A stretch of DNA of 64,000 nucleotides. It comes from Massilia oculi (GTDB lineage: Bacteria; Pseudomonadota; Gammaproteobacteria; Burkholderiales; Burkholderiaceae_D). The notes under the pieces are model-generated. The model worked only from the letters and a program-made list of their open reading frames with translations. It did not search any database and had not been told where the DNA came from. A program made the translations under genes and the position numbers. Shown here one piece after another: positions 1 to 64,000 of this stretch. Location of the stretch: contig NZ_CP029343.1 of assembly GCF_003143515.1 (NCBI RefSeq), positions 1,612,001 through 1,676,000 on the forward strand, in the 5' to 3' direction. The number at the start of each line of letters is the position of its first letter. Position 1 is the first letter of the stretch.

Positions 1-1350
1 CAGGTGAAGGCCGCGATGGAAGTCAGCCAAACCGACTGGCAGGGCAACCCGATGTCATATCGATCGCAACGTGATCTGCTCCGCCGGCGCTTCATGTTGG
101 ACCTGAAAAATGCAGTCTTTGCGGTCAAAGATGCTGCGCTGCTGGCGGATATCGGTTCGTGCGTCGAATGCCCAAAGCGCAGCGGCAACCAGGAGGAAGC
201 CTTCGAGAGCGAAAACCACGCTAACCTCTGCACCGATCCTGACTGTTTCGCCGAGAAGACTGCTGCGCACTCGAAGAAGGCGAAGCAGAAGGCTGAGGAC
301 CGCGGCCATTCCGTCATCAGCGGCGAGGCAGCCAAGAAGATCATGCCGAACTCATACGGCAATCTCAAGGACGGCTATTCCGACGTCGATCGCGAGTTCT
401 ATGTCTCGGGCAGCGGCTCGACGAGCTACCGCAAGATCCTCGGCAAACAGACCCCAAAGGGCGTGCTGCTGGAGAGCCCGTTCGAGCCAGGCAAGCTCAT
501 CACCATTGCCAAGACCGACGAGCTGGAAGACCTGGTGACGCAAGTTGCCGGCAGCGGCAAGACCGAGGCATCGGCAGCCGCGAAGCAAAAGGCCCAGGAG
601 AAGCAGAAGGAGCAGGCGGCCGCGCTCGAGAAGCGCTACCGCCGCGAACTGTTTGTATCCATCCGCGACGCCGGCCGAATCGAGGATACCCCGATCAATG
701 AGCAGGAGGTGGCCGCCCTCCTGTTCCGGAACTCCCCCAACTCCGAAGACGGCTTCATCCGGAAGCTCTACGGCTGGACCGGCAAAGAATTCGAATCGGG
801 CACTTGGGACGGAAAGTATGTCACCGGAACGAACAGAATTTGCGACGCAATCCGCCAGATGACACCTGAAGCGGCACGTCAGCTGATCCGCGACATGACC
901 CTCATCCGCGAACTGGAAGTCAGCACCTACTCATACAGCAAAGCGGACCGTCCGACGCTCATGCTTGCCGCTGCAGAGCGTCTCGGCATCGATGCCGAGG
1001 CCATGAAGTCGGCACTGAACAAGGAAGCCAAGCAGCTGGCTGACGAGAAGGCGGCGAAGAAGGCAAGGGCCGCGAGCAAGGGCAAGGCCGCGACGCCCGC
1101 ACAGGCGGTTCTGCCAGAGGTAGCGAAACACGACAAGAGCGCGACGGCGCCTGCAGCAGAAGCCGATTCAAAGGCCCGCGCTGCATCGACCGAGGTGCGC
1201 TATCGGCATCCGGATCTCACGCAAACTTGGACCGGCCGTGGCCGTGCGCCGAAGTGGGTCCGCGACTGGATCGACGCCGGCAAGACCCTCGATAGCCTGC
1301 AGGTGTCGCCTGCTCCCGCAGCACCTCTCCAGGCGCAGGTAATGCAATGA
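1..1350 (+). CDS. ParB/RepB/Spo0J-like partition protein, 5' truncated by window edge
   Basis: The frame is open from base 1, so the true start is upstream; a GTG at 4 is probably internal. The visible ~449 residues look like the C-terminal part of ParB-family proteins carried by Burkholderiales plasmids and islands. A Cys cluster (CVECPKR near residue 53, then a CTDPDC block) fits the CxxCPKRTGN-type metal-binding element of that group. It is followed by an Ala/Lys/Glu-rich coiled stretch and a basic C-terminal end (RGRAPKWVRDWIDAGK). The ParB nuclease-like and HTH domains would be upstream. Role inferred: partition or DNA-binding regulation of the element. The next gene overlaps by 4 nt (ATGA), which suggests one operon. 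Confidence 0.7.
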   Translation, partial: QVKAAMEVSQTDWQGNPMSYRSQRDLLRRRFMLDLKNAVFAVKDAALLADIGSCVECPKRSGNQEEAFESENHANLCTDPDCFAEKTAAHSKKAKQKAEDRGHSVISGEAAKKIMPNSYGNLKDGYSDVDREFYVSGSGSTSYRKILGKQTPKGVLLESPFEPGKLITIAKTDELEDLVTQVAGSGKTEASAAAKQKAQEKQKEQAAALEKRYRRELFVSIRDAGRIEDTPINEQEVAALLFRNSPNSEDGFIRKLYGWTGKEFESGTWDGKYVTGTNRICDAIRQMTPEAARQLIRDMTLIRELEVSTYSYSKADRPTLMLAAAERLGIDAEAMKSALNKEAKQLADEKAAKKARAASKGKAATPAQAVLPEVAKHDKSATAPAAEADSKARAASTEVRYRHPDLTQTWTGRGRAPKWVRDWIDAGKTLDSLQVSPAPAAPLQAQVMQ

Positions 1351-1601
1351 CGTTGAGCGAACAAAGCGTGAGCGCGATCGCCAGGGCCCTGCTTAATGAC
1401 CGCAAGACCCTGGTCGAGAGCCTTGAGTTCTGGAGCGACCCCGGCCGCGCCCGTCGATATCCAAACCGCCACGCGGCAATCGTGGCCGACCTGGACGAGA
1501 ACGCGAGTGCATTGGCCGAGCTCGCCGAGGGCTTCGCTCCTTGGCTAAAACAGCGTAACGACTGGCCGACCATCGCTCGCACTATCCCAGCAAAACACTG
1601 A
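1347..1601 (+). CDS. Hypothetical protein (84 aa), island operon
   Basis: This small acidic, helix-rich protein has no family I recognise. It begins at an ATG overlapping the stop of the ParB-like gene (ATGA), so translation is probably coupled. It contains an Asn-Asp-Arg-Lys segment and a WSDPGRARRYPNR patch, with no Cys cluster, signal peptide or membrane segment. It ends 9 nt before the DUF5906-type gene, so it belongs to the same transcript. Its position suggests an accessory replication or maintenance role, but nothing in the sequence proves it. Confidence 0.6.
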   Translation: MTLSEQSVSAIARALLNDRKTLVESLEFWSDPGRARRYPNRHAAIVADLDENASALAELAEGFAPWLKQRNDWPTIARTIPAKH

Positions 1602-1610
1602 AAGCACGCT

Positions 1611-2396
1611 ATGAAAAACACCCTGAACACTGCCCTTATCAACTTCAGCGATGCAGCCGCCCGCAACTTGGCAGCGCCCATTGCAGCCGTCAATGCAGCT
1701 TGCGAAGCCCTCAAGGCGATGATCACGCCGGCAGCGGCGCCGGCGATCGCCGCACGGCCAGCGCACTGCGGCAACATCATGACGCTGCTGGCCCACCTGT
1801 GCGACATGCACGACGAGCTGCAGCTATGGATCCTCCGCTGGCTGGCGTACCCGCTGCGAAACCCTGGCGCCAGGATGTCTACCGCCTTGGTCTTCAATGG
1901 CAGCGAAGGCTCGGGCAAATCGCTGTTCATGAATTTCGTCGTCGCCGAGATCTACGGCGATAGTGCCGCAAAAATCCGGCCACGCGACTTGCATAGCACG
2001 TTCAATGGATGGATGGAAGGTGCGAGCCTGGCCGTGGTCGACGGTGGTTTCGCCCGATCGCATATCGCAAAGATGAAGGCTGCGATGACGGCCCAATCGT
2101 TCGTCATCGAGCGCAAGGGACAAACTTCGCGCATGGTGTCGAACCGGCTGAATTTCATCTATGTCACCAGCACCCCTGACTTCCTGCCGGCCGACATCGG
2201 CAACCGCCGGTTCACGGTCATCGAAGTGCCGCCCCGGCAGCAGCGCGCCTTCTACCAGGCTGTGGTGCACGAGATCGCCGAGGGCGGCGTCGACGCGTTT
2301 CGTGACTACCTGATGCACGGCCTCGACATGGGCGAGTTTAACGAGCGCACCCCTCCACCAGCTGGCATATTCTTCGACGATGGGAGGACCGCATGA
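1611..2396 (+). CDS. DUF5906-type NTPase/primase-helicase domain protein (short form)
   Basis: The 261 residues match the NTPase part of DUF5906 proteins, which form the helicase-like half of plasmid and phage primases. A conserved WLAYPLRNPGARMSTAL lead-in precedes the Walker A motif GSEGSGKS (residues 97-104). A hydrophobic strand ends in VVDG (Asp144) where family members normally have a DE Walker B pair, and a FIYVTSTPD...GNRRFTVIEV block follows, where sensor residues lie. The usual N-terminal primase-like region is missing, and the Walker B glutamate is replaced by Gly. It may therefore bind rather than efficiently hydrolyse NTP, or be a remodelled derivative. It overlaps the next gene by 4 nt. 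Confidence 0.65.
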   Translation: MKNTLNTALINFSDAAARNLAAPIAAVNAACEALKAMITPAAAPAIAARPAHCGNIMTLLAHLCDMHDELQLWILRWLAYPLRNPGARMSTALVFNGSEGSGKSLFMNFVVAEIYGDSAAKIRPRDLHSTFNGWMEGASLAVVDGGFARSHIAKMKAAMTAQSFVIERKGQTSRMVSNRLNFIYVTSTPDFLPADIGNRRFTVIEVPPRQQRAFYQAVVHEIAEGGVDAFRDYLMHGLDMGEFNERTPPPAGIFFDDGRTA

Positions 2397-2629
2397 GCCT
2401 GCTGGCGAGCGACTACGTAGGCCCGGTGGCCGGCGGCAGCGTGGTGTATGTGATCGTCGGCGATCGCGCGAAGTTCGATCAGATCGCCCGACCAGTGACC
2501 GAACACCCTGCAGGCCCTGCCGGCAGGGTGTTGACGAAGACCATAGGGGCCACCGCGCGCAGCGAAGACGGTCTAGTCATTTTCCAGCACTGGCCTGACA
2601 GCTCGATCAGCCAGGGGGAGAAACCATGA
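2393..2629 (+). CDS. Hypothetical protein (78 aa), island operon
   Basis: This small protein with no recognised domain starts at an ATG overlapping the preceding stop (ATGA) and ends by overlapping the next start in the same way. The sequence alternates short beta-like stretches (SVVYVIVGD, LVIFQHWPD) with Gly/Pro turns, suggesting a compact beta-rich fold. The four-base overlaps on both sides are the main support that it is translated. Confidence 0.55.
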   Translation: MSLLASDYVGPVAGGSVVYVIVGDRAKFDQIARPVTEHPAGPAGRVLTKTIGATARSEDGLVIFQHWPDSSISQGEKP

Positions 2630-2862
2630 CGGGCCCTGTACCAGGCACCCAGGACGAGCCGAACGACCCAACCGCGTACAGGCATCACCTGTTACTGCTC
2701 AAGTCCATGCACTGTGCTCGCCCAGTGGTGCATGAAGGGCTGAAGCAGTTCATCAGCTGCTTGACGGCTAACCGCGACGGCGGGCGCATCTCGATGACCG
2801 TCTACCTGGCCGGCAAGGTCGGAGGCTTCGACAGCTCCGAAATTCAGATCATGGAGGGATAG
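2626..2862 (+). CDS. Hypothetical protein (78 aa), island operon
   Basis: I do not recognise this protein. It starts on an ATGA overlap with the previous gene and ends 3 nt before the Cys-rich ORF. A helical middle (HHLLLLKSMHC...LKQFISCL) is followed by a beta-like end (ISMTVYLAGKVGG). There is no signal peptide. Membership of the tightly packed island operon is the main evidence that it is real. Confidence 0.55.
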   Translation: MTGPVPGTQDEPNDPTAYRHHLLLLKSMHCARPVVHEGLKQFISCLTANRDGGRISMTVYLAGKVGGFDSSEIQIMEG

Positions 2863-2865
2863 CTT

Positions 2866-3078
2866 ATGTCCATCGCGATTTTCACGACATTGCTGCAACC
2901 GCTGCAGGCGGGCCTCAACAGGATCACCCAAGCCCTGCCGCAAGACACCTGCACCCACGACTGCAGCCAGGGCCGTCGCTGCACGTGCTCGCATCGATGC
3001 GAACCGCGCTGCGCGGCCAGCGGCGAGCGAGCTGGCCAGCCGCACAAGGGTACCTGCCCATTCAAGAATTTTGCTTAA
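2866..3078 (+). CDS. Small Cys-rich hypothetical protein (70 aa)
   Basis: After a hydrophobic-helical N-terminus the last 45 residues contain eight Cys and several His (CTHDC, CTCSHRCEPRC, then a late GTC). This pattern suggests a small zinc- or iron-sulfur-binding knuckle, although no named family comes to mind. It follows the previous gene by 3 nt. Its end runs 8 nt into the longest version of the next ORF but not into that gene's preferred ATG. Function unknown; a DNA- or RNA-binding adaptor is one possibility. Confidence 0.5.
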   Translation: MSIAIFTTLLQPLQAGLNRITQALPQDTCTHDCSQGRRCTCSHRCEPRCAASGERAGQPHKGTCPFKNFA

Positions 3079-3097
3079 TCAAGTTACCGAGCCTCAC

Positions 3098-3325
3098 ATG
3101 CAAACCGAATTCATGCTCCTGTCGATCTACAACAAGCCACGCCTGACCCTCAAGGAGGTCTGCCAGGCGATCGGCATGTCGTTGAAGACCGCGTACAACC
3201 ACCGGTCGGCCCAGACCTTCCCTATCCCGATGTCGGGCGACCCGCTGCACGCCGACATCCGCGATGTAGCGGCATACGTCGACGAACTCCGCGAGGCTGG
3301 AAAGAAGCCCGCTGCAAATACGTGA
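3098..3325 (+). CDS. Small HTH protein, PrtN/AlpA-like
   Basis: The 75-residue protein begins at ATG 3098. A TTG at 3071 would add nine residues and overlap the Cys-rich gene, so the ATG is preferred. The segment LTLKEVCQAIGMSLKTAYNHR (residues ~16-36) reads as a helix-turn-helix of the kind seen in AlpA/excisionase-like and pyocin-activator-like (PrtN) small regulators. A PIPMSGDPLHADIRDVAAYVDE tail resembles the wing and helix of those proteins. It probably regulates island genes or excision. Which of the two families is uncertain. Confidence 0.55.
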   Translation: MQTEFMLLSIYNKPRLTLKEVCQAIGMSLKTAYNHRSAQTFPIPMSGDPLHADIRDVAAYVDELREAGKKPAANT

Positions 3326-3356
3326 GTTCTCACGGTAATTCCTGAGCGAGATCAAC

Positions 3357-3623
3357 ATGGAATGGACCAACGACGAAGACACGCAGCCGGCACAAAGCTC
3401 ACCAAAGCGTGGTCGACCTCCGACCGGCAAGGCCATGAGTGCGGCCGATCGGCAGGCTCGCCGCGTGGCCAAGCTTGAGGCTGAGGGCAAAGCCCTACTG
3501 CCGCGCATTGCGGTTTCACGCGAAGTACAACAGGCCCTGTACAAGTTCATCCAGTTCAAGGACATGACGCTCGGGGATGCGCTAGAACGGATCCTTCACG
3601 ACCGCCTCATCCGCAAACGCTAG
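3357..3623 (+). CDS. Small putative DNA-binding protein with AT-hook-like motif
   Basis: This 88-residue basic protein contains a PKRGRPPTGK segment (residues ~18-27), which fits an AT-hook core (RGRP). An Arg-rich helix (SAADRQARRVAKLE) follows, then a C-terminal SREVQQALYKF...LGDALERILHDRL part that looks like a ribbon-helix-helix-type dimer helix pair. Such proteins usually act as small repressors on plasmids and prophages. It ends shortly before a bidirectional hairpin terminator, so it closes the plus-strand island operon. Confidence 0.5.
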   Translation: MEWTNDEDTQPAQSSPKRGRPPTGKAMSAADRQARRVAKLEAEGKALLPRIAVSREVQQALYKFIQFKDMTLGDALERILHDRLIRKR

Positions 3624-3655
3624 GCCACACGGGCCAACGCTTCACCGCAAATGAA

Positions 3656-3678
3656 AAAGCCACCCCGCAGGTGGCTTT
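3656..3678. terminator. Bidirectional hairpin terminator
   Basis: A perfect 9-bp inverted repeat (AAAGCCACC / GGTGGCTTT) encloses a 5-nt loop, with A residues on one side and T residues on the other. It sits between the end of the plus-strand AT-hook gene (3623) and the end of the minus-strand PH-domain gene (3709), so it can serve both. Confidence 0.8.
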
Positions 3679-3708
3679 CAGCAGCAGCCGCAGAACGGCA
3701 CCCATCCC

Positions 3709-4134
3709 TTACGCAGCAGCGCGCTCGCGCTCCTCGGTCATCTCGTTCAGCTTCGAACGGAAGGTCAACGGATCCGAAATATTCGGGATCGGGGCCTGCG
3801 GGCCACCAGCGCCCGACACAACGATGCTGCCGAAGTTCAGCATACGTCCGACGATCGACTGGTCGACCTGCACGCTCTCTACCTTGCTGTTCTTCAGTTC
3901 GACAGTCTTGCGACTGATCAGGCCGAATTTGGCAACTACCCTCTTATTGGTGATGACCAGCTCGGTAGTCAGGACATTAATCACAGCGACCGCGATAAAG
4001 ACTAGGCCCAGGCCCATGAGGCCGATGGTGAGCAGCCCGAGAAGGAACAGTAACCATTGCGATACCCAAGACACCTGCGCCTCATAGACGACCTTCTCAT
4101 CGACGTCCAGATTGCGATTGACATACGATCCCAT
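3709..4134 (-). CDS. Bacterial PH-domain (YdbS/YdbT-like) membrane protein
   Basis: The 141-residue protein from ATG 4134 begins GSYVNRNLDVDEKVVYEAQVSW, a typical opening of bPH2-domain proteins, and continues with two closely spaced hydrophobic helices (LLFLLGLLTIGLMGLGLVFIAVAVI). The PH-like part follows: TELVITNKRVVAKFGLISR, then KVESVQVDQSIVGRMLNFGSIVVSG. The longer frame to 4212 adds unlike residues and is not preferred. Members are inner-membrane proteins of unclear function. As the only membrane protein among island genes it may be cargo. It faces the plus-strand operon across a shared terminator. Confidence 0.8.
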   Translation of the reverse strand: MGSYVNRNLDVDEKVVYEAQVSWVSQWLLFLLGLLTIGLMGLGLVFIAVAVINVLTTELVITNKRVVAKFGLISRKTVELKNSKVESVQVDQSIVGRMLNFGSIVVSGAGGPQAPIPNISDPLTFRSKLNEMTEERERAAA

Positions 4135-4380
4135 TTCAAAATCCCTAATAGTTGTAATAGAGAAATAATACTCTAATATCCTAGAGGGACTACCCGTGAA
4201 GAGATCGTTCATGCACTGAGCATAGCGCCCTTACAACAGCTTAACGAATTGACGAGTTGGAGACGCGCGGTCAGGTCCGCTTTCGACCCAAAGCAGCCGC
4301 TCACCAGCCTCGCACCGGCCTAAGCTCGCAGTTCCTTAATCCGGCGCGAACTATAATGGCTTGGTACAGCACTCGGGAGA

Positions 4381-5499
4381 TCAGGCTATTCGCGTGTAGG
4401 TTTTTCCATCCAGGACTCGTTTCACTTGATCCACGTCTTTCGCCCCGATGCGGACGTAGATCTCATCGGGGGTGTGGTAGTTGGCGAGCTCACGTATTGC
4501 CTTGACTTGAACGACAGACAAGCGCCCGTCGCGGCCACAAATCTGCGCTATTGCCCAGTCGTTGTCCTTCCACTTTTCGGCGACCCATGGCGCCGGTAAG
4601 CCCAAGCGTGGATGGTCATTCAGCCACTTTTGCAGAATCTTGTCGCGGTCATCGGGCAGAGGAACCGCGCCTTTCGAAATCAATCCGTTTTCACGTAGGT
4701 AACGTAGCCCGCTCTTTCCGCCTGGTACCATATTTAGCCGGCGTTCATCATCCCAATGGCCTTCTACGAGAAACTCTTCCCCCTCGTAGAGCTGCTCCAG
4801 ATCGTCGGTAATAGCCATCACCTTGTGGTGCACGTACGTAAGACGCCCACCCTCTTGCTCCTCTCGAAATCGACGATGGAAAAGCAATGGACTGCCCGTT
4901 CCGATCGCGCGACGGTGCTCGGACCAGCGCTTTTGCCAGCTTCGGGTGGACACCCCAACATAAAAGTACCCATCGTCAGGGTACGATGCACCATTGCCGA
5001 AGATGTGCTGGTAGAGGACGTATGCGCGTTCGGGGTAGTGCTTGGGCGATAGTAAGAAAACTGCGGGCACCGAAAATACAAGGCTAGGGCTCCTGACCGT
5101 GCTTTCGTCAATCTGCGTGGCTCCCCGCATGGCCGCAGCCAAATACACGGGGTCAGTAACAACTTCCACTGAAATCGTAGGTTGGACAGCTAACTCGCCT
5201 TCGCGCAAGGCGCCGAGTCCGTACTCTGGCTCGCGGTCCACAGTTCTATGCCCATCCATGAGCTTCTTGAACGGAGCGATGAACCCCTGACGGTCACTCA
5301 TGAATATCAGGCGCACCACGGGTATTACTTGGCCTGGCGTGAGCCTAAAAACACCGTGGGGATTCGCAGCCACCCGCGCCCATTCCAACCCGTAGGCGGA
5401 GCCCCGTATGAAGTCTTCGAGCAACTGCTCAACCTCGCGCCGCCGTCCAATCATCGACTTCGGGGCCAGATGCTCCCACCAAGCTTTGCTTAGCTTCAT
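4381..5499 (-). CDS. Putative GIY-YIG-like nuclease-domain protein
   Basis: This 372-residue cytosolic protein carries a central segment resembling a GIY-YIG nuclease core: a YVLYQ strand (160-164), YFYVGVS (178-184) and an RWSEH helix start (191-195). A later Glu-rich helix (EQLYEGEEFLVEG) could supply the metal-binding Glu. The first GIY is degenerate and separated from YFYVG by a longer loop than usual. The C-terminal ~80 residues contain a WAIAQICGRDG...VVQVKAIRELANY...PDEIYVRIG part that looks like a small HTH-like DNA-binding region. Flanked by gaps on both sides, it looks like element cargo such as a selfish or defence nuclease. The fold is suggested, not proven. Confidence 0.5.
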   Translation of the reverse strand: MKLSKAWWEHLAPKSMIGRRREVEQLLEDFIRGSAYGLEWARVAANPHGVFRLTPGQVIPVVRLIFMSDRQGFIAPFKKLMDGHRTVDREPEYGLGALREGELAVQPTISVEVVTDPVYLAAAMRGATQIDESTVRSPSLVFSVPAVFLLSPKHYPERAYVLYQHIFGNGASYPDDGYFYVGVSTRSWQKRWSEHRRAIGTGSPLLFHRRFREEQEGGRLTYVHHKVMAITDDLEQLYEGEEFLVEGHWDDERRLNMVPGGKSGLRYLRENGLISKGAVPLPDDRDKILQKWLNDHPRLGLPAPWVAEKWKDNDWAIAQICGRDGRLSVVQVKAIRELANYHTPDEIYVRIGAKDVDQVKRVLDGKTYTRIA

Positions 5500-5918
5500 A
5501 GAGTCACTTCCTATTCTTCAAAAGCCGGCAGGCCTAGCGCGTTATTGGTATCCCGGTTGAGAGCCAAGCTTGTACGTGTATAGACCCCACTCCCATACCA
5601 GCGCCGAACGAGCCATCTCCTTACGGGATATCACTGCACTCTAGCTGTACTGCTATCGCGATGATGAAAGCTCACAACACGCTTTAGACCATAGAGGCGA
5701 ACGGCGGCTTCTGGCCGAAAGCAGACGGTCGAGATGGGTCAGTGTACGGCACTACTCACGTTCAAACAAGCAAGCGACTTTATTAGGCGCTCGATACTTC
5801 CCGCTGTTCGGCGTTTGGCTAGCCCGCGCTTGAGTTGCACCTAATGCGACCCCAAGCATTTTCCCACTACTCCAAAATTACTCCAAACTCAACACACGCA
5901 CTATGGGGAATTGAATTC
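5500..5918. other. Gene-free island end next to the attachment junction
   Basis: No convincing coding sequence is present here. Near the right edge two copies of TACTCCAAA (5868-5876 and 5879-5887) lie 11 bp apart, one helical turn, 30-50 bp from the dusA junction. That fits arm-type integrase or excisionase sites. The rest shows only scattered stops and no clear promoter or RNA. Confidence 0.45.
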
Positions 5919-6008
5919 CTCGGTCCAGTCCATCATGGGGGCGACCGAGAGGCGGCGCGATGGCAGTACAGGGGCGGCGGCGCCCGGAATGGTCGAGGTG
6001 AGGCTCAT
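5919..6008 (-). pseudogene. dusA: dusA 5' fragment (tRNA-dihydrouridine synthase A), left by integration
   Basis: From an ATG at 6008 the minus strand encodes about 29 residues ending RRLSVAPMMDWT, the hallmark N-terminal FMN-site motif of DusA (normally followed by DRHCR). The match ends after ACCGA at about 5919-5922, and the frame then meets a stop at 5901 after EEFNSP. DusA reduces U20/U20a in tRNA with FMN and NADPH. This is the remnant that stays with the native upstream DNA after site-specific insertion; an intact dusA with an element-supplied 5' end is expected beyond the left side of the window. No strong ribosome site is seen before the ATG. Confidence 0.8.
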
Positions 6009-6370
6009 GCTGGAGGGTCTGGTCGCCGCCAACCGGGGCGACGGATACTGTCGGGAACCAGTAATGATAAGCGAAACCGGCCCGCGCCGCATTCTGTAAT
6101 GCAGGCAAGCTTGGCGAAGAAGCACATTCTATTCGAGCGCCACGACCACGCACGCCGACATCGACCAGGCGTGGAGCACGTCAGGTCTGACATTCGGACG
6201 CGGACTCCGTCCGGATGCAGGAACCGCCCGCATGGCGTATCGAAAAACGCCATGCCTAGCCATACGAAGATGCGATTTCACTTCCCTCCCCGCATGCCTC
6301 ACCATGCCTGACTGGAAACAACACCGCCGTCCCCGGCCATGCCTCCCCGGCATCTTCACCGACCCCTGAC
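6009..6370. other. Intergenic region with inverted repeats (original dusA upstream DNA)
   Basis: I see no gene here. It should contain the native dusA promoter (minus) and the promoter of the S33 peptidase (plus). Two inverted repeats stand out: a 9-bp perfect one, GCATGGCGT / ACGCCATGC, with an 8-nt spacer (6230-6255), and CGGACG / CGTCCG (6195-6213). Neither is followed by a T-run, so they look like operator or structural sites rather than terminators. Confidence 0.4.
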
Positions 6371-7411
6371 ATGAAAAACATCCTGATCGCCTGCCTCCTC
6401 GCAGGCCTGGGCCTGGCCAGCGCCAGCGCCGCCGAACCATCCCGGCAAGAACAGCAGCTCGCCAAGCAGGCCCTCCCCGGCGTGCGCATGATCCCGATCC
6501 ACACGCCCAAAGGCGATTTCAAGGTCTGGACCCGCCGCATGGGCGACAACCCGACCGTCAAGGTGCTGCTGCTCCACGGCGGTCCCGGGTCGACGCACGA
6601 ATACTTCAAAACCTTCGACGACCACTTCCCTGGCGCGTCGATCGAGTATTACTACTACGACCAACTGGGGTCATGGTTCAGCGACCAGCCCGACGACCCG
6701 TCGCTGAACACCGTCGAGCGCTTTACCGACGAAGTGGAGCAGGTGCGCAAGGCGCTCGGCCTGGACAAGGACAATTTCTACCTGCTGGGGCATTCCTGGG
6801 GCGGCATCCTGGCCATCGAATATGCCCTCGCCCACCCCGGCAAGCTGAAAGGCCTGGTGATCTCGAACATGATGGCCAGCGCCCCGGCCTACAACGCCTA
6901 CGCGCAAAACGTGCTCGCGCCGCAGATCGACCCGGCCGTGCTGGCCGAGGTGCGCAAGCTCGAGGCCGAGGGCAAGACCGACGATCCACGCTATATGGAA
7001 CTCCTGATCCCGCATTTCTACGAGCGTCACATCCTGCGCAGGCCGCTCGCGGAGTTACCCGAACCGGTGCTGCGCAGCTTCGGGCATCTGAACCAGAAAA
7101 TCTACAAGCCGATGCAGGGACCGAGCGAGCTGGGCATCTCGGGCCTGCTCGCGAACTGGGACCGCTTCGACGACCTCGAACGGATCGACGTGCCCACACT
7201 GGTCGTCGGCGCACGCTACGACACCATGGACCCGGCCCATATGAAGAAGATGGCGCAACGCCTGCCGCAGGGACAATTCCTGTACTGCGAAAACGGCAGC
7301 CACATGGCCATGTACGACGACGCCGGCTGCTATTTCGATGGCCTGCTCAAGTTCCTGCGCGGCGCGCCCGCACGCACGGCGGTCAAGCCGCGCTCCCTGC
7401 GCTCATACTGA
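6371..7411 (+). CDS. Proline iminopeptidase-like S33 hydrolase, exported
   Basis: This 346-residue alpha/beta hydrolase has an N-terminal signal peptide (MKNILIACLLAGLGLASASA, cleavage expected near residue 20). The oxyanion motif HGGPG is at 69-73 and the nucleophile elbow GHSWGG at 140-145 (Ser142). Asp284 in ARYDTMD and His311 in NGSHM complete a likely triad. This layout matches the proline iminopeptidase / tricorn-interacting S33 group, which releases N-terminal Pro or other residues from short peptides. Export is unusual for classical PIP and suggests periplasmic peptide trimming. A strong terminator follows at 7437-7477. Confidence 0.85.
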   Translation: MKNILIACLLAGLGLASASAAEPSRQEQQLAKQALPGVRMIPIHTPKGDFKVWTRRMGDNPTVKVLLLHGGPGSTHEYFKTFDDHFPGASIEYYYYDQLGSWFSDQPDDPSLNTVERFTDEVEQVRKALGLDKDNFYLLGHSWGGILAIEYALAHPGKLKGLVISNMMASAPAYNAYAQNVLAPQIDPAVLAEVRKLEAEGKTDDPRYMELLIPHFYERHILRRPLAELPEPVLRSFGHLNQKIYKPMQGPSELGISGLLANWDRFDDLERIDVPTLVVGARYDTMDPAHMKKMAQRLPQGQFLYCENGSHMAMYDDAGCYFDGLLKFLRGAPARTAVKPRSLRSY

Positions 7412-7436
7412 CGACTGCAGCGCGCGGGCGCACATA

Positions 7437-7477
7437 AAGAGAACGGCGGCATTGCTGGAGCAAGCCGCCGTTCTTTT
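7437..7477. terminator. Rho-independent terminator after the S33 peptidase
   Basis: A 10-bp stem (GAACGGCGGC / GCCGCCGTTC) with a 13-nt loop is flanked by AAAGA upstream and TTTT downstream. It lies 26 bp after the peptidase stop and just before the convergent end of the sorbosone-dehydrogenase-like gene. Confidence 0.85.
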
Positions 7478-7493
7478 GTCGCCTACCGCCGCA

Positions 7494-8789
7494 TCAACGG
7501 TTGCGGCTCACCCGCCACACGGTATTGGCCAGGTCGTCCGCCACGATCAGGGCTCCCTTCGGATCGACGGTCACGCCTACCGGCCGGCCGCGCGTCTTGC
7601 CTTCCTCGGTACGGAAGCCGGTGACGAAATCGATCGGCTCACCGGCCGGACGGCCATTGGCGAACGGTACGAAGATCACCTTGTAGCCCACCGGCGGATT
7701 GCGGTTCCAGCTGCCATGCTCGCCGACAAAGGCGCCGTTGGCGAACTTGTCTCCCATCACCGGCGACGAGAAATGCAGGCCGAGCGCGGCGACGTGCGAG
7801 CCGAGGCTGTAGTCGGGCTTGATGGTGGCCTTGACCTTTTCCGGGTTGCCCGGCTTGACGCGCGGGTCGGCGTTCGGGCCCCAGTAGGCGTAAGGCCAGC
7901 CATAGAAGCCGCCTTCGCGCACCGAGGTCAGGTAATCCGGCACCAGGTCCGGTCCCAGCTCGTCGCGCTCGTTGACCACCGACCACAGCTGGCCGGTTTC
8001 AGGATGGATCGCCAGCGCCGTCGGATTGCGCAGCCCCGTCGCATACGGTTTATAGGTGCCGGCCGTGGCGTCGATCTGCCACACCATCGCGCGGTCGACC
8101 TCGGCCTCCATGCCGCGCTCGGTGATATTGCTGTTCGAGCCGATGCCGACATAGAGATAGCGCCCATCGGGGCTGACGGTCATCGCCTTGGTCCAGTGGT
8201 GGTTGATCGCGGAAGGCAGCTTGGTGATCGTGGTCGGCGCGCCGGCCGCCTTGGTCTGGCCTTCCTGGTAGTCGAAGCTCACCAGCTCGTCCTGGTTGGC
8301 GACGTAGATCTTGTTGTTGGCAAACGCCAGGCCGTAAGGCGCGTTCAGGTCCGCCGCGAACACGGTCTTGAGCTCGTACTGGCCGTCGCCGTCGGCGTCG
8401 CGCAGTAAGGTCAGGCGGTTGCCGCTCTTGACCTTGGTATTGCCCTTCGCCTTGATGTAGCCGGCGATCACGTCTTTCGGCTTGAGCTTGGCCGCATTGC
8501 CGCCGCGGCCTTCGGCCACCAGGATGTCGCCATTCGGCAAGACCAGCGTCTGGCGCGGGATTTGCAGGTCGGTCGCGATGGCCGTGACGCTGAAGCCTTC
8601 CGGCACGGTCGGCTTCTGGTCGCCCCAGGGCGACGGTTCGGCGATCTTCATGCTCGGCAGGATGCCGCGTTGTGGAGCCGGCAGCTGCGGATCGGCGCCG
8701 TGCGACAGCGTCTTGGCGCCCTCGCCTTCGGTGCATGCAGCCAGGAGCAGGCTCACGCCCAGCACGACCAGTGTGTTCGATCGCTTCAT
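7494..8789 (-). CDS. PQQ-dependent sugar (sorbosone-type) dehydrogenase family lipoprotein
   Basis: The 431-residue protein starts with a lipoprotein signal ending LLAAC (Cys19), so it should be anchored to a membrane on the periplasmic side. The body is a six-bladed beta-propeller of the sorbosone/glucose dehydrogenase family: IPRQTLVLPNGDILVAE, NAPYGLAFANNKIYVAN, LRNPTALAIHPETGQLW, then GGFYGWPYAYWG and GEHGSWNR motifs near the active-site face. Family members oxidise aldoses or sorbosone with PQQ. It overlaps the upstream DUF2231 gene by 4 nt, indicating a two-gene operon, and this pairing suggests that electrons are passed to a membrane partner. Confidence 0.85.
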   Translation of the reverse strand: MKRSNTLVVLGVSLLLAACTEGEGAKTLSHGADPQLPAPQRGILPSMKIAEPSPWGDQKPTVPEGFSVTAIATDLQIPRQTLVLPNGDILVAEGRGGNAAKLKPKDVIAGYIKAKGNTKVKSGNRLTLLRDADGDGQYELKTVFAADLNAPYGLAFANNKIYVANQDELVSFDYQEGQTKAAGAPTTITKLPSAINHHWTKAMTVSPDGRYLYVGIGSNSNITERGMEAEVDRAMVWQIDATAGTYKPYATGLRNPTALAIHPETGQLWSVVNERDELGPDLVPDYLTSVREGGFYGWPYAYWGPNADPRVKPGNPEKVKATIKPDYSLGSHVAALGLHFSSPVMGDKFANGAFVGEHGSWNRNPPVGYKVIFVPFANGRPAGEPIDFVTGFRTEEGKTRGRPVGVTVDPKGALIVADDLANTVWRVSRNR

Positions 8790-9217
8790 GGCGCACCTCC
8801 GACGCGTGGATTGAGGCCGACCCAGGCCGCCAGGCAGGCCAGGACGAAGACGATTGCGGACAGTACCAGGCCGGCCGGCATGACAGCCCAGGCATCCTTG
8901 GCGTGTTGGAAGGCATTGAACAGCCCCAGCGCCCAGGTGGCCAGGAGCAGCAGGAAATACGTCAGCACATGGCCCTTCTTGTGCGGCGCCCGGATCAGGT
9001 TAACCAGCGCAAACACCAGCGCCAGTCCGCTGAACAACTCGGCGCCGGCGATCAGCCAGGACGCAAAATTGCTCCACTGGATCTGGTAGGTATTGTAGTA
9101 GGCGTAATCGCTCAGCAATGCGCCGAGGAAGAGCGAGACGCTGCCCGCCAGCAGGATGGTATGAAGCGTGCCCGGCGCGCTGCGGTATGCCGGGTTCGCT
9201 GTAACGACAGTCGACAT
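8786..9217 (-). CDS. DUF2231-type membrane protein
   Basis: The 143-residue product from ATG 9217 is preceded by an AAGGA ribosome site; longer starts to 9322 lack one. It has four hydrophobic segments (around HTILLAGSVSLFLGALL, WLIAGAELFSGLALVFALV, YFLLLLATWALGLF and GLVLSAIVFVLACLAAWV), the four-helix layout of DUF2231 proteins. These often sit beside PQQ- or cytochrome-linked dehydrogenases and may bind heme or quinone. Its stop overlaps the start of the sorbosone-dehydrogenase-like gene, so the two are co-translated. Confidence 0.8.
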   Translation of the reverse strand: MSTVVTANPAYRSAPGTLHTILLAGSVSLFLGALLSDYAYYNTYQIQWSNFASWLIAGAELFSGLALVFALVNLIRAPHKKGHVLTYFLLLLATWALGLFNAFQHAKDAWAVMPAGLVLSAIVFVLACLAAWVGLNPRVGGAP

Positions 9218-9347
9218 CGGATTGTCCTTGAAAGTGATTGTATTAATCAAATCATATCGAGTAGACCGATGTCCTGTCGCATGGTTGAGCCGGCGGACGA
9301 TTTCCCGGCGCACCGGCGCCATCGCCCCGGTGCGGGCAAGCCGCGCA

Positions 9348-10961
9348 TCAGATACGGTACTTGGCCTTGATCATCTCGGACGCACGCTCCCCGATCACGA
9401 CGCACGGCGCCATTGTGTTGCCGGTGGTGATGCGCGGCATGATCGACGCGTCGGCGATGCGCAGGTTCTGCACGCCATACACTTCCAGCTTGCTGTTCAC
9501 CACCGACATCTCGTCGCGGCCCATCTTGGCGGTGCACGACTGATGCCAGTAGGTGACGGCGCCGTTGCGCAGGAAGCGCTCCAGCTCGTCGTCGCCCAGG
9601 GTGCCCGGCATGGATTCACGCTTGACGATGCGCTTGAAGGCAGAGGCGTTGCCCAGCTCACGGCACATGCGCACGCTGGCCTTGGCCGCTTCCAGGTCGT
9701 CCGGGTCCGACAGCGTATTGGCGCGGATGATCATCGCATCGTTCACGTTGGGGCCGGACAGCAGCAGCTGGCCGCGGCTCTTGGGGTGGGCCAGGCCGGC
9801 GAACATGGTCCAGCCGTGCTCCGGCACGCCGCGCGCCGCGTTCTCCGCGCTCGGCACCGGGAACTCGACCTGGCAGTGCAGCATGTCCGGCGCGTCCAGC
9901 GAAGGATCGCTCTTCCAGTACAGCGTCGCTTCCGATCCGCCGTTGCCGACTTCCTGCGGCTCGCTGTATTCCCAGATGCAGCCGAAGGACACGTGGTCCT
10001 GGTGGTTCTGGCCGACGCCCGGCAGGTGCTGGCGCACGGCGATGCCATGGCGCGCCAGTTCGCTCGCGGGACCGAGGCCCGATTGCATCAGCACCTTGGG
10101 CGTGTTGACGGCGCCCAGCGACAGCACCACCTCGCGCTCGGCGCGGAACTGGCGCGGCTGGCCATCCAGCACGACGTCGACGCCGACCACCTTGTCGCCG
10201 TCGAACAGCAGCCTGGCCACCTGCGCATTGGTGAGCACCGTCAGGTTCGGCTGGGCCATGCGCGGATAGGTATAGGAACGGAATACCGACTGCCGCTTGC
10301 CGTCGCGGACGATCAGGTCGTTGATCGCGGCGCCGCCGTCGGCCTCCATCATCGCGCCGTTGGGGCTGTCGAAGGTCGGCACGCCGATCGCGCGGGCGGC
10401 TTCCAGCATCAGGGTCGCGGTCGGCTTCGGATCGCGCGCCGGGGCGACATGCATCGGACCGCCCTGCCCGCGGCGGCCCGGGTCGGCCGCGCCATGCCAG
10501 TTCTCGATGCGGCGATAGATGGCCAGCGCCGACTCGTAGTTCCACGCATCGTCGCCCGCTTCGGCGGCGAAGTAGTTCCAGTCGGCGCGGTGGCCGCGCG
10601 CCCATACCATCACGTTGATGCTGGAGCCGCCGCCCAGCACCTTGCCCATGTTCATGGGGATCGCGCGGCCGTTCAGGTACGGGTTCGGTTCGGCCATGAA
10701 GGCCCAGTCGCGCTCCGTGCCCAGGTTCAGCGGCCATTGGGCCGGCTCGATCACGCTGGGCACTTCGTCGCTGCCGCCCGCTTCGAGCAGCAGCACTTTC
10801 ACATCCAGGTTCTCGGCCAGCCGGGCCGCCACCACCGAGCCTGCGGAGCCGGCGCCGCACACGATGAAGTCGTAAGTCGTCCTCGAGGCCTCGCGCTGCG
10901 CGAGCTGGTTGCGCTGGACCGATTCGGCGAAGGCGCTTTCACTGGTAGTCGTATTGTTCAT
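9348..10961 (-). CDS. GMC family FAD-dependent oxidoreductase (choline/alcohol dehydrogenase-like)
   Basis: The 537-residue protein begins at ATG 10961; a frame extension to 11036 is Arg/Pro-rich and unlike the family. The Rossmann FAD motif GAGSAG is at 36-41, with LLLEAGG after it. The GMC signature 1 (GKVLGGGSSINVMVWARG) is present, as is the C-terminal active-site region with YWHQSCTAKMG and the final TGNTMAPCVVIGERASEMI. It should oxidise a primary alcohol using FAD, with electrons to O2 or a cytochrome. The substrate is unknown. It is monocistronic. A tandem-repeat element (11053-11088) lies in its upstream region. Confidence 0.9.
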   Translation of the reverse strand: MNNTTTSESAFAESVQRNQLAQREASRTTYDFIVCGAGSAGSVVAARLAENLDVKVLLLEAGGSDEVPSVIEPAQWPLNLGTERDWAFMAEPNPYLNGRAIPMNMGKVLGGGSSINVMVWARGHRADWNYFAAEAGDDAWNYESALAIYRRIENWHGAADPGRRGQGGPMHVAPARDPKPTATLMLEAARAIGVPTFDSPNGAMMEADGGAAINDLIVRDGKRQSVFRSYTYPRMAQPNLTVLTNAQVARLLFDGDKVVGVDVVLDGQPRQFRAEREVVLSLGAVNTPKVLMQSGLGPASELARHGIAVRQHLPGVGQNHQDHVSFGCIWEYSEPQEVGNGGSEATLYWKSDPSLDAPDMLHCQVEFPVPSAENAARGVPEHGWTMFAGLAHPKSRGQLLLSGPNVNDAMIIRANTLSDPDDLEAAKASVRMCRELGNASAFKRIVKRESMPGTLGDDELERFLRNGAVTYWHQSCTAKMGRDEMSVVNSKLEVYGVQNLRIADASIMPRITTGNTMAPCVVIGERASEMIKAKYRI

Positions 10962-11052
10962 GATGGGATTCACTTTTCTGAGATGGCGCCCTGGCCCGGA
11001 TTGGCGTTCACGGCGCGGTGGGTTGGCACCGTTCACATCCGATGCATCTTTC

Positions 11053-11088
11053 CGATTATATCGATTCTGACGATTCTATCGATTCAAA
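11053..11088. repeat. Four 9-bp tandem repeats upstream of the GMC oxidoreductase
   Basis: Four consecutive 9-mers share the core CGATT: CGATTATAT, CGATTCTGA, CGATTCTAT, CGATTCAAA. They lie about 90-125 bp upstream of the GMC start on the minus strand, in an AT-rich island within GC-rich DNA. They could be a direct-repeat operator or part of the promoter. Confidence 0.6.
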
Positions 11089-11141
11089 GTCGTGATGGCT
11101 GGCCATCGATTTTCCTGATGGCCGGCAGTGCGCCAGACGAT

Positions 11142-11597
11142 TCAGAAGTCGCGCTGCTGCGACTCGTCGAGCGGCAGCATGTAGACCCTTGGTCCCATCC
11201 TGGTGCCGTAGCCGGGATGAAGATAGGGCGTCCCGGCAGAGCCGACCGCCTCGCTGGAAGGCGCATGGCAAACGTCGCCTGCTCCATTGCTGGAAGGGAT
11301 CTGGCATACGCCGCCACGGCCGGCCGCCACGTCCGCGCCGGCCGGGGCTTGCGCAAGATCGGGCTTGATGCTTGCCGAAGCCTGCTTGCGCCGCTCTTCG
11401 GCCCGCAGCGCCGCATGCATGCCGGCGGTCTCGTTCTTGACGACGATCGCGGCGCGCTCGTCCTGCGGCGATGGCGAGACTTCATCCGGATCGATCGGGA
11501 ATACCGCGGCTGCTCCGCTAAGGGGAGCGGCGCACGACAGGGCGATGGCGACGATCATCGAGGCGAACAGGGTCGCGTGGCTGCCTGGTTTCATCAT
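11142..11597 (-). CDS. Exported hypothetical protein (151 aa)
   Basis: The start at ATG 11597 is chosen because a GAAGGAAA ribosome site lies just upstream; the longer frame to 11879 reads as Arg-rich shadow. The N-terminus (HATLFASMIVAIALSCAAPLSGAAA) is a signal peptide. The mature part is short and polar, with an Asp/Glu/Pro-rich start, a charged helix (MHAALRAEERRKQA) and a Gly/Ser/Pro-rich tail with two Cys. No family is recognised. Low complexity and the signal suggest a small periplasmic or cell-surface protein. Confidence 0.6.
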   Translation of the reverse strand: MMKPGSHATLFASMIVAIALSCAAPLSGAAAVFPIDPDEVSPSPQDERAAIVVKNETAGMHAALRAEERRKQASASIKPDLAQAPAGADVAAGRGGVCQIPSSNGAGDVCHAPSSEAVGSAGTPYLHPGYGTRMGPRVYMLPLDESQQRDF

Positions 11598-11761
11598 GTT
11601 GCAGGTTTCCTTCTGTAGTAGCCTCCGGCGTCGGTGCCGGCGGTGCCACGAATTACGCGCATCGGCCGCGACTGGACGCAGCCCGCATCCAACAAGCCCG
11701 TTCAAGGCGTAGGTAAGATTGGAAGTCCAAAGAGAAAACACAGCGGAAAGAGAGGCAGAAC

Positions 11762-12688
11762 ATGCGAACACGCTTCGTGATAAGGTCCATCGTCGCCGCC
11801 CTGGCGATCGCCGGGGGCATGCTCCCGGCGGCGCACGGCGCATCGCCCGCGGCCGCGCTGGCGAGCCGGATCGCGACACCTGGCCCGGACATCATCGGCC
11901 ACTTCGAGGCGGCCGGGATGCGTTCGGTCCGGCCCTACGTGCTGACGGCGGCGGAGCTGGCGCAGGTGGAAGCGGCGCTGGCCAGGCTGCCGGCGCTCCA
12001 CCGGCGCGTGCTGCAAACCAATCTGCGCCACCTTGGCTTCGTCGAGGGCGTGCCGGGGCAAGGCACGGCGCTGACCTCGAAGGTCGGCGACAGCATGCAG
12101 TTCGACATCACCGTACGCGCCGGCGCGCTGCGCGAGTCGCTGGCCGAATTCCTCACCACCAAGGAGCGCCGCCTGTTCGAGGCCGACGGCTCGGGCCAGT
12201 CGGTGAGCTTCGAGGCCGATGGTGCCGACGCTCTCACCTATCTGCTGCTGCACGAGGCAACCCACATCCTCGACATGTCGCGCCAGCTCACCGACAAGCC
12301 CGGCAATGCGTTCGGCAGCGGCATCTGGCAAGCCTCCGGGAACGACGGCGTCAAGCTGGCGCCGCACCTGGCCACATCCCCCGTCGCCGCATCCAGGTTC
12401 CGCGGCGCCGGCCTGATCCCGGCCGGGCGCGCGCGCACCACCTACGACGCGCTCGCGAACTCGCCCTTCGTCAGCCTCTACGCCACCGCCGCGCCGGCCG
12501 AAGACCTGGCCGAGCTGACGGCCTGGCATGTGGTCGCCCACCACTACGGCCACAAGATCCGGCTCACCGTGCGCGATGCCGACGGCGCGCTGCTCGCGCA
12601 CTACGAACCGATGCGATTCCCGGGTGTCAGGGCGCGCCTGCCGCTGCTCGACAAGCTGTTGAGCGAGGCGAAACCGGACGCTTCCTGA
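11762..12688 (+). CDS. Secreted protein with HExxH zinc-peptidase motif
   Basis: This 308-residue protein has a signal peptide (to about AHG, residue 26). The segment YLLLHEATHILD places HEATH at 164-168, a canonical zincin zinc site (His164, Glu165, His168). A Glu in the later AEDLAELTAWHVVAHHYG segment is a candidate third ligand. It is not one of the large named peptidase families that I recognise. Members of this kind are periplasmic or secreted metallopeptidases of unknown substrate. It stands alone upstream of the HTH-GAF gene, whose longest possible start overlaps its stop. Confidence 0.7.
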   Translation: MRTRFVIRSIVAALAIAGGMLPAAHGASPAAALASRIATPGPDIIGHFEAAGMRSVRPYVLTAAELAQVEAALARLPALHRRVLQTNLRHLGFVEGVPGQGTALTSKVGDSMQFDITVRAGALRESLAEFLTTKERRLFEADGSGQSVSFEADGADALTYLLLHEATHILDMSRQLTDKPGNAFGSGIWQASGNDGVKLAPHLATSPVAASRFRGAGLIPAGRARTTYDALANSPFVSLYATAAPAEDLAELTAWHVVAHHYGHKIRLTVRDADGALLAHYEPMRFPGVRARLPLLDKLLSEAKPDAS

Positions 12689-12744
12689 TGGCGAACCCAC
12701 TGGCCGCGCCACGCGTCGCCCCCGCATCCGATATAGTTACGGCG

Positions 12745-13845
12745 ATGAAAACACCAAGCTCCAGTCCGATCCTGACGACGCCGCAGGCGGCCAAGATCCT
12801 CGGCGTCTCGTCGCGCACCGCGCAGCTCTGGATCGAGAGCGGCGTGATTCCCTCCTGGAAGACGCCCGGGGGGCATCGCCGCATGTTCGAGTCCGACGTG
12901 CTCGCGGCGCTGGCTGCCAATGACGAGGCGCGCCCCGGCAGCCGCCGGGTGCTGGTGCTGGCCCCCGGCCGCGACCATGCCGGCTGGGAGCGCGCCCTGG
13001 CGGCGCTGGACGTGGCCGAGGTCACCTGCACCGACAGTCCGGTGGCCGCCGCCGTCGCGCTGGGGGCGAACGTGCCCGACGTGTTCGCGGTCCAGGTGGA
13101 CCGCCCCGCCGACCTGGCCTCGGAATTCCTGGCCACCCTGCATGCGCTGCCGGCCCTGAACCGAATGCAGATCGTGATCGCCACCCGCCTGTCGGCCGGC
13201 ACCGTCGCCTCCATCGTCGGCCCGGCGCTGCCCTACAAGCACCTGCTGCTCGACGGCGCGCCCGGGCAGCTCACGCGCGAGCTGGTGCGGCACACGGCCA
13301 TGGCGCCGCTGGCGCTGCGGCCCTTGCCGCCGACCCTGCTGGACGCCCCGTTCCCGGTCGGCGCCGACGAAGGCCGGCGGCTGCTGGCGGTCCACCGCGC
13401 CGCCATCCTCGACAGCGCGCCGGAGGCGGCGCTGGACAATATCGCGCGGATCGCCGCCCTGAGCCTGGCCGCGCCGGTGGCCCTGATCACGGTGCTCAGC
13501 GAAGACCGCCAATGGTTCAAGGCCAGGGTCGGCATGGACCTGCCCGAGACGCCGCGCAGCTGGGCGTTCTGCAACTACACGCTGATGGGCGCCGGCGTCT
13601 GCGAGTTGTCCAACCTCGACCGCGACCCGCGCTTCGCCGACAACCCGGCTGTCGCCGGCGCCCCGCATTTTCGCTATTACGCCGGCGCGCCGATCGTCGA
13701 CGAGCAGGGTTTCGCGCTCGGCTCCCTGTGCGTGATCGATACCCAGGCGCGCACGCTCGACCCGGTCCAGGCGCAGATCCTGACCCGGCTGGCGGAACAG
13801 GCGTCGGCCGAGATCGCGCGTCGCGGACGCGCACGCCAGCGCTAA
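12745..13845 (+). CDS. MerR-like HTH plus GAF-domain regulator
   Basis: From ATG 12745 (366 residues) the first ~60 residues are an excisionase/MerR-type HTH (TPQAAKILGVSSRTAQLWIES...PSWKTPGGHRRM), which recognises DNA with a winged helix. A middle region (70-190) has the alternating strand/helix look of a degenerate receiver-like domain. The C-terminal ~155 residues form a GAF domain (DSAPEAALDNIARIAALSLAAP, VITVLSEDRQWFKA, SFCNYTL-like and GSLCVIDTQ-like motifs). A TATAGT -10-like element lies just before this ATG. A start at 12688 overlapping the previous stop is the alternative. It probably senses a small ligand and binds DNA. Confidence 0.8.
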   Translation: MKTPSSSPILTTPQAAKILGVSSRTAQLWIESGVIPSWKTPGGHRRMFESDVLAALAANDEARPGSRRVLVLAPGRDHAGWERALAALDVAEVTCTDSPVAAAVALGANVPDVFAVQVDRPADLASEFLATLHALPALNRMQIVIATRLSAGTVASIVGPALPYKHLLLDGAPGQLTRELVRHTAMAPLALRPLPPTLLDAPFPVGADEGRRLLAVHRAAILDSAPEAALDNIARIAALSLAAPVALITVLSEDRQWFKARVGMDLPETPRSWAFCNYTLMGAGVCELSNLDRDPRFADNPAVAGAPHFRYYAGAPIVDEQGFALGSLCVIDTQARTLDPVQAQILTRLAEQASAEIARRGRARQR

Positions 13846-13949
13846 TGTCCTGAGTTGGAAGTTGGTTGAACAATGAATGTGGCGAAATCGGTTCGAGATT
13901 TCAATTCACGACACTGGATGACTGCATCCGGAAAGGCCTGGGGCGCGTA

Positions 13950-13977
13950 AGTCGGCGTAGGATCCCACTACCCGACT
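13950..13977 (+). promoter_or_regulatory. Leader hairpin before the FecR-like gene
   Basis: A 10-bp stem with one bulged C (AGTCGG-GTAG / CTAC-CCGACT) around a 7-nt loop ends 7 nt before the start codon at 13985. No Shine-Dalgarno sequence is visible between them, so folding could influence translation start. Confidence 0.4.
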
Positions 13978-13984
13978 CACGCCC

Positions 13985-14899
13985 ATGCACTCATTTCACC
14001 CATTCCGCGGCCCGTCGCGCAGGCCGCGGTGGGGCCTCGCCCTGCTCGTGTGTGCGCTGGCGCAGCTGTTCGCCGCCGCGCCCGCCCTGGCCCAAAACGC
14101 CCTCGTCTCGCATGCCGAACAGCCATCGCGCCTGATCCGCAAGACCACCGTCTACCATGCGCCGGCCGGCGTGCGACTGCAGGCGGGCGACATCGTCGAA
14201 TCGAATGCCGGCACGGTCCAGATCGAATGGTCCAACGGCGCCCGCCTCGCGCTCGGCCCGGCCAGCAGCGTGCTCGTCAGCGACGCCGGCGCGGCGCCCG
14301 CAGCCAGCCTGCTGCGTGGATGGGGCAAGTTCGCCACCGGCGCCCCGGCGGGCGGGCGCCTGGCGCTCGACGCTGGCCTGCTCTCGCTGCCGGCCGCCGG
14401 CGCCAGCGGCATCCTGCGCCTGGCGCCCGAGGGCGCGGAGTTGTTCGTCGAGAGCGGCGCCGTATCCGTCACCGATAATGGCCCGGGCGGACCAAGTGGC
14501 ATGCGCGCCGTCGCGGTGGGCCGCGAACAATATGCTGCGCGGCCGTCCACCCGCCCGCTCACGGTCATTCCGCGTGCGCCGCGCCTGTTCGTGCAGCAGC
14601 TGCCGCGCGCCTTCCTCGATCCCCTGATCGGGGTCGCGGCGCGGGCGCGCGCGGCCGAACCGCGGCCGCAGCGCGAAATCTCCGCCTTTGATGTCGCCGC
14701 CTGGCGCGATGCCGGCCCGGCACTGCGCCGTCGCCTGGCCATGCAGTTCGCCGCGCGTCTCGAGGACGCCGTGTTCCGCAACGAGGTCGAGGACCTGCTC
14801 GCCGACCAGCCGGAGTGGCGCGACGCGCTGCGCCGCCAGCGCGCCGTCGGCATCCGTGCCAGCAATCGCGCCAATACGCCGCAAAACCACCTGTTCTGA
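13985..14899 (+). CDS. FecR-domain-like exported protein
   Basis: The 304-residue protein has a signal peptide ending near ALAQ (residue 36). It then carries a FecR-like beta domain: GVRLQAGDIVESNAGTVQIEWSNGARLALGPASSVLV (~residues 60-96), a typical charge/Gly pattern of periplasmic FecR folds. The C-terminal third is helical and Arg/Ala-rich. Unlike sigma-regulator FecR it has no N-terminal cytoplasmic part, so it is a stand-alone envelope domain. It is followed after 2 nt by the CxxCH sensor gene and then the kinase gene, and the three probably form an operon next to the T6SS. Confidence 0.75.
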   Translation: MHSFHPFRGPSRRPRWGLALLVCALAQLFAAAPALAQNALVSHAEQPSRLIRKTTVYHAPAGVRLQAGDIVESNAGTVQIEWSNGARLALGPASSVLVSDAGAAPAASLLRGWGKFATGAPAGGRLALDAGLLSLPAAGASGILRLAPEGAELFVESGAVSVTDNGPGGPSGMRAVAVGREQYAARPSTRPLTVIPRAPRLFVQQLPRAFLDPLIGVAARARAAEPRPQREISAFDVAAWRDAGPALRRRLAMQFAARLEDAVFRNEVEDLLADQPEWRDALRRQRAVGIRASNRANTPQNHLF

Positions 14900-14901
14900 C
14901 C

Positions 14902-15783
14902 ATGAAAATCCGTTCGCTCGCCGCCAAGTTCAACCTGGTCTTCCTGGCCGTGTCCGTATTCGGCTTCTGCGCCGCCGGCGTCGTCACCAATGCGATGCTG
15001 GTCGAGAATGCCCGCGAAGAGACCTTGCAGCATGCGCGCCTGCTGATGCAGGCCTCCGACGCGGCCGGCAAGTACACCAGCGCCCATGTCACGCCGCTGC
15101 TGGAAAACCGCCTCAAGTTCGAGTTCCTGCCCGAGGCGGTGCCGACCTTCGCCGCCATCGAGCACCTGAACCAGCTGCTCAAGGCCTATCCCAACTACAG
15201 CTACAAGCAGGCCACGCTCAACCCGACCAATCCGCGCAACCGCGCCGACGAATTCGAAAAGCCGCTGGTCGACCGCTTGCGCGCCGAGCCCCAGACCGCC
15301 GAGCTAGTGGGCCAGCACGTGGCGGCCGCCGGGCCGGCGCTGTATGTCGCACGGCCGATCCGCATCCGCGACGCGGCCTGCCTGGCCTGCCACGGCAAGC
15401 CCGAGGACGCGCCGGCCACCATGCGCGACATCTACGGCAGCGAGCGCGGTTTCGGCTGGAAGCTGGGCGAGACCGTCGGCGCCCACGTGGTGTCGGTGCC
15501 GATGGAGGTGCCGCTGGCGCGCGCGCGCACGCTGCTGCAGACCTATATGCTGTCGCTGCTCGGGATCTTCGGCTTCCTGTTCGTCGCGCTCAATGCGATG
15601 GTGCACCTGTTCGTCACGCGCCGCATCGGCCACCTGTCGCGCGTCGCCGACGACGTCAGCCTGGGGCGCGCCGACGCCGCCGACATCGACACCCGGGGCG
15701 GCGACGAACTTGCCGGCCTGGCGCGCTCCTTCGACCGCATGCGCACCAGCTTGAACAGCGCGATGAAAATGCTCGATGAGTGA
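14902..15783 (+). CDS. Tll0287-like (DUF3365) heme-motif sensor with HAMP domain
   Basis: The 293-residue membrane protein has a first transmembrane helix (~10-32), then a periplasmic DUF3365/Tll0287-like domain holding a CLACH heme c motif (Cys160, Cys163, His164) in RDAACLACHGKPEDAP. A second transmembrane helix (~211-236) and a HAMP linker (~237-290) ending at MKMLDE complete it. No kinase, cyclase or methyl-accepting domain follows, so its output must go through a partner. The adjoining Ser/Thr kinase gene is the obvious candidate. Heme-based redox or gas sensing is inferred from the motif. Its last codons form the first unit of the 13-bp repeat array. Confidence 0.85.
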   Translation: MKIRSLAAKFNLVFLAVSVFGFCAAGVVTNAMLVENAREETLQHARLLMQASDAAGKYTSAHVTPLLENRLKFEFLPEAVPTFAAIEHLNQLLKAYPNYSYKQATLNPTNPRNRADEFEKPLVDRLRAEPQTAELVGQHVAAAGPALYVARPIRIRDAACLACHGKPEDAPATMRDIYGSERGFGWKLGETVGAHVVSVPMEVPLARARTLLQTYMLSLLGIFGFLFVALNAMVHLFVTRRIGHLSRVADDVSLGRADAADIDTRGGDELAGLARSFDRMRTSLNSAMKMLDE

Positions 15784-15840
15784 AGTCCGTGAGTGAGGTC
15801 GATGAGTGAAGTCGATGATTGAAATCCATGAGTGAAGTCG
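15776..15840 (+). repeat. Five tandem 13-bp repeats across the sensor stop and kinase start
   Basis: Five consecutive 13-bp units of the form ATGAGTGAAGTCG run without gaps: 15776-15788, 15789-15801, 15802-15814, 15815-15827 and 15828-15840. The first unit contains the TGA stop of the sensor gene, and the fifth begins with the ATG of the kinase. Units 2 and 4 are divergent (GTG start; ATTGAAAT). Since 13 is not a multiple of 3, each ATG/GTG falls in a different frame and is followed by a nearby TGA, except the last. Confidence 0.9.
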
Positions 15841-17186
15841 ATGCGTTGCCGCGCCAGATCGGCAAGTACCGCCTCGACGCCATCCTCGGCCGGGGCGCGA
15901 TGGGCGTGGTCTACCGCGCCTTCGATCCGCTGATCGAGCGCACGCTCGCGCTCAAGACCGTCCAGCACCGCCCGGGCGATGCGGACGGGGCGGAGGAACT
16001 GCTGCGGCGATTTCGCACCGAGGCCCAGGCCGCCGGCCGGCTGATGCATCCCAACATCGTGGCGGTGCACGAATACGGCGAAGCGAACGACCTGGCCTGG
16101 ATCGCGATGGAATTCGTCGATGGTCGCCCACTATCGGAACTGAGCAACCAGCAAGCCTGCGCCCTGCCCCAGGTGCTGGCCTGGATGCGCGACCTGCTGG
16201 CCGCGCTCGATTACTCGCATGCCCATGGCGTGGTCCATCGCGACATCAAGCCCGCCAACCTGCTGGTCACGCGCAACGGCCGCATCAAGGTCGGCGACTT
16301 CGGCATCGCCCGCATCGAGTCGTCCACGCTGACCCAGACCGGCGCCATGCTCGGCACGCCCAGCTATATGTCGCCCGAACAGTTCCGCGGCGAAGCCATC
16401 GACAGCCGCAGCGACCTGTTCTCGGCCGGCGTGGTGCTGTACCAGCTGCTGACCGGCCAGCGTCCGTTTTCCGGCACCACCGCGGCCGTGATGCAGCAGG
16501 TGCTGACCCATAGTCCGGCGCCGCCTTCACGCGTCAATCCCCTGCTGCCGGCCGCGCTCGACGCGGTGGTCATGCGCGCGCTGGCCAAGACGCCCGAGGC
16601 GCGCTTCGCCGATGCCGCCGCCTTCCTGCAGGCACTGGAAGCGGCTGCCGCCGCGGCCGGCCCGGATGCCGACGCCACCGTGCTGCTGTCCGCGCCCCCG
16701 GCACTGCCGGCGAGCGCCGCCGAGCCATCCCGGCATGGCCTGACGGCCGAGCTCACGGCCTGGAAGCTGGCCGTGCTGCCGCAACTGGAAGCCTTGCTGA
16801 CCGCGCAGATCGGTCCCGTCGCGCGGCTCCTGCTGCGCCGGATCGCGGCCGACGCGCCGGATTTCGCCACCCTGGGAGAGCGGCTGCTGGAGCAGATCCC
16901 CTCGCCCACTGCGCGCGCCGATTTCGCCGCCAGTCTGGCGGCGCTCGGGCAAGCGCCGGAAGCCGACGATGCGGCGGCGCCGCCCCTGGACCCCGCCTTC
17001 GGCGCCGTGCTCGTGCGCCTGCTGGCAATGGAAATCGGGCCGATCGCCGCCATCGTCGTCAAGCGCGCGCTGTCCCGGGCCGCCGATCGCACGGCGCTGG
17101 TCGACCTGGTGGCGGAGCAGATCGAGGCGCCCGCCGCGCGCGCGCGTTTCCTCGGTGCGGCGCGCGCGCTGGCCGACACGCCCTGA
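15828..17186 (+). CDS. ppkA: Hanks-type Ser/Thr protein kinase, T6SS-linked (PpkA-like)
   Basis: The 452-residue kinase starts at ATG 15828 inside the fifth 13-bp repeat; a TTG nine bases upstream is less likely. Kinase motifs are complete: GRGAMG (21-26), Lys43, HRDIKPANL (catalytic Asp139), DFG (157-159) and GTPSYMSPEQ. The tail has no transmembrane segment. It carries two copies of a ~49-residue helical unit with IGP(V/I)A...RA near its start (about 325-373 and 399-447). In threonine-phosphorylation T6SS control, PpkA phosphorylates the FHA protein and PppA reverses this. Lack of a membrane anchor differs from Pseudomonas PpkA. It converges on tagF with one base between stops. Confidence 0.85.
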   Translation: MSEVDALPRQIGKYRLDAILGRGAMGVVYRAFDPLIERTLALKTVQHRPGDADGAEELLRRFRTEAQAAGRLMHPNIVAVHEYGEANDLAWIAMEFVDGRPLSELSNQQACALPQVLAWMRDLLAALDYSHAHGVVHRDIKPANLLVTRNGRIKVGDFGIARIESSTLTQTGAMLGTPSYMSPEQFRGEAIDSRSDLFSAGVVLYQLLTGQRPFSGTTAAVMQQVLTHSPAPPSRVNPLLPAALDAVVMRALAKTPEARFADAAAFLQALEAAAAAAGPDADATVLLSAPPALPASAAEPSRHGLTAELTAWKLAVLPQLEALLTAQIGPVARLLLRRIAADAPDFATLGERLLEQIPSPTARADFAASLAALGQAPEADDAAAPPLDPAFGAVLVRLLAMEIGPIAAIVVKRALSRAADRTALVDLVAEQIEAPAARARFLGAARALADTP

Positions 17187-17187
17187 A

Positions 17188-17793
17188 TCAGTCGCACGCC
17201 TGCGCGAGCATCGCGCCCAGGGTCGACGCATCGGGCAAGGCATGGTGCAGCAGCAGAAGCGGCTCCACGCCAGGTTCGCCCTCGGTCCAGAACAGGGCCC
17301 GGCATTCACGGGCTTCGGGAAACGCCGATGCAGTCCCTGACGTCCGGCGCGGCAGCCCGCCCAGGCGCACCAGCGCCGGCTCGAGTTCGTCCACCGCCAG
17401 GTCGCCCCACATCGCGCACACGGCCAGGTCGGCCAGCCGGTCGAACCAGTCCATGCCTGTCGTCGCCAGGTCGAGCAGGCAGGACGCCGCGTGGTCGTGC
17501 GGCGCGGCCAGGGTTAGCGGAAAATGGCGCCCGACCCGGTCGAGGCTCGGCAGCAGCACGCCGGCCATCCCGGCCTGGCCGCACACGCCAGGGGCCAGCA
17601 CGAAGCGCCACAGCGGCGCGTGCAGGTAGCGCTCGCGCCAAGCCGCGCCAAGGCGCAGGCGGCCTTCGCGTATCCCCTGCTGCAGCCAGGTGTCCCAGGC
17701 CGCCACGAAATCCGGCGCCAGGCGGCGCTGGACGAAGTCGCCATGGCTGGCCAGCTTGCCGAACAGGCCTGGCGCGGCCAGCTTGCCATTCAT
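17188..17793 (-). CDS. tagF: T6SS-associated protein TagF
   Basis: The 201-residue protein shows the DUF2094/TagF opening (GLFGKLASHGDFVQRRL, residues ~9-25), the WDTWLQQGIREGR helix and a GRHFPLTLAAP segment. ATG 17793 lies 9 nt past the TssM stop; a TTG at 17805 that overlaps that stop (TTGA) is an alternative. TagF is a cytoplasmic post-translational repressor of T6SS assembly that works beside the PpkA/PppA/FHA switch. It is the last gene of the minus-strand T6SS block. Confidence 0.9.
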   Translation of the reverse strand: MNGKLAAPGLFGKLASHGDFVQRRLAPDFVAAWDTWLQQGIREGRLRLGAAWRERYLHAPLWRFVLAPGVCGQAGMAGVLLPSLDRVGRHFPLTLAAPHDHAASCLLDLATTGMDWFDRLADLAVCAMWGDLAVDELEPALVRLGGLPRRTSGTASAFPEARECRALFWTEGEPGVEPLLLLHHALPDASTLGAMLAQACD

Positions 17794-17801
17794 GGATTGG
17801 G

Positions 17802-20800
17802 TCAAAGCGCAGCCGGACAGGCAAAGCCGGTGACCTCGCGCCGGAATGGATTGATCACGCTGCCCGCGGTCAGCTCCCAGCTCGCCTTGCGGCCGTCCAG
17901 GCTCAGGCCGAGGCGGTAGCGCTCGGGCTGCAGCGGCTCGAGCACGCCGCGGTCGACGGTGCGCAGCCAGGCCCAGGGACCGTCGCCGCGCAGCTCGGCC
18001 TTGACTCCCGGCGCCGACAGCCGCACCTGGCCATCGCCCTTGCCGCTGGGGAGCAGCAGGGACACCGCCGCCTGGCCGCTGGCGGCCACTTCCTGGCCGT
18101 CGATCTCGAGCCTGGCCCCGGCCAGGACGGCGTCGGACGCCAGCGGGCGCAGCGTGAAGCGCAAGGTGGGCTGGCGCGCGCCGCCGGCAAAGAACATGTC
18201 GCGCAGGCGCGCGCCGCGCTGGAAAGCATCGAGCGCCGCCTGCGAGGCGCCGGCGAGGCTGCCCGCCGCGCGCCAGCGCCAGCGCGCGCCGCCCATGTCG
18301 ACGAAGCCGGCCAGGTGGCGCGTGAAGAAATCGTCCATCAGGCCGCCGGGCGCGAAGAACTTGCCGAAATCGTCGGCGGTGGCGTCAACCCCGCTGGCGC
18401 GGTCGACCGGATAGCGTCCGGCGATGGCGTCGCGGCAGAACTGCGCCGGGCCGGCGTTCCACAGGGCGTTCAGGCGCGCGCGCTCGCCGCCCTGGGCCAG
18501 GCTGGCGCCGGCGTCGTGGACGCCCTTGAACATGGCCGGCAGCGGCGCCGACTGCCCCTCCCCGGCGCGCTTGAGCCGCACCAGGGCGTCCTGCGCCGGC
18601 GCCGGCGCGCCGCTGCGGCGCGCGCCCTCGGCGGCATCGAAGTACAGCGCGGCATCCCTGACCAGGGCCAGCATCTGCTCGAGCTGGGTCGGCGCCGGGC
18701 CCTTGACGAGCCGGTGCAGCGCCGCGAAGTGGCTGTCGACAGGGTGCTGTTGCGGCGACTGCGGCGGTGACTGCAGCGTCGGCTGGGCGCCGAACACCGC
18801 CTCCAGCTGGCGCCGCGCCCGGCCGAACCTGTCCTGCACCCGCTTGCCGACGCCGGGCGGCAAGCCGTCGGCCTTGACCGCGGCCAGCGCCGTCTCGCGC
18901 GCGGCGCCGGTCAGCAGCACGCGCAAGGCCGAATCGGCGCCGCCCAGCGCATTGCTGACCCGCGCCGCGTCGTCGAGACTGGCCAGCGGCGCCAGCCGCA
19001 GATCGCCCAGGAAGGTATCCCAGGCGCGGATGTAGTCGGCGAAGTACAGCTGCAGCACCGCCTCGCGCGCCGCCGCCACGCCCTCCGGGCCGTTATTGGC
19101 TTCGCGCCGCGCCAGCACCCAGTCGTCGCGCGCGATGTCGGCCACCGCCAGCCAGCTCAGTTGGGCGAAGCGGCGGTAGCCGGCCACGCTGTACAAGCCG
19201 TTCACGCCGCGTCCCAACGGCTCGCCACTCGCGCGCGCCAGCACGCCCGAGGCATCGCGCCCGAGCGCGCGGCTGACGCTGAACTCGGGCAGCGCCTCCT
19301 GCGCGACCTGGCGCTTCGCCACGCCATAGATGCGCTCGGACAGCGACATGCCGGCCAGCGCCTGGCGCGCCTGCGCCACCAGCGCCGCGTCCAGCTGTAC
19401 CGGCTCCGGAGCGTCGTCCTGCTCCAGCAGCGCCTCCAGGTGCGCCGCCAGCTGCGCGCGCTCCGTCGCACCGGCCCCCGCCAGGCCGCGCTCCCACTCG
19501 GATTCGACCCAGGCCTGGACCGCGGCCGGGTCGAAGTGCTGGCGCTGGCCCAGCATCAGGTAGACCCGCAGGGTGTCGTACAGCAGGTCCTGCCCGCCCG
19601 CGTCGCCCCGGCGCAGCACGTTTTCCATGCGCGCCACGATGCGCGTCTCGAGGGTCGCGCGCAGCAGGCGCCGATAGGCGGCCTGCGCGCCGTCGCCCAG
19701 CTTTTCGCCCTGGTACAGGCCCATGCGCTCGAGCAGCGCCACGTCGCGCTCGCGCTGGGCATAGCCGGCGGGCAGCGTGCGCGCCGACGCCAGCAGCGGC
19801 AGCACGCTCAACTCGTCGCCGTCGAGCGGCGCGGCCGCGGCCTGGCGCGCCAGCACGGCGACCGCCGCATCCGATTCCTCGACCAGGCGCGCGTTGCGCA
19901 GGTAGCTGACGCTCAGGGCCACGGCCAGGAGCAGCGCCAGCGCCGCGCCGCCGGCCAGGACGCCCCATTGCAGCAAGCGGCGCCGGCGCTCAGCGCGCGG
20001 GTTCAGGCCCGCCAGCCCCGCCTCACGGAAGATCACGTCGCGCATCAGGCGGGTCAGGAAGTAGCTGCGCCCGCTCTCCGGCCTGGGCGGCAGCGCGCGG
20101 TCCCGCAGGCCGAACGATGCCGCCAGCGACGACATCACCCGGTCGATCGGGGTTCCTTCCTGCGTGCCGCTGGTGAAGTAGACGCCGCGCAGCAGCGCCG
20201 GCTGCTCGAAGCGGTTGGCCGAGAACACCGCCTGCAGGAAGTTGGCCAGCGCTTCTTCCAGCGCCGCGAACTGGCGCGGGAAGCCATGGATCAGGGCGCG
20301 CCGTCCGAGGTCGCGCTCCTGCTGCATGCGTTCCAGCATGCGCAGCTGCAGCTGGGTTTCCAGCGCCCGGAATTCTTCAGGGAAGGCCGCCAGGGCCCGG
20401 GCCGGCGCGCCGCTGTCGGCCAGCGAGAACGTCATGCCCCAGACCTGGGCCCGCTCCTCGCGCCCGAGCGGCTCGAAGAATTCGGTGAAGCCGGCCAGCA
20501 GGTCGCTCTTGGTAACGATGACGTACACCGGAAAGGCCAGTCCCAGGCGCTCCTGCAGTTCCTGGATGCGGGCGCGCACCGCGCGCGCCTGGGCTTCGCG
20601 CGCGGCGCGCGGCTGCAGCAGCAGGTCGTCCACGCTGATGGTCACGATGACGCCGTTGATCGGACGCCGCGGCCGGTGCTTGCGCAGCAGGCCCAGAAAG
20701 CCGCTCCAGGCCGCGCGGTCGACCTCGAGCTGGCTGTCCTGGGTCGTGTAGCGCCCGGCGGTGTCGAGCAGCACCGCTTCGTCGGTGAACCACCAGTCGC

Positions 20801-21296
20801 AGTGGCGGGTGCCGCCGATGCCGCCGATGGCGTCCGGGCCGAGGGTCTCGGCCAGCGGGAACTCGAGCCCGGAACGGGTCAGCGCCGTGGTCTTGCCGCT
20901 GCCTGGCGCGCCGACGAACACATACCAGGGCAGCTCGTACAGGTAGCGGCCGCGCATGCGCCAGCCGGGATTCGCGGTGCGCAGCACGGCCAGTGCGGCG
21001 CGCATGCGCTGGCCGAGCGCGGCCACGTCGGCCGCTGCCGGATCGGATTCGGCGGCAGCCGGCGTTGCCGGCGCCATGCCATCCATCAGCGCGCGGTGAC
21101 GGCGCCGCGCCAGCCACAGGCGCGCGGCGAACCAGGCCGCCGCCAGCATCATCAAGAGCGCGATCAGCATCCAGCGCAGGCTGGCGCCGGCGTCAAACAG
21201 CGGCGCCCAGAACCAAATCAGGACGACCAGCAGGGCCAGTGCAAGCAAGGTGGGTATCCACGGCTTGCGCAGCCAGTGGGGGATGAAACGGTTCAT
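17802..21296 (-). CDS. tssM: T6SS inner-membrane protein TssM (IcmF)
   Basis: The 1164-residue protein begins at ATG 21296; the frame extends to 21461 but that part overlaps the OmpA domain of TssL. Two N-terminal transmembrane helices (~13-33 and 41-62) precede a cytoplasmic NTPase domain with Walker A GAPGSGKT (129-136) and a VLLDTAGRY Walker B segment. A third helix follows (WGVLAGGAALALLLAVALSVSYL). A large periplasmic IcmF-type domain, with TssM C-terminal beta domains, ends the protein. With TssL it makes the T6SS membrane complex, which normally binds TssJ. Stop and tagF start nearly touch. Confidence 0.97.
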   Translation of the reverse strand: MNRFIPHWLRKPWIPTLLALALLVVLIWFWAPLFDAGASLRWMLIALLMMLAAAWFAARLWLARRRHRALMDGMAPATPAAAESDPAAADVAALGQRMRAALAVLRTANPGWRMRGRYLYELPWYVFVGAPGSGKTTALTRSGLEFPLAETLGPDAIGGIGGTRHCDWWFTDEAVLLDTAGRYTTQDSQLEVDRAAWSGFLGLLRKHRPRRPINGVIVTISVDDLLLQPRAAREAQARAVRARIQELQERLGLAFPVYVIVTKSDLLAGFTEFFEPLGREERAQVWGMTFSLADSGAPARALAAFPEEFRALETQLQLRMLERMQQERDLGRRALIHGFPRQFAALEEALANFLQAVFSANRFEQPALLRGVYFTSGTQEGTPIDRVMSSLAASFGLRDRALPPRPESGRSYFLTRLMRDVIFREAGLAGLNPRAERRRRLLQWGVLAGGAALALLLAVALSVSYLRNARLVEESDAAVAVLARQAAAAPLDGDELSVLPLLASARTLPAGYAQRERDVALLERMGLYQGEKLGDGAQAAYRRLLRATLETRIVARMENVLRRGDAGGQDLLYDTLRVYLMLGQRQHFDPAAVQAWVESEWERGLAGAGATERAQLAAHLEALLEQDDAPEPVQLDAALVAQARQALAGMSLSERIYGVAKRQVAQEALPEFSVSRALGRDASGVLARASGEPLGRGVNGLYSVAGYRRFAQLSWLAVADIARDDWVLARREANNGPEGVAAAREAVLQLYFADYIRAWDTFLGDLRLAPLASLDDAARVSNALGGADSALRVLLTGAARETALAAVKADGLPPGVGKRVQDRFGRARRQLEAVFGAQPTLQSPPQSPQQHPVDSHFAALHRLVKGPAPTQLEQMLALVRDAALYFDAAEGARRSGAPAPAQDALVRLKRAGEGQSAPLPAMFKGVHDAGASLAQGGERARLNALWNAGPAQFCRDAIAGRYPVDRASGVDATADDFGKFFAPGGLMDDFFTRHLAGFVDMGGARWRWRAAGSLAGASQAALDAFQRGARLRDMFFAGGARQPTLRFTLRPLASDAVLAGARLEIDGQEVAASGQAAVSLLLPSGKGDGQVRLSAPGVKAELRGDGPWAWLRTVDRGVLEPLQPERYRLGLSLDGRKASWELTAGSVINPFRREVTGFACPAAL

Positions 21297-21303
21297 GGAT
21301 CTC

Positions 21304-22659
21304 TCAATCAAGGCCGGCCGGCTGGCGCGGTGAAGTGGATGCCGTCGGCGCCATGACCACGATGTCGACGCGCCGGTTGCGCGCGCGGTTGGCGGGGCTA
21401 TCGTTGGGCGCCACTGGCTCGGTGTCGGCGCGGCCTTCGCTGGCGAAGCGCTCGGCGCCACCGGCGCGTTGCGCCAGCAGCGCCGCGACGGTGCGCGCGC
21501 GCGCCTTAGACAGGTCGAAATTGGACGGCAGCCGCGCCGACAGCGAGGGCCGGGTGTCGTCGGTATGGCCGATCACCACCACCCTGCCCGGCTGGGTGCG
21601 CAGCACGTCGCCGATGCGCTCCAGCACCGGCAGCAGGCGCTTCGATACTTCGTCGCTGCCGGAGGCGAAACCGCCGTCGCCGCGCAGGGTCAGCACGGCG
21701 CGCTCGGCATTGCCGCTCACCGCTACCTGCCCGGCGTCGATTTCCAGCGCCAGCGCGGCCGCCAGCGGCGTCGGGCCAGCCGCTGGCACGGGCGCGGCCA
21801 CCACGCGCGCCGGCGGCGCCGCGCGCAGCGCCGCCATCCGGGCGTAGACCGGATCGGAAGCGCGGTTGAGCAGCGCGCCATAGGTGAGCTGGAGCAGCAG
21901 CAGGACCACGCCGGCGCACACCGCCATCACCCACGGCGGCCAGATCAGCATGCGCGGCTGCGCCCGGCCGTGTCCGCGCCAGTGCGGCGACAGGTCGTGC
22001 TCGCGCTGGCCGCGCTGCTGGCCTATCAGAGCCAGCAGGCGCTCGCGCAGCAGGACAAGCTGCTCGTGGCCGCGCTCCAGCACCCGGTAGCGCCCCTCCA
22101 GGCCCAGCGCCAGGCACAGGTACATCAGTTCCAGCACGTCCAGGTGGCGCCGCGGATCGGCGCTCAGGCGCTGCAGGACCAGGAAGAATTTCTCGCCGCC
22201 CCAGGCCTCGTTGTGGAACTCCACCAGCAGGCTGCGCCGGCCCCACACCCCGCCGCCCCAGGGCGTGCTGGAGATGGTCTCGTCGACCAGGGTGCACAGT
22301 GCATAGCGCGCGGCGGCGATGGTCTCGGCGTCGATGCGGGCGTCGCGGGCATCGCTTTCGAAACGGCGTACGGCATCGGTCAACTGAGCGCGAAGCGTTG
22401 CCAGGTCGGGCGCGGTGGCGAGCGTGCGCAGCGGCACCACGAGTTCCAGCAGCGGCGCGGCGGCGCGCGCCAGCGGGTTCAGGCCGACGCCGGGCGGCGC
22501 CGGTGGAAGCGGCCGGCTTGCCGGAGCGACGGGAGCGGAGGTGTAAGTCGATGCCGGTGCGGGTATGGCCGCCGGCTGCGGCGGCCGCTGGCCCGGTCGC
22601 GGGACCAGCAGGGTGCGGTCCGGGTCCTGCCCGGCGTCGTGGGATTCGTGTGGGTTCAT
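21304..22659 (-). CDS. tssL: T6SS protein TssL with C-terminal OmpA peptidoglycan-binding domain
   Basis: The 451-residue protein starts at ATG 22659, one base after the TssK stop. A Pro-rich N-terminus precedes the DotU domain (LLELVVPLRTL...ARYALCTLVDETI...WGGEKFF...YLCLALGLEGRYR). A transmembrane helix follows (LIWPPWVMAVCAGVVLLLLQL). The C-terminus is an OmpA-like domain (GHTDDTRPSL, SKARARTVAALLAQ, NRARNRRVDIVV) that binds peptidoglycan. This extended type anchors the membrane complex to the wall by itself. That matters here because no TssJ lipoprotein is found next to it. Confidence 0.97.
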   Translation of the reverse strand: MNPHESHDAGQDPDRTLLVPRPGQRPPQPAAIPAPASTYTSAPVAPASRPLPPAPPGVGLNPLARAAAPLLELVVPLRTLATAPDLATLRAQLTDAVRRFESDARDARIDAETIAAARYALCTLVDETISSTPWGGGVWGRRSLLVEFHNEAWGGEKFFLVLQRLSADPRRHLDVLELMYLCLALGLEGRYRVLERGHEQLVLLRERLLALIGQQRGQREHDLSPHWRGHGRAQPRMLIWPPWVMAVCAGVVLLLLQLTYGALLNRASDPVYARMAALRAAPPARVVAAPVPAAGPTPLAAALALEIDAGQVAVSGNAERAVLTLRGDGGFASGSDEVSKRLLPVLERIGDVLRTQPGRVVVIGHTDDTRPSLSARLPSNFDLSKARARTVAALLAQRAGGAERFASEGRADTEPVAPNDSPANRARNRRVDIVVMAPTASTSPRQPAGLD

Positions 22660-22660
22660 G

Positions 22661-24001
22661 TCAGGAAGCCTGGAGACGGATCGCCCAGAACTGCATCTGC
22701 AATCCCGGGAAGCTGCCTGCAATATGCATGGCGAAGCCGGCGGAATTGGACAACTGCTGCCAGTAGTCGCTGCCGCGGTCGAGTTCGAAGTAGGTATGGC
22801 CGGCCAGGTAGGGCAGCTGGCGCGGCGCCACCGGCAGCGGACGCAGCGCGATGCCGGGCAGTTGCAGGTTGACCAGGTCGCGGATCGTCTCCACCGAACC
22901 GATCTTGACCTGCGGCGGGAAGCCCGCGCGCACCGCCTCCGGCGCCAGCTGCGCCTGCACCGCGAGGACAAAAGTGGCCGAGTGCAGCAGCGCGCGGTCG
23001 GGCAGCACCGCCACCCGGATGCCGAACTGGCGCTCTTCGAGCGGGATCGGCACCGCATGCGGATCCATCACCGCCGACAGCGAGCGGCGCAGCTCGAGCA
23101 TCAGAGGCGCGAAGCTGGCGTCGAGCGCATCGTGGCGGTAGACCGGATACGGGCTTGGCCGCTTGTCGGCGCGGGTGAAGGTGGCCAGCTCGCCGGCCAG
23201 GCGCACCAGTTCGCGGTACAGCGCTTCCGGGTGCAGGCCGCTCATGCCGGCCAGGTGGGCCACCAGCGGCTGGCTGCGGTTAAGCAGCTGCAGCAGCAGG
23301 AAGTCGGCGATATCGGCGGCGCCGGCGCCGGCCGGCTGGGCCAGGCGCGCGGCCAGGGCCTCGCCGCGCTGGTGCAGCAGGCCAAGCAGCTCGTCGAGGA
23401 AGCCTTTCAAGGCCGGCGCCGCGCGCACGTCGAGCGCCGGCGGACAATAGGCCGGATCGAGCACGACCCAATTGTCGGCGCGCCTTTCGATGACGCGCGC
23501 CACGCCCAGCGTGACCCAGGCGTCGGCCACCTCGCTCGCCAGCGCCAGGCGCAGGCGCAGTTTGCCGACGGTCATGAGCGCGCTGCTGTCCAGGCCATTG
23601 CTATCCCAGGCTTCGTATTCGCGGCTCCCATGGCGGGCGAAGTTGTCCAGTCCGGGGCGATCGTCGACTTCGGGCATGCCATGGCGCCGCACGGGCAGCG
23701 CAAGCACCACCGTGACGTCGCGCGCATCGGGCGGGATGTCGATCGGCAGCGGCAACTCGTCCTCGCTCGGCGCACCGATCGGCGTGCCGTCGGGCAGCAC
23801 GGCGCTGAAGGCCTGCAAGGCCAGCTTGCCCAAAGCCAGCTGCTGCTGGTCGATCTCGAGCCGCGACACGCCCCAGGCATAGGGCCGCAGCGCGCCGACG
23901 CGCGCCTCGAGCTGGGTCGCCAGGTAACGGTCGTGCTGCTGGAGGTGCTGGGGCTGCAGCAGCATCCCCTCGGACCAGACTACTTTACTTTGCCACGTCA
24001 T
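22661..24001 (-). CDS. tssK: T6SS baseplate protein TssK
   Basis: The 446-residue protein opens with the family hallmark KVVWSEGMLLQPQHLQQHDR (residues ~6-25). It has the expected shoulder region and C-terminal head domain (GHTYFELDRGSDYWQQL). TssK trimers link the TssEFG wedge to the TssLM membrane complex. Its ATG overlaps the TagH stop (ATGA), and it ends one base before TssL. Confidence 0.97.
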   Translation of the reverse strand: MTWQSKVVWSEGMLLQPQHLQQHDRYLATQLEARVGALRPYAWGVSRLEIDQQQLALGKLALQAFSAVLPDGTPIGAPSEDELPLPIDIPPDARDVTVVLALPVRRHGMPEVDDRPGLDNFARHGSREYEAWDSNGLDSSALMTVGKLRLRLALASEVADAWVTLGVARVIERRADNWVVLDPAYCPPALDVRAAPALKGFLDELLGLLHQRGEALAARLAQPAGAGAADIADFLLLQLLNRSQPLVAHLAGMSGLHPEALYRELVRLAGELATFTRADKRPSPYPVYRHDALDASFAPLMLELRRSLSAVMDPHAVPIPLEERQFGIRVAVLPDRALLHSATFVLAVQAQLAPEAVRAGFPPQVKIGSVETIRDLVNLQLPGIALRPLPVAPRQLPYLAGHTYFELDRGSDYWQQLSNSAGFAMHIAGSFPGLQMQFWAIRLQAS

Positions 24002-25368
24002 GGAGTTTCTGAGGAATCAGGGGTTGAAGACGGTTGCCCGGCGCGCAGGCGCTCGACCTGCTGCGCATAGGCGCTGGAGAATTTTTCGCCGAACAGGCGC
24101 TGCAAGTCTTCGTCGGCGTCGCGCGCCAGCTCGCCGTACAGCTCGACCAGGCGGTCCCACATGCGCGCCTTGCGGCCGGCCGGCAGCAGCCGGTCGAAGC
24201 GTTCCGGCTCGCTCAGGCGTCCCTCAATGCGCGCCGGGTCGAAACGCTGCACCACGGCGCCGAGCGCCGCGCGCATGCCGGCGATCACGGCCAGTTCATG
24301 CGCCTTGAGGTCGTCGAAGGCGCCCTGCACCGCCGCCTGCGGCGCCAGGTAGCCGGGCATCCCGGCGCCCAGCATCTGGCCCAGCGCGCTGCCGGCATCG
24401 GGGAAGAACTTGAGCGGATTGTTGGCGCGCGGGGCGATCATCGTCATGTCGATATGGCTTTCGCGCTTAGTCAGCGCGCGCGCCACCAGCACGTCCATCG
24501 TGCCGGCGGTGAGGCCGCGCAGCAGTTCGCCGGCCAGCCGCGCCAGATCTTCCGGCGCGTGGCTGGTGCGCAGCTGGGGCAGGCCCAGGCCGTCGAGCAG
24601 GGCTTGCAGCACCGCGCTCTCGGCGGCCGGCGCTGTAGCGGGCGGTGGCTCGATGGCCGCGGGTGGCGGAACGGGTGTCGGCGGCAGCGGCGGCGGTGGC
24701 GCGGCCCCCTGCAGGTCCGCCAGCGGATCGTAGTCGGCCGGGATGGCGGCGAACACCGGCGGCGGCGCGAACGCCTGCCGCTCCGGCGGCACGTGGTCAT
24801 GTTCGGCGGCGGGCCTGGCGCCATGCGCGGCCTTCCCTGCGATGCCGGACAGCCCCAGGCCCAGCGGATCGTCGCCGACCGCAGCGGCGGCGCCATCGAG
24901 GATGCGGGCGCCGGCCAGGCTGTCTGGCGGCCCGGGATCGAACGGCGCCGAGGGCCACGCCGGCGCAGAAACGGGAATAGAAGCGGGAGTAGAAACTGGA
25001 ATGGACGCGGCGATGGGTGCGGGCGCCATCATCGTGGCGTCGTCCGCGACCGCACCTTCCAGCACCGCCTGCAGCACATAGTCGCCGACCACGATGCGGT
25101 CGCCGTCGTCCAGCGCGACCTCGGAGCCGGCGCCCAGCGGACGGTCGTTAACGATGCTCGGGTTGCTCCCCGCATCGGTCAGGTAATACCGGCCGTCACG
25201 CAGGGTCACGCTGGCGTGGCTGCGCGACACGTACTTGTCCGGGTCTTCCAGCACCAGCTGGTTGCCGGGCGCGCGACCGACCATGCCGCCCTCGGCGCCG
25301 AACTCGGCCTGGATCGGCTCGGGCGGCGGCTGGTCGCGGTAGCTCAGCACATGCAGTCGCAGTTTCAT
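23998..25368 (-). CDS. tagH: FHA-domain T6SS protein TagH
   Basis: The 456-residue protein has an N-terminal FHA domain (~1-105) with the phosphothreonine-binding core: GMVGRAPGN, YVSRSHASV and NPSIVND motifs. A long Pro/Ala-rich linker follows, and then a C-terminal TagH/ImpI domain (LLDGLGLPQL...ANNPLKFFPDAG...AFDDLKAHELAVIAGMR). The FHA domain is the expected target or reader of the PpkA-type kinase at 15828. The gene overlaps tssK by 4 nt. tssJ, often found between tagH and tssK, is absent. Confidence 0.95.
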   Translation of the reverse strand: MKLRLHVLSYRDQPPPEPIQAEFGAEGGMVGRAPGNQLVLEDPDKYVSRSHASVTLRDGRYYLTDAGSNPSIVNDRPLGAGSEVALDDGDRIVVGDYVLQAVLEGAVADDATMMAPAPIAASIPVSTPASIPVSAPAWPSAPFDPGPPDSLAGARILDGAAAAVGDDPLGLGLSGIAGKAAHGARPAAEHDHVPPERQAFAPPPVFAAIPADYDPLADLQGAAPPPPLPPTPVPPPAAIEPPPATAPAAESAVLQALLDGLGLPQLRTSHAPEDLARLAGELLRGLTAGTMDVLVARALTKRESHIDMTMIAPRANNPLKFFPDAGSALGQMLGAGMPGYLAPQAAVQGAFDDLKAHELAVIAGMRAALGAVVQRFDPARIEGRLSEPERFDRLLPAGRKARMWDRLVELYGELARDADEDLQRLFGEKFSSAYAQQVERLRAGQPSSTPDSSETP

Positions 25369-25462
25369 GTCATTTCCTTGGGTTCAGGGCCGGGTGCAAG
25401 AGACTTACGCGAGGAACCGAGTGTTGGACGCAGGTCGCGCCGTCCTCCCGAGGAAGCGATGC

Positions 25463-27445
25463 TCAGCTCTTGCCGTCGTCGGCTTCGCGCGGTGCGACCG
25501 GCGGTGCCCCTGGCCGGATGGTGGCGGCCAGCACCGCCGCATTCACTGCGGTGGATGCCGACGGCATCGGCAGCGGCATGGTCGAGCCGACGATCACCGC
25601 CGGACCCACGCTGAGAAAGGCGGCGCCGGCCTTCAGCGTGATGTTGGCGCCGGCTTCGATGACGACGTTCATGCCGGCCTTGATGTGCACGGTCTGACCG
25701 GCGTACAGCGCCGACTTCATGCCGCCCTCGACCACCATGTTCAGGGCAGCCTCCTGAGTCGCCGAGCCGCCGGTTTCTTCACGGCGGTCGCCGCCGATCT
25801 TGTAATGGCGGTCGCCGTCGACCTGCTCGATGCTGTCCTTGCCTACCCTGGTGTGGTGGTCGCCGCCGACCCAGGCCAGGGCGTCGCCCTTGATGCGTTG
25901 CTCCAGGTCGCGCGCCGCGTGCATATAGAACTGCTCGGCACCCTTCTTGTCGTCGAAGCGCAGTTCATTGAAGTTAGCGCCGCCCTTCGAGCTGTTCGAC
26001 TTGATGGTCGACCTGGTCTGTTTTGCCGGCAGCGCGTGCGGCGGCATGGCGTCGCCGTTGTAGACGCAGCCCGTCACCAGCGGCCGGTCGGGGTCGCCCT
26101 CGAGGAAGCTGACCACGACTTCCATGCCGACGCGCGGCACGAACATCATGCCCCAGCCCTTGCCGGCCCAGCCCTGCTGCACGCGCACCCAGCACGAGCT
26201 GGTCTCGTCCGACCTGCCGTCGCGGTCCCAGTGGAATTGCACCTTGATGCGGCCATACTGGTCGGTCCAGATCTCTTCGCCGCTTTTGCCCACCACCATG
26301 GCGGTCTGCGGCCCCTGCACCACCGGCTTCTTGGCGCCGGCCGGGGCGCGGTAGGCGTGCTCCTTGCCGATCGCCTCGAACACGGTGCGGAAATCCAAGC
26401 CCTCGTTCGCCCCATCGGTGCGGTAGTCGTTGCCGGTGATTTCGGTTTGTGCGCCCGTGATCAGGAAGGCCCGGTTCTGGTCGCTGCGTGGATGCTCGGC
26501 CAGCGTGAACAGCGCGCCAACCGTCAGGCCACGCGCATTGCCAGTGGCCTCGATGCATTCGCCCTGGCCGTGCAGGGCCTCGATGCGCGCGCGTGCAAAA
26601 GCGTTGCCGACGCCGGCGGCCACATAGCGCCCCGGATAGTCGTAGTGCTCGTAGCGCCGCTGGTCGAACGGAGCCGGAATATTCGCCTTGGCCAGCAGGG
26701 CGCCGCTGGTGCTGGCCGAGGCTTTTTCGAAATCGAAGTCGTTGAGCGTGACGACGCTGGGCTGGATCTCGCCGCCGGGAGCGAAGCGGGTCACGGTCTC
26801 CTTGAGCGGATCGCGCCCCTCCTCTTCGTCACGAAACAGGATGGTTTCGTAGCCGCCCACCGTCTGGTGCGCGCCATAGCCGTCGGCCAGCACCAGTGTA
26901 TGCGCGCCGTCCCGGTGCGCGAAGTAGAAGTAGATGCCTTCTTCTTCCAGCAGGCGGCAGACGAAATTGAAGTCGCTTTCCCGGTACTGCACGCAGTAGG
27001 TGCGAGGCGCCGGTGTGGATGACAGCAGCCCGTCTTTCAGCGAGACCAGCCCGCCGTACTCGGCCACCACCGCCTTGACGATCTCGAGCGCACTCTTGTC
27101 CTGGAAGATGCGGCAATTGGTGGCGCGCGTGAGCAGCCACAGGGCCGGATGCACGACCGCCTGGTAGGACGGCTTGTCGTCGCGCCAGCCCTGGTAGGAG
27201 AACTGGGTGACGATGCCGTGGAAGTGGCGCTGCCCCCCTTCGGCCAGGTCGACGCTGACCGTCAGGTCGGTGCCGAGGACGTCGGCGATGCGGATGTCGC
27301 CGCGCTCCGAGGCGAGCTCGATCCGAAACTCCGACAGCCGGCCCAGCGCTTCGCTGCAGTGCATACGCTTGAACAGGAGGACGTCGGCGCCGAGGACGGT
27401 CTTGACGGAGACCTCGCGTTGGGTTTGGGTGGGCAGGATGGACAT
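25463..27445 (-). CDS. vgrG: T6SS spike protein VgrG (TssI)
   Basis: The 660-residue protein from ATG 27445 has the gp27-like head (VKTVLGADVLLFKRMHCSEALG...), the YCVQYRESDFNFVCRLLEEEGIYF block, and the gp5-like OB domain (TAMVVGKSGEEIWTDQYGRIKVQFHWDRDG). A DUF2345-type beta-helix tail follows (GAEQFYMHAARDLEQRIKGDALAWVGGDHHTRVGKDS). The tail ends with a short Ala/Pro region and no extra effector domain, so cargo must be attached through adaptors or PAAR proteins. No PAAR gene is in the window. The three genes transcribed just before it are effector candidates. Confidence 0.97.
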   Translation of the reverse strand: MSILPTQTQREVSVKTVLGADVLLFKRMHCSEALGRLSEFRIELASERGDIRIADVLGTDLTVSVDLAEGGQRHFHGIVTQFSYQGWRDDKPSYQAVVHPALWLLTRATNCRIFQDKSALEIVKAVVAEYGGLVSLKDGLLSSTPAPRTYCVQYRESDFNFVCRLLEEEGIYFYFAHRDGAHTLVLADGYGAHQTVGGYETILFRDEEEGRDPLKETVTRFAPGGEIQPSVVTLNDFDFEKASASTSGALLAKANIPAPFDQRRYEHYDYPGRYVAAGVGNAFARARIEALHGQGECIEATGNARGLTVGALFTLAEHPRSDQNRAFLITGAQTEITGNDYRTDGANEGLDFRTVFEAIGKEHAYRAPAGAKKPVVQGPQTAMVVGKSGEEIWTDQYGRIKVQFHWDRDGRSDETSSCWVRVQQGWAGKGWGMMFVPRVGMEVVVSFLEGDPDRPLVTGCVYNGDAMPPHALPAKQTRSTIKSNSSKGGANFNELRFDDKKGAEQFYMHAARDLEQRIKGDALAWVGGDHHTRVGKDSIEQVDGDRHYKIGGDRREETGGSATQEAALNMVVEGGMKSALYAGQTVHIKAGMNVVIEAGANITLKAGAAFLSVGPAVIVGSTMPLPMPSASTAVNAAVLAATIRPGAPPVAPREADDGKS

Positions 27446-27604
27446 GGGTTGCGGCTGGGTGTCGAGATTCTTCGCTTCGTGGTGCGGACAAGTTTTCTGG
27501 CTCGCGCAACTCAAGCGCGATCTCGACAAATACGCGGTTCGGCACGCGATGGATGCACCGAACCCTGGACAATTCCTGCACCGCGCAAGGACGGCGCAAC
27601 CGCA

Positions 27605-28678
27605 TTAGCTGGCCGGCTTTGTATAGACGGCTTCCTCGCAGAACAGGCGATAGTTGTCGGCATTCTTCGTCGCCAGCGTCGGCTCCACCTGACCGAGCGT
27701 CGCACAGGCCAGGGTGCCGTACCCGACCTTGCGTTCTTTCTCCTTTTTCGGCAGCGCCTTCCCCGAATGCTGGTAGACGGTATCGGGAAGCATGACGTCG
27801 AGCGTTTTTCCAAGACGGTGCGACAACTCATGAACGACTGCGCCACCGCGCGTGACGTCCATCCTGCTCACCGACGCATCATGCACACGCACCATGCACT
27901 TGCGCGTATTCTCATTGAAGAACATGGCGCCGAAGCCGATCGACTGGTGCGTAGCTCCCTGCGGAGCCGACCACCCCCATTCCGCCGACATACGGACTTC
28001 GCTCGCCATCTGATCGCCTGCAAACTCACGAAGGCGGGTTGTCCAGGCACCGGCAGCACCAGCGCCGATTCCCTCGTAACAGATGCCAACGAGGGTAGAA
28101 TTGGCGTTGGTCAGTATCGTACGCAAGCGCTCCGCCACGATACCGGCCTGGCCGGCCCCGAACCACCGCTCGACGAGCGTACGCGATGCCCCCGCGCGCT
28201 GCTGCGCGATCATCGCTGTACGCAGCCCGCAACGCATGGCTTCCATGGCTTCGCGCCAGGCCGCCATGGTCCATGCGCGCTCGTTCGAGGATGCGAAAGC
28301 CCAGAAGCTTGGCCGGAGAAAGACCCCTCTTGAGGGTTGTGCGGGTGCGTTGAACGTCATGACGAATTCCCGGCACGCCTGCTCATCGAAGCTCGCGCTC
28401 GCATTTGCCCCGCTCAGTCTTTGCAACAACTCGACCGCGCGGCGCCAGTCGGCAATCTCGGGTCGCTGGGCGCCTCCGCCATACGTCTCCACCTTGCGCA
28501 TGCTGAACGCCAACAGCCCATAGTCGAGACGCAGATTGAGCGCAAAGATCTCCGGCTCGCGCATGACGGTGAGCCGGCACGCAGCCCAGTCTGCCGTTTC
28601 GCACGATAGACGACTGATCGTCGCCAAGGCCCGGCCTATGTATCGATATCCCAATCCAAAACTCCTTGTATTGGCCAT
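27605..28678 (-). CDS. Putative T6SS effector: M35-type (aspzincin) metallopeptidase
   Basis: The 357-residue protein starts at ATG 28678. The C-terminal part carries HELSH (283-287) followed by an Asp at 294 and, after a Lys-rich insert, the block YGTLACATL...ATKNADNYRLFCEE (NADNY at 339-343). This combination is the signature of M35 lysine-specific/deuterolysin metallo-endopeptidases, in which two His and one Asp bind zinc. The N-terminal ~190 residues are unknown and may be a delivery region. There is no signal peptide, which fits export through the T6SS. It lies directly before vgrG in the transcript. No immunity gene is obvious, so the target may be eukaryotic or an envelope protein. Confidence 0.7.
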   Translation of the reverse strand: MANTRSFGLGYRYIGRALATISRLSCETADWAACRLTVMREPEIFALNLRLDYGLLAFSMRKVETYGGGAQRPEIADWRRAVELLQRLSGANASASFDEQACREFVMTFNAPAQPSRGVFLRPSFWAFASSNERAWTMAAWREAMEAMRCGLRTAMIAQQRAGASRTLVERWFGAGQAGIVAERLRTILTNANSTLVGICYEGIGAGAAGAWTTRLREFAGDQMASEVRMSAEWGWSAPQGATHQSIGFGAMFFNENTRKCMVRVHDASVSRMDVTRGGAVVHELSHRLGKTLDVMLPDTVYQHSGKALPKKEKERKVGYGTLACATLGQVEPTLATKNADNYRLFCEEAVYTKPAS

Positions 28679-28726
28679 CGGCGCGTGCCGATGCTGTGCC
28701 TGAAGCACGATCTGGGTGCCCGCATC

Positions 28727-29899
28727 TCAGAATCGGGGAAAGGACTTGGGCACGCTACGCATGCCGCGCGCCAGTTCGTAGCGCCGCCAGGCTTCCTGGT
28801 TCGAGACGACTGGATCTCCCCTGTAGTCATTCATGCGCCAGTCGCCGTCCCAGGGTGCGGTGACTCGCCGGCCATTGACGTAAAACTTGACGACGTTTGA
28901 AAGGGGGAACTCCGTACTTTTCCAATAGCGGTGACAAAACACCAGCTCCGATGTCGTGATCGCGAGGAACTCGCTGTCGCCGGCGAGCGGTTGCTTCATC
29001 GCCACCCTCCCAAGATCCCCGAGGCGATCGAGCACAAAATGGACCTTGGCATTGACTGCTGTATATCCAGACAAAGACGCCACCATGGCGATGCCACCCT
29101 TGCACGCCCGGCGCACGCTCTTGACCATGCGCGCATGCGCCCATAGATGCTGTTCGATACGCCTGTCCCTCGGATTGTCTATCTCGTTCATTCGCTGGAC
29201 CCGATCCGCCGATACCTGCCTGTCCTTCCTCAGTCTTGCCGTGTCCATCTCGAGCGCGGTCACAGGATTCAGTCGCGATGCCATCAAGCTCGTGACATGC
29301 GCCTGTCGGGTGCCCTGAAGGATCGGCGGGCGGTGGGGCGCGAGCACACCGGGATTGGCGATGCTGTCCTGGATGACTGTCTCCGCCCGCGCCGCGGTCG
29401 TTCCCAGGACACCTCTGCCGTTCCACTGCCGGCCAAACGCCGCGCCATTACCGATCTTCGCGGTGTTATTGAGATCGTCGCAGATGCGTGCGCCCTGCCC
29501 GACATATGGCGCCCCTCCGCGCGCCAGGGCGGCGCCATAAAGCAGATCCATGAAATCGCCAGGCAGCATTTGCGCATACTCCTGTGCGAACGTAGTACCG
29601 AAGTCAGCCGCCGGATCGAGCACCGCCTCGATATCGCCGCCCGGTATGAGGTCCGGATAGTGGAAGGCAATATAGTCGATCACTTTCCGGTACTTCTGGC
29701 GCTTTTCGGGCGAGATGCGCGCGATCGACTGGATCACCTCGCGCGGCCGCACCGCAGTGCCGGCGACCACGTCGCGCAAGGGCTGCAGCTCGCTGGTGAA
29801 GACGCGATTACCGAATACCGCGCCCGCATCGCGCGCCAGGCGATCGAACTCGTCCATGGAAAAACGGAGCTCTGCGCCCCCGATATTCAAGCGTGCCAT
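28727..29899 (-). CDS. Hypothetical protein in the T6SS effector region (390 aa)
   Basis: I do not recognise this protein. The N-terminal ~130 residues are mixed (ISPEKRQKYRKVIDYIAFHYPDLIPGG). A central Arg-rich helical stretch (RLRKDRQVSADRVQRMNEIDNPRDRR) leads to a C-terminal beta-rich module (FLAITTSELVFCHRYW...VKFYVNGRRVTAPWDGDWRM). A Gly/Ala hydrophobic patch (GGIAMVASLSGYTAVNAKVHFVL) is too weak for a membrane helix. There is no signal peptide. Position between two putative effector genes and upstream of vgrG suggests a third effector, an adaptor or a partner. Its length is too great for a typical immunity protein. Confidence 0.6.
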   Translation of the reverse strand: MARLNIGGAELRFSMDEFDRLARDAGAVFGNRVFTSELQPLRDVVAGTAVRPREVIQSIARISPEKRQKYRKVIDYIAFHYPDLIPGGDIEAVLDPAADFGTTFAQEYAQMLPGDFMDLLYGAALARGGAPYVGQGARICDDLNNTAKIGNGAAFGRQWNGRGVLGTTAARAETVIQDSIANPGVLAPHRPPILQGTRQAHVTSLMASRLNPVTALEMDTARLRKDRQVSADRVQRMNEIDNPRDRRIEQHLWAHARMVKSVRRACKGGIAMVASLSGYTAVNAKVHFVLDRLGDLGRVAMKQPLAGDSEFLAITTSELVFCHRYWKSTEFPLSNVVKFYVNGRRVTAPWDGDWRMNDYRGDPVVSNQEAWRRYELARGMRSVPKSFPRF

Positions 29900-29965
29900 C
29901 GTGTGAGTTCCTGTTAGTGAATTGGACGCAGCGGCCTGCGCATCGACGATCGATTCCGCCAGGCC

Positions 29966-31129
29966 TCATGGGCCCATCACCGTCGGCCAATGCGGCACGC
30001 CGGGGGCCGTCAGCTTGGGCGGGCTCGTTGTCAGGACCGGGGTGGCATCGCCCGGCTCCTTGCCGTGCGCATGGTAAATGGCCGACGCCCGGAAATATTT
30101 CTGGTTGGCCCTGATATCCGCAGCGGCGAGCGCGTTGTTCAGCACCACGCCTTGATATTCCAGGAAGCTGAGCACACGGTAGAACTCGTTTCTTCCACTT
30201 TTGTAATGCCCGGTCTTGCTGGTGATGTAGCGCAGCCTCCCAGCAATGCAACACAGTTCGCCACCGCATTGCACGGGGCCTCCGGCGAAGAAGCTGGAAT
30301 GATGAAACATGTTCACGATATGGGAATTGGCATACAGGCGATTGTCGAAACCGAGCACAAAGATCGCCCACCCGTGTCCGGAAAAAGCCGTCTCGCGACT
30401 GCTGGTGTCGAACAGATTGCCGCTGGCGTCATGGATCCGACCGTTCTGGATCGTCAGGGCATACGATTCCCGTTGCGTTTCATCGCAATACGTCACGCCA
30501 TGCCTTAACGCATCGACATTCGCACTGTTGCCGCCGCCAAGATACATCCCGGTCGGGTCATCTTCCATATTGATCAGGAAGACACGGTCCACGAACGCGC
30601 CGATGCTGAGCAATCCGCCGTGGGCACGGTAGACCTGGTACCGTAGCTCCGCCGTCCCGGCAATCGTCGGCCCCCAATGCCTGGCCTGCATTTCGCGTGC
30701 ATAGTGGCTATCGAGGCTGTTGCCGACCCTGGGTACGTCGCGTGCGCCAGCGCCATGGCGTTGCAGTAGTTCTCGTCCAAACGCCAACAGCGGCACAGGA
30801 ATAGTCGCGACTGCGTCGCCAGAAGACGATTGCTCGTTCCTGAACAAGTCATTGGTAATCTGGACGAACACTGGCTTTGTGCTATCGAGAACAGAGAGGA
30901 TTGTCGCCTGACTGGCACGTTCCCGGCGAGCATTCGCGGTCAACCAGGAGATGCATCCGCGTCTCAGGCGTCTTACTGCGTCGAGCTTTGCGGGCAGGTC
31001 ATGCGCTGCATTCTGTACTGCCCGAAGTGCACCCTTGATTTCTTGAAAATCCGACTTTGTCTTGAAGATGCGCCCGACTCCACTTCGTCCAGTCAGCGAA
31101 TCGAATTGCGCGACGGTAGGTATATTCAT
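29966..31129 (-). CDS. Putative T6SS effector with HSSF/GHY domain (IQM-like)
   Basis: The 387-residue protein has a C-terminal module with IFVLGFDNRLYANSH (~256-270), HHSSFFAGG (276-284), an AGRLRYI strand and SKTGHY (304-309), then a helix (FYRVLSFLEYQGVVL). This pattern recalls the conserved C-terminal block of plant IQ-motif (IQM) proteins and similar stand-alone bacterial proteins (HSSFLAGG...AGxL...SGHY). Its biochemical activity is unknown to me. The N-terminal ~150 residues are helical and Arg-rich. No signal peptide is present, and it lies between clpV and the other effector-region genes, so delivery by the T6SS is the best inference. Confidence 0.55.
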   Translation of the reverse strand: MNIPTVAQFDSLTGRSGVGRIFKTKSDFQEIKGALRAVQNAAHDLPAKLDAVRRLRRGCISWLTANARRERASQATILSVLDSTKPVFVQITNDLFRNEQSSSGDAVATIPVPLLAFGRELLQRHGAGARDVPRVGNSLDSHYAREMQARHWGPTIAGTAELRYQVYRAHGGLLSIGAFVDRVFLINMEDDPTGMYLGGGNSANVDALRHGVTYCDETQRESYALTIQNGRIHDASGNLFDTSSRETAFSGHGWAIFVLGFDNRLYANSHIVNMFHHSSFFAGGPVQCGGELCCIAGRLRYITSKTGHYKSGRNEFYRVLSFLEYQGVVLNNALAAADIRANQKYFRASAIYHAHGKEPGDATPVLTTSPPKLTAPGVPHWPTVMGP

Positions 31130-31132
31130 GTT

Positions 31133-33885
31133 TTACTCACTGATTGAAGCCGCCGGGCCATCGTTCGACGCTTGCGGCTGATTCACTGCAAGCCGGGGAC
31201 GCGCACCGCCATCGACGACATACGAGAACTCGCCGTTGCAGACATCGATGCGCACACCGCCGATCGTACAGTCCTGGATCATCGACGAGAGGAATACACT
31301 CGACATATCCGGCAGCATCGTATTGGTCAGGATCGCGTCGATCATGCGTCCACCGGACTCGCTCTCGGTACAGCGCGACACCACCAGCTCGACCACATCG
31401 TCGCCATATGCGAACGGAATCCTGTAGCGGGCCTCGATCCGCCCCTTGATACGCTCCAGTTGCAGCCGCACGATCTCCCCAGCATCGCATCAGTCAGCGG
31501 GTAATACGGAATCGTCACCAGCCGCCCCAGCAGCGCCGGCGGAAACACCTCCAGCAGCGGCTTGCGCAGGGCGCCAGCCATGCTGTCGGGATCCGGCACT
31601 TGCTCCGGCGTGCTGCACAGGCGCGAGATCAATTCGGTGCCGGTATTGGTGGTCAGGATGATGAGCGTGTTCTTGAAGTCGATGAACCGCCCTTCCCCAT
31701 CTTCCATATAACCCTTGTCGAACACCTGGAAGAACATCTCGTGCACGTCGGGATGCGCTTTCTCCACTTCGTCGAGCAGCACCACCGAATAGGGACGGCG
31801 GCGCACAGCCTCGGTCAGCACCCCGCCTTCGCCGTAGCCGACATAACCCGGCGGCGCGCCTTTCAGGGTCGATACCGTGTGCGCTTCCTGGAACTCGCTC
31901 ATATTGATCGTGATGAGGTTCTGCTCGCCTCCATACAGCGCTTCGGCCAGCGCCAGCGCGGTCTCGGTCTTGCCCACGCCCGAGGTGCCGGCCAGCAGGA
32001 ACACGCCCACCGGCTTGTTCGGGTTGTCCAGGCCCGCGCGCGCGGTCTGGATGCGGCGCGCGATCATCTCCATCGCATGGTCCTGGCCGATCACGCGCCG
32101 GGCCAGGATGGTGCCGATGTTCAGGATCGTCTCCATCTCGTTGCGCGCCATGCGGCCGACCGGGATGCCGGTCCAGTCGCCGACCACCGCCGCCACTGCC
32201 TGGTAGTCGACCGTCGGCAGGATGAGCGGCGTCTCGCCCTGGAGTTCGGCCAACTGCGCCTGCACCACGCTCAGCCGCTCTTTCAACAGGCTGCGCCGCT
32301 CTTCGTCCTGCGCCACGACATTGCCGTCGACCGGCAAGGCGCCATCGCGCAGCCGGGCGCGCAGCGCCAGCAGCTCGTCGACCAGTTCGCGTTCCCCGGC
32401 CCAGCGCCGCTCGAGCGCAGCCAGCCGCTCGTGCTCCTGGCCCAGCGCGACCTCGGCCTCGCGGGCACGCGCGCCGACCTCGAAGCCGATCGCGCCTTCG
32501 CGCCGGATGATGCCCATCTCGACCTCCAGCGCCTCGATGCGCTTGCGGCTGTCGTCGACTTCGGCCGGGGTGGCGTGCAGGCTCACCGCCACGCGCGCGC
32601 AGGCGGTGTCGAGCAGGCTCACGGCCTTGTCGGGCAGCTGGCGCGCCGGGATGTAGCGATGCGACAGCTTCACCGCCGCCTCCAATGCCTCGTCCAGGAT
32701 CTGCACCCGGTGGTGCTGTTCCATGGTCGAGGCCACGCCGCGCATCATGCGGATCGCCCGTTCCTCGTCCGGCTCATCGACCTGGATGCTCTGGAAGCGG
32801 CGAGTCAGCGCCGGGTCTTTCTCGATGTGCTTCTTGTATTCGGCGAACGTGGTGGCGCCGATGGTGCGCAGGGTGCCGCGCGCCAGCGCGGGTTTTAGCA
32901 GGTTGGCGGCGTCGCCGGTGCCGGCCGCGCCGCCGGCGCCGACCAGGGTATGGGTCTCGTCGATGAACAGGATCACCGGCTTCTCGCTGGCCTGAACGTC
33001 GTCGATCACCGACCGCAGGCGCTGCTCGAATTCGCCCTTCATGCTGGCGCCAGCCTGCAACAGGCCGACGTCCAGCGCCAGCAGGCGCACCTCCGTCAGG
33101 CTCGGCGGCACGTCGCCGCGCGCGATGCGCTGGGCGAAGCCCTCGACCACCGCGGTCTTGCCCACGCCCGCCTCGCCGATCATGATCGGATTGTTCTGGC
33201 GGCGCCGCATCAGGATGTCGACCATCTGCCGGATCTCGTCGTCGCGCCCGACGATCGGGTCCATCGTGCCGCTCCTGGCCTGCTCGGTCAGGTCGGTCGT
33301 GAATTTCTTGAGCGCTTCCTGCCTGCCCATCTGGGCCGGGGCGAGCGCGCCCGATGCTTCGCCCGGGGCGCCGGATGCCTCGAAGCCGTCGCTGGCGCCC
33401 AGATTCGCTTCGGGCGACTCCTTCAACAGCGACGCGAAGCGCTCGGACAGGTCGTCGGCCTTGATGCGTTCGAACTGGCGGCTGACCGCGTATAGCGCGT
33501 TGCGCAGGTTCGCGGTCTTGAGCATGCCGAACAGCAGGTGGCCGCTGCGCACCTGGGATTCGCCGAACATCAGGGTGGCATACACCCAGGCCCGCTCGAC
33601 GGTCTCTTCCAGCTGCGACGACAGGTCGGTGACCGACGTCGCGCCGCGCGGCAGGCGGTCGAGCGCGGCCGTCAGGTCGCGCGCCAGCACGGCGGCATCG
33701 AGTTCATAGTGGCGCACCAGGCGGTGCACGTCGGAATCCTGCAACTGCAGGATCTGGTGCAGCCAGTGCACCATCTCGACGTAGGGATTGGCGCGCAGTT
33801 TGCAGAACACCGTGCTGCCTTCGATCGCGCGGTAGCACAGGGCATTGAGTTTTCCAAACAGCGCGACACGGCTGATTTCGGCCAT
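31133..33885 (-). CDS. clpV: T6SS ATPase ClpV (TssH), broken by a one-base frameshift near its 3' end
   Basis: From ATG 33885 the protein shows a ClpV N-domain, first AAA+ site (GEAGVGKT), a middle coiled region, second AAA+ site (GTSGVGKT) and the Clp C-terminal domain. At the C-run 31477-31480 the frame fails: translation runs LTDAML then into unlike residues to a stop at 31342. The correct continuation ([10 protein letters not shown]...[28 protein letters not shown]) sits in another frame ending at 31133. Adding one G in the GGGG run restores a full ~917-residue ClpV. ClpV recycles contracted TssBC sheaths. Either a sequencing error or a real mutation or slippage site explains this. Confidence 0.92.
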
Positions 33886-33904
33886 ATTCGTTTCTTTCGC
33901 AAGG

Positions 33905-34921
33905 TCAGCCCGCGTGGGCCGGATTGATCAATAGCTGGCGGGCGTCGCGCTCGGCCGGGCCGCTGGCGAGCCAGGTGCTCCAGCCGAGCTGCCTGCCGCC
34001 CAGCGCAAGCCGCGGTACTTCTTCACGCCTGAGCACCAGGCGCAGGTCCCAGTCGAGCGCCAGGCCGGCATAGCTGTGTACCCAGTCGACCAGGCGGCGC
34101 AGGCTGGCGCCGCCCGGCAGCATGCGCTGGTAGCCGGCGTAATCGAGCGGCCCGATCACCAGGCGGAACTTGTGCTGGCGGTCCCAGACCCGGGTGCCGA
34201 GCACCGTGGACGCGCCGAGGCGGTTGCCGCGCTCGCGCGCGCCCATGCGACTCTGGACCTCGGACGGGATCGGCATCCAGTGGCCGACGAATTGCTCGAG
34301 TTCGACCGGCGCCCCGAAGTAGGCCCGCAGGATTGCCACCAGCCCCGAGGCCGGGCGGCGCCCATTGGCCATCAGGCCGGCGAAGTGCAGCTTGGCGAAG
34401 TCGCCGATGTCGTCGCGCTCGCGCAGCGCCGGCGTGCCGATGCCGAACAGGCTGCCGACGTAGTCGCCGAAACGGTCGCCGTCTGGCCGGTCCAGGCTGA
34501 TTGCCGGATCGGCGCTGGCGCGGGCGCGGTAGAACAGCGACACCATCCGGTGGTGGAACACGTCCAGGAACGCGACCAGGGTGGGGTCGCCGTGGTTGCG
34601 CATGCGCTCGCGGGCATATTCTGTGATGTGCAGCGGCAGCGGTCCGTTGGCGCCGAGCAGGCCCGTGAAGTTCACCGTCAGGCGCGGGCGCGTGCCGGCA
34701 TTGCGCCCTTCCCCGGCCGGCGTCACGCCAGCCAGCGCGCCTGGCTCGAAGCCGAGCGACGGATCCTGGCCGAAGCGCACGGCGTCGTCACGTGGCCGCA
34801 GCGAGGCCCCAATGCGCGGCTGGTCCGGGTGGGCGTTCTCCAGCAGGCGCAAGGCCTGGTAGAAGTCCATGCCGGCCCCGCGCCGCTCGATACGTCGTTG
34901 CGTCTCTACAGGATCGCGCAT
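33905..34921 (-). CDS. tssG: T6SS baseplate protein TssG
   Basis: The 338-residue protein matches the ImpH/TssG family: MDFYQALRLLENAHPDQPRIG near the start, FTGLLGANGPLPLHITEYARER (~89-110), FHHRMVSLFYRA, and LRAYFGAPVELEQFVGHWMPI. It forms the baseplate wedge with TssF and TssE. It starts 15 nt before the TssF stop, so the two genes overlap. It ends 19 nt before clpV. Confidence 0.96.
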   Translation of the reverse strand: MRDPVETQRRIERRGAGMDFYQALRLLENAHPDQPRIGASLRPRDDAVRFGQDPSLGFEPGALAGVTPAGEGRNAGTRPRLTVNFTGLLGANGPLPLHITEYARERMRNHGDPTLVAFLDVFHHRMVSLFYRARASADPAISLDRPDGDRFGDYVGSLFGIGTPALRERDDIGDFAKLHFAGLMANGRRPASGLVAILRAYFGAPVELEQFVGHWMPIPSEVQSRMGARERGNRLGASTVLGTRVWDRQHKFRLVIGPLDYAGYQRMLPGGASLRRLVDWVHSYAGLALDWDLRLVLRREEVPRLALGGRQLGWSTWLASGPAERDARQLLINPAHAG

Positions 34922-36792
34922 GCGCCTCCCCGCGCCGGCCAGCGCATGATTTCACCGCGCCCATGGGTGCGCACCACGGTCTCGGTGAAGGCATTGATGG
35001 ACACGTACTGGGCAAAGAAATGGCTCAGCACCGCACCCAGCACGAAGGCGCCCGCGCCCTCGAACGCGGCGTCGTCCATGGTGACCGTGATCTCCAGGCC
35101 GCGGCCAAACGCGATCGGTCCGGATCCGGGCAAGCGCCGGGTCACCCTGCGCGCCGCCACCGAGCGCACGCCCTCGACCTGGCGCAGGCTGCCCAGGTCG
35201 AGCGGATGGCAGTACAGGGCCAGCAGCTCACGCAGCGCGCCCGCACCCTGTTCCGGGTCGGTGTCGACCAGCGACAGGTAGTTGAGCGACAGCTGGTTGA
35301 TCAGGCGCCAGGCCGCGCCGCCTTCCGCGAACGAGGGAAACGGCTGGCTCGGCCCGCCCAGCACCCGCACCGCCCGCACCGGACCGCCCTGCTCCAGGAT
35401 GAAGTCGGTCTTGCCCACACCCAGCGGCATCGACAGCGGCAGGTCGCGATTGGTGCACCACAGGGTCAGGCCGAGCTGGCGCAGGTCGTGGCGGTACGGT
35501 GCCTCACGCGCGTCGACCAGGGAAATATAGGTCTCGCTGCCGACGTAGGACGAGCGCGGCCCGCGCTGGCGCTGGCCCGGCGACAGCACGCGCGGCTCGC
35601 GTCGGACCTGAAAATAGGCTTGGCCCGCGCCGCCCGCCCCATGTGCGCCGAGGTCATGCGCGCTATACAGCGGCCGGAACTCCTGCTCGGCCTGCGCGCC
35701 GCTGCCATGGCCCGTCACGCGCTCGACCTGGTGCACCTCGAAGTCGAGCGGGCGGGTGCGATCGGGCAGCACATGGTATTCAGCGCGTTCCTGCGTCAGG
35801 TCGATGCGGTCGGCGCGGCGCTGGAACAGGTTCACGACCGGGGTGCAGTTCAACGCGACATGGCTGGCGTCGAGCACCTGCTCCAGGCGCGTGTCGCCGT
35901 GCGCGAGCAGCACGACGATCTCGAGTTCCGCTTCGGCGCAGGCCGCAATGGCCGGGGACAGGCCGGAAAGTTCGACGAACAGGAAGCGCTGGGCGAACGC
36001 AAAATACTCCTGCAGCAGCCGATAGCCCTGGAAGTTGCGCTGGCCGCTGGGCAGCAGCGCATCGCCTTCGTCGAAGCCGCGCGGCTGCAACGCCGTCTTC
36101 GGCAGCCGCAGGTGGCCGCCCCGGCGGCTGCCCGGCATCACCAGCACACCCTCGGCCGCGCCCAGCAGCTTTTCATAGATCCGGCCCGGCAGGTCGTCGC
36201 CGCCGCGCAGGTGCAGCGCCAGGCGATCCAGGCCGAGCGCGCTGAATGGAGCGTCGTTGGTGGTGCGCAGGCGCAGGCGCAGGCCGGCGCGCACATTCGG
36301 CGGCAGGCGCGCCTCGACGCCTTCGAGGGCGCCGGCAAGGGGAAACAGGCGCGCCTCGACCAGCTCGATCGGCCACAGCGTGACCGGATGCGCGCTGCGG
36401 TATTCGCAGGCGGTGGCGTCGTCCTTGCCCAGCACGCTGCGCATGGCCGCGCCGCGCGGCAGGTGAAAGCCCGCATCGAGCGCCGGGTCAGCCGGGTCGG
36501 GCTGCAACTGCACGATCGCCATCGACGGCGTCGGCGCCAGGAAGTGCGGGTAGACCAGCTCCGACAGGTGCTGGGTAAAGCGCGGGTACTCGGCGTCGAT
36601 CTTCATCTGCACCCGCGCCGCCATGAAGGCAAAACCTTCAAGCAGGCGCTCGACGTAGGGATCGGCGCACTCGAAACCCTCCAGGCCCAGGCGACCGGCG
36701 ATCTTCGGATACTGGGCCGCAAACTCGCCGCCCATCTCGCGCAGGTGCTGCAGTTCCTGGCTGTAGTAGCGCAGCAGGCGTGGATTGCTCAT
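34906..36792 (-). CDS. tssF: T6SS baseplate protein TssF
   Basis: The 628-residue protein begins at ATG 36792, overlapping the TssE stop by 4 nt (frame extension to 36888 is rejected). The N-terminus MSNPRLLRYYSQELQHLRE and EFAAQYPKIAGRLGLEG are typical of ImpG/TssF. DPYVERLLEGFAFMAARVQ and the C-terminal GRGLEITVTMDD...LGAVLSHFFAQYVSINAFTETVV also fit. It makes the wedge core of the baseplate with TssG. Confidence 0.97.
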   Translation of the reverse strand: MSNPRLLRYYSQELQHLREMGGEFAAQYPKIAGRLGLEGFECADPYVERLLEGFAFMAARVQMKIDAEYPRFTQHLSELVYPHFLAPTPSMAIVQLQPDPADPALDAGFHLPRGAAMRSVLGKDDATACEYRSAHPVTLWPIELVEARLFPLAGALEGVEARLPPNVRAGLRLRLRTTNDAPFSALGLDRLALHLRGGDDLPGRIYEKLLGAAEGVLVMPGSRRGGHLRLPKTALQPRGFDEGDALLPSGQRNFQGYRLLQEYFAFAQRFLFVELSGLSPAIAACAEAELEIVVLLAHGDTRLEQVLDASHVALNCTPVVNLFQRRADRIDLTQERAEYHVLPDRTRPLDFEVHQVERVTGHGSGAQAEQEFRPLYSAHDLGAHGAGGAGQAYFQVRREPRVLSPGQRQRGPRSSYVGSETYISLVDAREAPYRHDLRQLGLTLWCTNRDLPLSMPLGVGKTDFILEQGGPVRAVRVLGGPSQPFPSFAEGGAAWRLINQLSLNYLSLVDTDPEQGAGALRELLALYCHPLDLGSLRQVEGVRSVAARRVTRRLPGSGPIAFGRGLEITVTMDDAAFEGAGAFVLGAVLSHFFAQYVSINAFTETVVRTHGRGEIMRWPARGGACAIL

Positions 36793-37295
36793 GGTCGCAG
36801 CGCACCACGGTCGAGCAGGGTGAGCTGGCGCAGGTCCAGATCGAGCTCGGTCTTGAGGTACAGGTGTTCCGGATACGGCTGGGCCCACAGATCGGCTTCG
36901 ATCTCGAACGTGATCTTGCTGATCGCCTCCGGCGCGGCCACGGCCTTGACCGACACCGAAGCGCGGATCAGGCGCGGCTCGAAGTCCCAGATAGCCTGGC
37001 GGATCGCGCGCTCGAGGTCGGCCGTGCTCATACCAGCCTGCGACACGCCGGCGATGTCCGGCAAGCCATAGTTGAGCACCGAGCCGGCCAGGTGCGGCAG
37101 GCGCGGCATGGCGCCGCCCGCCTCCAGGTTGGTGGTGTTGAGCAGCCAGGCCAGGTCGCGCAGGACGCCCGCGCGCAGGCCGCGCTCGGACAGCACGCGG
37201 CGTTCGCGCGTCTCCACCGCCTGGTCCGGCTCGTGGTCGGTCAGGCGGTCCAGCAGCGACGGTTGCAGCCGCTCGCGCGGCGCCAGTTCGGCCAT
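36789..37295 (-). CDS. tssE: T6SS baseplate protein TssE (gp25-like)
   Basis: The 168-residue protein has the gp25/lysozyme-like fold seen in TssE: LLDRLTDHEPD near the start, LRDLAWLLNTTNLE (~45-58), SVLNYGLPDIAG, and the family-conserved IRQAIWDFEPRLIRASVSV (~98-116). It starts sheath polymerisation on the baseplate. It follows hcp by 6 nt and overlaps tssF by 4 nt. Confidence 0.96.
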   Translation of the reverse strand: MAELAPRERLQPSLLDRLTDHEPDQAVETRERRVLSERGLRAGVLRDLAWLLNTTNLEAGGAMPRLPHLAGSVLNYGLPDIAGVSQAGMSTADLERAIRQAIWDFEPRLIRASVSVKAVAAPEAISKITFEIEADLWAQPYPEHLYLKTELDLDLRQLTLLDRGALRP

Positions 37296-37301
37296 GGCGG
37301 A

Positions 37302-37793
37302 TCAGCCTTCGGCTTTATTGCCCGCGATGTTGTAGGTGAAGGTCTTGTCGCCGGCCACCGTGCCCTTGTCATCCTGCGGGGTGTAGGCGACTTCGACCTT
37401 GGCGAAGTTGAGCGTGACGTTCTCGGTCAGGCGGTCCTCGCCGCCGCTGCCGCCGGTGGAGATCGAGGTTACCAGCACCTGTGTCATCGTAATGGTCAGA
37501 TAGGTCTGCTGGCCCTTGCCGGCCTTGCGCACCGTCAGCACGGCTTTGGGGATATGCTCGCCCGTGGCCAGCGTTTTCATGAGCGCATTGGTGGCGCTGT
37601 CGATGTACTTGGTAAACGACAGGTCCTGGAAACTGGCCTTGCCGCCGCCGCCGCCGCCGCCCATATGGGTGGTGCCCGACTGGGTCATGCCCCAGCTCCA
37701 GGCCAGCACGTCCATATCGCCTTTCGCTTTGCGCTCATCGTCGATCGTTTCGCCCTTGATCGGGTCCAAATTCATGAACATATCTACAGCCAT
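37302..37793 (-). CDS. hcp: T6SS tube protein Hcp (TssD)
   Basis: The 163-residue Hcp has the usual start (DMFMNLDPIKGETIDDE), the core WSWGMTQSG, and KYIDSATNALMKTLATGEHIPKAVLTVRKAG. A run of seven Gly (residues ~45-51) is encoded by seven GCC triplets on the plus strand (37641-37661) and lies in the extended loop used for stacking. Hcp hexamers form the inner tube and can carry small effectors. A strong hairpin lies between tssC and hcp. Confidence 0.97.
   Translation of the reverse strand: MAVDMFMNLDPIKGETIDDERKAKGDMDVLAWSWGMTQSGTTHMGGGGGGGKASFQDLSFTKYIDSATNALMKTLATGEHIPKAVLTVRKAGKGQQTYLTITMTQVLVTSISTGGSGGEDRLTENVTLNFAKVEVAYTPQDDKGTVAGDKTFTYNIAGNKAEG
37641..37661. repeat. (GCC)7 trinucleotide repeat inside hcp
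   Basis: Seven perfect GCC triplets encode the Gly run in Hcp. Being in-frame, slippage would change only the number of Gly residues in the loop. Confidence 0.9.
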
Positions 37794-37852
37794 GTCGCTT
37801 CTCCTGTAATGCCGGGGCGCCTGGCCCTGGCGGGTTTGTATTGCCTGGATAG

Positions 37853-37873
37853 GCGCGGACTTCCGGTCCGCGC
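37853..37873 (-). promoter_or_regulatory. Hairpin in the tssC-hcp intergenic region
   Basis: A perfect 8-bp stem (GCGCGGAC / GTCCGCGC) around a 5-nt loop lies 60 bp before the hcp start. No U-run follows on the transcribed strand, so it is more likely an mRNA-stabilising or processing structure that sets hcp level apart from tssBC than an intrinsic terminator. Confidence 0.5.
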
Positions 37874-37903
37874 ATTTGAATCAACAAAATCAGTCAAGAA
37901 AAA

Positions 37904-39433
37904 TCAGCCGACGGACGACGGCAGCTTGGAGACCAGGCGCAGCGACACGGTCAGGCCTTCGAGCTGGTAATGCGGGCGCAGGAAGAACTGGGCGTTGTAG
38001 TAGCCCGGGTTGCCCTCGACTTCCTGCAGCATCACCTCGGCCGCGGCCAGCGGTTTCTTGGCCTTGGTCGTCTCGCTCGAGCTGGCCGGATCGCCGTCCA
38101 CGTACTGCATGATCCAGCGCGTCAGCCAGCGCTCCATGTCGTCGCGCTCCTTGAACGAGCCAATCTTGTCGCGCACGATGCACTTGAGGTAGTGGGCGAA
38201 GCGGCAGGTCGCGAACAGGTAAGGCAGGCGCGCGGCGAGGTTGGCGTTGGCGGTGGCGTCCGGGTCGTCGTACTCGGCCGGCTTGTGCATCGACTGCGCG
38301 CCGATGAAGGCGGCCAGGTCGCTGTTCTTCTTGTGCACGAGCGGCATGAAGCCGTTCTTGGCCAGCTCGGCCTCGCGCCGGTCGCTGATCGCGATCTCGG
38401 TCGGGCAAGTCATGTCGACCCCGCCGTCGTCGGTCGGGAAGGTGTACACCGGCAGGTTCTCGACCGCGCCGCCCGATTCGATGCCGCGGATCCGCGAGCA
38501 CCAGCCGTAGTGCTTGAACGAGCGGTTGATGTTCACCGCCATCGCGTAGGCCGCGTTGGCCCAGGTGAAGTCGCGCGCGCCCGGCGCATTGGTGGTCTCC
38601 TCGAAGTCGAACTCCTCGACCGGATTGGTCCTGGCGCCGTAAGGCGCGCGTGCCAGGAAGCGCGGCATCGCCAGGCCGACGTAGCGCGAATCCTCGGATT
38701 CGCGGAACGAGCGCCAGGCGGCGTGTTCCGGCGTCTGGAACAGTTTGGTGAGATCGCGCGGATTGGCCAGCTCCTGCCACGAGTCCATCAGCATCACGCC
38801 CGGATCGGCCGCACTGATCAGCGGCGCATGGGCGGCGGCCGACACCTGCGCCATCTGAGTGAGCAGCTCGACGTCGGGCGCGCTGTTGCCGAAATAGTAG
38901 TCGGCCACGAAGGCGCCATACGGCTCGCCGCCGAACTGGCCGTATTCTTCCTCGTACAGTTTCTTGAACACCGGGCTCTGGTCCCAAGCCACGCCCTTGT
39001 ACTTGCGCAGCGTCTTGTGCAGCTCGGTCTTCGAGATGTTCATCACGCGGATCTTGAGCATCTCGTCGGTCTCGGTATTGCTGACCAGGTGGTGCAGGCC
39101 GCGCCAGGCGCTTTCCACCGCCTGGAATTGACTGTCGTGCAGGATGTGGTTGATCTGTTCGGTCAGCTTGCGGTCGATTCCGGCGATCAGTCCCTCGATC
39201 GTGACCAGCACGTCGCCGCCGACCACCGTGGCGTCCTGCAAGGCCTGCTGGGCCAGGGTGCGCACGGCGTTCTCGACCGCATCGCGCGCCTTGTCGGTGC
39301 GCGGCTTGAATTCCTGCTGCAGCAGGCTCGCGAAGTCGTTCGCGGCGAGCGTACCCTCGGGCGCGGGCTGATTTACGGGCTGATTCACGGGCTGATTCAC
39401 GGGCTGACTAAGTTCTTGGTTTGCATTGGCCAT
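37904..39433 (-). CDS. tssC: T6SS sheath large subunit TssC (VipB)
   Basis: The 509-residue protein matches TssC: TEQINHILHDSQFQAVESAWRGLHHLV (~93-119), LLIGDYYF-equivalent AFVADYYFGN, ANAAYAMAVNINRSF, TEIAISDRREAELAKNGFMPLVH, and the C-terminal RLVSKLPS. An unusual N-terminal QPVN repeat (three copies) comes from a 12-bp tandem repeat at 39365-39407. TssC and TssB form the contractile sheath. It follows tssB by 3 nt. Confidence 0.97.
   Translation of the reverse strand: MANANQELSQPVNQPVNQPVNQPAPEGTLAANDFASLLQQEFKPRTDKARDAVENAVRTLAQQALQDATVVGGDVLVTIEGLIAGIDRKLTEQINHILHDSQFQAVESAWRGLHHLVSNTETDEMLKIRVMNISKTELHKTLRKYKGVAWDQSPVFKKLYEEEYGQFGGEPYGAFVADYYFGNSAPDVELLTQMAQVSAAAHAPLISAADPGVMLMDSWQELANPRDLTKLFQTPEHAAWRSFRESEDSRYVGLAMPRFLARAPYGARTNPVEEFDFEETTNAPGARDFTWANAAYAMAVNINRSFKHYGWCSRIRGIESGGAVENLPVYTFPTDDGGVDMTCPTEIAISDRREAELAKNGFMPLVHKKNSDLAAFIGAQSMHKPAEYDDPDATANANLAARLPYLFATCRFAHYLKCIVRDKIGSFKERDDMERWLTRWIMQYVDGDPASSSETTKAKKPLAAAEVMLQEVEGNPGYYNAQFFLRPHYQLEGLTVSLRLVSKLPSSVG
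39365..39407. repeat. 12-bp tandem repeat in the tssC 5' end
   Basis: Three 12-bp units of GGGCTGATT(T/C)AC plus a partial fourth encode QPVN repeats near residue 10 of TssC. The length is a multiple of three, so copy-number changes stay in frame. Confidence 0.85.
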
Positions 39434-39436
39434 CGT

Positions 39437-39961
39437 TTATCCTTTTTGCGATTGGCCGGCGGCGTCTTCCGGCCTGGGTGCGGCGGTCAGCGCCTGCATC
39501 AGGGCCGGATCGCCCATCAGCTTCGCCATCAACTCTTCGGCGCCGGTCTTGCCGTCCATATAGGTCATCAGGTTGACCAGCTGGCTGCGCGCTTCCAGCA
39601 TGGTGCGCAGCGAATCGACCTTGCGCGCGATCGCGCCGGGCGTGAAATCGTCCAGGCTCTCGAAGGTCATCTCGATCGCCAGATTGCCCTCACCGGTGAG
39701 GGTGTTGGGCACCGTCGTCACCACGCGCGGCTTCATCGACTTGAGGCGGTCGTCGAAGTTGTCGACGTCGATCTCCAGGAATTTGCGCTCGGCCACCGGC
39801 GGCAACGCTTCGGCCGGCGTGCCCGACAGGTCGGAGAACACACCCATCACGAAGGGCAGCTGCACCTTTTTCTCGGCGCCATAGACTTCGACGTCGTACT
39901 CGATCTGCACCCGCGGCGCACGGTTGCGCGCGATGAACTTCTGACTGCTTTCTTTAGCCAC
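39437..39961 (-). CDS. tssB: T6SS sheath small subunit TssB (VipA)
   Basis: The 174-residue protein has the TssB hallmarks: SSQKFIARNRAPRVQIEYDVE at the start, ELPFVMGVFSDLSG-like KVQLPFVMGVFSDLSG, LPPVAERKFLEIDVDNFDDRL and the C-terminal LLARRSQL-equivalent LEARSQLVNLMTYMDGK. With TssC it forms the contractile sheath that ClpV disassembles. It lies 29 bp downstream of tssA. Confidence 0.97.
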   Translation of the reverse strand: MAKESSQKFIARNRAPRVQIEYDVEVYGAEKKVQLPFVMGVFSDLSGTPAEALPPVAERKFLEIDVDNFDDRLKSMKPRVVTTVPNTLTGEGNLAIEMTFESLDDFTPGAIARKVDSLRTMLEARSQLVNLMTYMDGKTGAEELMAKLMGDPALMQALTAAPRPEDAAGQSQKG

Positions 39962-39990
39962 GATAAGACTCCGTTAAATGTGGTACGTGT

Positions 39991-41019
39991 TCATGAATCG
40001 CCCCGGATACCGCTGATCTGCGCCAGCTGGTTCAATCCATCGGGGGCGAGCTCCTCCATCAATTCGGTGAAATTCATCTCGACCAGGCCCCTGGCCCGCT
40101 GCAGCAGCAGCGGCACGGGACTGGACGGTTCCGCGCGCGCATACCAGGCGCAGATGCGCTCCAGCAGCCGCACCACGTCGGCGCGGCCCGCGATCTCGCC
40201 ATCGGCGCGCGCGGTGGCCAGGGCGGCCGGCGCGGCGCCATCCCTCTCCGCGGCTTCCAGCGACGTGCCGGCCGTTGCGGCCAGGTGCGGGCGCACCTGG
40301 CCCGCCGCGCGCTGCAACAGGCTGGCGAGCGGCGTGAGGTCGATGCCCATGCCGGCGCCCAGGTGGCGGGCCAGCGTCGCTTCGATCTCCGCCACGCTGG
40401 CGCCGGCGGCATCGAGGGCAGCGCACGTCGTTCCAAGGTCGTCCTGCGACGCCGCCCCGAACGCGGCCAGAATCGTCGCCGGGGCAGCCCTGGATGGGTC
40501 GCCAGTTTCGTCCTGCTCGCCGGCGTCGATCTCGCGCAGGCCGAAGGCGCCGATGGCGCGCACCTCGACCAGCGGCATGTCGCGCAACTGGCGCAGCATG
40601 CCGCCCGCCTCCACCAACGCCGCCAATGTATTCAGGCGCAAGGTCGGGTCGTTATCGTCGTCGGGGTCGAGCTGCGGATGCAGCTGCTCCCATTGCGTGG
40701 ACAGCAGCGCCGCCAGCAGCGACAGTCCCGCGGCGAGGCCTGGCGCGCCTTCCTGCCCAAGCAGCGCGCGAGTCAGACCGACGGCCACGCGCAGGTCGCG
40801 CGTACGCCCCATCAGCTCGAGCGCCAGCGCGCGCACCGTTTTCCAGTCCGGGCCCGTGGCCGGCGTGATCGTGCTGCCGTACTGGACTTCGGGCTTGCCG
40901 TTCAGCGCCGCTTCGAGCGCCAGGAATTGCGGGTCGTATTCCAGGTTCTCGCCGCAGGGCAGCGAGTCGTCGAGTGGCGCGGCGAGGTCCGCGATGGAGG
41001 TCGATAGCAGGTCGTTCAT
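39991..41019 (-). CDS. tssA: T6SS protein TssA
   Basis: The 342-residue protein has the ImpA_N domain (SLPCGENLEYDPQFLALEAA, residues ~19-38; then PDWKTVRALALELMGRTRDLRVAV) and a shorter variable region. The C-terminal domain (ADVVRLLERICAWYARAEPSSPVPLLLQRARGL...FTELMEELAPDGL) is of the VasJ/TssA-short type. TssA primes and coordinates tube/sheath growth. It follows the PP2C gene with a 69-bp gap. Confidence 0.95.
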   Translation of the reverse strand: MNDLLSTSIADLAAPLDDSLPCGENLEYDPQFLALEAALNGKPEVQYGSTITPATGPDWKTVRALALELMGRTRDLRVAVGLTRALLGQEGAPGLAAGLSLLAALLSTQWEQLHPQLDPDDDNDPTLRLNTLAALVEAGGMLRQLRDMPLVEVRAIGAFGLREIDAGEQDETGDPSRAAPATILAAFGAASQDDLGTTCAALDAAGASVAEIEATLARHLGAGMGIDLTPLASLLQRAAGQVRPHLAATAGTSLEAAERDGAAPAALATARADGEIAGRADVVRLLERICAWYARAEPSSPVPLLLQRARGLVEMNFTELMEELAPDGLNQLAQISGIRGDS

Positions 41020-41088
41020 GGCGCTTCCATTGATTGGAACGAGGCGGGAACCGTCATCACGATTTCCGCGCTCGTCGTACAGGAAGAC

Positions 41089-41952
41089 TTACGCGGGGCC
41101 GGATCGACTGGACGCGTGCGCCGCGATATTTTTTGCTTCGTCGTGCGCGCCGGTCGCCTCGAAGCGCGCCAGCAGCACCGTGACGTTGTCGCGGCTGGCG
41201 TGGCGCCGGCTCAAGTCGAGCAGGCCGGCGCAGGCCGCGCCCGGATCGTCTTCGCGGCGCAGCAGCGCCGCGATCTCTGCATGCGGCACCCAGCCATGCA
41301 GGCCATCGCTGCACAGCAGCAGCAGGTCGCCGGCGCGCACCTCGTGGTAATCGAAGTCGGGCGCGACGACGGGCGCCGGGCCGATGGCCTGCAGCAGCAG
41401 GTTACGTGGCGGCAGCTCGCCGGGCGTGCCCGATTCCAGCGCCAGCTGGTAGGCGGTCTGGTCGCGCGTCAGCTGGACCAGACCGCCATCCCGATAGCGG
41501 TACAAGCGGCTGTCGCCGACGTGGAACGAGAGCACGGCGCCCAGCGCCGGCAGGAACTGCAGGCCGGTCAGGGTACTGCCCATGCCGTCGCCGTCGGCTT
41601 GGCCGCGGGCGCGGTTTTGTTCGTACAGCAGCGCATTGGCGCGATCGACCGCGCGCCGCAGGCGCACGGTGCCGTTCCAGCGCAGGTCGAGGTCGGTGGC
41701 GTCGGGGTCGCCCTCCTCTCCCATCTTCTGCAAGCGCGCGTGGCCGTCGGCAAGGCTGGCGGCCAGCGCCGCCAGCGCGCCGCTGCTGGCGACCTCGCCC
41801 GACATGTGGCCGCCCATGCCGTCGGCCACAGCGACCAGGCCGAGGGCATCGTCGACCACGAAACGGTCTTCGTTACGCGTGCGCACCTCGCCGGCCTCGC
41901 TCATGCCGCAGGCCTGCATCGCCAGGCGCGCGTTCACCAGAACCTGACGCAT
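41089..41952 (-). CDS. pppA: PP2C-type Ser/Thr phosphatase, T6SS-linked (PppA-like)
   Basis: The 287-residue protein from ATG 41952 has PP2C metal-site motifs: RTRNEDRFVVDD (~24-35), AVADGMGGHMSGEVAS, LLLLCSDGLHGWV and DNVTVLLARFE. It is the likely partner of the kinase at 15828, dephosphorylating the FHA protein. Its start lies 19 nt inside the anti-sigma gene, so it shares a transcript with the ECF sigma/anti-sigma pair and leads into tssA. Confidence 0.92.
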   Translation of the reverse strand: MRQVLVNARLAMQACGMSEAGEVRTRNEDRFVVDDALGLVAVADGMGGHMSGEVASSGALAALAASLADGHARLQKMGEEGDPDATDLDLRWNGTVRLRRAVDRANALLYEQNRARGQADGDGMGSTLTGLQFLPALGAVLSFHVGDSRLYRYRDGGLVQLTRDQTAYQLALESGTPGELPPRNLLLQAIGPAPVVAPDFDYHEVRAGDLLLLCSDGLHGWVPHAEIAALLRREDDPGAACAGLLDLSRRHASRDNVTVLLARFEATGAHDEAKNIAAHASSRSGPA

Positions 41953-42653
41953 GGGCCGCTCAATACATAAGGGCCGGTGGGCCGCGGCGCCGCAGGGTCT
42001 TCCTCGAAGCTCAGCGCCAGCCGGGATATTCCGGCAAACACCTCCTCGGCCGGCGCGCCGAGTGGAAGCGGCGCTTTCGCGCCGACGACGACGTTCGCGA
42101 TCGGCACCGGCGCGCCATGCGCCGGCAGCGCCCACAGGCGCGCCACCCGCCCCGGCGGGATTGCGAGCGGCGCCAGCAGCCTGATGGTCATCGTCTCGCC
42201 ATGCCGGTGCGAGCCCACGGTCAGCCGGCTCTTGCCGCCCTCGTCCTGCAGGATGCCGACATAGCTGGCAGGCAGCGCCGCCGACATATGGTGCATGCCG
42301 AACAGGTGCGCGTTATGCGAGACGAAGGCGGTGGCCACCGCCGCGCCGAGGGCGAAGCCGACCACCGGCTTGAACCATTTCCTCAGCCGGTCCAGGATTT
42401 GCCGCGCCGGCTGCGCATCGCCGTCGCGCTGGATGCGCCCCGAGATCCGCGTCCACAGCGCTGGCGGCGGCGCCACGGCCGGGATGTTGCCGTACAGCGG
42501 CGCCAGGCGGTTGTTCCAGTCGGCCACCGCGCGCTGGACCGCGATCGACCGGGCCTGCAGGCGTGTGAAACGGCGCCGTGCGCCCGCGCCCATCGTCCCC
42601 AGCACATAGGCGCCGGCCAGCTTGTCCAGCAGTTCGGGCCGTTCGTAGTTCAC
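41934..42653 (-). CDS. Anti-sigma factor (RskA-like), partner of the adjacent ECF sigma
   Basis: A GTG start at 42653 overlaps the sigma stop (GTGA) and gives 239 residues beginning VNYERPELLDKLAGAYVLGTM, the normal start of RskA/anti-sigma-K proteins (an ATG at 42695 is less likely). A cytoplasmic sigma-binding helical part leads to one transmembrane helix (VVGFALGAAVATAFVS). The RskA C-terminal domain follows, with KSRLTVGSHRHG, PPGRVARLWALPAHGAPVPI and LALSFEEDPAAP. It should hold the ECF sigma inactive at the membrane. Its 3' end overlaps pppA. Confidence 0.85.
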   Translation of the reverse strand: MNYERPELLDKLAGAYVLGTMGAGARRRFTRLQARSIAVQRAVADWNNRLAPLYGNIPAVAPPPALWTRISGRIQRDGDAQPARQILDRLRKWFKPVVGFALGAAVATAFVSHNAHLFGMHHMSAALPASYVGILQDEGGKSRLTVGSHRHGETMTIRLLAPLAIPPGRVARLWALPAHGAPVPIANVVVGAKAPLPLGAPAEEVFAGISRLALSFEEDPAAPRPTGPYVLSGPCVRFW

Positions 42654-43267
42654 GACGCCCTCCCGGTCGCGGGCTGACGCTGCGCTTCGATGCATTTCCT
42701 GAGCCGCTCGAGTCCGCGCCGCACCCAGGCCTTGGCCGTCCCCAGTGGCACCCGCAGGTGCTCGGCCAGTTCGGAATGCGACAGGCCGTCATAGAACGCG
42801 AGTGCCAGCGACTGGCGCTGCGGCGCGTCCAGCTGCGCCACGCAGCGCTTCAGGACCATCGCCTCGGTGGCGGCGCTGAACAGCTCGTGCGGGTCGGCGT
42901 GGTCGGCGATCGCGTCGACCTGCCCTTCGGCGCCCGCATCGACAGCATCGATGGACTGCACGGTGCTTTCCATCTCGCGCTTGAACTTGCGCAGGTGGTC
43001 GAGCGACTTGTTGCGCACCACGCTGATCAGCCAGGTCATCGGGGCTGACAGCGTGGCCGCGTAGGTTCCCGCCTGCTGCCAGACGTTGATATACGCTTCC
43101 TGAAGGATGTCCTCGGCGGTGGACGCGGTGCGCAGGTAGCGCAGCGCGACACCGTACAGGTGGGCGCTGGTCAGGTCGTAGAGTTCCTTGAAAGCCTGCT
43201 GGTCGCGCAGCGCGACGCGTGCGAGCAAGTTGACCAGGCGCTGGTTTTCCGGTGTGTGGTTGAGCAT
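42650..43267 (-). CDS. ECF-family RNA polymerase sigma factor
   Basis: From ATG 43267 the 205-residue protein shows region 2 (LYDLTSAHLYGVALRYLRTASTAEDILQEAYINVWQQ, with WLISVVRNKSLDHLRKFKR) and region 4 (LDAPQRQSLALAFYDGLSHSELAEHLRVPLGTAKAWVRRGLERLR). It is of the RpoE/SigK-type group often paired with RskA anti-sigma. It is translationally coupled to the anti-sigma gene. Co-orientation and overlap with pppA-tssA suggest it could influence T6SS expression. Confidence 0.92.
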   Translation of the reverse strand: MLNHTPENQRLVNLLARVALRDQQAFKELYDLTSAHLYGVALRYLRTASTAEDILQEAYINVWQQAGTYAATLSAPMTWLISVVRNKSLDHLRKFKREMESTVQSIDAVDAGAEGQVDAIADHADPHELFSAATEAMVLKRCVAQLDAPQRQSLALAFYDGLSHSELAEHLRVPLGTAKAWVRRGLERLRKCIEAQRQPATGRAS

Positions 43268-43503
43268 GTGCGTACTTGGATAAAGGATCGGTTGGCGATT
43301 GCGTCTAGCTACGCCGGAATCGCGCACCTGGATGCGCGAATCGCCGTGTATTCCCACCCTCGTACGGAAAGCAATTTGTATTGACAATTCGTAACGACAC
43401 TTGTGCTTTTATTAGGTTTTCCCTATCAAATAACTAAACACGATAGCTTGGCATAAGGAGATACGATTGGCGGTGACTTTTGGTTTCCTGCACGATCCAG
43501 TCC

Positions 43504-44250
43504 ATGAACCTGACACACGATCGACACAGTCACCTGGCGGGCCTGATCACCGCCGCGGCAACCGGGGACCACACGGCATTCCGGGAATTGCACGCCCTGA
43601 CCCACGACTACCTGTACCACACGGCCCTGCGCCTGCTGCGGCTGCCAAGCCTGGCGGAAGACGTGCTGCAAGATGCCTACCTCAGCATCTGGCTGCACGC
43701 GAAATCCTTCCGGCCCGGCCAGGCCAGCCCGATGACCTGGCTGATCGCGATCGTCAGGAACCGCGCCTTCAGCATCCTGCGCAGCAACCGCAACGGCATT
43801 GCCTCGCTGATGTCGGAAGAAGATCCGGCGCTGCTGGCCGACATCGAACAGTGCGATGGCCCCGATCCCGACCCCGGCGCCCAGGTCTACGATGCGGTGG
43901 CGCGCATGCGCCTCGAGCAGGCGATGGCGCGGCTGGAGCCGGCCCAGCGCCAGAGCATCGCACTGGCCTTCGGGCAGGAATTGACGCATGCCGAGATCGC
44001 GCGCCATCTCGGCGTGCCGCTGGGCACGGCGAAAAGCTGGTTGCGGCGCGGCCTGGAGCGGCTGCGCGTCTGCCTGGAAGAACCGGGGGACGTCCAGCAG
44101 ATCATGGTGTCGGGGACGCGCCGGCGCGCAATGGTCCATCTGCGTACGGAGAAGCGCCGGCGTGGCGTCAAGGCGCCGCCGGTCAAGGAGCGGCTTGGCG
44201 CGAAGGTCAGGCGCCCCGCTGGTCCCACACTCGCGGGCTGCCTTCCATGA
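43504..44250 (+). CDS. Second ECF-family sigma factor
   Basis: This divergently encoded 248-residue ECF sigma begins at ATG 43504 (TTG 43480 is in frame but less likely). It has region 2 (LPSLAEDVLQDAYLSIWLHAKSF, PMTWLIAIVRNRAFSILRSNRNG) and region 4 (LEPAQRQSIALAFGQELTHAEIARHLGVPLGTAKSWLRRGLERLRVC), clearly related to the first sigma (same LGTAK-W-RRGLERLR end). A basic ~60-residue tail (RRRAMVHLRTEKRRRGVKAPP) follows. No anti-sigma gene is next to it. Its 3' end overlaps the convergent LysR gene by 44 bp. Confidence 0.9.
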   Translation: MNLTHDRHSHLAGLITAAATGDHTAFRELHALTHDYLYHTALRLLRLPSLAEDVLQDAYLSIWLHAKSFRPGQASPMTWLIAIVRNRAFSILRSNRNGIASLMSEEDPALLADIEQCDGPDPDPGAQVYDAVARMRLEQAMARLEPAQRQSIALAFGQELTHAEIARHLGVPLGTAKSWLRRGLERLRVCLEEPGDVQQIMVSGTRRRAMVHLRTEKRRRGVKAPPVKERLGAKVRRPAGPTLAGCLP

Positions 44251-45178
44251 CTTCCTGCATCTGGGTACGGAGCCACAGCAATCCCGGATCGCCGTCGCTG
44301 CTCGGATGCCACGCCATGCACAGCGTATAGGTCAGGAAGGGAAACGCCAGGTCGACCACATCGACGGAGAAGTCGTTATAGGGTGCGATGAAGGCCGGCA
44401 CGGTGCACACCAGGTCGCTCTGTCCGACGATCGCCGCGACCGCGCTGAAGTCACGCACCGCCATCATCGTGTGGCGCGAATGGCCCAACCGGTATAGCTG
44501 TTCGTCCATGAATCCGTGCAGGTTGCTGTCGCGCGCCACATTCACGTGATCCAGCTTGCAGTATTCGCCCAGGGGCACCGGGACCTTGCCGCGCGGATGA
44601 CCCTTGCGCTGCACCATCACGTAGGGCGTCGTCATCAACTCGCGGCTCAGGAGGCCCGACGGCAGCAGGCAGGCCGTGCTGAAGCACAGGTCCACGTCGC
44701 CTTTTTCGAGCTTGCTCGCCAGGTCGCTCTCGTCCGGCGCGGCCAGGGTCAGGCGCAGGTTCTTGTTGCCCACCGCCTGCATGCGCTGCGCCAGCCCCGG
44801 CAGGATCACGGCGGCGCCCGTGTTGTTGGCGACGATATTGAAGGTGCGCGCCGCGCTCCCGGGATCGAAGTCGTCGGTGTCGAAGCGCACCGCCGCGTTC
44901 AGTCCCGCCAGCGCGGGCTGCAGCCGGCGGTGCAGCTTGAGCGCGAACGGCGACGGCGCCAGGCCGCGCCCGCTCTCGGCCGGCACCAGCAGCGGATCGT
45001 TGAACAGCTGCCGCAGGCGCGACAGCTGGGCCGACAGCGCCGGCTGGCTCACGTGCAGGCGCGCCGCGGCGCGCGTGACGTTGCACTCCTCGAGCAACAC
45101 GTTCAGCGAGAGCAGCAGCGGCAGGTCGGCGCCGCGCAAGGACGGCGCGACGCGCGAAAGAAATAGTGGCTTGTTCAT
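44207..45178 (-). CDS. LysR-family transcriptional regulator
   Basis: The 323-residue protein has a NodD-like opening: LLLSLNVLLEECNVTRAAARLHVSQPALSAQLSRLRQLFNDPLLVP (winged HTH at ~20-65) followed by a LysR substrate-binding domain with DLCFSTACLLPSGL and MTTPYVMVQRKGHP segments. This layout fits the NodD/SyrM/LeuO-type subgroup. It lies upstream of and co-directional with no obvious target. The SDR gene starts 85 bp to its right on the same strand, making them candidate partners. Confidence 0.93.
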   Translation of the reverse strand: MNKPLFLSRVAPSLRGADLPLLLSLNVLLEECNVTRAAARLHVSQPALSAQLSRLRQLFNDPLLVPAESGRGLAPSPFALKLHRRLQPALAGLNAAVRFDTDDFDPGSAARTFNIVANNTGAAVILPGLAQRMQAVGNKNLRLTLAAPDESDLASKLEKGDVDLCFSTACLLPSGLLSRELMTTPYVMVQRKGHPRGKVPVPLGEYCKLDHVNVARDSNLHGFMDEQLYRLGHSRHTMMAVRDFSAVAAIVGQSDLVCTVPAFIAPYNDFSVDVVDLAFPFLTYTLCMAWHPSSDGDPGLLWLRTQMQEVMEGSPRVWDQRGA

Positions 45179-45263
45179 GGCGTTGATCTTTCAGGAAGTC
45201 CGCAGGAGGCCCTCGCGCCTCCTGCAAACGTTTTCATCAGGTTGACGTCATATGATCATGACG

Positions 45264-46055
45264 TCATACGGTGGGTATGGTGCCGCCGTCGATGACGAAC
45301 TCGGCGCCGTGGACCGAGGCCGCCAGCGGCGACAATAAAAAGGCGACCAGCTCGGCGACTTCCTCGGGTTTGCCGGGGCGTCCGATCGGGATGCCGCCGA
45401 GCGACGCCATCACCCGTTCGCGGGCGGCCTCGACGCCGCCGCCGCCGTGCTCCGCCAGGCGCTCGAGCAACGCATGGGCGGCGGTGGTTTCGATGAAGCC
45501 GGGGGCGACGGCGTTGACGCGGATGCCGCGCGGCCCGAATTCATTGGCCAGCGACTTGCTGTAGCTAGCCAGGGCGGCCTTCGCCGCGGCGTAGGCGACG
45601 GTCGATTCATACAGGGGCAGGCGGCGCTGGATCGAGGTGATGTGCACGATGGCGCCGACGCCCCGCGCCACCATCGCCGGCAGGAAGGCGCGGTCGACCC
45701 GCACCGCGCTCATCAGGTTGAGCTGGAGCGCCTCGTCCCACATGGCATCGGTCAGGGCCAGCGCGCCCCCACCCGGCGCCGACGATCCGCCGACGTTATT
45801 GACCAACAGGTCGAGATGACCGAACTCGCCCTGGACGGTGTCCACCAGGCGGCGCACGCCGTCGACGCTGGCCAGGTCGGCCTCCACGTAGCGCACCGAC
45901 GCCACCGGATCCTCCGGCAGCTTGCGCGCCGGGGCGATCACGGTGGCGCCGCGCGCGGCCAGCGTACGCACGATGGCCTCGCCCATGCCCTTGGTGCCGC
46001 CGGTGACCAGCGCCCGCTTGCCTTCGAAGGCGTAGTTGTTGATGGCGTTGCTCAT
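45264..46055 (-). CDS. SDR family NAD(P)-dependent oxidoreductase
   Basis: The 263-residue short-chain dehydrogenase has TGGTKGMG (18-25) for the cofactor, LVNNVGG (84-90), and the catalytic Ser141, Tyr155 and Lys159 in ITSIQRR...AYAAAKA. GIRVNAVAPGFIETTA fits the family. The substrate is unknown. It overlaps the NTF2-like gene by 4 nt and forms an operon with it, under probable control of the divergent LysR at 46507. Confidence 0.93.
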   Translation of the reverse strand: MSNAINNYAFEGKRALVTGGTKGMGEAIVRTLAARGATVIAPARKLPEDPVASVRYVEADLASVDGVRRLVDTVQGEFGHLDLLVNNVGGSSAPGGGALALTDAMWDEALQLNLMSAVRVDRAFLPAMVARGVGAIVHITSIQRRLPLYESTVAYAAAKAALASYSKSLANEFGPRGIRVNAVAPGFIETTAAHALLERLAEHGGGGVEAARERVMASLGGIPIGRPGKPEEVAELVAFLLSPLAASVHGAEFVIDGGTIPTV

Positions 46056-46387
46056 GGCTTGACCTCCAGGGAAGCGATGCTGTCGGACTGCAGTGCGAAA
46101 TGGAAGGCGAGCGCGATCGGGCTGCCGGGGAAGTTGCCGCTCACTTCGGCGCGCAAGGCATAGGCATCATCCTTGCCGTCGACGCGGTCGAGGCCAAGGG
46201 GGACCATGGTGGCGGCGTACCGGCGCGCGCTGTCCCCGGCCCAGGCGGCGATCTCCGCACGGCCGCGATGCTGGCGGCCCTCGTCGTGCACGGTGGCGTC
46301 GGGCAGGAAGACGGCGGCCACGCGCTGGGCATCCTGCGCGTTGCTGGCCTCGACATACGTCGAAATGGCGGAAGGCAGATTGATCAT
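46052..46387 (-). CDS. NTF2/SnoaL-like protein
   Basis: The 111-residue protein from ATG 46387 has a good AAGGAGA ribosome site. It fits the NTF2/SnoaL-like fold: ISTYVEASNAQDAQRVAAVFLPDATVHDEG, then AEIAAWAGDSARRY and a beta-rich end. Such proteins are small cone-fold isomerases, hydratases or binding proteins. It overlaps the SDR start (ATGA) and is divergent from the LysR gene. Confidence 0.85.
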   Translation of the reverse strand: MINLPSAISTYVEASNAQDAQRVAAVFLPDATVHDEGRQHRGRAEIAAWAGDSARRYAATMVPLGLDRVDGKDDAYALRAEVSGNFPGSPIALAFHFALQSDSIASLEVKP

Positions 46388-46428
46388 GTTGGTTTCTCCT
46401 TGAAAGTAAGTACTTCCAGTGTAGAGTC

Positions 46429-46441
46429 CACCACTATGGTG
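46429..46441. promoter_or_regulatory. Inverted repeat between NTF2-like gene and LysR gene
   Basis: The perfect palindrome CACCACTATGGTG (5-bp arms, 3-bp spacer) lies midway in the 119-bp divergent region, the usual position for a LysR operator. The exact T-N11-A motif is not clear, so this is a candidate only. Confidence 0.4.
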
Positions 46442-46506
46442 AAAAAGATCCAAAAACGATATGCTCAATAAACCTTAAGTTCATAATCAAAGGAATCACC
46501 AGCGTC

Positions 46507-47430
46507 ATGAGTTCTTTCGAACTGATCCGCCTCTTTCTCGCCGTCGCCGAACACCGCAGCTTCACGCTGGCCGCCAGGCGCCTCAACGTCAGCCCCACGG
46601 CGGTCAGCAAGGGCGTGCGCGCGCTGGAAGCGAAGCACGGGGTGCCGCTGTTTACCCGCACCACCCGCAGTGTGTCCCTCACCGACGCGGGCGCCAGCCT
46701 GCTCGCCGTATTGAAACCGGCGGTGAGCCAGATCGAGGACGCCTTTTCGGAACTGGAACAATTCCAGCGCCGTCCCACTGGCCGCATCCGCATGACCGCC
46801 CCGCGCGCCCTCGGACGCCTGGTGGCGGGGGTGCTGGTGCCGCGCATGCGCGCCAGCCACCCCGACATCAGCTTCGACCTGTCGCTCGACGACGGCCTGG
46901 TCGACCTGGTGGCCGCGGGCTACGATGCCGGCATCCGCCTCGGCCAGGCGATCGCCCAGGACATGGTGGCCATCCGCCTCAGCCGACCGCTGTCCTGGTC
47001 GATCGTCGCCTCGCCCGCCTACTTCGAGCGGCATGGCGTGCCAAGTCACCCGCGCGAACTGCTGCAGCACCGCACCATCCGCTACCGCTTCACGACCTCC
47101 GGCGTCCTGCCGCCGTGGAATTTCCGTGACCACGAGGGCGAGGCCGACTACCAGCTCGATCTCGATGCCGCCCTGTGCGCCAACGACACCGGCATGATCG
47201 CCGAACTGGCGCGCAAGGGGCTGGGCATCGCCCGCCTGCCGGACATCGAGATCGCCGACGACCTGCGCCATGGGCGCTTGGTGCGGGTGCTCGCTCCCCA
47301 CGTGCCGGCCACGTCCGGCCTCTACCTTTACTTCCCGATGCGCAGCCAGCACCAGTCCAAGATGCGGGCCCTGGTCGACGAGGCGTCGCGGCTGGCCGGC
47401 GAAGGCCTGCTGGACGTCTCGTTCGGCTAG
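46507..47430 (+). CDS. LysR-family transcriptional regulator, divergent from the SDR operon
   Basis: The 307-residue protein has the LysR HTH (FLAVAEHRSFTLAARRLNVSPTAVSKGVRALEAKHGVPLFTRTTRSVSLT, ~10-58) and a CrgA/AaeR-like substrate-binding domain (DLVAAGYDAGIRLGQAI, with HPRELLQHRTIRYRF). Regulators of this type usually control the divergent redox operon, here the NTF2-like/SDR pair. It converges on the hydrolase gene 12 bp away. Confidence 0.93.
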   Translation: MSSFELIRLFLAVAEHRSFTLAARRLNVSPTAVSKGVRALEAKHGVPLFTRTTRSVSLTDAGASLLAVLKPAVSQIEDAFSELEQFQRRPTGRIRMTAPRALGRLVAGVLVPRMRASHPDISFDLSLDDGLVDLVAAGYDAGIRLGQAIAQDMVAIRLSRPLSWSIVASPAYFERHGVPSHPRELLQHRTIRYRFTTSGVLPPWNFRDHEGEADYQLDLDAALCANDTGMIAELARKGLGIARLPDIEIADDLRHGRLVRVLAPHVPATSGLYLYFPMRSQHQSKMRALVDEASRLAGEGLLDVSFG

Positions 47431-47442
47431 CGGCCTGCTCTC

Positions 47443-48225
47443 TCAGTTGGCGCCGGTGGCCGCCACTGCGTCCAGGATCACCTTGGCGACATCGGCTGGA
47501 CGCGACTGTTGCGGCACATGGCTGGCCGGCAGTTCGGTGACCTTGGCGCCCATCCTCTTGGCCATCACGCGCTGCAGGCCAGGATCGATCATGCGGTCAC
47601 GGGCGCTGACGATGAACCACGACGGCTTGCCCTTCCAGGCGGCGTTGGTCACCTTGTCGCTGAAGGCCTTGGCCTGGATCGGGCCCTGGGTCGCGGTCAT
47701 CACGGCGGCTTGCGCGGCCGGCACGTCCTGGGCGAAGTCTTCGCGCATCGCCGCTTCCGGCAGGCTCAGGAAGCCTTCCTTGTCGGCAACGAAACGCTTG
47801 CTGCCGGGGGCGGCCGGATAACCCTCGCCGGTTTCCGCGGTCGACTTGCCGGCGTCCGGCGCAAACGCCGCCACGTACACCAGGCTGCCCACCTTGTCGT
47901 GCTGGCCGGCTTCGGTGATCACGGTGCCGCCCCAGGAGTGGCCGACCAGCACCACCTTGCCCGCCTGGTTCTCGATCGCGCGCCTGGCGGCGGCGACGTC
48001 GTCGGCCAGCGAGGTCAGCGGGTTCTGGACCGCGGTGACCTTCACGCCCTTGGCCTGCAGCAGCGGGATGACCTTGGCCCAGTCCGAGCCGTCGGCGAAG
48101 GCGCCGTGCACGATCACGACGGAGGGTTTGGCGCTGGCCGTGGCGTCGGCGGCGTGGACGTTGGCGCCGATGGTGGCGAGGGCGGCGGCGATGGCCAGGG
48201 TGCGCAGGTGGCGTTTGACGGTCAT
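47443..48225 (-). CDS. Exported alpha/beta hydrolase
   Basis: The 260-residue protein starts at ATG 48225 with a strong GAAGGAGAA ribosome site. It has a signal peptide (to about ANVHA, residue 25). The fold is that of small alpha/beta hydrolases: VVIVHGAFADGSDW (36-49), nucleophile GHSWGG (95-100, Ser97), an Asp in SARDRMID and His in LPASHVPQ near the end. Related proteins are annotated as esterases or hydroxynitrile-lyase/salicylate-esterase-like hydrolases. It is monocistronic. Confidence 0.88.
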   Translation of the reverse strand: MTVKRHLRTLAIAAALATIGANVHAADATASAKPSVVIVHGAFADGSDWAKVIPLLQAKGVKVTAVQNPLTSLADDVAAARRAIENQAGKVVLVGHSWGGTVITEAGQHDKVGSLVYVAAFAPDAGKSTAETGEGYPAAPGSKRFVADKEGFLSLPEAAMREDFAQDVPAAQAAVMTATQGPIQAKAFSDKVTNAAWKGKPSWFIVSARDRMIDPGLQRVMAKRMGAKVTELPASHVPQQSRPADVAKVILDAVAATGAN

Positions 48226-48421
48226 GATGTTCTCCTTCGGGTGTTGTTGGGTAAGTGAAGCCAGTATAGGGATGGCCGAACCGTCGCGGTATCGGTCAAT
48301 CGACCGAGGCGACCGAGGCGACGGATGTTCCAGCACGCCATCACGCGTCGCCCACTGCGCGTCCATGTCGGATATACGGCGCCACGGCCGAACCGGATGC
48401 GCCAACACACACTTTTTTTGC

Positions 48422-49519
48422 TCAGTCGAACACCGGGGTCTCCACGCCCAGCAATTTGTGGATCTTCGGCGACGTCGTCGTATACAACATATGCACTTTC
48501 TTGTCGGGGAAAACATGGGCCGCGGCGCCGAAGGCCGCCAGCGCCGCCTCGTGGAAGCCCGACAGGATCAGCTTTTTCTTGCCAGGATAGGTATTGATGT
48601 CGCCGACGGCGAAGACGCCCGGCTCGCTGGTCTCGAAGGTCGCGGTATCGCGCACCCGCAACTGTCGCATCTCCATGTCCAGCCCCCAGTCGACGATCGG
48701 TCCCAGCATCGGCAGCAGGCCGAAGAACGCCATCAGGACGTCGACCGGCACGCGCCGGGTCACGCCGTCGGCGCCCGCCACCTTCACTTCGGACAGCCGG
48801 CCGCCCTGGACGTCGAAACCCGTGACCTGCCCCGCGATGAACTGCATCTCCTGCGCTTCGCACAGCGCCTTCATCTTCGCGATCGAGGCCGGGGCGGCGC
48901 GAAAGCTCTCGCTGCGGTGCACCAGCACCACCGATTCGGCCTTGCCCACGAAGTCCAGCGCCCAATCCAGCGCCGAATCGCCTCCTCCGCAGATCACCAG
49001 CTGCCGGCCATGGAAGCGCTCCGGGTGCTTGACCCGGTAGAACAGCTGGCTGCCCTCGAAGCGGTCGATGCCGGCCACCTTCAGCTTGCGCGGCTGGAAG
49101 GCGCCCACGCCGGCCGCGATGATGACCGTCTTCGCGATGAAGCGCGTGCCGCGCGAGGTCTCAAGGTCGAAGCGGCGGTCGGCGCGCCGCTGCAGGGTCG
49201 TCACTTCCTGGCCCAGGTGGAAGACTGGTTCGAACGGCGCGATCTGCCGCATCAGGTTGTCGGTCAGTTCGCGTCCGGTGAGCACGGGCGCGGCCGGAAT
49301 GTCGTAGATCGGCTTGTCCGGATACAGCTCCATGCACTGACCGCCCACGGCGCCCAGCGAATCGATCACGTGGGCCCGGATGTCGAGCAGGCCGAGTTCG
49401 AAGACCTGGAACAGGCCAACCGGGCCGGCGCCGACGATGACGGCGTCGGCTTCGATGGCGCCATGTTCGGTCTGGAATTCGGGCCGGGCGAGGCGCGGGG
49501 TGTCGTAGAGTGTGTTCAT
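48422..49519 (-). CDS. Ferredoxin-NADP+ reductase, thioredoxin-reductase-like type
   Basis: The 365-residue flavoprotein has the FAD motif VGAGPVG (29-35), [18 protein letters not shown] (the FNR type-2 variant that lacks the CxxC of thioredoxin reductase), the NADPH-binding [11 protein letters not shown] and a C-terminal [20 protein letters not shown]. It transfers electrons between NADPH and ferredoxin/flavodoxin. The C-terminal extension covering FAD ([12 protein letters not shown]) is present. An AAGGACA ribosome site precedes the ATG. The promoter has a SoxR box, so induction by redox-cycling compounds is expected. Confidence 0.93.
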
Positions 49520-49565
49520 GTGCGGTGTCCTTGAGGGGAGAGAGCCGGCAAGCGGCGACAGGACA

Positions 49566-49596
49566 TTTATAATTCCTCAAGCTCACTTGAGGTCAA
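49566..49596 (-). promoter_or_regulatory. SoxR-type promoter of the ferredoxin-NADP reductase gene
   Basis: On the minus strand TTGACC (49591-49596) and TATAAA (49566-49571) are separated by exactly 19 bp, the overlong spacer typical of MerR-family promoters. Within it sits the palindrome CCTCAAGTGAGCTTGAGG (49575-49592), which differs from the classical SoxR box (TTAA centre) only in its central bases. Confidence 0.85.
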
Positions 49597-49750
49597 GTCG
49601 ACGCCCAGGTAAAACCGACGTGGCGAACGGCTTCGAACCCTCTGATTTGCACCAATATGATTTTGCCAACGGGAAATATTTTGCTCTGGAGGTATATGGC
49701 GGCGAGCATCCAGACGTTACAATCAGCGGGTGGCTACCCAAGATTTCCCT

Positions 49751-50533
49751 ATGACAGACCAGCATGCCCCGCCCTCTTCCGGCGCGTCCGGAAGCGCGGA
49801 CGGATCGCTGCCGGGCGCCGATCGGGCGGGCCTGGCGCAGCCTGTTGTGGCAATCATGCAACCTTACTTCCTGCCCTATATCGGTTACTTCCAGCTGATC
49901 GCCGCCGCCGATGAGTTTGTCGTCTACGACAATATCAAGTACACCAAGAAGGGCTGGATCAATCGCAACCGCATGCTGAGCAATGGCACAGACGTCATGT
50001 TCTCGTTGCCATTGAAGAGTGCCTCCGACCACCTCGACGTGGTCGAACGCGAACTGTCCCCCGGTCCCCACCGCTGGCTGGCCCAGCTCAAGGGCGGCTA
50101 CCGCCACGCGCCGCAGTATGCCGCGACCCTGCCGCTGCTGGAGGCGATCGCCGCCTGTCCCGAGACGAACCTGTTCCGCTTCCTGCACCACGCCCTGCTG
50201 CAATGCTGCGCCCACCTGGCGATCGACACCCCGATCCGCGTCTCGTCCGGCGTGGCCATCGACCACGGCCTGGCGGCCCAGGACAAGGTGCTGGCGCTGT
50301 GCCAGGCACTGGGTGCGCGCAGCTACCTCAATCCGATCGGCGGCACTGAACTGTATGCGCACGCGGCGTTTGCCGCGCGCGGCATCGACCTGCATTTCCT
50401 GCGCGCGCGGCCGCTGGCCTACCCGCAATCCGGCGCGCCCTTCATCCCCTGGCTGTCGATCGTGGACGTCCTGATGTTCAACCCGCTTGAAACGGTGCGC
50501 GCCTGGGTGCGCGGCCACTATGAACTGCTCTGA
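49751..50533 (+). CDS. WbqC-family protein
   Basis: The 260-residue protein from ATG 49751 carries the WbqC signature MQPYFLPYIGYFQLIAAAD (~37-55) and VVYDNIKYTKKGWINRNRM (~58-76). WbqC-like proteins occur in O-antigen, exopolysaccharide and flagellin-sugar loci; their reaction is not well defined. A GTG at 49730 would add seven residues. It is the first gene of a seven-gene, nearly gapless operon ending in a DegT aminotransferase. The next ATG lies one base past its stop. Confidence 0.88.
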   Translation: MTDQHAPPSSGASGSADGSLPGADRAGLAQPVVAIMQPYFLPYIGYFQLIAAADEFVVYDNIKYTKKGWINRNRMLSNGTDVMFSLPLKSASDHLDVVERELSPGPHRWLAQLKGGYRHAPQYAATLPLLEAIAACPETNLFRFLHHALLQCCAHLAIDTPIRVSSGVAIDHGLAAQDKVLALCQALGARSYLNPIGGTELYAHAAFAARGIDLHFLRARPLAYPQSGAPFIPWLSIVDVLMFNPLETVRAWVRGHYELL

Positions 50534-50534
50534 T

Positions 50535-51497
50535 ATGTTCACTTGGAAGAAACTGGGGAAGGTCTTCACCCCGCAGGAAGTGCCCGGCCGTGACTGGCTG
50601 CGCGAGTTCGCCCAGGCCCCGGCGACCCTGGTGTTCGACGATTACGTGCGGGTGTACTTCTCGTGCCGCCCCGGTCCGGACGCCAACGGCCAGTACGTCA
50701 GTTATTCGGCCTGGGTGGATCTCGACCGGCGCGACCTCACCCGCGTGCTGCGCGTGGCCGAGCAACCGATCCTGCCGCTCGGCGGTCTCGGTGAATTCGA
50801 CGAGTTCGGCACCTATCCGGTGTCGGTCGTGCGCGACGGCGACCTGGTGCGCGCCTACTACGCCGGCTGGACCCGCTGCGAATCCGTTCCCTTCAACGTC
50901 GCCATCGGCATGGCCACCAGCAGCGACGGCGGCGCCACCTTCAGCAAGGCCGGCCGCGGTCCGGTGCTGTCCTATACCCAGCATGAACCCTTTGTGCTGA
51001 GCGGCCCCAAGATCCGCCGCTTCGACGGCGGCTGGCAGCTGTTCTACATCGCCGGACGCAAGTGGAAGCTGGTCGACGGCCGCGCCGAACCGGTCTACAA
51101 GATCCGCATGGCCACGTCGGGCGACGGCCTGCACTGGCTGCCCGCCAACCGCGACCTGGTCGAGAGCCGGGTCGAGCCGGACGAAGCCCAGGCCAGCCCG
51201 GACGTGATCCACGCGAACGGCAAATACCATATGTTCTTCTGCTACCGTTACAGCAGCAATTACCGGGGCAAGGAGTTCGGCTACCGCATCGGCTATGCGT
51301 CCAGCACCGACCTGCTGCACTGGACGCGCGACGACGACAAGGCCGGCCTGGAAGTTTCGGACAACGGCTGGGACGACGAAATGGTCAGCTATCCCCACGT
51401 GTTCGAGCTCGATGGCCGCACCTATATGGCCTACCTCGGCAACGGCGTCGGCCGCTACGGCTTCGGCCTGGCCGTGCTCGACGGCGAACTGGAGTGA
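50535..51497 (+). CDS. Five-bladed beta-propeller glycosidase-like protein (first paralog)
   Basis: The 320-residue protein reads as a GH43/GH68/GH130-like five-bladed propeller. Repeated blade edges include YVRVYFSCRPG, YPVSVVRDGDLVRAYYAGWT, IGMATSSDGGATFSKAGRGPVLS, KIRMATSGDGLHWL, HMFFCYRYSS and YGFGLAVLDGE. GH130 proteins are phosphorylases or hydrolases of manno- or glucosides. It has no signal peptide, so it acts in the cytosol on sugar precursors or nucleotide-bound intermediates. It is clearly related to the next gene. Confidence 0.75.
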   Translation: MFTWKKLGKVFTPQEVPGRDWLREFAQAPATLVFDDYVRVYFSCRPGPDANGQYVSYSAWVDLDRRDLTRVLRVAEQPILPLGGLGEFDEFGTYPVSVVRDGDLVRAYYAGWTRCESVPFNVAIGMATSSDGGATFSKAGRGPVLSYTQHEPFVLSGPKIRRFDGGWQLFYIAGRKWKLVDGRAEPVYKIRMATSGDGLHWLPANRDLVESRVEPDEAQASPDVIHANGKYHMFFCYRYSSNYRGKEFGYRIGYASSTDLLHWTRDDDKAGLEVSDNGWDDEMVSYPHVFELDGRTYMAYLGNGVGRYGFGLAVLDGELE

Positions 51498-51501
51498 TGC
51501 G

Positions 51502-52458
51502 ATGAAGTGGCGCAAAACCGGCAAGATCTTCGACCCGTCGCAGCATGCGCTGCCCAACGGCTGCGAGCTGTTCGCCCAGTCGCCGCAGGCGCTGGTGTGC
51601 GACGACCACGTGCGCATCTATTTCTCGACCCGCGCGCGCGACGCCAGCGGCAAGTTCCTGAGCCATGTCGCGTATGTCGACATGGACCGCAGTCTCGAGC
51701 GCATCCTGCGCGTGGCCGACCATACGGTGCTGCCCTTGGGCGAACTGGGCGCCTTCGACGAACACGGGATCTTCCCCATCAATCCGGTCCGCCATGGCGA
51801 CCGGGTGCTGGCCTACACCACCGGCTGGAACCGCCGCGTGTCGGTCTCGGTCGACACCGCGATCGGCCTGGCCGTCAGCACCGATGGCGGGCGCACCTTC
51901 GCCCGCGAAGGCGCCGGACCGGTGCTGGCCCAGTCGCTGCACGAGCCCTGCCTGGTGGGCGACGGCTTCGTGCAAGTGATCGACGGCGTGTTCCACATGT
52001 GGTACATCTTCGGCACCGGCTGGAAGCGTTATGCTCCCGACGCCGCGCCCGACCGCACCTACAAGATCGGCCACGCGACCTCCGGCGACGGCGTGCACTG
52101 GACCAAGGAAGAAGCGCGCCAGATCGTGGCCGACCGCCTTGGCTCGGACGAAAGCCAGGCCCTGCCCACGGTGACCGAGATCGACGGGCGCCACCACATG
52201 TTCTTCTGCTACCGGCAATCGTCCGATTTCCGCACCAATGCCGGCCGCGGCTACCGCATCGGCCATGCCTGGAGCGACGACCTGCGGAACTGGACCCGCG
52301 ACGACGACCAGATCCCGCTCGCCGTCGAGCCCGGCGCCTGGGACGGCGACATGCAGTGCTACCCGCATGTGTTCAAGGTCGACGACCGCATCTGCCTGCT
52401 CTACAACGGCAATGAGTTCGGACGCCATGGCTTCGGCCTGGCGCTGCTGGAACGATGA
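51502..52458 (+). CDS. Five-bladed beta-propeller glycosidase-like protein (second paralog)
   Basis: The 318-residue protein is a paralog of the preceding gene: same start (MKWRKTGKIFDP versus FTWKKLGKVFTP), same SxDGGxTFxxxGxGPVL and HATSGDGVHW blades, same HHMFFCYRQSS and GRHGFGLALLE end. Conserved acidic and aromatic positions suggest both retain a sugar-binding site. It starts 4 nt after its neighbour and overlaps the GNAT gene by 4 nt. The two copies probably arose by tandem duplication and may act on two linked sugars. Confidence 0.75.
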   Translation: MKWRKTGKIFDPSQHALPNGCELFAQSPQALVCDDHVRIYFSTRARDASGKFLSHVAYVDMDRSLERILRVADHTVLPLGELGAFDEHGIFPINPVRHGDRVLAYTTGWNRRVSVSVDTAIGLAVSTDGGRTFAREGAGPVLAQSLHEPCLVGDGFVQVIDGVFHMWYIFGTGWKRYAPDAAPDRTYKIGHATSGDGVHWTKEEARQIVADRLGSDESQALPTVTEIDGRHHMFFCYRQSSDFRTNAGRGYRIGHAWSDDLRNWTRDDDQIPLAVEPGAWDGDMQCYPHVFKVDDRICLLYNGNEFGRHGFGLALLER

Positions 52459-52892
52459 GCGCCAGCGCCGAACAGGTCGCGCGGCTGCTGCGCGCGTGCG
52501 ACGCCGGCTTCGTGCCGCCGCTGTCGGCGCGCGTGGACATCGACGCCTACGCCGCCAAGCTGGCCGCGCAAGCGACCCTGGTCGAGGCCTGGGACGGCGA
52601 CGCCCTGGCCGGGCTGGTCGCGATCTATTGCAATAACCACGACACCGGCATCGCCTACGTTTCCAATGTCAGCGTCGCCCCCGCCCACACCCGGCGCGGC
52701 ATCGCCGGCCGCCTGCTGGGCGAGGCGCTGGCGCGCGCCCGGGCGGCCGGCATGCGCGGCGCGGCCCTGGCCGTCCACGACGCCAACGCAGCGGCGCTGG
52801 CGCTGTACCGCAAGCATGGCTTCATGCCGGCCGTCGCATCCGGCCCCGAGCTACGCATGGAACTGGCATTCACTTCGGAGCATCCACAATGA
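52455..52892 (+). CDS. GNAT-family N-acetyltransferase
   Basis: The 145-residue protein has the GNAT acetyl-CoA fold: AIYCNNHDTGIAYVSNVSVAPAHTRRGIAGRLLGEALARARAAG (with the RRGIAG pyrophosphate loop, ~79-84) and NAAALALYRKHGF near the end. In this sugar operon it probably acetylates an amino sugar made by the DegT enzyme. It overlaps both neighbours by 4 nt. Confidence 0.88.
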   Translation: MSASAEQVARLLRACDAGFVPPLSARVDIDAYAAKLAAQATLVEAWDGDALAGLVAIYCNNHDTGIAYVSNVSVAPAHTRRGIAGRLLGEALARARAAGMRGAALAVHDANAAALALYRKHGFMPAVASGPELRMELAFTSEHPQ

Positions 52893-53641
52893 ACGACTCC
52901 CGCGACTACAACGCCGAGGCCAAGGACGCCCTCGGCCACCGCTACGCCTACGGCTTCGATTTCGACGTCATGCACCCCTATTTCATCCGCAGCTTCGCGC
53001 CGTTCTTCCGGCCCGGCAGCCTGCTGGAACTGGGCTGCTTCCAGGGCGCGCTGACGCGCCGCCTGCTCGATCACTTCGACGACGTCACCTGCGTCGAGGC
53101 CTCTAGCGAGGCGCTGGCCGAAGCGCGCGCCGTGGTCGGCGCGCGCGCGAACCTGGTGCACGCCCGTTTCGAGGACGTGACGCTGCCGCGCCGCTACGAC
53201 AATATCGTCCTGACCCATGTGCTGGAACACCTGGACGATCCGGTCGGCCTGCTGCGCCGGATCAACGACGAATGGCTGGCGCCGGGCGGCCGCCTGTTCC
53301 TGGTCTGCCCCAACGCCAATGCGCCGTCGCGCCAGATCGCGGTCAAGATGGGCCTGATCTCCCACAACGCCGCCGTCACGCCGGCCGAGGCCGAACACGG
53401 CCACCGCATCACCTACAGCCTCGACACGCTCGAGCGCGACGCCGTCGCCGCCGGCCTGGCGGTGCGCCACCGCTCCGGCATCTTCTTCAAGGCCCTGGCC
53501 AACTTCCAGTGGGACCGCCTGCTGCAGACCGACATCATTTCGCCGGCCTACCTGGACGGCTGCTACGCCCTCGGCCAGCAATACCCGGACCTGTGCTCCA
53601 GCATCTTCCTGCTGTGCGAAGCCGGCCCGGCACAACGATAG
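52889..53641 (+). CDS. Class I SAM-dependent methyltransferase
   Basis: The 250-residue protein has the SAM motif LLELGCFQGALTRRLL (~45-60), an acidic VTCVEAS, and VLTHVLEHLDDPVGLLRRI (motif post-II). APGGRLFLVCPN fits motif III. It is of the type found in O-antigen and flagellin-sugar loci and probably O- or N-methylates the sugar. It overlaps the GNAT gene by 4 nt, and the OGT-like gene starts 8 nt later. Confidence 0.88.
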   Translation: MNDSRDYNAEAKDALGHRYAYGFDFDVMHPYFIRSFAPFFRPGSLLELGCFQGALTRRLLDHFDDVTCVEASSEALAEARAVVGARANLVHARFEDVTLPRRYDNIVLTHVLEHLDDPVGLLRRINDEWLAPGGRLFLVCPNANAPSRQIAVKMGLISHNAAVTPAEAEHGHRITYSLDTLERDAVAAGLAVRHRSGIFFKALANFQWDRLLQTDIISPAYLDGCYALGQQYPDLCSSIFLLCEAGPAQR

Positions 53642-53649
53642 AGTCCCCC

Positions 53650-55851
53650 ATGAACAAACCCACCTTCTCCAGTCCGGCCCAGGAAATCGAGCAGCGCCGG
53701 CGCGCCGTGCGCGCCAGCCCGCGCAACGCCCAGGCCCACGCCCTGCTCGGCATGGCGCTGCAAAAGCACGGGCACTACGCCGAAGCGGTGCCGGTCCAGA
53801 AACGCGCGCTGGCGCTCGATCCCAAGCTGTTCGCCCTGCACGGCGTGATGGCGGCGGCGCAGTTCGAGCTGGGCGACTTCCAGGGGGCCGCGGACAGCTA
53901 CCGCCGCGCCCTGGCGAAACAGCCGAACGACGTCGTGCTGGAACGCGGCCTGAGCGAGGCGCTGCGCCTGTCCGGCCAGCTCGCCAGCGCGGTCGACAGC
54001 GCCCAGCGCGCGGTCGACCTGGCCCCGCAGGACGTCGAATCCCTGCTGGCGCTGGCCCAGGCGCGCCACGTGGCGTCCGACTTCGCGGCCGCCGCCGACC
54101 TCTTCCGCCAGGTCACCGAACTGGCGCCCGATCACCTCGGCGCCTGGATCGACCGCGGCCAGGCCGAGCACCGCGCGCGCCGCTTCGACGACGCGCTGTG
54201 CAGCTTCGCGCGCGCGCTCGAACTCGATCCCGACAACGCCCAGGCGCTGTCGCGCCAGGGCCTGTGCCTGCGCGACCTCAGGCGCCACGACGCCGCCGAA
54301 GCCAGCCTGCGCCGCGCGCTCGAGCTGGAACCCGGCAATGCCGCGCACTGGTGCGAAGTCGGCGTCACCCTGCAGCAGATGAGCCGGGCCCTTGATGCGC
54401 GTCCCTTCTTCGAGCGCAGCCTCGAACTCGATCCCGACCGCATCGCCACGCTGTTCTCGCTGACCCACCATTACTTCGAGGCCGGACGCTGGGAAGATGC
54501 GCTGCGCCTGGTACGCCGCAATATGGCGCTGTCGCCCTCGGCCACCGCCCACAGCACCCTGCTGTTCATTCTCAGCCACGCCACCCTCGACGGCGAGGAA
54601 CTGCGGCGCGAGCACTTCGCCTTCGGCGACATGTGGGAAGCCCCGCTGCGCGCGCGCTGGCAGCCGCACCCGAACGAGCGCAATCCGGCGCGCAAGGTGC
54701 GGATCGGCTTCGTCTCGGCCGACTTGCGCCACCACGCCGTCACCCGCTTCGTCGAGCCGATCTTCGGCATGCTGCGCCACAGCGACCAGCTCGAGTTCTA
54801 CGTCTACAGCAACAGCACGGAAGAAGACGCGGTGACCGGGCGCCTGCGCACCTATATGCCGAACTGGCGCTCGATCGCGGGCGAGAGCGACGAGCGCGCC
54901 GAGGCGATGATCCGCGCCGACGCGATCGACATCCTGGTCGACCTGTCCGGCCACTCGGCGTCCAACCGCCTGCCGCTGTTCGCGTGCAAGCCGGCGCCGA
55001 TCCAGTGCAGCTGGATCGGCTACGCCGGCAGCACCGGCCTGCAGGCCATGGATTACTACATCAGCGACCAGTTCCACCTGCCCGAGGGACGCTACGACGA
55101 CCAGTTCACCGAGCAGATCGTGCGCCTGCCGCTGAGCGCGCCGTTCCTGCCGCCGAACGCGGCGCCGGACGTCAATCCGCTGCCGGCGCTCGCCAACGGC
55201 TACATCACTTTCGGCAGCTTCCACCGCGCCAGCAAGATCAGTCGTCCGACGGTCGCGCTGTGGGCCAGCCTGCTGCGCGGCGTGCCCGATTCGAAGCTGC
55301 TGCTGGGCGGCCAGTCCGGCGGCAGCGAAAAGGGCCTGCTGGCCTGGTTCGCCGAAGAAGGCATCGCGCGCGAGCGCATCCTCGTGCGTCCGCGCGTGCC
55401 GACCTACGAATACATGGCCCAGCACCACGAGGTTGACGTCTGCCTCAGCCCATTCCCGTATTCCGGATCGACCACCATCTGCTACGCGCTGTGGATGGGC
55501 ATCCCGACCCTGGTCACGGTCGGCCCGACCAACCCGAGCCACTCGGCGGTGTGCTACCTGGCCCACCTCGGGCTGTCGTCCTTCCTGGCCAACGACGACA
55601 CCAGCTTCGTCGCGCTGGGGAACTTCTTGCGCGAGAACACCGGCACCCTGTCGGCGCTGCGAGGCAGCATGCGCGAGCGCTTCACCAACTCGGTGGTCGG
55701 CTATCCCGGCGTGGCCGCGGCCGGCATCGAAGCCGCGCTGCGCCGCATGTGGCTGCGCTGGTGCGACGGCGAGGCACCGAGCCCCTTGCGGGTGCGCCTG
55801 TCCGACCTGGGCAACGGCGAGCAGGCAGCGACCGAGGAGGCTGGCGCATGA
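53650..55851 (+). CDS. TPR-OGT (SPINDLY-like) O-linked GlcNAc-type transferase
   Basis: The 733-residue protein has about eight N-terminal tetratricopeptide repeats (~25-340, with typical ALALDPKLF, ALELDPDNAQAL and SLELDPDRIATL edges). A C-terminal GT41 domain follows: RIGFVSADLRHHAV, DILVDLSGHSASNRLPLFACKPAPIQ, WIGYAGSTGL, ITFGSFHRASKI and CLSPFPYSGSTTICYALWMGIPTLV. Such enzymes glycosylate Ser/Thr of proteins. The flagellin gene 1.4 kb downstream is the obvious substrate candidate. It overlaps the aminotransferase by 4 nt. Confidence 0.9.
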   Translation: MNKPTFSSPAQEIEQRRRAVRASPRNAQAHALLGMALQKHGHYAEAVPVQKRALALDPKLFALHGVMAAAQFELGDFQGAADSYRRALAKQPNDVVLERGLSEALRLSGQLASAVDSAQRAVDLAPQDVESLLALAQARHVASDFAAAADLFRQVTELAPDHLGAWIDRGQAEHRARRFDDALCSFARALELDPDNAQALSRQGLCLRDLRRHDAAEASLRRALELEPGNAAHWCEVGVTLQQMSRALDARPFFERSLELDPDRIATLFSLTHHYFEAGRWEDALRLVRRNMALSPSATAHSTLLFILSHATLDGEELRREHFAFGDMWEAPLRARWQPHPNERNPARKVRIGFVSADLRHHAVTRFVEPIFGMLRHSDQLEFYVYSNSTEEDAVTGRLRTYMPNWRSIAGESDERAEAMIRADAIDILVDLSGHSASNRLPLFACKPAPIQCSWIGYAGSTGLQAMDYYISDQFHLPEGRYDDQFTEQIVRLPLSAPFLPPNAAPDVNPLPALANGYITFGSFHRASKISRPTVALWASLLRGVPDSKLLLGGQSGGSEKGLLAWFAEEGIARERILVRPRVPTYEYMAQHHEVDVCLSPFPYSGSTTICYALWMGIPTLVTVGPTNPSHSAVCYLAHLGLSSFLANDDTSFVALGNFLRENTGTLSALRGSMRERFTNSVVGYPGVAAAGIEAALRRMWLRWCDGEAPSPLRVRLSDLGNGEQAATEEAGA

Positions 55852-57035
55852 AGCCGATCCGCACCAGCGCCGACCTGGCGATCAACGGCGCCGCCCCGGC
55901 CTTCGACGAGCTGCTGCATGTCGGGCGCCCCAACATCGGCGACAAAGAGGCCTTCCTGGCCTACGTGGACCAGATCTTCGAGCGCCGCTGGCTCAGCAAC
56001 GACGGCCCGCTGCTGCAGGAATTCGAGGCGCGCGTGGCGGCCCACCTCGGGGTGCGCCACTGCGTGGCGATGTGCAACGGCACCATCGCGCTCGAGATCG
56101 CGATCCGCGCCACCGGCATGGAGGGCGAAGTCATCGTGCCCTCGTACACCTTCGTGGCCACCGCCCATGCGCTGCAATGGCAGGGCATCACGCCGGTGTT
56201 CGCCGACATCGATCCGGCCACCCACACGCTCGACCCGGAGGCGGTGCGCAGCATGATCACGCCGCGCACCACCGGCATCATCGGCGTGCACCTGTGGGGC
56301 CGCGCCGCGCCGGTCGAGGCGCTGCAGGCGCTGGCCGACGAATATGGCCTGAAGCTGCTGTACGACTCGGCCCACGCCTTCTCGTGCAGCCATGGCGGCC
56401 GCATGATCGGCAACTTCGGCGACTGCGAGGTGCTCAGCTTCCACGCCACCAAGTTCTTCAACAGCTTCGAGGGCGGCGCGGTCGTCACCAACGACGACGA
56501 ACTGGCCAGCCGCATGCGCCTGATGCGCAACTTCGGTTTCTCGGGCCTGGACCAAGTCAGCCATCCGGGCACCAACGGCAAGATGATCGAGATCGCCGCC
56601 GCCATGGGCCTGGTCAACCTGGACGCGATCGACCGCGTGATCGGCGCCAACCGCGCCAATTACGACGCCTACCGCGCGGCGCTGGCCGGCATCCCGGGCG
56701 TGAAGCTGATCGAGTACGACCCGGACGAGCGCAACAACTACCAGTACGTGATCGCCGAAGTCGCCCCGGAGTGCGCGGCCACGCGCGACGCCATCGTCGA
56801 CGCCCTGCGCGCCGAGCACATCATGGCGCGGCGCTACTTCTGGCCCGGCTGCCATCGCATGGAACCCTACCGCTCGCTGTTCCCGCACGCCGGCCTGGTG
56901 CTGCCGGCCACCGAGCGGGTCGCGGCCAGCGTCATGGTGCTGCCGACCGGCGAAACGATGGACGCCGAGCGCATCGCGACCGTGGCGCAGGTGATCCGGA
57001 CCGTCGTCGGCAGCGCCGACGGGCGCCGAGCCTGA
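55848..57035 (+). CDS. DegT/DnrJ/EryC1/StrS-family sugar aminotransferase
   Basis: The 395-residue PLP enzyme has the family markers: MCNGTIALEIAIRA, SYTFVATAHALQWQGITPVFADID, YDSAHAF (Asp173 facing the PLP nitrogen), and SFHATKFFNSFEGGA with the Schiff-base Lys202. It converts a keto-sugar nucleotide into an amino sugar, as VioA- or FdtB-type enzymes do. With the GNAT and methyltransferase it could make a methylated N-acyl amino sugar. An inverted repeat follows (57063-57087). Confidence 0.9.
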   Translation: MKPIRTSADLAINGAAPAFDELLHVGRPNIGDKEAFLAYVDQIFERRWLSNDGPLLQEFEARVAAHLGVRHCVAMCNGTIALEIAIRATGMEGEVIVPSYTFVATAHALQWQGITPVFADIDPATHTLDPEAVRSMITPRTTGIIGVHLWGRAAPVEALQALADEYGLKLLYDSAHAFSCSHGGRMIGNFGDCEVLSFHATKFFNSFEGGAVVTNDDELASRMRLMRNFGFSGLDQVSHPGTNGKMIEIAAAMGLVNLDAIDRVIGANRANYDAYRAALAGIPGVKLIEYDPDERNNYQYVIAEVAPECAATRDAIVDALRAEHIMARRYFWPGCHRMEPYRSLFPHAGLVLPATERVAASVMVLPTGETMDAERIATVAQVIRTVVGSADGRRA

Positions 57036-57062
57036 ACAGCTAACTGCTTGATTTGCAAGGAA

Positions 57063-57087
57063 ACAGGGGCGCCGCGGCGCCCCCTGT
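57063..57087 (+). terminator. Inverted repeat after the glycan operon
   Basis: A GC-rich stem (ACAGGGGCGCC / GGCGCCCCCTGT, one bulged C) lies 28 bp after the aminotransferase stop. It lacks a T-run, so it may be a weak or Rho-assisted stop between this operon and flagellin. Confidence 0.45.
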
Positions 57088-57133
57088 CACGGGTGCCGAC
57101 GGACATCGACAAAGAAAATAAAAATATTTCCAT

Positions 57134-57198
57134 GCGGCACTTAATGCCGCTGGCAGGACGGTCGCCTTGTACTGATGAGATCGAGTAGAACGCTCGAT
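57134..57198 (+). promoter_or_regulatory. Flagellin upstream region: sigma54-like site and inverted repeats
   Basis: A TGGCAGG-N4-TCGCC element (57151-57166) has GG and GC exactly 10 bp apart, as in sigma54 promoters, though the -12 part is imperfect. It is flanked by GCGGCA-N5-TGCCGC (57134-57150) and ATCGAG-N7-CTCGAT (57180-57198). No sigma28 TAAA-N15-GCCGATAA match was found. A CAGGAG ribosome site precedes the ATG. Confidence 0.3.
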
Positions 57199-57232
57199 TG
57201 ACCCAGTCACCCCCACACCAGGAGTTTTAAAC

Positions 57233-58084
57233 ATGCTGAGCCTGCATACCAACGTCGCCGCCCTGTCGGCACAGAATTCGATCTCGAAGACCCAACAAAA
57301 CCTGTCGACCTCGCAGACCCGCCTGTCGACCGGCTACCGCATCAACTCGGCAATGGACGACGCCGCCGGCCTGCAGATCGCTTCGCGCCTGAAAGCCCAG
57401 ACCTCGGGCATGACCGTTGCAATGCGCAACACCGCAAACTCGACCTCGATGCTGCAGACCGCCGAAGGCGCGCTGGACGAAGTCTCGAACATGCTGATCC
57501 GCATGAAAGACCTGGCAACCCAGGCGGCCGACGCATCGTCGACCGACGACGACAAGACCGCCATGCAGTCGGAATACGACGCACTGGGCCTGGAACTGGC
57601 CAACGTCCTGAAGAACACCACCTTCGGCGGCAAGACCCTGCTGGTCGGCGGCACCGTCGACGGTTCGATGACCTTCCAGATCGGCGCATCGTCGAGCGAA
57701 ACCATGGAAATCGACCTGTCGGGCGACATGAGCACCCTGGCATCGGACGTGTCGGCCGTCAGCGCCAACTACAGCGCCGCCACCACCGGCACCGAACTGA
57801 CCTCGGCCGCCAACGCCACCATCGGTTCGCTGGAAGACGCACTGGCATCGGTCAACAAAGTCCGTTCGGGCCTGGGCGCTGCCGCCAACCGTCTGGAACA
57901 CGTGTACAACAACCTGGCCAACATCAGCACCAACACCAAGGCTGCAACCGGCCAGATCATGGACGTCGACTTCGCCAGCGAAAGCGCCAACATGACCTCG
58001 AACCAGATGCTGCTGCAAGCCTCGACCGCGATGCTGAAGCAAGCCAACAGCCAGTCGTCGATGGTCATGTCGCTGCTGCAGTAA
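57233..58084 (+). CDS. fliC: Flagellin FliC (short type)
   Basis: The 283-residue protein has the N-terminal D0/D1 (MLSLHTNVAALSAQNSISKTQQNLSTSQTRLSTGYRIN split over the usual helix, AMDDAAGLQIASRLKAQ) and C-terminal D1/D0 (LASVNKVRSGLGAAANRLEHVYNNLANISTNTKAA...MLKQANSQSSMVMSLLQ). The central variable domain is only ~90 residues and rich in Ser/Thr, giving many acceptor sites for O-glycosylation by the upstream OGT-like enzyme. Codon use is highly biased, consistent with strong expression. A strong terminator follows. Confidence 0.96.
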   Translation: MLSLHTNVAALSAQNSISKTQQNLSTSQTRLSTGYRINSAMDDAAGLQIASRLKAQTSGMTVAMRNTANSTSMLQTAEGALDEVSNMLIRMKDLATQAADASSTDDDKTAMQSEYDALGLELANVLKNTTFGGKTLLVGGTVDGSMTFQIGASSSETMEIDLSGDMSTLASDVSAVSANYSAATTGTELTSAANATIGSLEDALASVNKVRSGLGAAANRLEHVYNNLANISTNTKAATGQIMDVDFASESANMTSNQMLLQASTAMLKQANSQSSMVMSLLQ

Positions 58085-58093
58085 TGGCCTGAC

Positions 58094-58150
58094 ACCCGGA
58101 CCTCACTCCGGGTTAAGCTACAAAGGCCAGCCCTGCGGTTGGCCTTTTTT
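58094..58150 (+). terminator. Terminator region after flagellin
   Basis: A first hairpin, ACCCGGA / TCCGGGT (58094-58113), is followed by a classic intrinsic terminator: AAAGGCCA / TGGCCTTT stem (58122-58147) with a T-run. Confidence 0.9.
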
Positions 58151-58171
58151 CATTCCTGACCGGGATTCACC

Positions 58172-59038
58172 ATGGCCAGCATCACTTTTCCTCCGCTTCT
58201 TCCTCCGCCCACGACGCCGCTGCAGGTCGGCGCGGTGGCGCCCGCCGCCGCTGCCGCCCTGCTGGCCGGCGGCGCCGGCACGCCGGCGCTGCCGTTCTCG
58301 CAGCCGCTGGCCAACGCGGCCGGCGCCCCGCCGCAGGCCGCGCTTGACGCCGGCGCCGACGGCGCGGCGATGCGTCCCGACCAGGTCTTGATGGCGCGCC
58401 AGCTGGCCTACCCGGATCAGGATGCGGCCGGCCTGGCGCGCGCCTGGCGCGCACAGGTGCGCAACCACGGCAGCCAGCTGACCAGCCGCGCGCTGGCGGC
58501 CAGCGCCGGCCAGCTGTCGCCGGCGCAGTTGATGGCGGCCCAGCAAGGCCAGGTGATGCGCCAGCCGGAGCTGCTGGCCGCGCACCAGGACGCGTGGCGC
58601 TTCACCGTGCATGCCCATGGCAGCCCGGCCCAGCACCTGGAAGTCGTGGCCGAGGACGCCGACCAGCCGCCCGGCCGCCGGCGCCGCCCGCGCGCCGCGC
58701 TGCGCCTCGAGCTGCAGCTGGCCGACGGCTCGGTGGTGGTGATCCAGGTCGAGCCGCTGCCGCAAGGGGTGTCGATCGAGATCTGCGCGCCCGATGCGCG
58801 CGCGCTGACGCGCCTGCGCTGGCTGCAGCCGGAACTCGAAACGGTACTGGACAAGGCCGGGGTGAAGGTGCTGCGCTGGCAGTACCGCGACCGCCTGCCG
58901 GCCGGGGCCAGCCACGCCATGATCGCCAACGCCGAAGCGGCGGCGCAGGCGCTCACGCCGGCAGTGTTCCGGACGGTGGCCGAACTGGCGCTGCTGCTGC
59001 CGGCGCAGCCGGCGCCGGAGCCGCGCGCAGAGGTTTAA
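58172..59038 (+). CDS. FliK-like flagellar hook-length-control-related protein
   Basis: This 288-residue Ala/Pro/Gln-rich protein has a disordered N-terminal half and a folded C-terminal part: ALRLELQLADGSVVVIQVEPLPQGVSIEIC, then LTRLRWLQPELETVLDKAGVKVLRWQYR. That resembles the FliK C-terminal domain, which binds FlhB and switches export specificity. It faces flhA; the two stop codons overlap. FliK identity is inferred from this part and from context; canonical fliK lies elsewhere in many genomes, so it may be a paralog. Confidence 0.55.
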   Translation: MASITFPPLLPPPTTPLQVGAVAPAAAAALLAGGAGTPALPFSQPLANAAGAPPQAALDAGADGAAMRPDQVLMARQLAYPDQDAAGLARAWRAQVRNHGSQLTSRALAASAGQLSPAQLMAAQQGQVMRQPELLAAHQDAWRFTVHAHGSPAQHLEVVAEDADQPPGRRRRPRAALRLELQLADGSVVVIQVEPLPQGVSIEICAPDARALTRLRWLQPELETVLDKAGVKVLRWQYRDRLPAGASHAMIANAEAAAQALTPAVFRTVAELALLLPAQPAPEPRAEV

Positions 59039-61137
59039 CCGACGGTCCCGACGATCGACACGTCGCGGTTCTCGGGAATCTCGTTATACGACAGCACATG
59101 CAGGCCCGGCGCGAACAGGCGCGCATAGCGCGCCAGCAGCGGGCGCACCTGCGGCAGCACCAGCAGCAGCGGCGGCGTGTGCTGCTGCTTCATCTGCTCG
59201 CGCGCCACCGGCATATTGATCTGCAGCTGGGACAGCAGTTGCGGGTCGATCGGGTAGTTATCCAGCACCACCTTGCCGCCGCCGGCCTGGCGCGCCTGGT
59301 TCAGGGAACCGAGCAGCATGTTTTCCAGCTCGGCCGACAGGTTAAACGCCGGCATGTCCTTCTTCTTGCCGAACAGGGTCGAGACGATCTGGCGCCGCAG
59401 CGCGCAGCGCACCTCGGCCGCCAGCAGGATCGGATCCTTGGTCGTCTCCGAGCTGTCGAGCAGGGTGGTGGCGATCACCACGATGTCCTTGAGCGACACG
59501 CCTTCGGCCAGCAGCACGCGGAACACGCGCAGCAGCTGCGTATGGGTCAGCGCCTTGTCCAGCGCCGCCGCCAGCTTGGGCGAGAGCGCGGTCAGACGCT
59601 CCAGGATCGCAGGCACGTCCTCGTGGCGGAACAGCTCGTGCAGGTATTCGCGCACCACCTTCGAGACGTGGGTCGCGATCGCGCTCGGCACCTCGACCAC
59701 CTGGTAGCCCAGGCCCAGCGCGTGCGCTTTCTGGTCCGGCTCGATCCAGGTGATGGCCATGCCGTAGGCCGGCTCGATGCCGGGGATGCCATCGAGTTCG
59801 CCGTACACGTTCGGCGACGGGATCGCCAGCAGGTGGTCGGGCATCACCTCGGCCTCGGCCACCACCGTGCCGGACAGGCTGATCGCATACTGGGTCGGGC
59901 GCAGCGCCAGGTCGTCGCGCACCGCGATCGCCGGCAGCAGCATGCCCATCTGCTCCGACAGGCTCTGGCGCACGCCCTTGACGCGCTTGTTGAGCGGCTC
60001 CCCCTGGGCGCGGTCGAGCATGCCGACCAGCTTGTAGCCCACCGCCACCGTCACCGGCTGCACCACCGGCAAGGCCTGCCAGTCGAGGTCGACCACGCGC
60101 TCTTCGCGCAGCGCGGCCTCGATCCTGGCCACCCCGGCGTTGTCGGGCGCCAGCACCCGCTGGCCGACCTTCCAGCCGGCGAAGGCCAGCACCGCCGCCG
60201 CCAGCGCGAAGAACAGCCACGGCATGCCCGGCACCACCGCCATCAGCAGCATCACGCCGGCCGCCGAGTACAGCACGCCCGGCTGGGCCAGCACCTGGTT
60301 GCCGACCTGCTGCTCGAGGTCGCCCGATTCGCCGATGCGGGTGACCAGGATCGCGGCCGCGGCCGACAGCATCAGCGCCGGGATCTGGGCCACCAGGCCA
60401 TCGCCGATGGTCAGGAGCGCATAGACGCGGAAGGCGTCGCCCAGGGCCAGGTCGTACATCAGGGCGCCGATCGCGACGCCGCCCACCAGGTTGATGATCA
60501 GGATCAGGATCGAGGCGATGGCGTCGCCGCGCACGAATTTCGAGGCGCCGTCCATCGCGCCATAGAAGTCGGCTTCGGCGGCGACGTCCTTGCGCCGGGT
60601 GGTGGCCTGCTCCTGGTTGATCAGGCCGGCGTTCAGGTCGGCGTCGATCGCCATCTGCTTGCCCGGCAGCGCATCGAGCGTGAAGCGCGCCGAGACTTCC
60701 GAGATCCGCTCCGCGCCCTTGGTCACGACGATGAAGTTCACGATCATCAGGATGATGAAGATCACCAGGCCGACCACGAAGTTGCCGCCGATGACGACGT
60801 TGCCGAAGGCTTCGATCACCTGGCCGGCGGCGTGCGTGCCTTCGTGGCCGTGCAGCAGCACCACGCGCGTGGACGCGACGCTGAGCGCCAGGCGCATCAG
60901 GGTGGCGCCCAGGATCACGGTCGGGAACACCGAGAAGTCGAGCGGCCGCTTGGCCGTCACCGCGACCAGGATCACGATCAGCGACAGCACGATATTGAAG
61001 GTGAACAGCACGTCCAGCAACACCGGCGGCAGCGGCAGCATGATCATGCCCAGCAACGCGATCAGGAACACCGGGGCCGCGAACTTGTGCCGTCGCAGCT
61101 CGCCGACGAAGGCGTTGAGGGTATTCGTAAAGTTCAT
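59035..61137 (-). CDS. flhA: Flagellar export-gate protein FlhA
   Basis: The 700-residue protein has about eight N-terminal transmembrane helices and the highly conserved FHIPEP-region equivalents: PTVILGATLMRLALSVASTR, GDAIASILILIINLVGGVAIG, and LLTIGDGLVAQIPALMLSAAAAILVTR. The cytoplasmic domain (~350-700) ends with a normal C-terminal tail. It forms the nonameric gate for substrate docking. It overlaps flhB by 4 nt. Confidence 0.98.
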   Translation of the reverse strand: MNFTNTLNAFVGELRRHKFAAPVFLIALLGMIMLPLPPVLLDVLFTFNIVLSLIVILVAVTAKRPLDFSVFPTVILGATLMRLALSVASTRVVLLHGHEGTHAAGQVIEAFGNVVIGGNFVVGLVIFIILMIVNFIVVTKGAERISEVSARFTLDALPGKQMAIDADLNAGLINQEQATTRRKDVAAEADFYGAMDGASKFVRGDAIASILILIINLVGGVAIGALMYDLALGDAFRVYALLTIGDGLVAQIPALMLSAAAAILVTRIGESGDLEQQVGNQVLAQPGVLYSAAGVMLLMAVVPGMPWLFFALAAAVLAFAGWKVGQRVLAPDNAGVARIEAALREERVVDLDWQALPVVQPVTVAVGYKLVGMLDRAQGEPLNKRVKGVRQSLSEQMGMLLPAIAVRDDLALRPTQYAISLSGTVVAEAEVMPDHLLAIPSPNVYGELDGIPGIEPAYGMAITWIEPDQKAHALGLGYQVVEVPSAIATHVSKVVREYLHELFRHEDVPAILERLTALSPKLAAALDKALTHTQLLRVFRVLLAEGVSLKDIVVIATTLLDSSETTKDPILLAAEVRCALRRQIVSTLFGKKKDMPAFNLSAELENMLLGSLNQARQAGGGKVVLDNYPIDPQLLSQLQINMPVAREQMKQQHTPPLLLVLPQVRPLLARYARLFAPGLHVLSYNEIPENRDVSIVGTVG

Positions 61138-62270
61138 GCTCTTGCCTCGCTCAGGTGAGGTGGAACGTCCACCTCGTTGGGGAACCGCGGGGGCGCCTGG
61201 CGCCGGCCCGTACGGAACGCATTCAATTGCAGGACGTAGTTCAGCACCTGCGACACCGCCTGGTACAGCTGTGCCGGGATCTGCTGCTGGACCTGGCTGG
61301 TGTTGTAGATGGCGCGCGCCAGCGGCGGCAGGGTGAGGGTCTCGACATTGTTCTCCCTCGCCACCTGGCGGATGTAGAGCGCCATCTCGTCGACGCCCTT
61401 GGCCACCACGAACGGCGCCTCGGCGCGCCCGGCATCGTACTTCAGCGCCACCGCATAGTGCTCGGGGTTGACGATCACCACGTCGGCGGTCGGGACCGTG
61501 CTGCGCACGCTGCGCCGCGCCAGCTGCTGCTGCAGCTGGCGGATGCGCTGCTTCACCTCGGGCCGGCCTTCGTTGCTCTTGTGTTCATCCTTGATGTCCT
61601 GCTTGCTCATGCGCTGGTTGCGCATGAACAGGTAGTGCTGCACCGGCACGTCGATCACCGCGAACACCACGAACACCGCCACCAGCGCCATCAGCGCGTC
61701 GAAGGCCAGGCCGGCGCCCGTCGTCAGGGCGTCGACCAGCGGCATGCGCTGCAGCTCGACGTAGGCCTTCATGCTGGCGCGCGAGACCATCCACAGCACC
61801 ACGCCCAGCATCACGGCCTTGGCGAGCGAGGTCAGGAAGCCGACCCAGTGCTTCTGGCTGAACAGGTTGCCCAGGTTGGTGATGGGGCTGAAGCGGCTGA
61901 ACTTCGGCTGCAGGTTCTTGCCGCTGACGATGAAGCCGCCCGGTATCGCGCCGGCGGCGATGATCGCGAACGGCACCGCCAGCAGCGGCAGCACCATCTG
62001 CACCAGCAGCGCCACGGCGGCGCCGAACACGGTCGACAGGGCGTTCTCCATGGCGCCCTCGGCGCCCAGCGGCGCGAACACCAGCCGGAACAGGTGGCGC
62101 ATGTCTTCCAGGTAGGTCGGCGCCATCAGCGAGAACAGCTTGAGGCTGATCAGGATGCCGACCGCGGTCGCCAGGTCGCGCGAGCGCACCACCTGCCCTT
62201 CCTGGCGCGCCTTCCTGAGCTTCTGGGCCGAGGGCTTTTCGGTCTTGTCGCCGCTGCTGTTATCCGCCAC
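61134..62270 (-). CDS. flhB: Flagellar export switch protein FlhB (NPEH variant)
   Basis: The 378-residue protein has the usual start (KTEKPSAQKLRKARQEGQVVRSRDL), four transmembrane helices and a cytoplasmic domain with the autocleavage site. Here that site reads NPEH (268-271) instead of the common NPTH. The catalytic Asn268 and Pro269 remain. A GRPEVKQRIRQLQQQLARR linker and AVALKYDAG follow as usual. It overlaps both fliR and flhA. Confidence 0.97.
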   Translation of the reverse strand: MADNSSGDKTEKPSAQKLRKARQEGQVVRSRDLATAVGILISLKLFSLMAPTYLEDMRHLFRLVFAPLGAEGAMENALSTVFGAAVALLVQMVLPLLAVPFAIIAAGAIPGGFIVSGKNLQPKFSRFSPITNLGNLFSQKHWVGFLTSLAKAVMLGVVLWMVSRASMKAYVELQRMPLVDALTTGAGLAFDALMALVAVFVVFAVIDVPVQHYLFMRNQRMSKQDIKDEHKSNEGRPEVKQRIRQLQQQLARRSVRSTVPTADVVIVNPEHYAVALKYDAGRAEAPFVVAKGVDEMALYIRQVARENNVETLTLPPLARAIYNTSQVQQQIPAQLYQAVSQVLNYVLQLNAFRTGRRQAPPRFPNEVDVPPHLSEARA

Positions 62271-63051
62271 GGGCCATCCTCATCTGCTCGGTGATCATCT
62301 CGAGCACCTGGTTGGTCATCGCGACGTAGTGTTCAGGGATGAAGCGCACCAGCTGCACCAGCATCAGGAGGCCGAAGATCGTCACCAGCGCGAAACCCAG
62401 CGAGAACAGGTTCAGGCTGGGCGCGACACGGTTCAGGAAACCGAAGCCCATCTGCACCACGATGGTGGAAAACACGATCGGCAGCGCCAGCAGCATCGCG
62501 GCCGAGAACACCCAGCCGACGTTGAACGCCACCGCCTCGAGCAGCATCGGCTGGACGCCGGAACCGACCGGCCAGGCGTGGAAGCTCTGGCCCAGCACCG
62601 CCACCAGCACCAGGTGGCCGTCGATGGCGAAGAACACCAGCATCGCCACCAGCGACATCAGGCCCGAGATCACGTCCGAGACCTGGCCGTTGACGGGATC
62701 GTTCATCTGGGCCATCGAAAAGCCGATCTGGCTCGAGGCCAGGAAGCCGAGCATGGTGACCGCCGCCATCGCGAACTGCAGGGCCAGGCCCAGCACGCCG
62801 CCGATCACGGCCTGCTCGAACATCGCGACCACGCCGGCCAGCGAGAACGGGTCGGGCATGGCGCCGCCCGCGCGAGTGGTCAGGGGCAGCATCAGGAACG
62901 ACAGCACCAGCGCCAGCAGCGCGCGCACCGGCATCGGGATCGCGCCGTCGCCCATCACCGGGGCGGTGACCATCATCGCCATGATGCGGCAGAACGGCCA
63001 CCACAGGGCGCCGATCAGCGGCAGGAGGAAGCCGAACAGCTCGATGCCCAT
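62260..63051 (-). CDS. fliR: Flagellar export protein FliR
   Basis: The 263-residue protein has six hydrophobic segments and FliR markers: PFCRIMAMMVTAPVMGDGAIPMPVRALLALVLSF, EQAVIGGVLGLALQF, and IGFSMAQMNDP. It joins FliP and FliQ in the export gate. It starts one base after the fliQ stop and overlaps flhB by 11 nt. Confidence 0.96.
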   Translation of the reverse strand: MGIELFGFLLPLIGALWWPFCRIMAMMVTAPVMGDGAIPMPVRALLALVLSFLMLPLTTRAGGAMPDPFSLAGVVAMFEQAVIGGVLGLALQFAMAAVTMLGFLASSQIGFSMAQMNDPVNGQVSDVISGLMSLVAMLVFFAIDGHLVLVAVLGQSFHAWPVGSGVQPMLLEAVAFNVGWVFSAAMLLALPIVFSTIVVQMGFGFLNRVAPSLNLFSLGFALVTIFGLLMLVQLVRFIPEHYVAMTNQVLEMITEQMRMARGG

Positions 63052-63321
63052 TCAACCCACCAGGGTCGCGGCGCGCTGGAACACCGACACGCAGTAATCC
63101 ATCAACTTGGAGGTCATCCAGTGGCCGGCCAGGATCACCGCCAGCAAGGTCACCAGCAGGCGCGGCAGGAAGCTCAGGGTCTGCTCGTTGATCTGGGTCG
63201 CGGCCTGGAACAGCGCCACCACCAGGCCCATGATCAGGCCCGGGATGACCAGCACCATCACCAGCAGCATCACGATCTGCAGAGCCTCGACCACCAGGTC
63301 GACGGCGATATCGGGACTCAT
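63052..63321 (-). CDS. fliQ: Flagellar export protein FliQ
   Basis: The 89-residue two-helix protein has the FliQ pattern: VVEALQIVMLLVMVLVIPGLIMGLVVALFQAATQINEQTLSFLPRLL. It lies between fliP and fliR with almost no spacing. Confidence 0.96.
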   Translation of the reverse strand: MSPDIAVDLVVEALQIVMLLVMVLVIPGLIMGLVVALFQAATQINEQTLSFLPRLLVTLLAVILAGHWMTSKLMDYCVSVFQRAATLVG

Positions 63322-63342
63322 GTCTCGTCTCTCCCGGATTCG

Positions 63343-64000
63343 CTAATAGCCGTGGATGCTGCCGACCAGGGTGCTGACGGTGAGCGTCCAGCCGTCGACC
63401 AGCACGAACAGCAGCAGCTTGAACGGCAGCGAGATCACCAGCGGCGACAGCATCATCATGCCCATCGCCATCAGCACCGAGGCCACCACCAGGTCGATGA
63501 TCAGGAACGGGATAAACAGCATGGCCCCGATCTGGAACGCGGTCTTCAGCTCGGACAGCACGAAGGCGGCCAGCTTGACCGGGAAGCTGTGCGCCTGCGG
63601 CTGGGCGTGCAGCGGCTCGCCCGCCAGGCGCGCGACCTGGCTGAGCGAGGCCTTGCTGGTCTGGGCCAGCATGAAGCGCGAGATCGGCCCTTCGGCGATG
63701 CGCAGCGCCTGCTCCAGGCCGATCCGGTCCTGGTCATAGGGAAGGAAGGCTTCTTTCCAGACCTGCTCGCCGACCGGACGCATCACCAGGATGGTCAGGA
63801 TCAGGGCGATGCCGGTGATGATCCGGGTCGGCAGGCCCTGCTGCAGGCCAAGGGCCTGGCGCAGCAGCGACAGCACGATGACGAAGCGGGTGAAGCAGGT
63901 CATCATCATGATCATCACGGGCAGCAGCCCGAGCAGGGTCATGATGACCAGGATCTGCGACTTGACGGTCATTCCCGAGCTGGTGGCGTCGGCGCCGGGG
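63343..64000 (-). CDS. fliP: Flagellar export protein FliP, 5' end outside the window
   Basis: At least 218 residues are visible; the frame stays open to the window edge, with DATSSG before a Met at 63972 that is internal. FliP markers include FTRFVIVLSLLRQALGLQ, FVLSELKTAFQIGAMLFIPFLIIDLVVASVLMAMGMMML, and a KLLLFVLVDGWTLT end. The signal peptide and first residues lie beyond 64000. It heads the fliQ-fliR-flhB-flhA transcript here. Confidence 0.95.
   Translation of the reverse strand, partial: PGADATSSGMTVKSQILVIMTLLGLLPVMIMMMTCFTRFVIVLSLLRQALGLQQGLPTRIITGIALILTILVMRPVGEQVWKEAFLPYDQDRIGLEQALRIAEGPISRFMLAQTSKASLSQVARLAGEPLHAQPQAHSFPVKLAAFVLSELKTAFQIGAMLFIPFLIIDLVVASVLMAMGMMMLSPLVISLPFKLLLFVLVDGWTLTVSTLVGSIHGY

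Follow-up and report, generated by a model that had tools for sequence, protein, structure and literature searches.

The window, the whole stretch of 64,000 nucleotides, covers bases 1612001-1676000 of the single-contig 5.84-Mb genome that we analysed. Its left part holds the end of a prophage and, running into it on the minus strand, the first codons of a dusA gene. The features at this junction are as follows (window positions).

1..5945: right-hand part of a 36.5-kb dusA prophage, attR core included (core repeat and prophage genes)
1..1350, plus strand: 3' part of the gene for a 655-aa prophage protein with ParB N-terminal and helix-turn-helix domains and an H-NS C-terminal domain
1611..2396, plus strand: VapE/DUF5906 primase-helicase-like protein, 261 aa (domain and PHROG matches)
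3098..3325, plus strand: likely excisionase of the RdfN/PrtN kind, helix-turn-helix (listed frame from TTG 3071; first ATG 3098)
3709..4212, minus strand: accessory prophage gene with a bacterial PH domain (PHROG 3707, 'membrane-flanked domain')
4381..5499, minus strand: accessory prophage gene at the right end, putative, with a weak homing-endonuclease match over residues 175-270 (PHROG 314, E=5e-7)
5865..5885, plus strand: putative arm-type repeat CACTACTCCAAAATTACTCCA, two TACTCC copies 11 bp apart (5868, 5879)
5901..6008, minus strand: displaced start of the host dusA: MSLTSTIPGAAAPVLPSRRLSVAPMMDWT (29 host codons), followed by six element codons (EEFNSP) and a stop
5920..5945: attR core repeat TCGGTCCAGTCCATCATGGGGGCGAC, identical at 25 of 26 positions to the attL core in the resident dusA
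6009..6090, minus strand: host dusA upstream region, now severed from dusA (alignment)

A dusA gene in two halves

An earlier note on this DNA had read about 29 dusA codons on the minus strand that enter foreign sequence and a stop. The junction is real: from position 6008, MSLTSTIPGAAAPVLPSRRLSVAPMMDWT is followed by EEFNSP and a stop codon. The note had also predicted that a full-length dusA on the minus strand and a tyrosine integrase would be found to the left (within ~100 kb), and both lie side by side 36.5 kb to the left of the stub. The resident dusA (C1:1580443-1581435, minus strand, 330 aa) carries the motif of the stub and scores 536.8 bits against the NCBIfam DusA model (cut-off 269). 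Its N-terminus reads MAFGKRKLSVAPMMDWTDRHCR, with an element-supplied MAFGKRK in place of MSLTSTIPGAAAPVLPSRR, and the host-type start is absent from it. Divergent from it is the gene of a 339-aa tyrosine recombinase (Pfam PF00589, 81.2 bits; PHROG 1), whose ATG (1581536) stands 100 bp from the dusA start (1581435). Residues R205, H294, R297, H320 and Y329 of the integrase, which we take to be the catalytic residues, are invariant in all 12 aligned rows (its own included; 10 genomes of the genus). A simple scan for sigma-70-like promoters found none in the interval between dusA and the integrase, nor upstream of the old dusA start.

The two dusA pieces share a 26-bp direct repeat with one mismatch, at genome positions 1581383-1581408 and 1617920-1617945 (window 5920-5945), which codes for VAPMMDWT of DusA. 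From the positions of these two core copies the element extends over about C1:1581383-1617945 and measures 36.5 kb. The direct repeat that the earlier note had proposed, from CGCC-TCTCGG to ACCGA, thus exists, but not over that extent: the real core is shorter, and the CGCC-TCTCGG part lies largely outside it. Similarly, an integrated element does end within dusA, as had been claimed, while the 'island' is better described as a prophage.

Relatives of the host carry the same start on an unbroken dusA (84% identity in G010, 84% in G059 and 77% in G035 over residues 1-31), which favours the reading of the stub as a junction. When the two flanks are joined in silico, a 342-residue DusA open reading frame results that begins with MSLTSTIPGAAAPVLPSRRLSVAPMMDWTDRHCRVF and resembles the DusA of these uninterrupted relatives. 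On the host side of the junction the joined frame is identical to theirs at 75/86 (G010), 75/86 (G059) and 73/86 (G035) residues, and on the body side at 144/150, 143/150 and 145/150, respectively. The resident dusA start of G005, itself an element carrier, is identical to the host side of the joined frame at only 41/85 residues, and the displaced end in G005 is 90% identical to our stub (residues 1-30). An upstream block within 6009..6090 is common, by alignment, to the three uninterrupted loci and to the displaced end of G005; over this block, at least, the right flank is therefore the host's own dusA upstream region. To look for synteny further out we used the abhydrolase gene that neighbours the stub (6371-7411); none of 61 dusA loci, most of which reach only ~2 kb upstream, gave a match at E 1e-10, so that synteny of the outer flank is supported as far as the dusA upstream block and no further. 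In G059, a weak match to the dusA start (57%, E=0.6), which may be due to chance, lies ~5.6 kb upstream of the intact host-type dusA (L107, G059:C3:627000-636000, near locus base 1131).

Gene content of the element

We scanned 30 proteins of the element against PHROGs, and 20 of them matched while 10 did not. The identified proteins include the small and large terminase subunits, a portal protein, a fusion of protease and capsid, minor tail proteins, a 1448-aa tape-measure protein, an endolysin, a CI-like repressor and a CII-like activator, together with primase-helicase proteins, a ParB/H-NS fusion and a DNA adenine methyltransferase. Because terminase, portal, capsid, tail, lysis and lysogeny genes lie between the two ends, the element is, judging from the gene content within its att boundaries, a tailed-phage prophage. 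Among the 30 scanned proteins we identified none as a major tail protein, a head-tail connector or a receptor-binding protein.

The gene of the 655-aa ParB/H-NS protein starts to the left of the window and spans C1:1611383-1613350, and a second protein of primase/helicase type (834 aa) is encoded on the minus strand at C1:1605660-1608164. The protein encoded at 4381..5499 matched nothing in Pfam, PADLOC or NCBIfam at the limits applied. The portal passes the cut-off of the NCBIfam lambda portal model, and the top-ranked phage match of the terminase is 40% identical. In its lambda-type portal and its CI- and CII-like regulators the element resembles the lambda-group siphophages, and its terminase resembles lambda-group terminases over 86-88% of its length at about 38-40% identity. 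It differs from this group in its target, dusA, and in that protease and capsid form one protein: a ClpP-like prohead protease and a major capsid protein are fused in 681 aa (C1:1596709-1598754; L008:2710-4755; NCBIfam NF045540).

Paired repeats inside the ends, and a candidate excisionase

At the right end, the copy of CACTACTCCAAAATTACTCCA is located within the element at a distance of 34 bp from the core. An exact copy is found at genome positions 1581516-1581536, 107 bp beyond the left core, where it runs into the integrase ATG. Among the 10 elements of the genus with an intact integrase, seven have paired short repeats 11 bp apart inside both ends. Their exact runs at a lag of 11 bp and their letters are as follows.

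This element: integrase side 7, far end 9, TACTCC
G045: integrase side 6, far end 6, TGCTAC
G005: integrase side 11, far end 10, TGGCAC
G011: integrase side 10, far end 7, TGCACAC
G016: integrase side 8, far end 7, TGCACAC
G025: integrase side 9, far end 7, TGCACAC
G036: integrase side 10, far end 6, TGCACAC

The letters match between the two ends of one element and differ between elements. In 5000 random 120-bp windows of our element, a lag-11 run of at least 7 occurred in 44 and of at least 6 in 112, a control that is only approximate because three overlapping windows were used on the integrase side. A run of 6, the length seen in G045, carries little weight, since runs of at least 6 also occur in the host-like locus G008 and in G051 and G052. 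Within the same 10 elements, the pair is absent at both ends in G017 and G027, and G056 has none by exact run. The far-end exact run of G019 is only 5, and the fossil loci G001, G004 and G028 have runs of 3-4.

Their position and the agreement between the two ends suggest that the paired repeats are putative arm-type sites of the integrase. Matched arm repeats may help to locate the ends of an integration even where no integrase survives. The exact core pattern, used as a search for right ends, missed 9 of 15. On the integrase side, TTCCCG also occurs in copies ~10 bp apart (genome C1 about 1581475-1581493); together with one ACTTCCCGC close to the right end (window 5796-5804), these could represent a further protein-binding site.

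The small helix-turn-helix protein encoded at 3071-3325 matches the excisionase family PHROG 1300 (E=1e-8), and against Pfam PrtN it reaches only E=0.03-0.04, below the cut-off. Homologues in G045, G005, G027 and the viral contig L151 match PHROG 1300 too, and the G027 homologue alone passes the PrtN cut-off. Among 62 genomes, a homologue was found in five: our own, G045, G005 and G027, all of which have an intact integrase at dusA, and, in partial form, G034, where it and the host-like dusA are on different contigs. The copy in G045 is 85% identical and lies ~1 kb from the displaced dusA end. We consider the product of 3098..3325 a likely candidate excisionase, although the call is a weak one.

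Relation to known dusA elements

The prophage in G045, with its integrase beside dusA, is a near relative (integrase 76%, terminase 84% and candidate excisionase 85% identical). Among 206 matching phage records (of 50,697), the top-ranked match of the integrase is 43% identical, and BcepIL02, BcepMigl, DC1 and a variant of mEp460 are among the matches listed; these four appear, by name or in close form, as carriers of dusA-associated integrases (DAI) in PMC4482086. Among eight relatives from named genomes, one of which is G045, dusA is present in the fetched locus in seven. Of nine relatives on viral contigs, four have dusA and four others begin at or inside the integrase gene. The ninth, L151 (integrase 44% identical), has an rdfN-like gene followed by arms, core, arms and integrase, and its locus gave no dusA match, which fits the attP form of an uninserted phage.

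DAI elements were described by Farrugia et al. in 2015, with short imperfect att repeats and with excision detected by PCR (PMC4482086). In that account, the island provides a new dusA 5' end and the old 5' end remains at the outer boundary; the att repeats have a 21-bp consensus and measure 26-28 bp in two mapped islands, and 48 of 94 dusA islands are prophages, with a mean size of 42.6 kb (PMC4482086). The present element is like them in its target gene, in the site at the 5' end, in an integrase adjoining the 5' end of dusA, in imperfect att repeats and in the fate of the two starts, one brought by the element and the old one left at its outer boundary, but it is a different phage, with an integrase and a terminase 43% and 40% identical to their top-ranked phage matches. 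We saw no counterpart of its paired arm repeats in PMC4482086, whose main text lacks the words 'arm', 'tandem' and 'excisionase'.

For dusA-specific elements, a PrtN-like RdfN has been demonstrated to be the excisionase (PMC8409611). IMEVchUSA3 and other dusA-specific SGI1-like elements described there are IncC-mobilizable, carry their PrtN-like RdfN across attP from int, and bring a new promoter sequence and an altered DusA N-terminus (PMC8409611). Unlike these, the present element is a phage, and its candidate excisionase matches Pfam PrtN only below the cut-off. The element is a new phage member of the dusA-specific elements described in 2015, whose mechanism of insertion is already known, and it brings a distantly related phage into the group that targets dusA.

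Model of integration

We observe complementary halves of dusA and a core repeat, an integrase, genes for virion and lysogeny functions within the element, and an unbroken dusA in relatives. The reading that a temperate phage has integrated into the host dusA at codons 22-29, with excision as a prediction, is very probably correct. That the stub marks the site used by dusA-associated integrases, as the earlier note held, is borne out by the split gene, the core repeat and the adjoining integrase, and the boundaries of the prophage are now fixed beyond what the window alone could show.

By analogy with the published family, the tyrosine integrase would recombine the core of the phage (attP) with the conserved part of dusA that codes for VAPMMDWT (attB). 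The phage would supply a new promoter and start for dusA, again as in that family, so that DusA would still be made, with a changed N-terminus, while the old dusA start would be left at the far end as a stub of 35 codons. Inside both ends the integrase would bind the paired arm sites, each made up of two short repeats spaced by one helical turn. The PrtN-like helix-turn-helix protein near the right end may drive excision, which would restore the original dusA.

It is possible, though rather unlikely, that this dusA prophage is defective and has lost excision or the formation of particles, a view to which the 10 of 30 scanned proteins without PHROG match and the expected tail and connector genes missing from our identifications lend some weight. 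However, the integrase, the excisionase candidate, the terminase, the portal, the capsid fusion, the tape measure and the endolysin have open frames, core and arms are present, and a near relative of the prophage exists in G045. With two full-length Dus-family genes in the genome (the second at C1:2103718-2104635), dus paralogues do occur, but it is exceedingly improbable that the stub arose by ordinary recombination as a dusA duplicate, decayed or partial, with phage genes nearby by coincidence. The stub and the resident gene are complementary halves with no more than the core in common, the host start is absent from the resident gene, the halves when joined give the gene of the relatives, and an integrase and arm repeats lie at the ends.

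Starts of dusA across the genus

We examined the dusA locus in 61 of 62 genomes, G055 having no clear dusA match, and surveyed integrases of this kind only. An intact integrase stands beside dusA in 10 of the 61 loci, and debris of an integrase in another 10 (33.9-209 bits). The best of 305 single-base shuffles scored 30.4 bits, and the best of the 41 real loci without assigned integrase or debris scored 25.4 (G061); the weakest accepted cases are G032 (33.9 bits, residues 64-126 only) and G004 (38.5 bits). Twelve loci have a short start like MKYRKRTLS and no trace of an integrase, and in three of them (G019, G021 and G044) a separate dusA stub persists, accompanied by arm-type repeats; the stub of G019 is on another contig. 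The remaining 29 loci were labelled host-like, including G051, although its start MKSEAYKSRRLS resembles that of the debris-bearing G020. Up to 32 of the 61 loci thus have an element-type start, 10 by an intact integrase, 10 by debris and 12 by resemblance, the four start labels having been set by hand from N-termini and tblastn scores.

In a tree built from 933 columns of the dusA body by a quick search, with no bootstraps, which reflects the gene and not the species, the host-like label requires 14 changes, 11 of which are forced by well-supported (starred) branches. Shuffled labels required 20.5 changes on average, and one shuffle in 500 was as low as 14; because the label is more clustered than in 499 of 500 shuffles, it is also partly inherited. 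Of 16 displaced dusA ends, 15 were read by script, and seven of these 15 are themselves of the short type (G016, G017, G019, G021, G056 and both of G025); the end in G027, missed by the script and outside this count, reads MKDSKRKLS by eye. The displaced end of G016, MTYRPRTLS, equals the resident start of G050, one of the 12 loci without integrase trace, and that of G017, MKDSKRKLS, equals the resident start of the debris-bearing G018.

The 14 label changes and the seven displaced ends of the short type suggest successive replacements of the start. We consider it somewhat probable, given hand-set labels and a gene tree, that the dusA start in this genus is a replaceable part, donated by successive elements and kept after their decay. 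If so, each integration would overwrite the promoter and the first codons, the donated start would become the permanent beginning of the gene, and dusA starts might record layers of past infections. The survey suggests more broadly that mobile elements repeatedly provide a tRNA-modification gene with its first codons, and perhaps with its promoter, and that the gene retains them once the elements have decayed.

The short starts without integrase could instead be ordinary host variation rather than captured phage starts. We think this less plausible, with perhaps a minor chance of being right. It would account for the 12 loci that have a short start without integrase trace, nine of which (G002, G022, G026, G030, G042, G043, G050, G052 and G054) had no separate stub fetched or identified, and it agrees with the clustering of the host-like label, by which starts are partly inherited. 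On the other hand, closely similar short starts stand beside integrase debris in G001, G004, G012, G018, G024, G028 and G031 and beside intact integrases in G000 and G045, the three loci G019, G021 and G044 have a separate stub with arm-type repeats, and the host-like label still needs its 14 changes on the tree, 11 of them forced. Donation by successive elements remains the simplest reading.

In G016:C1, dusA and integrase occur near both contig ends (3899; 5178571 of 5188430), and we set the second copy aside as probably an untrimmed circular overlap, not two copies. In G025, two integrases of this kind and two dusA stubs share one contig with its dusA (L118, G025:C26:24000-29500; L074), and their arms and starts suggest that two or three elements may be stacked at the same site.
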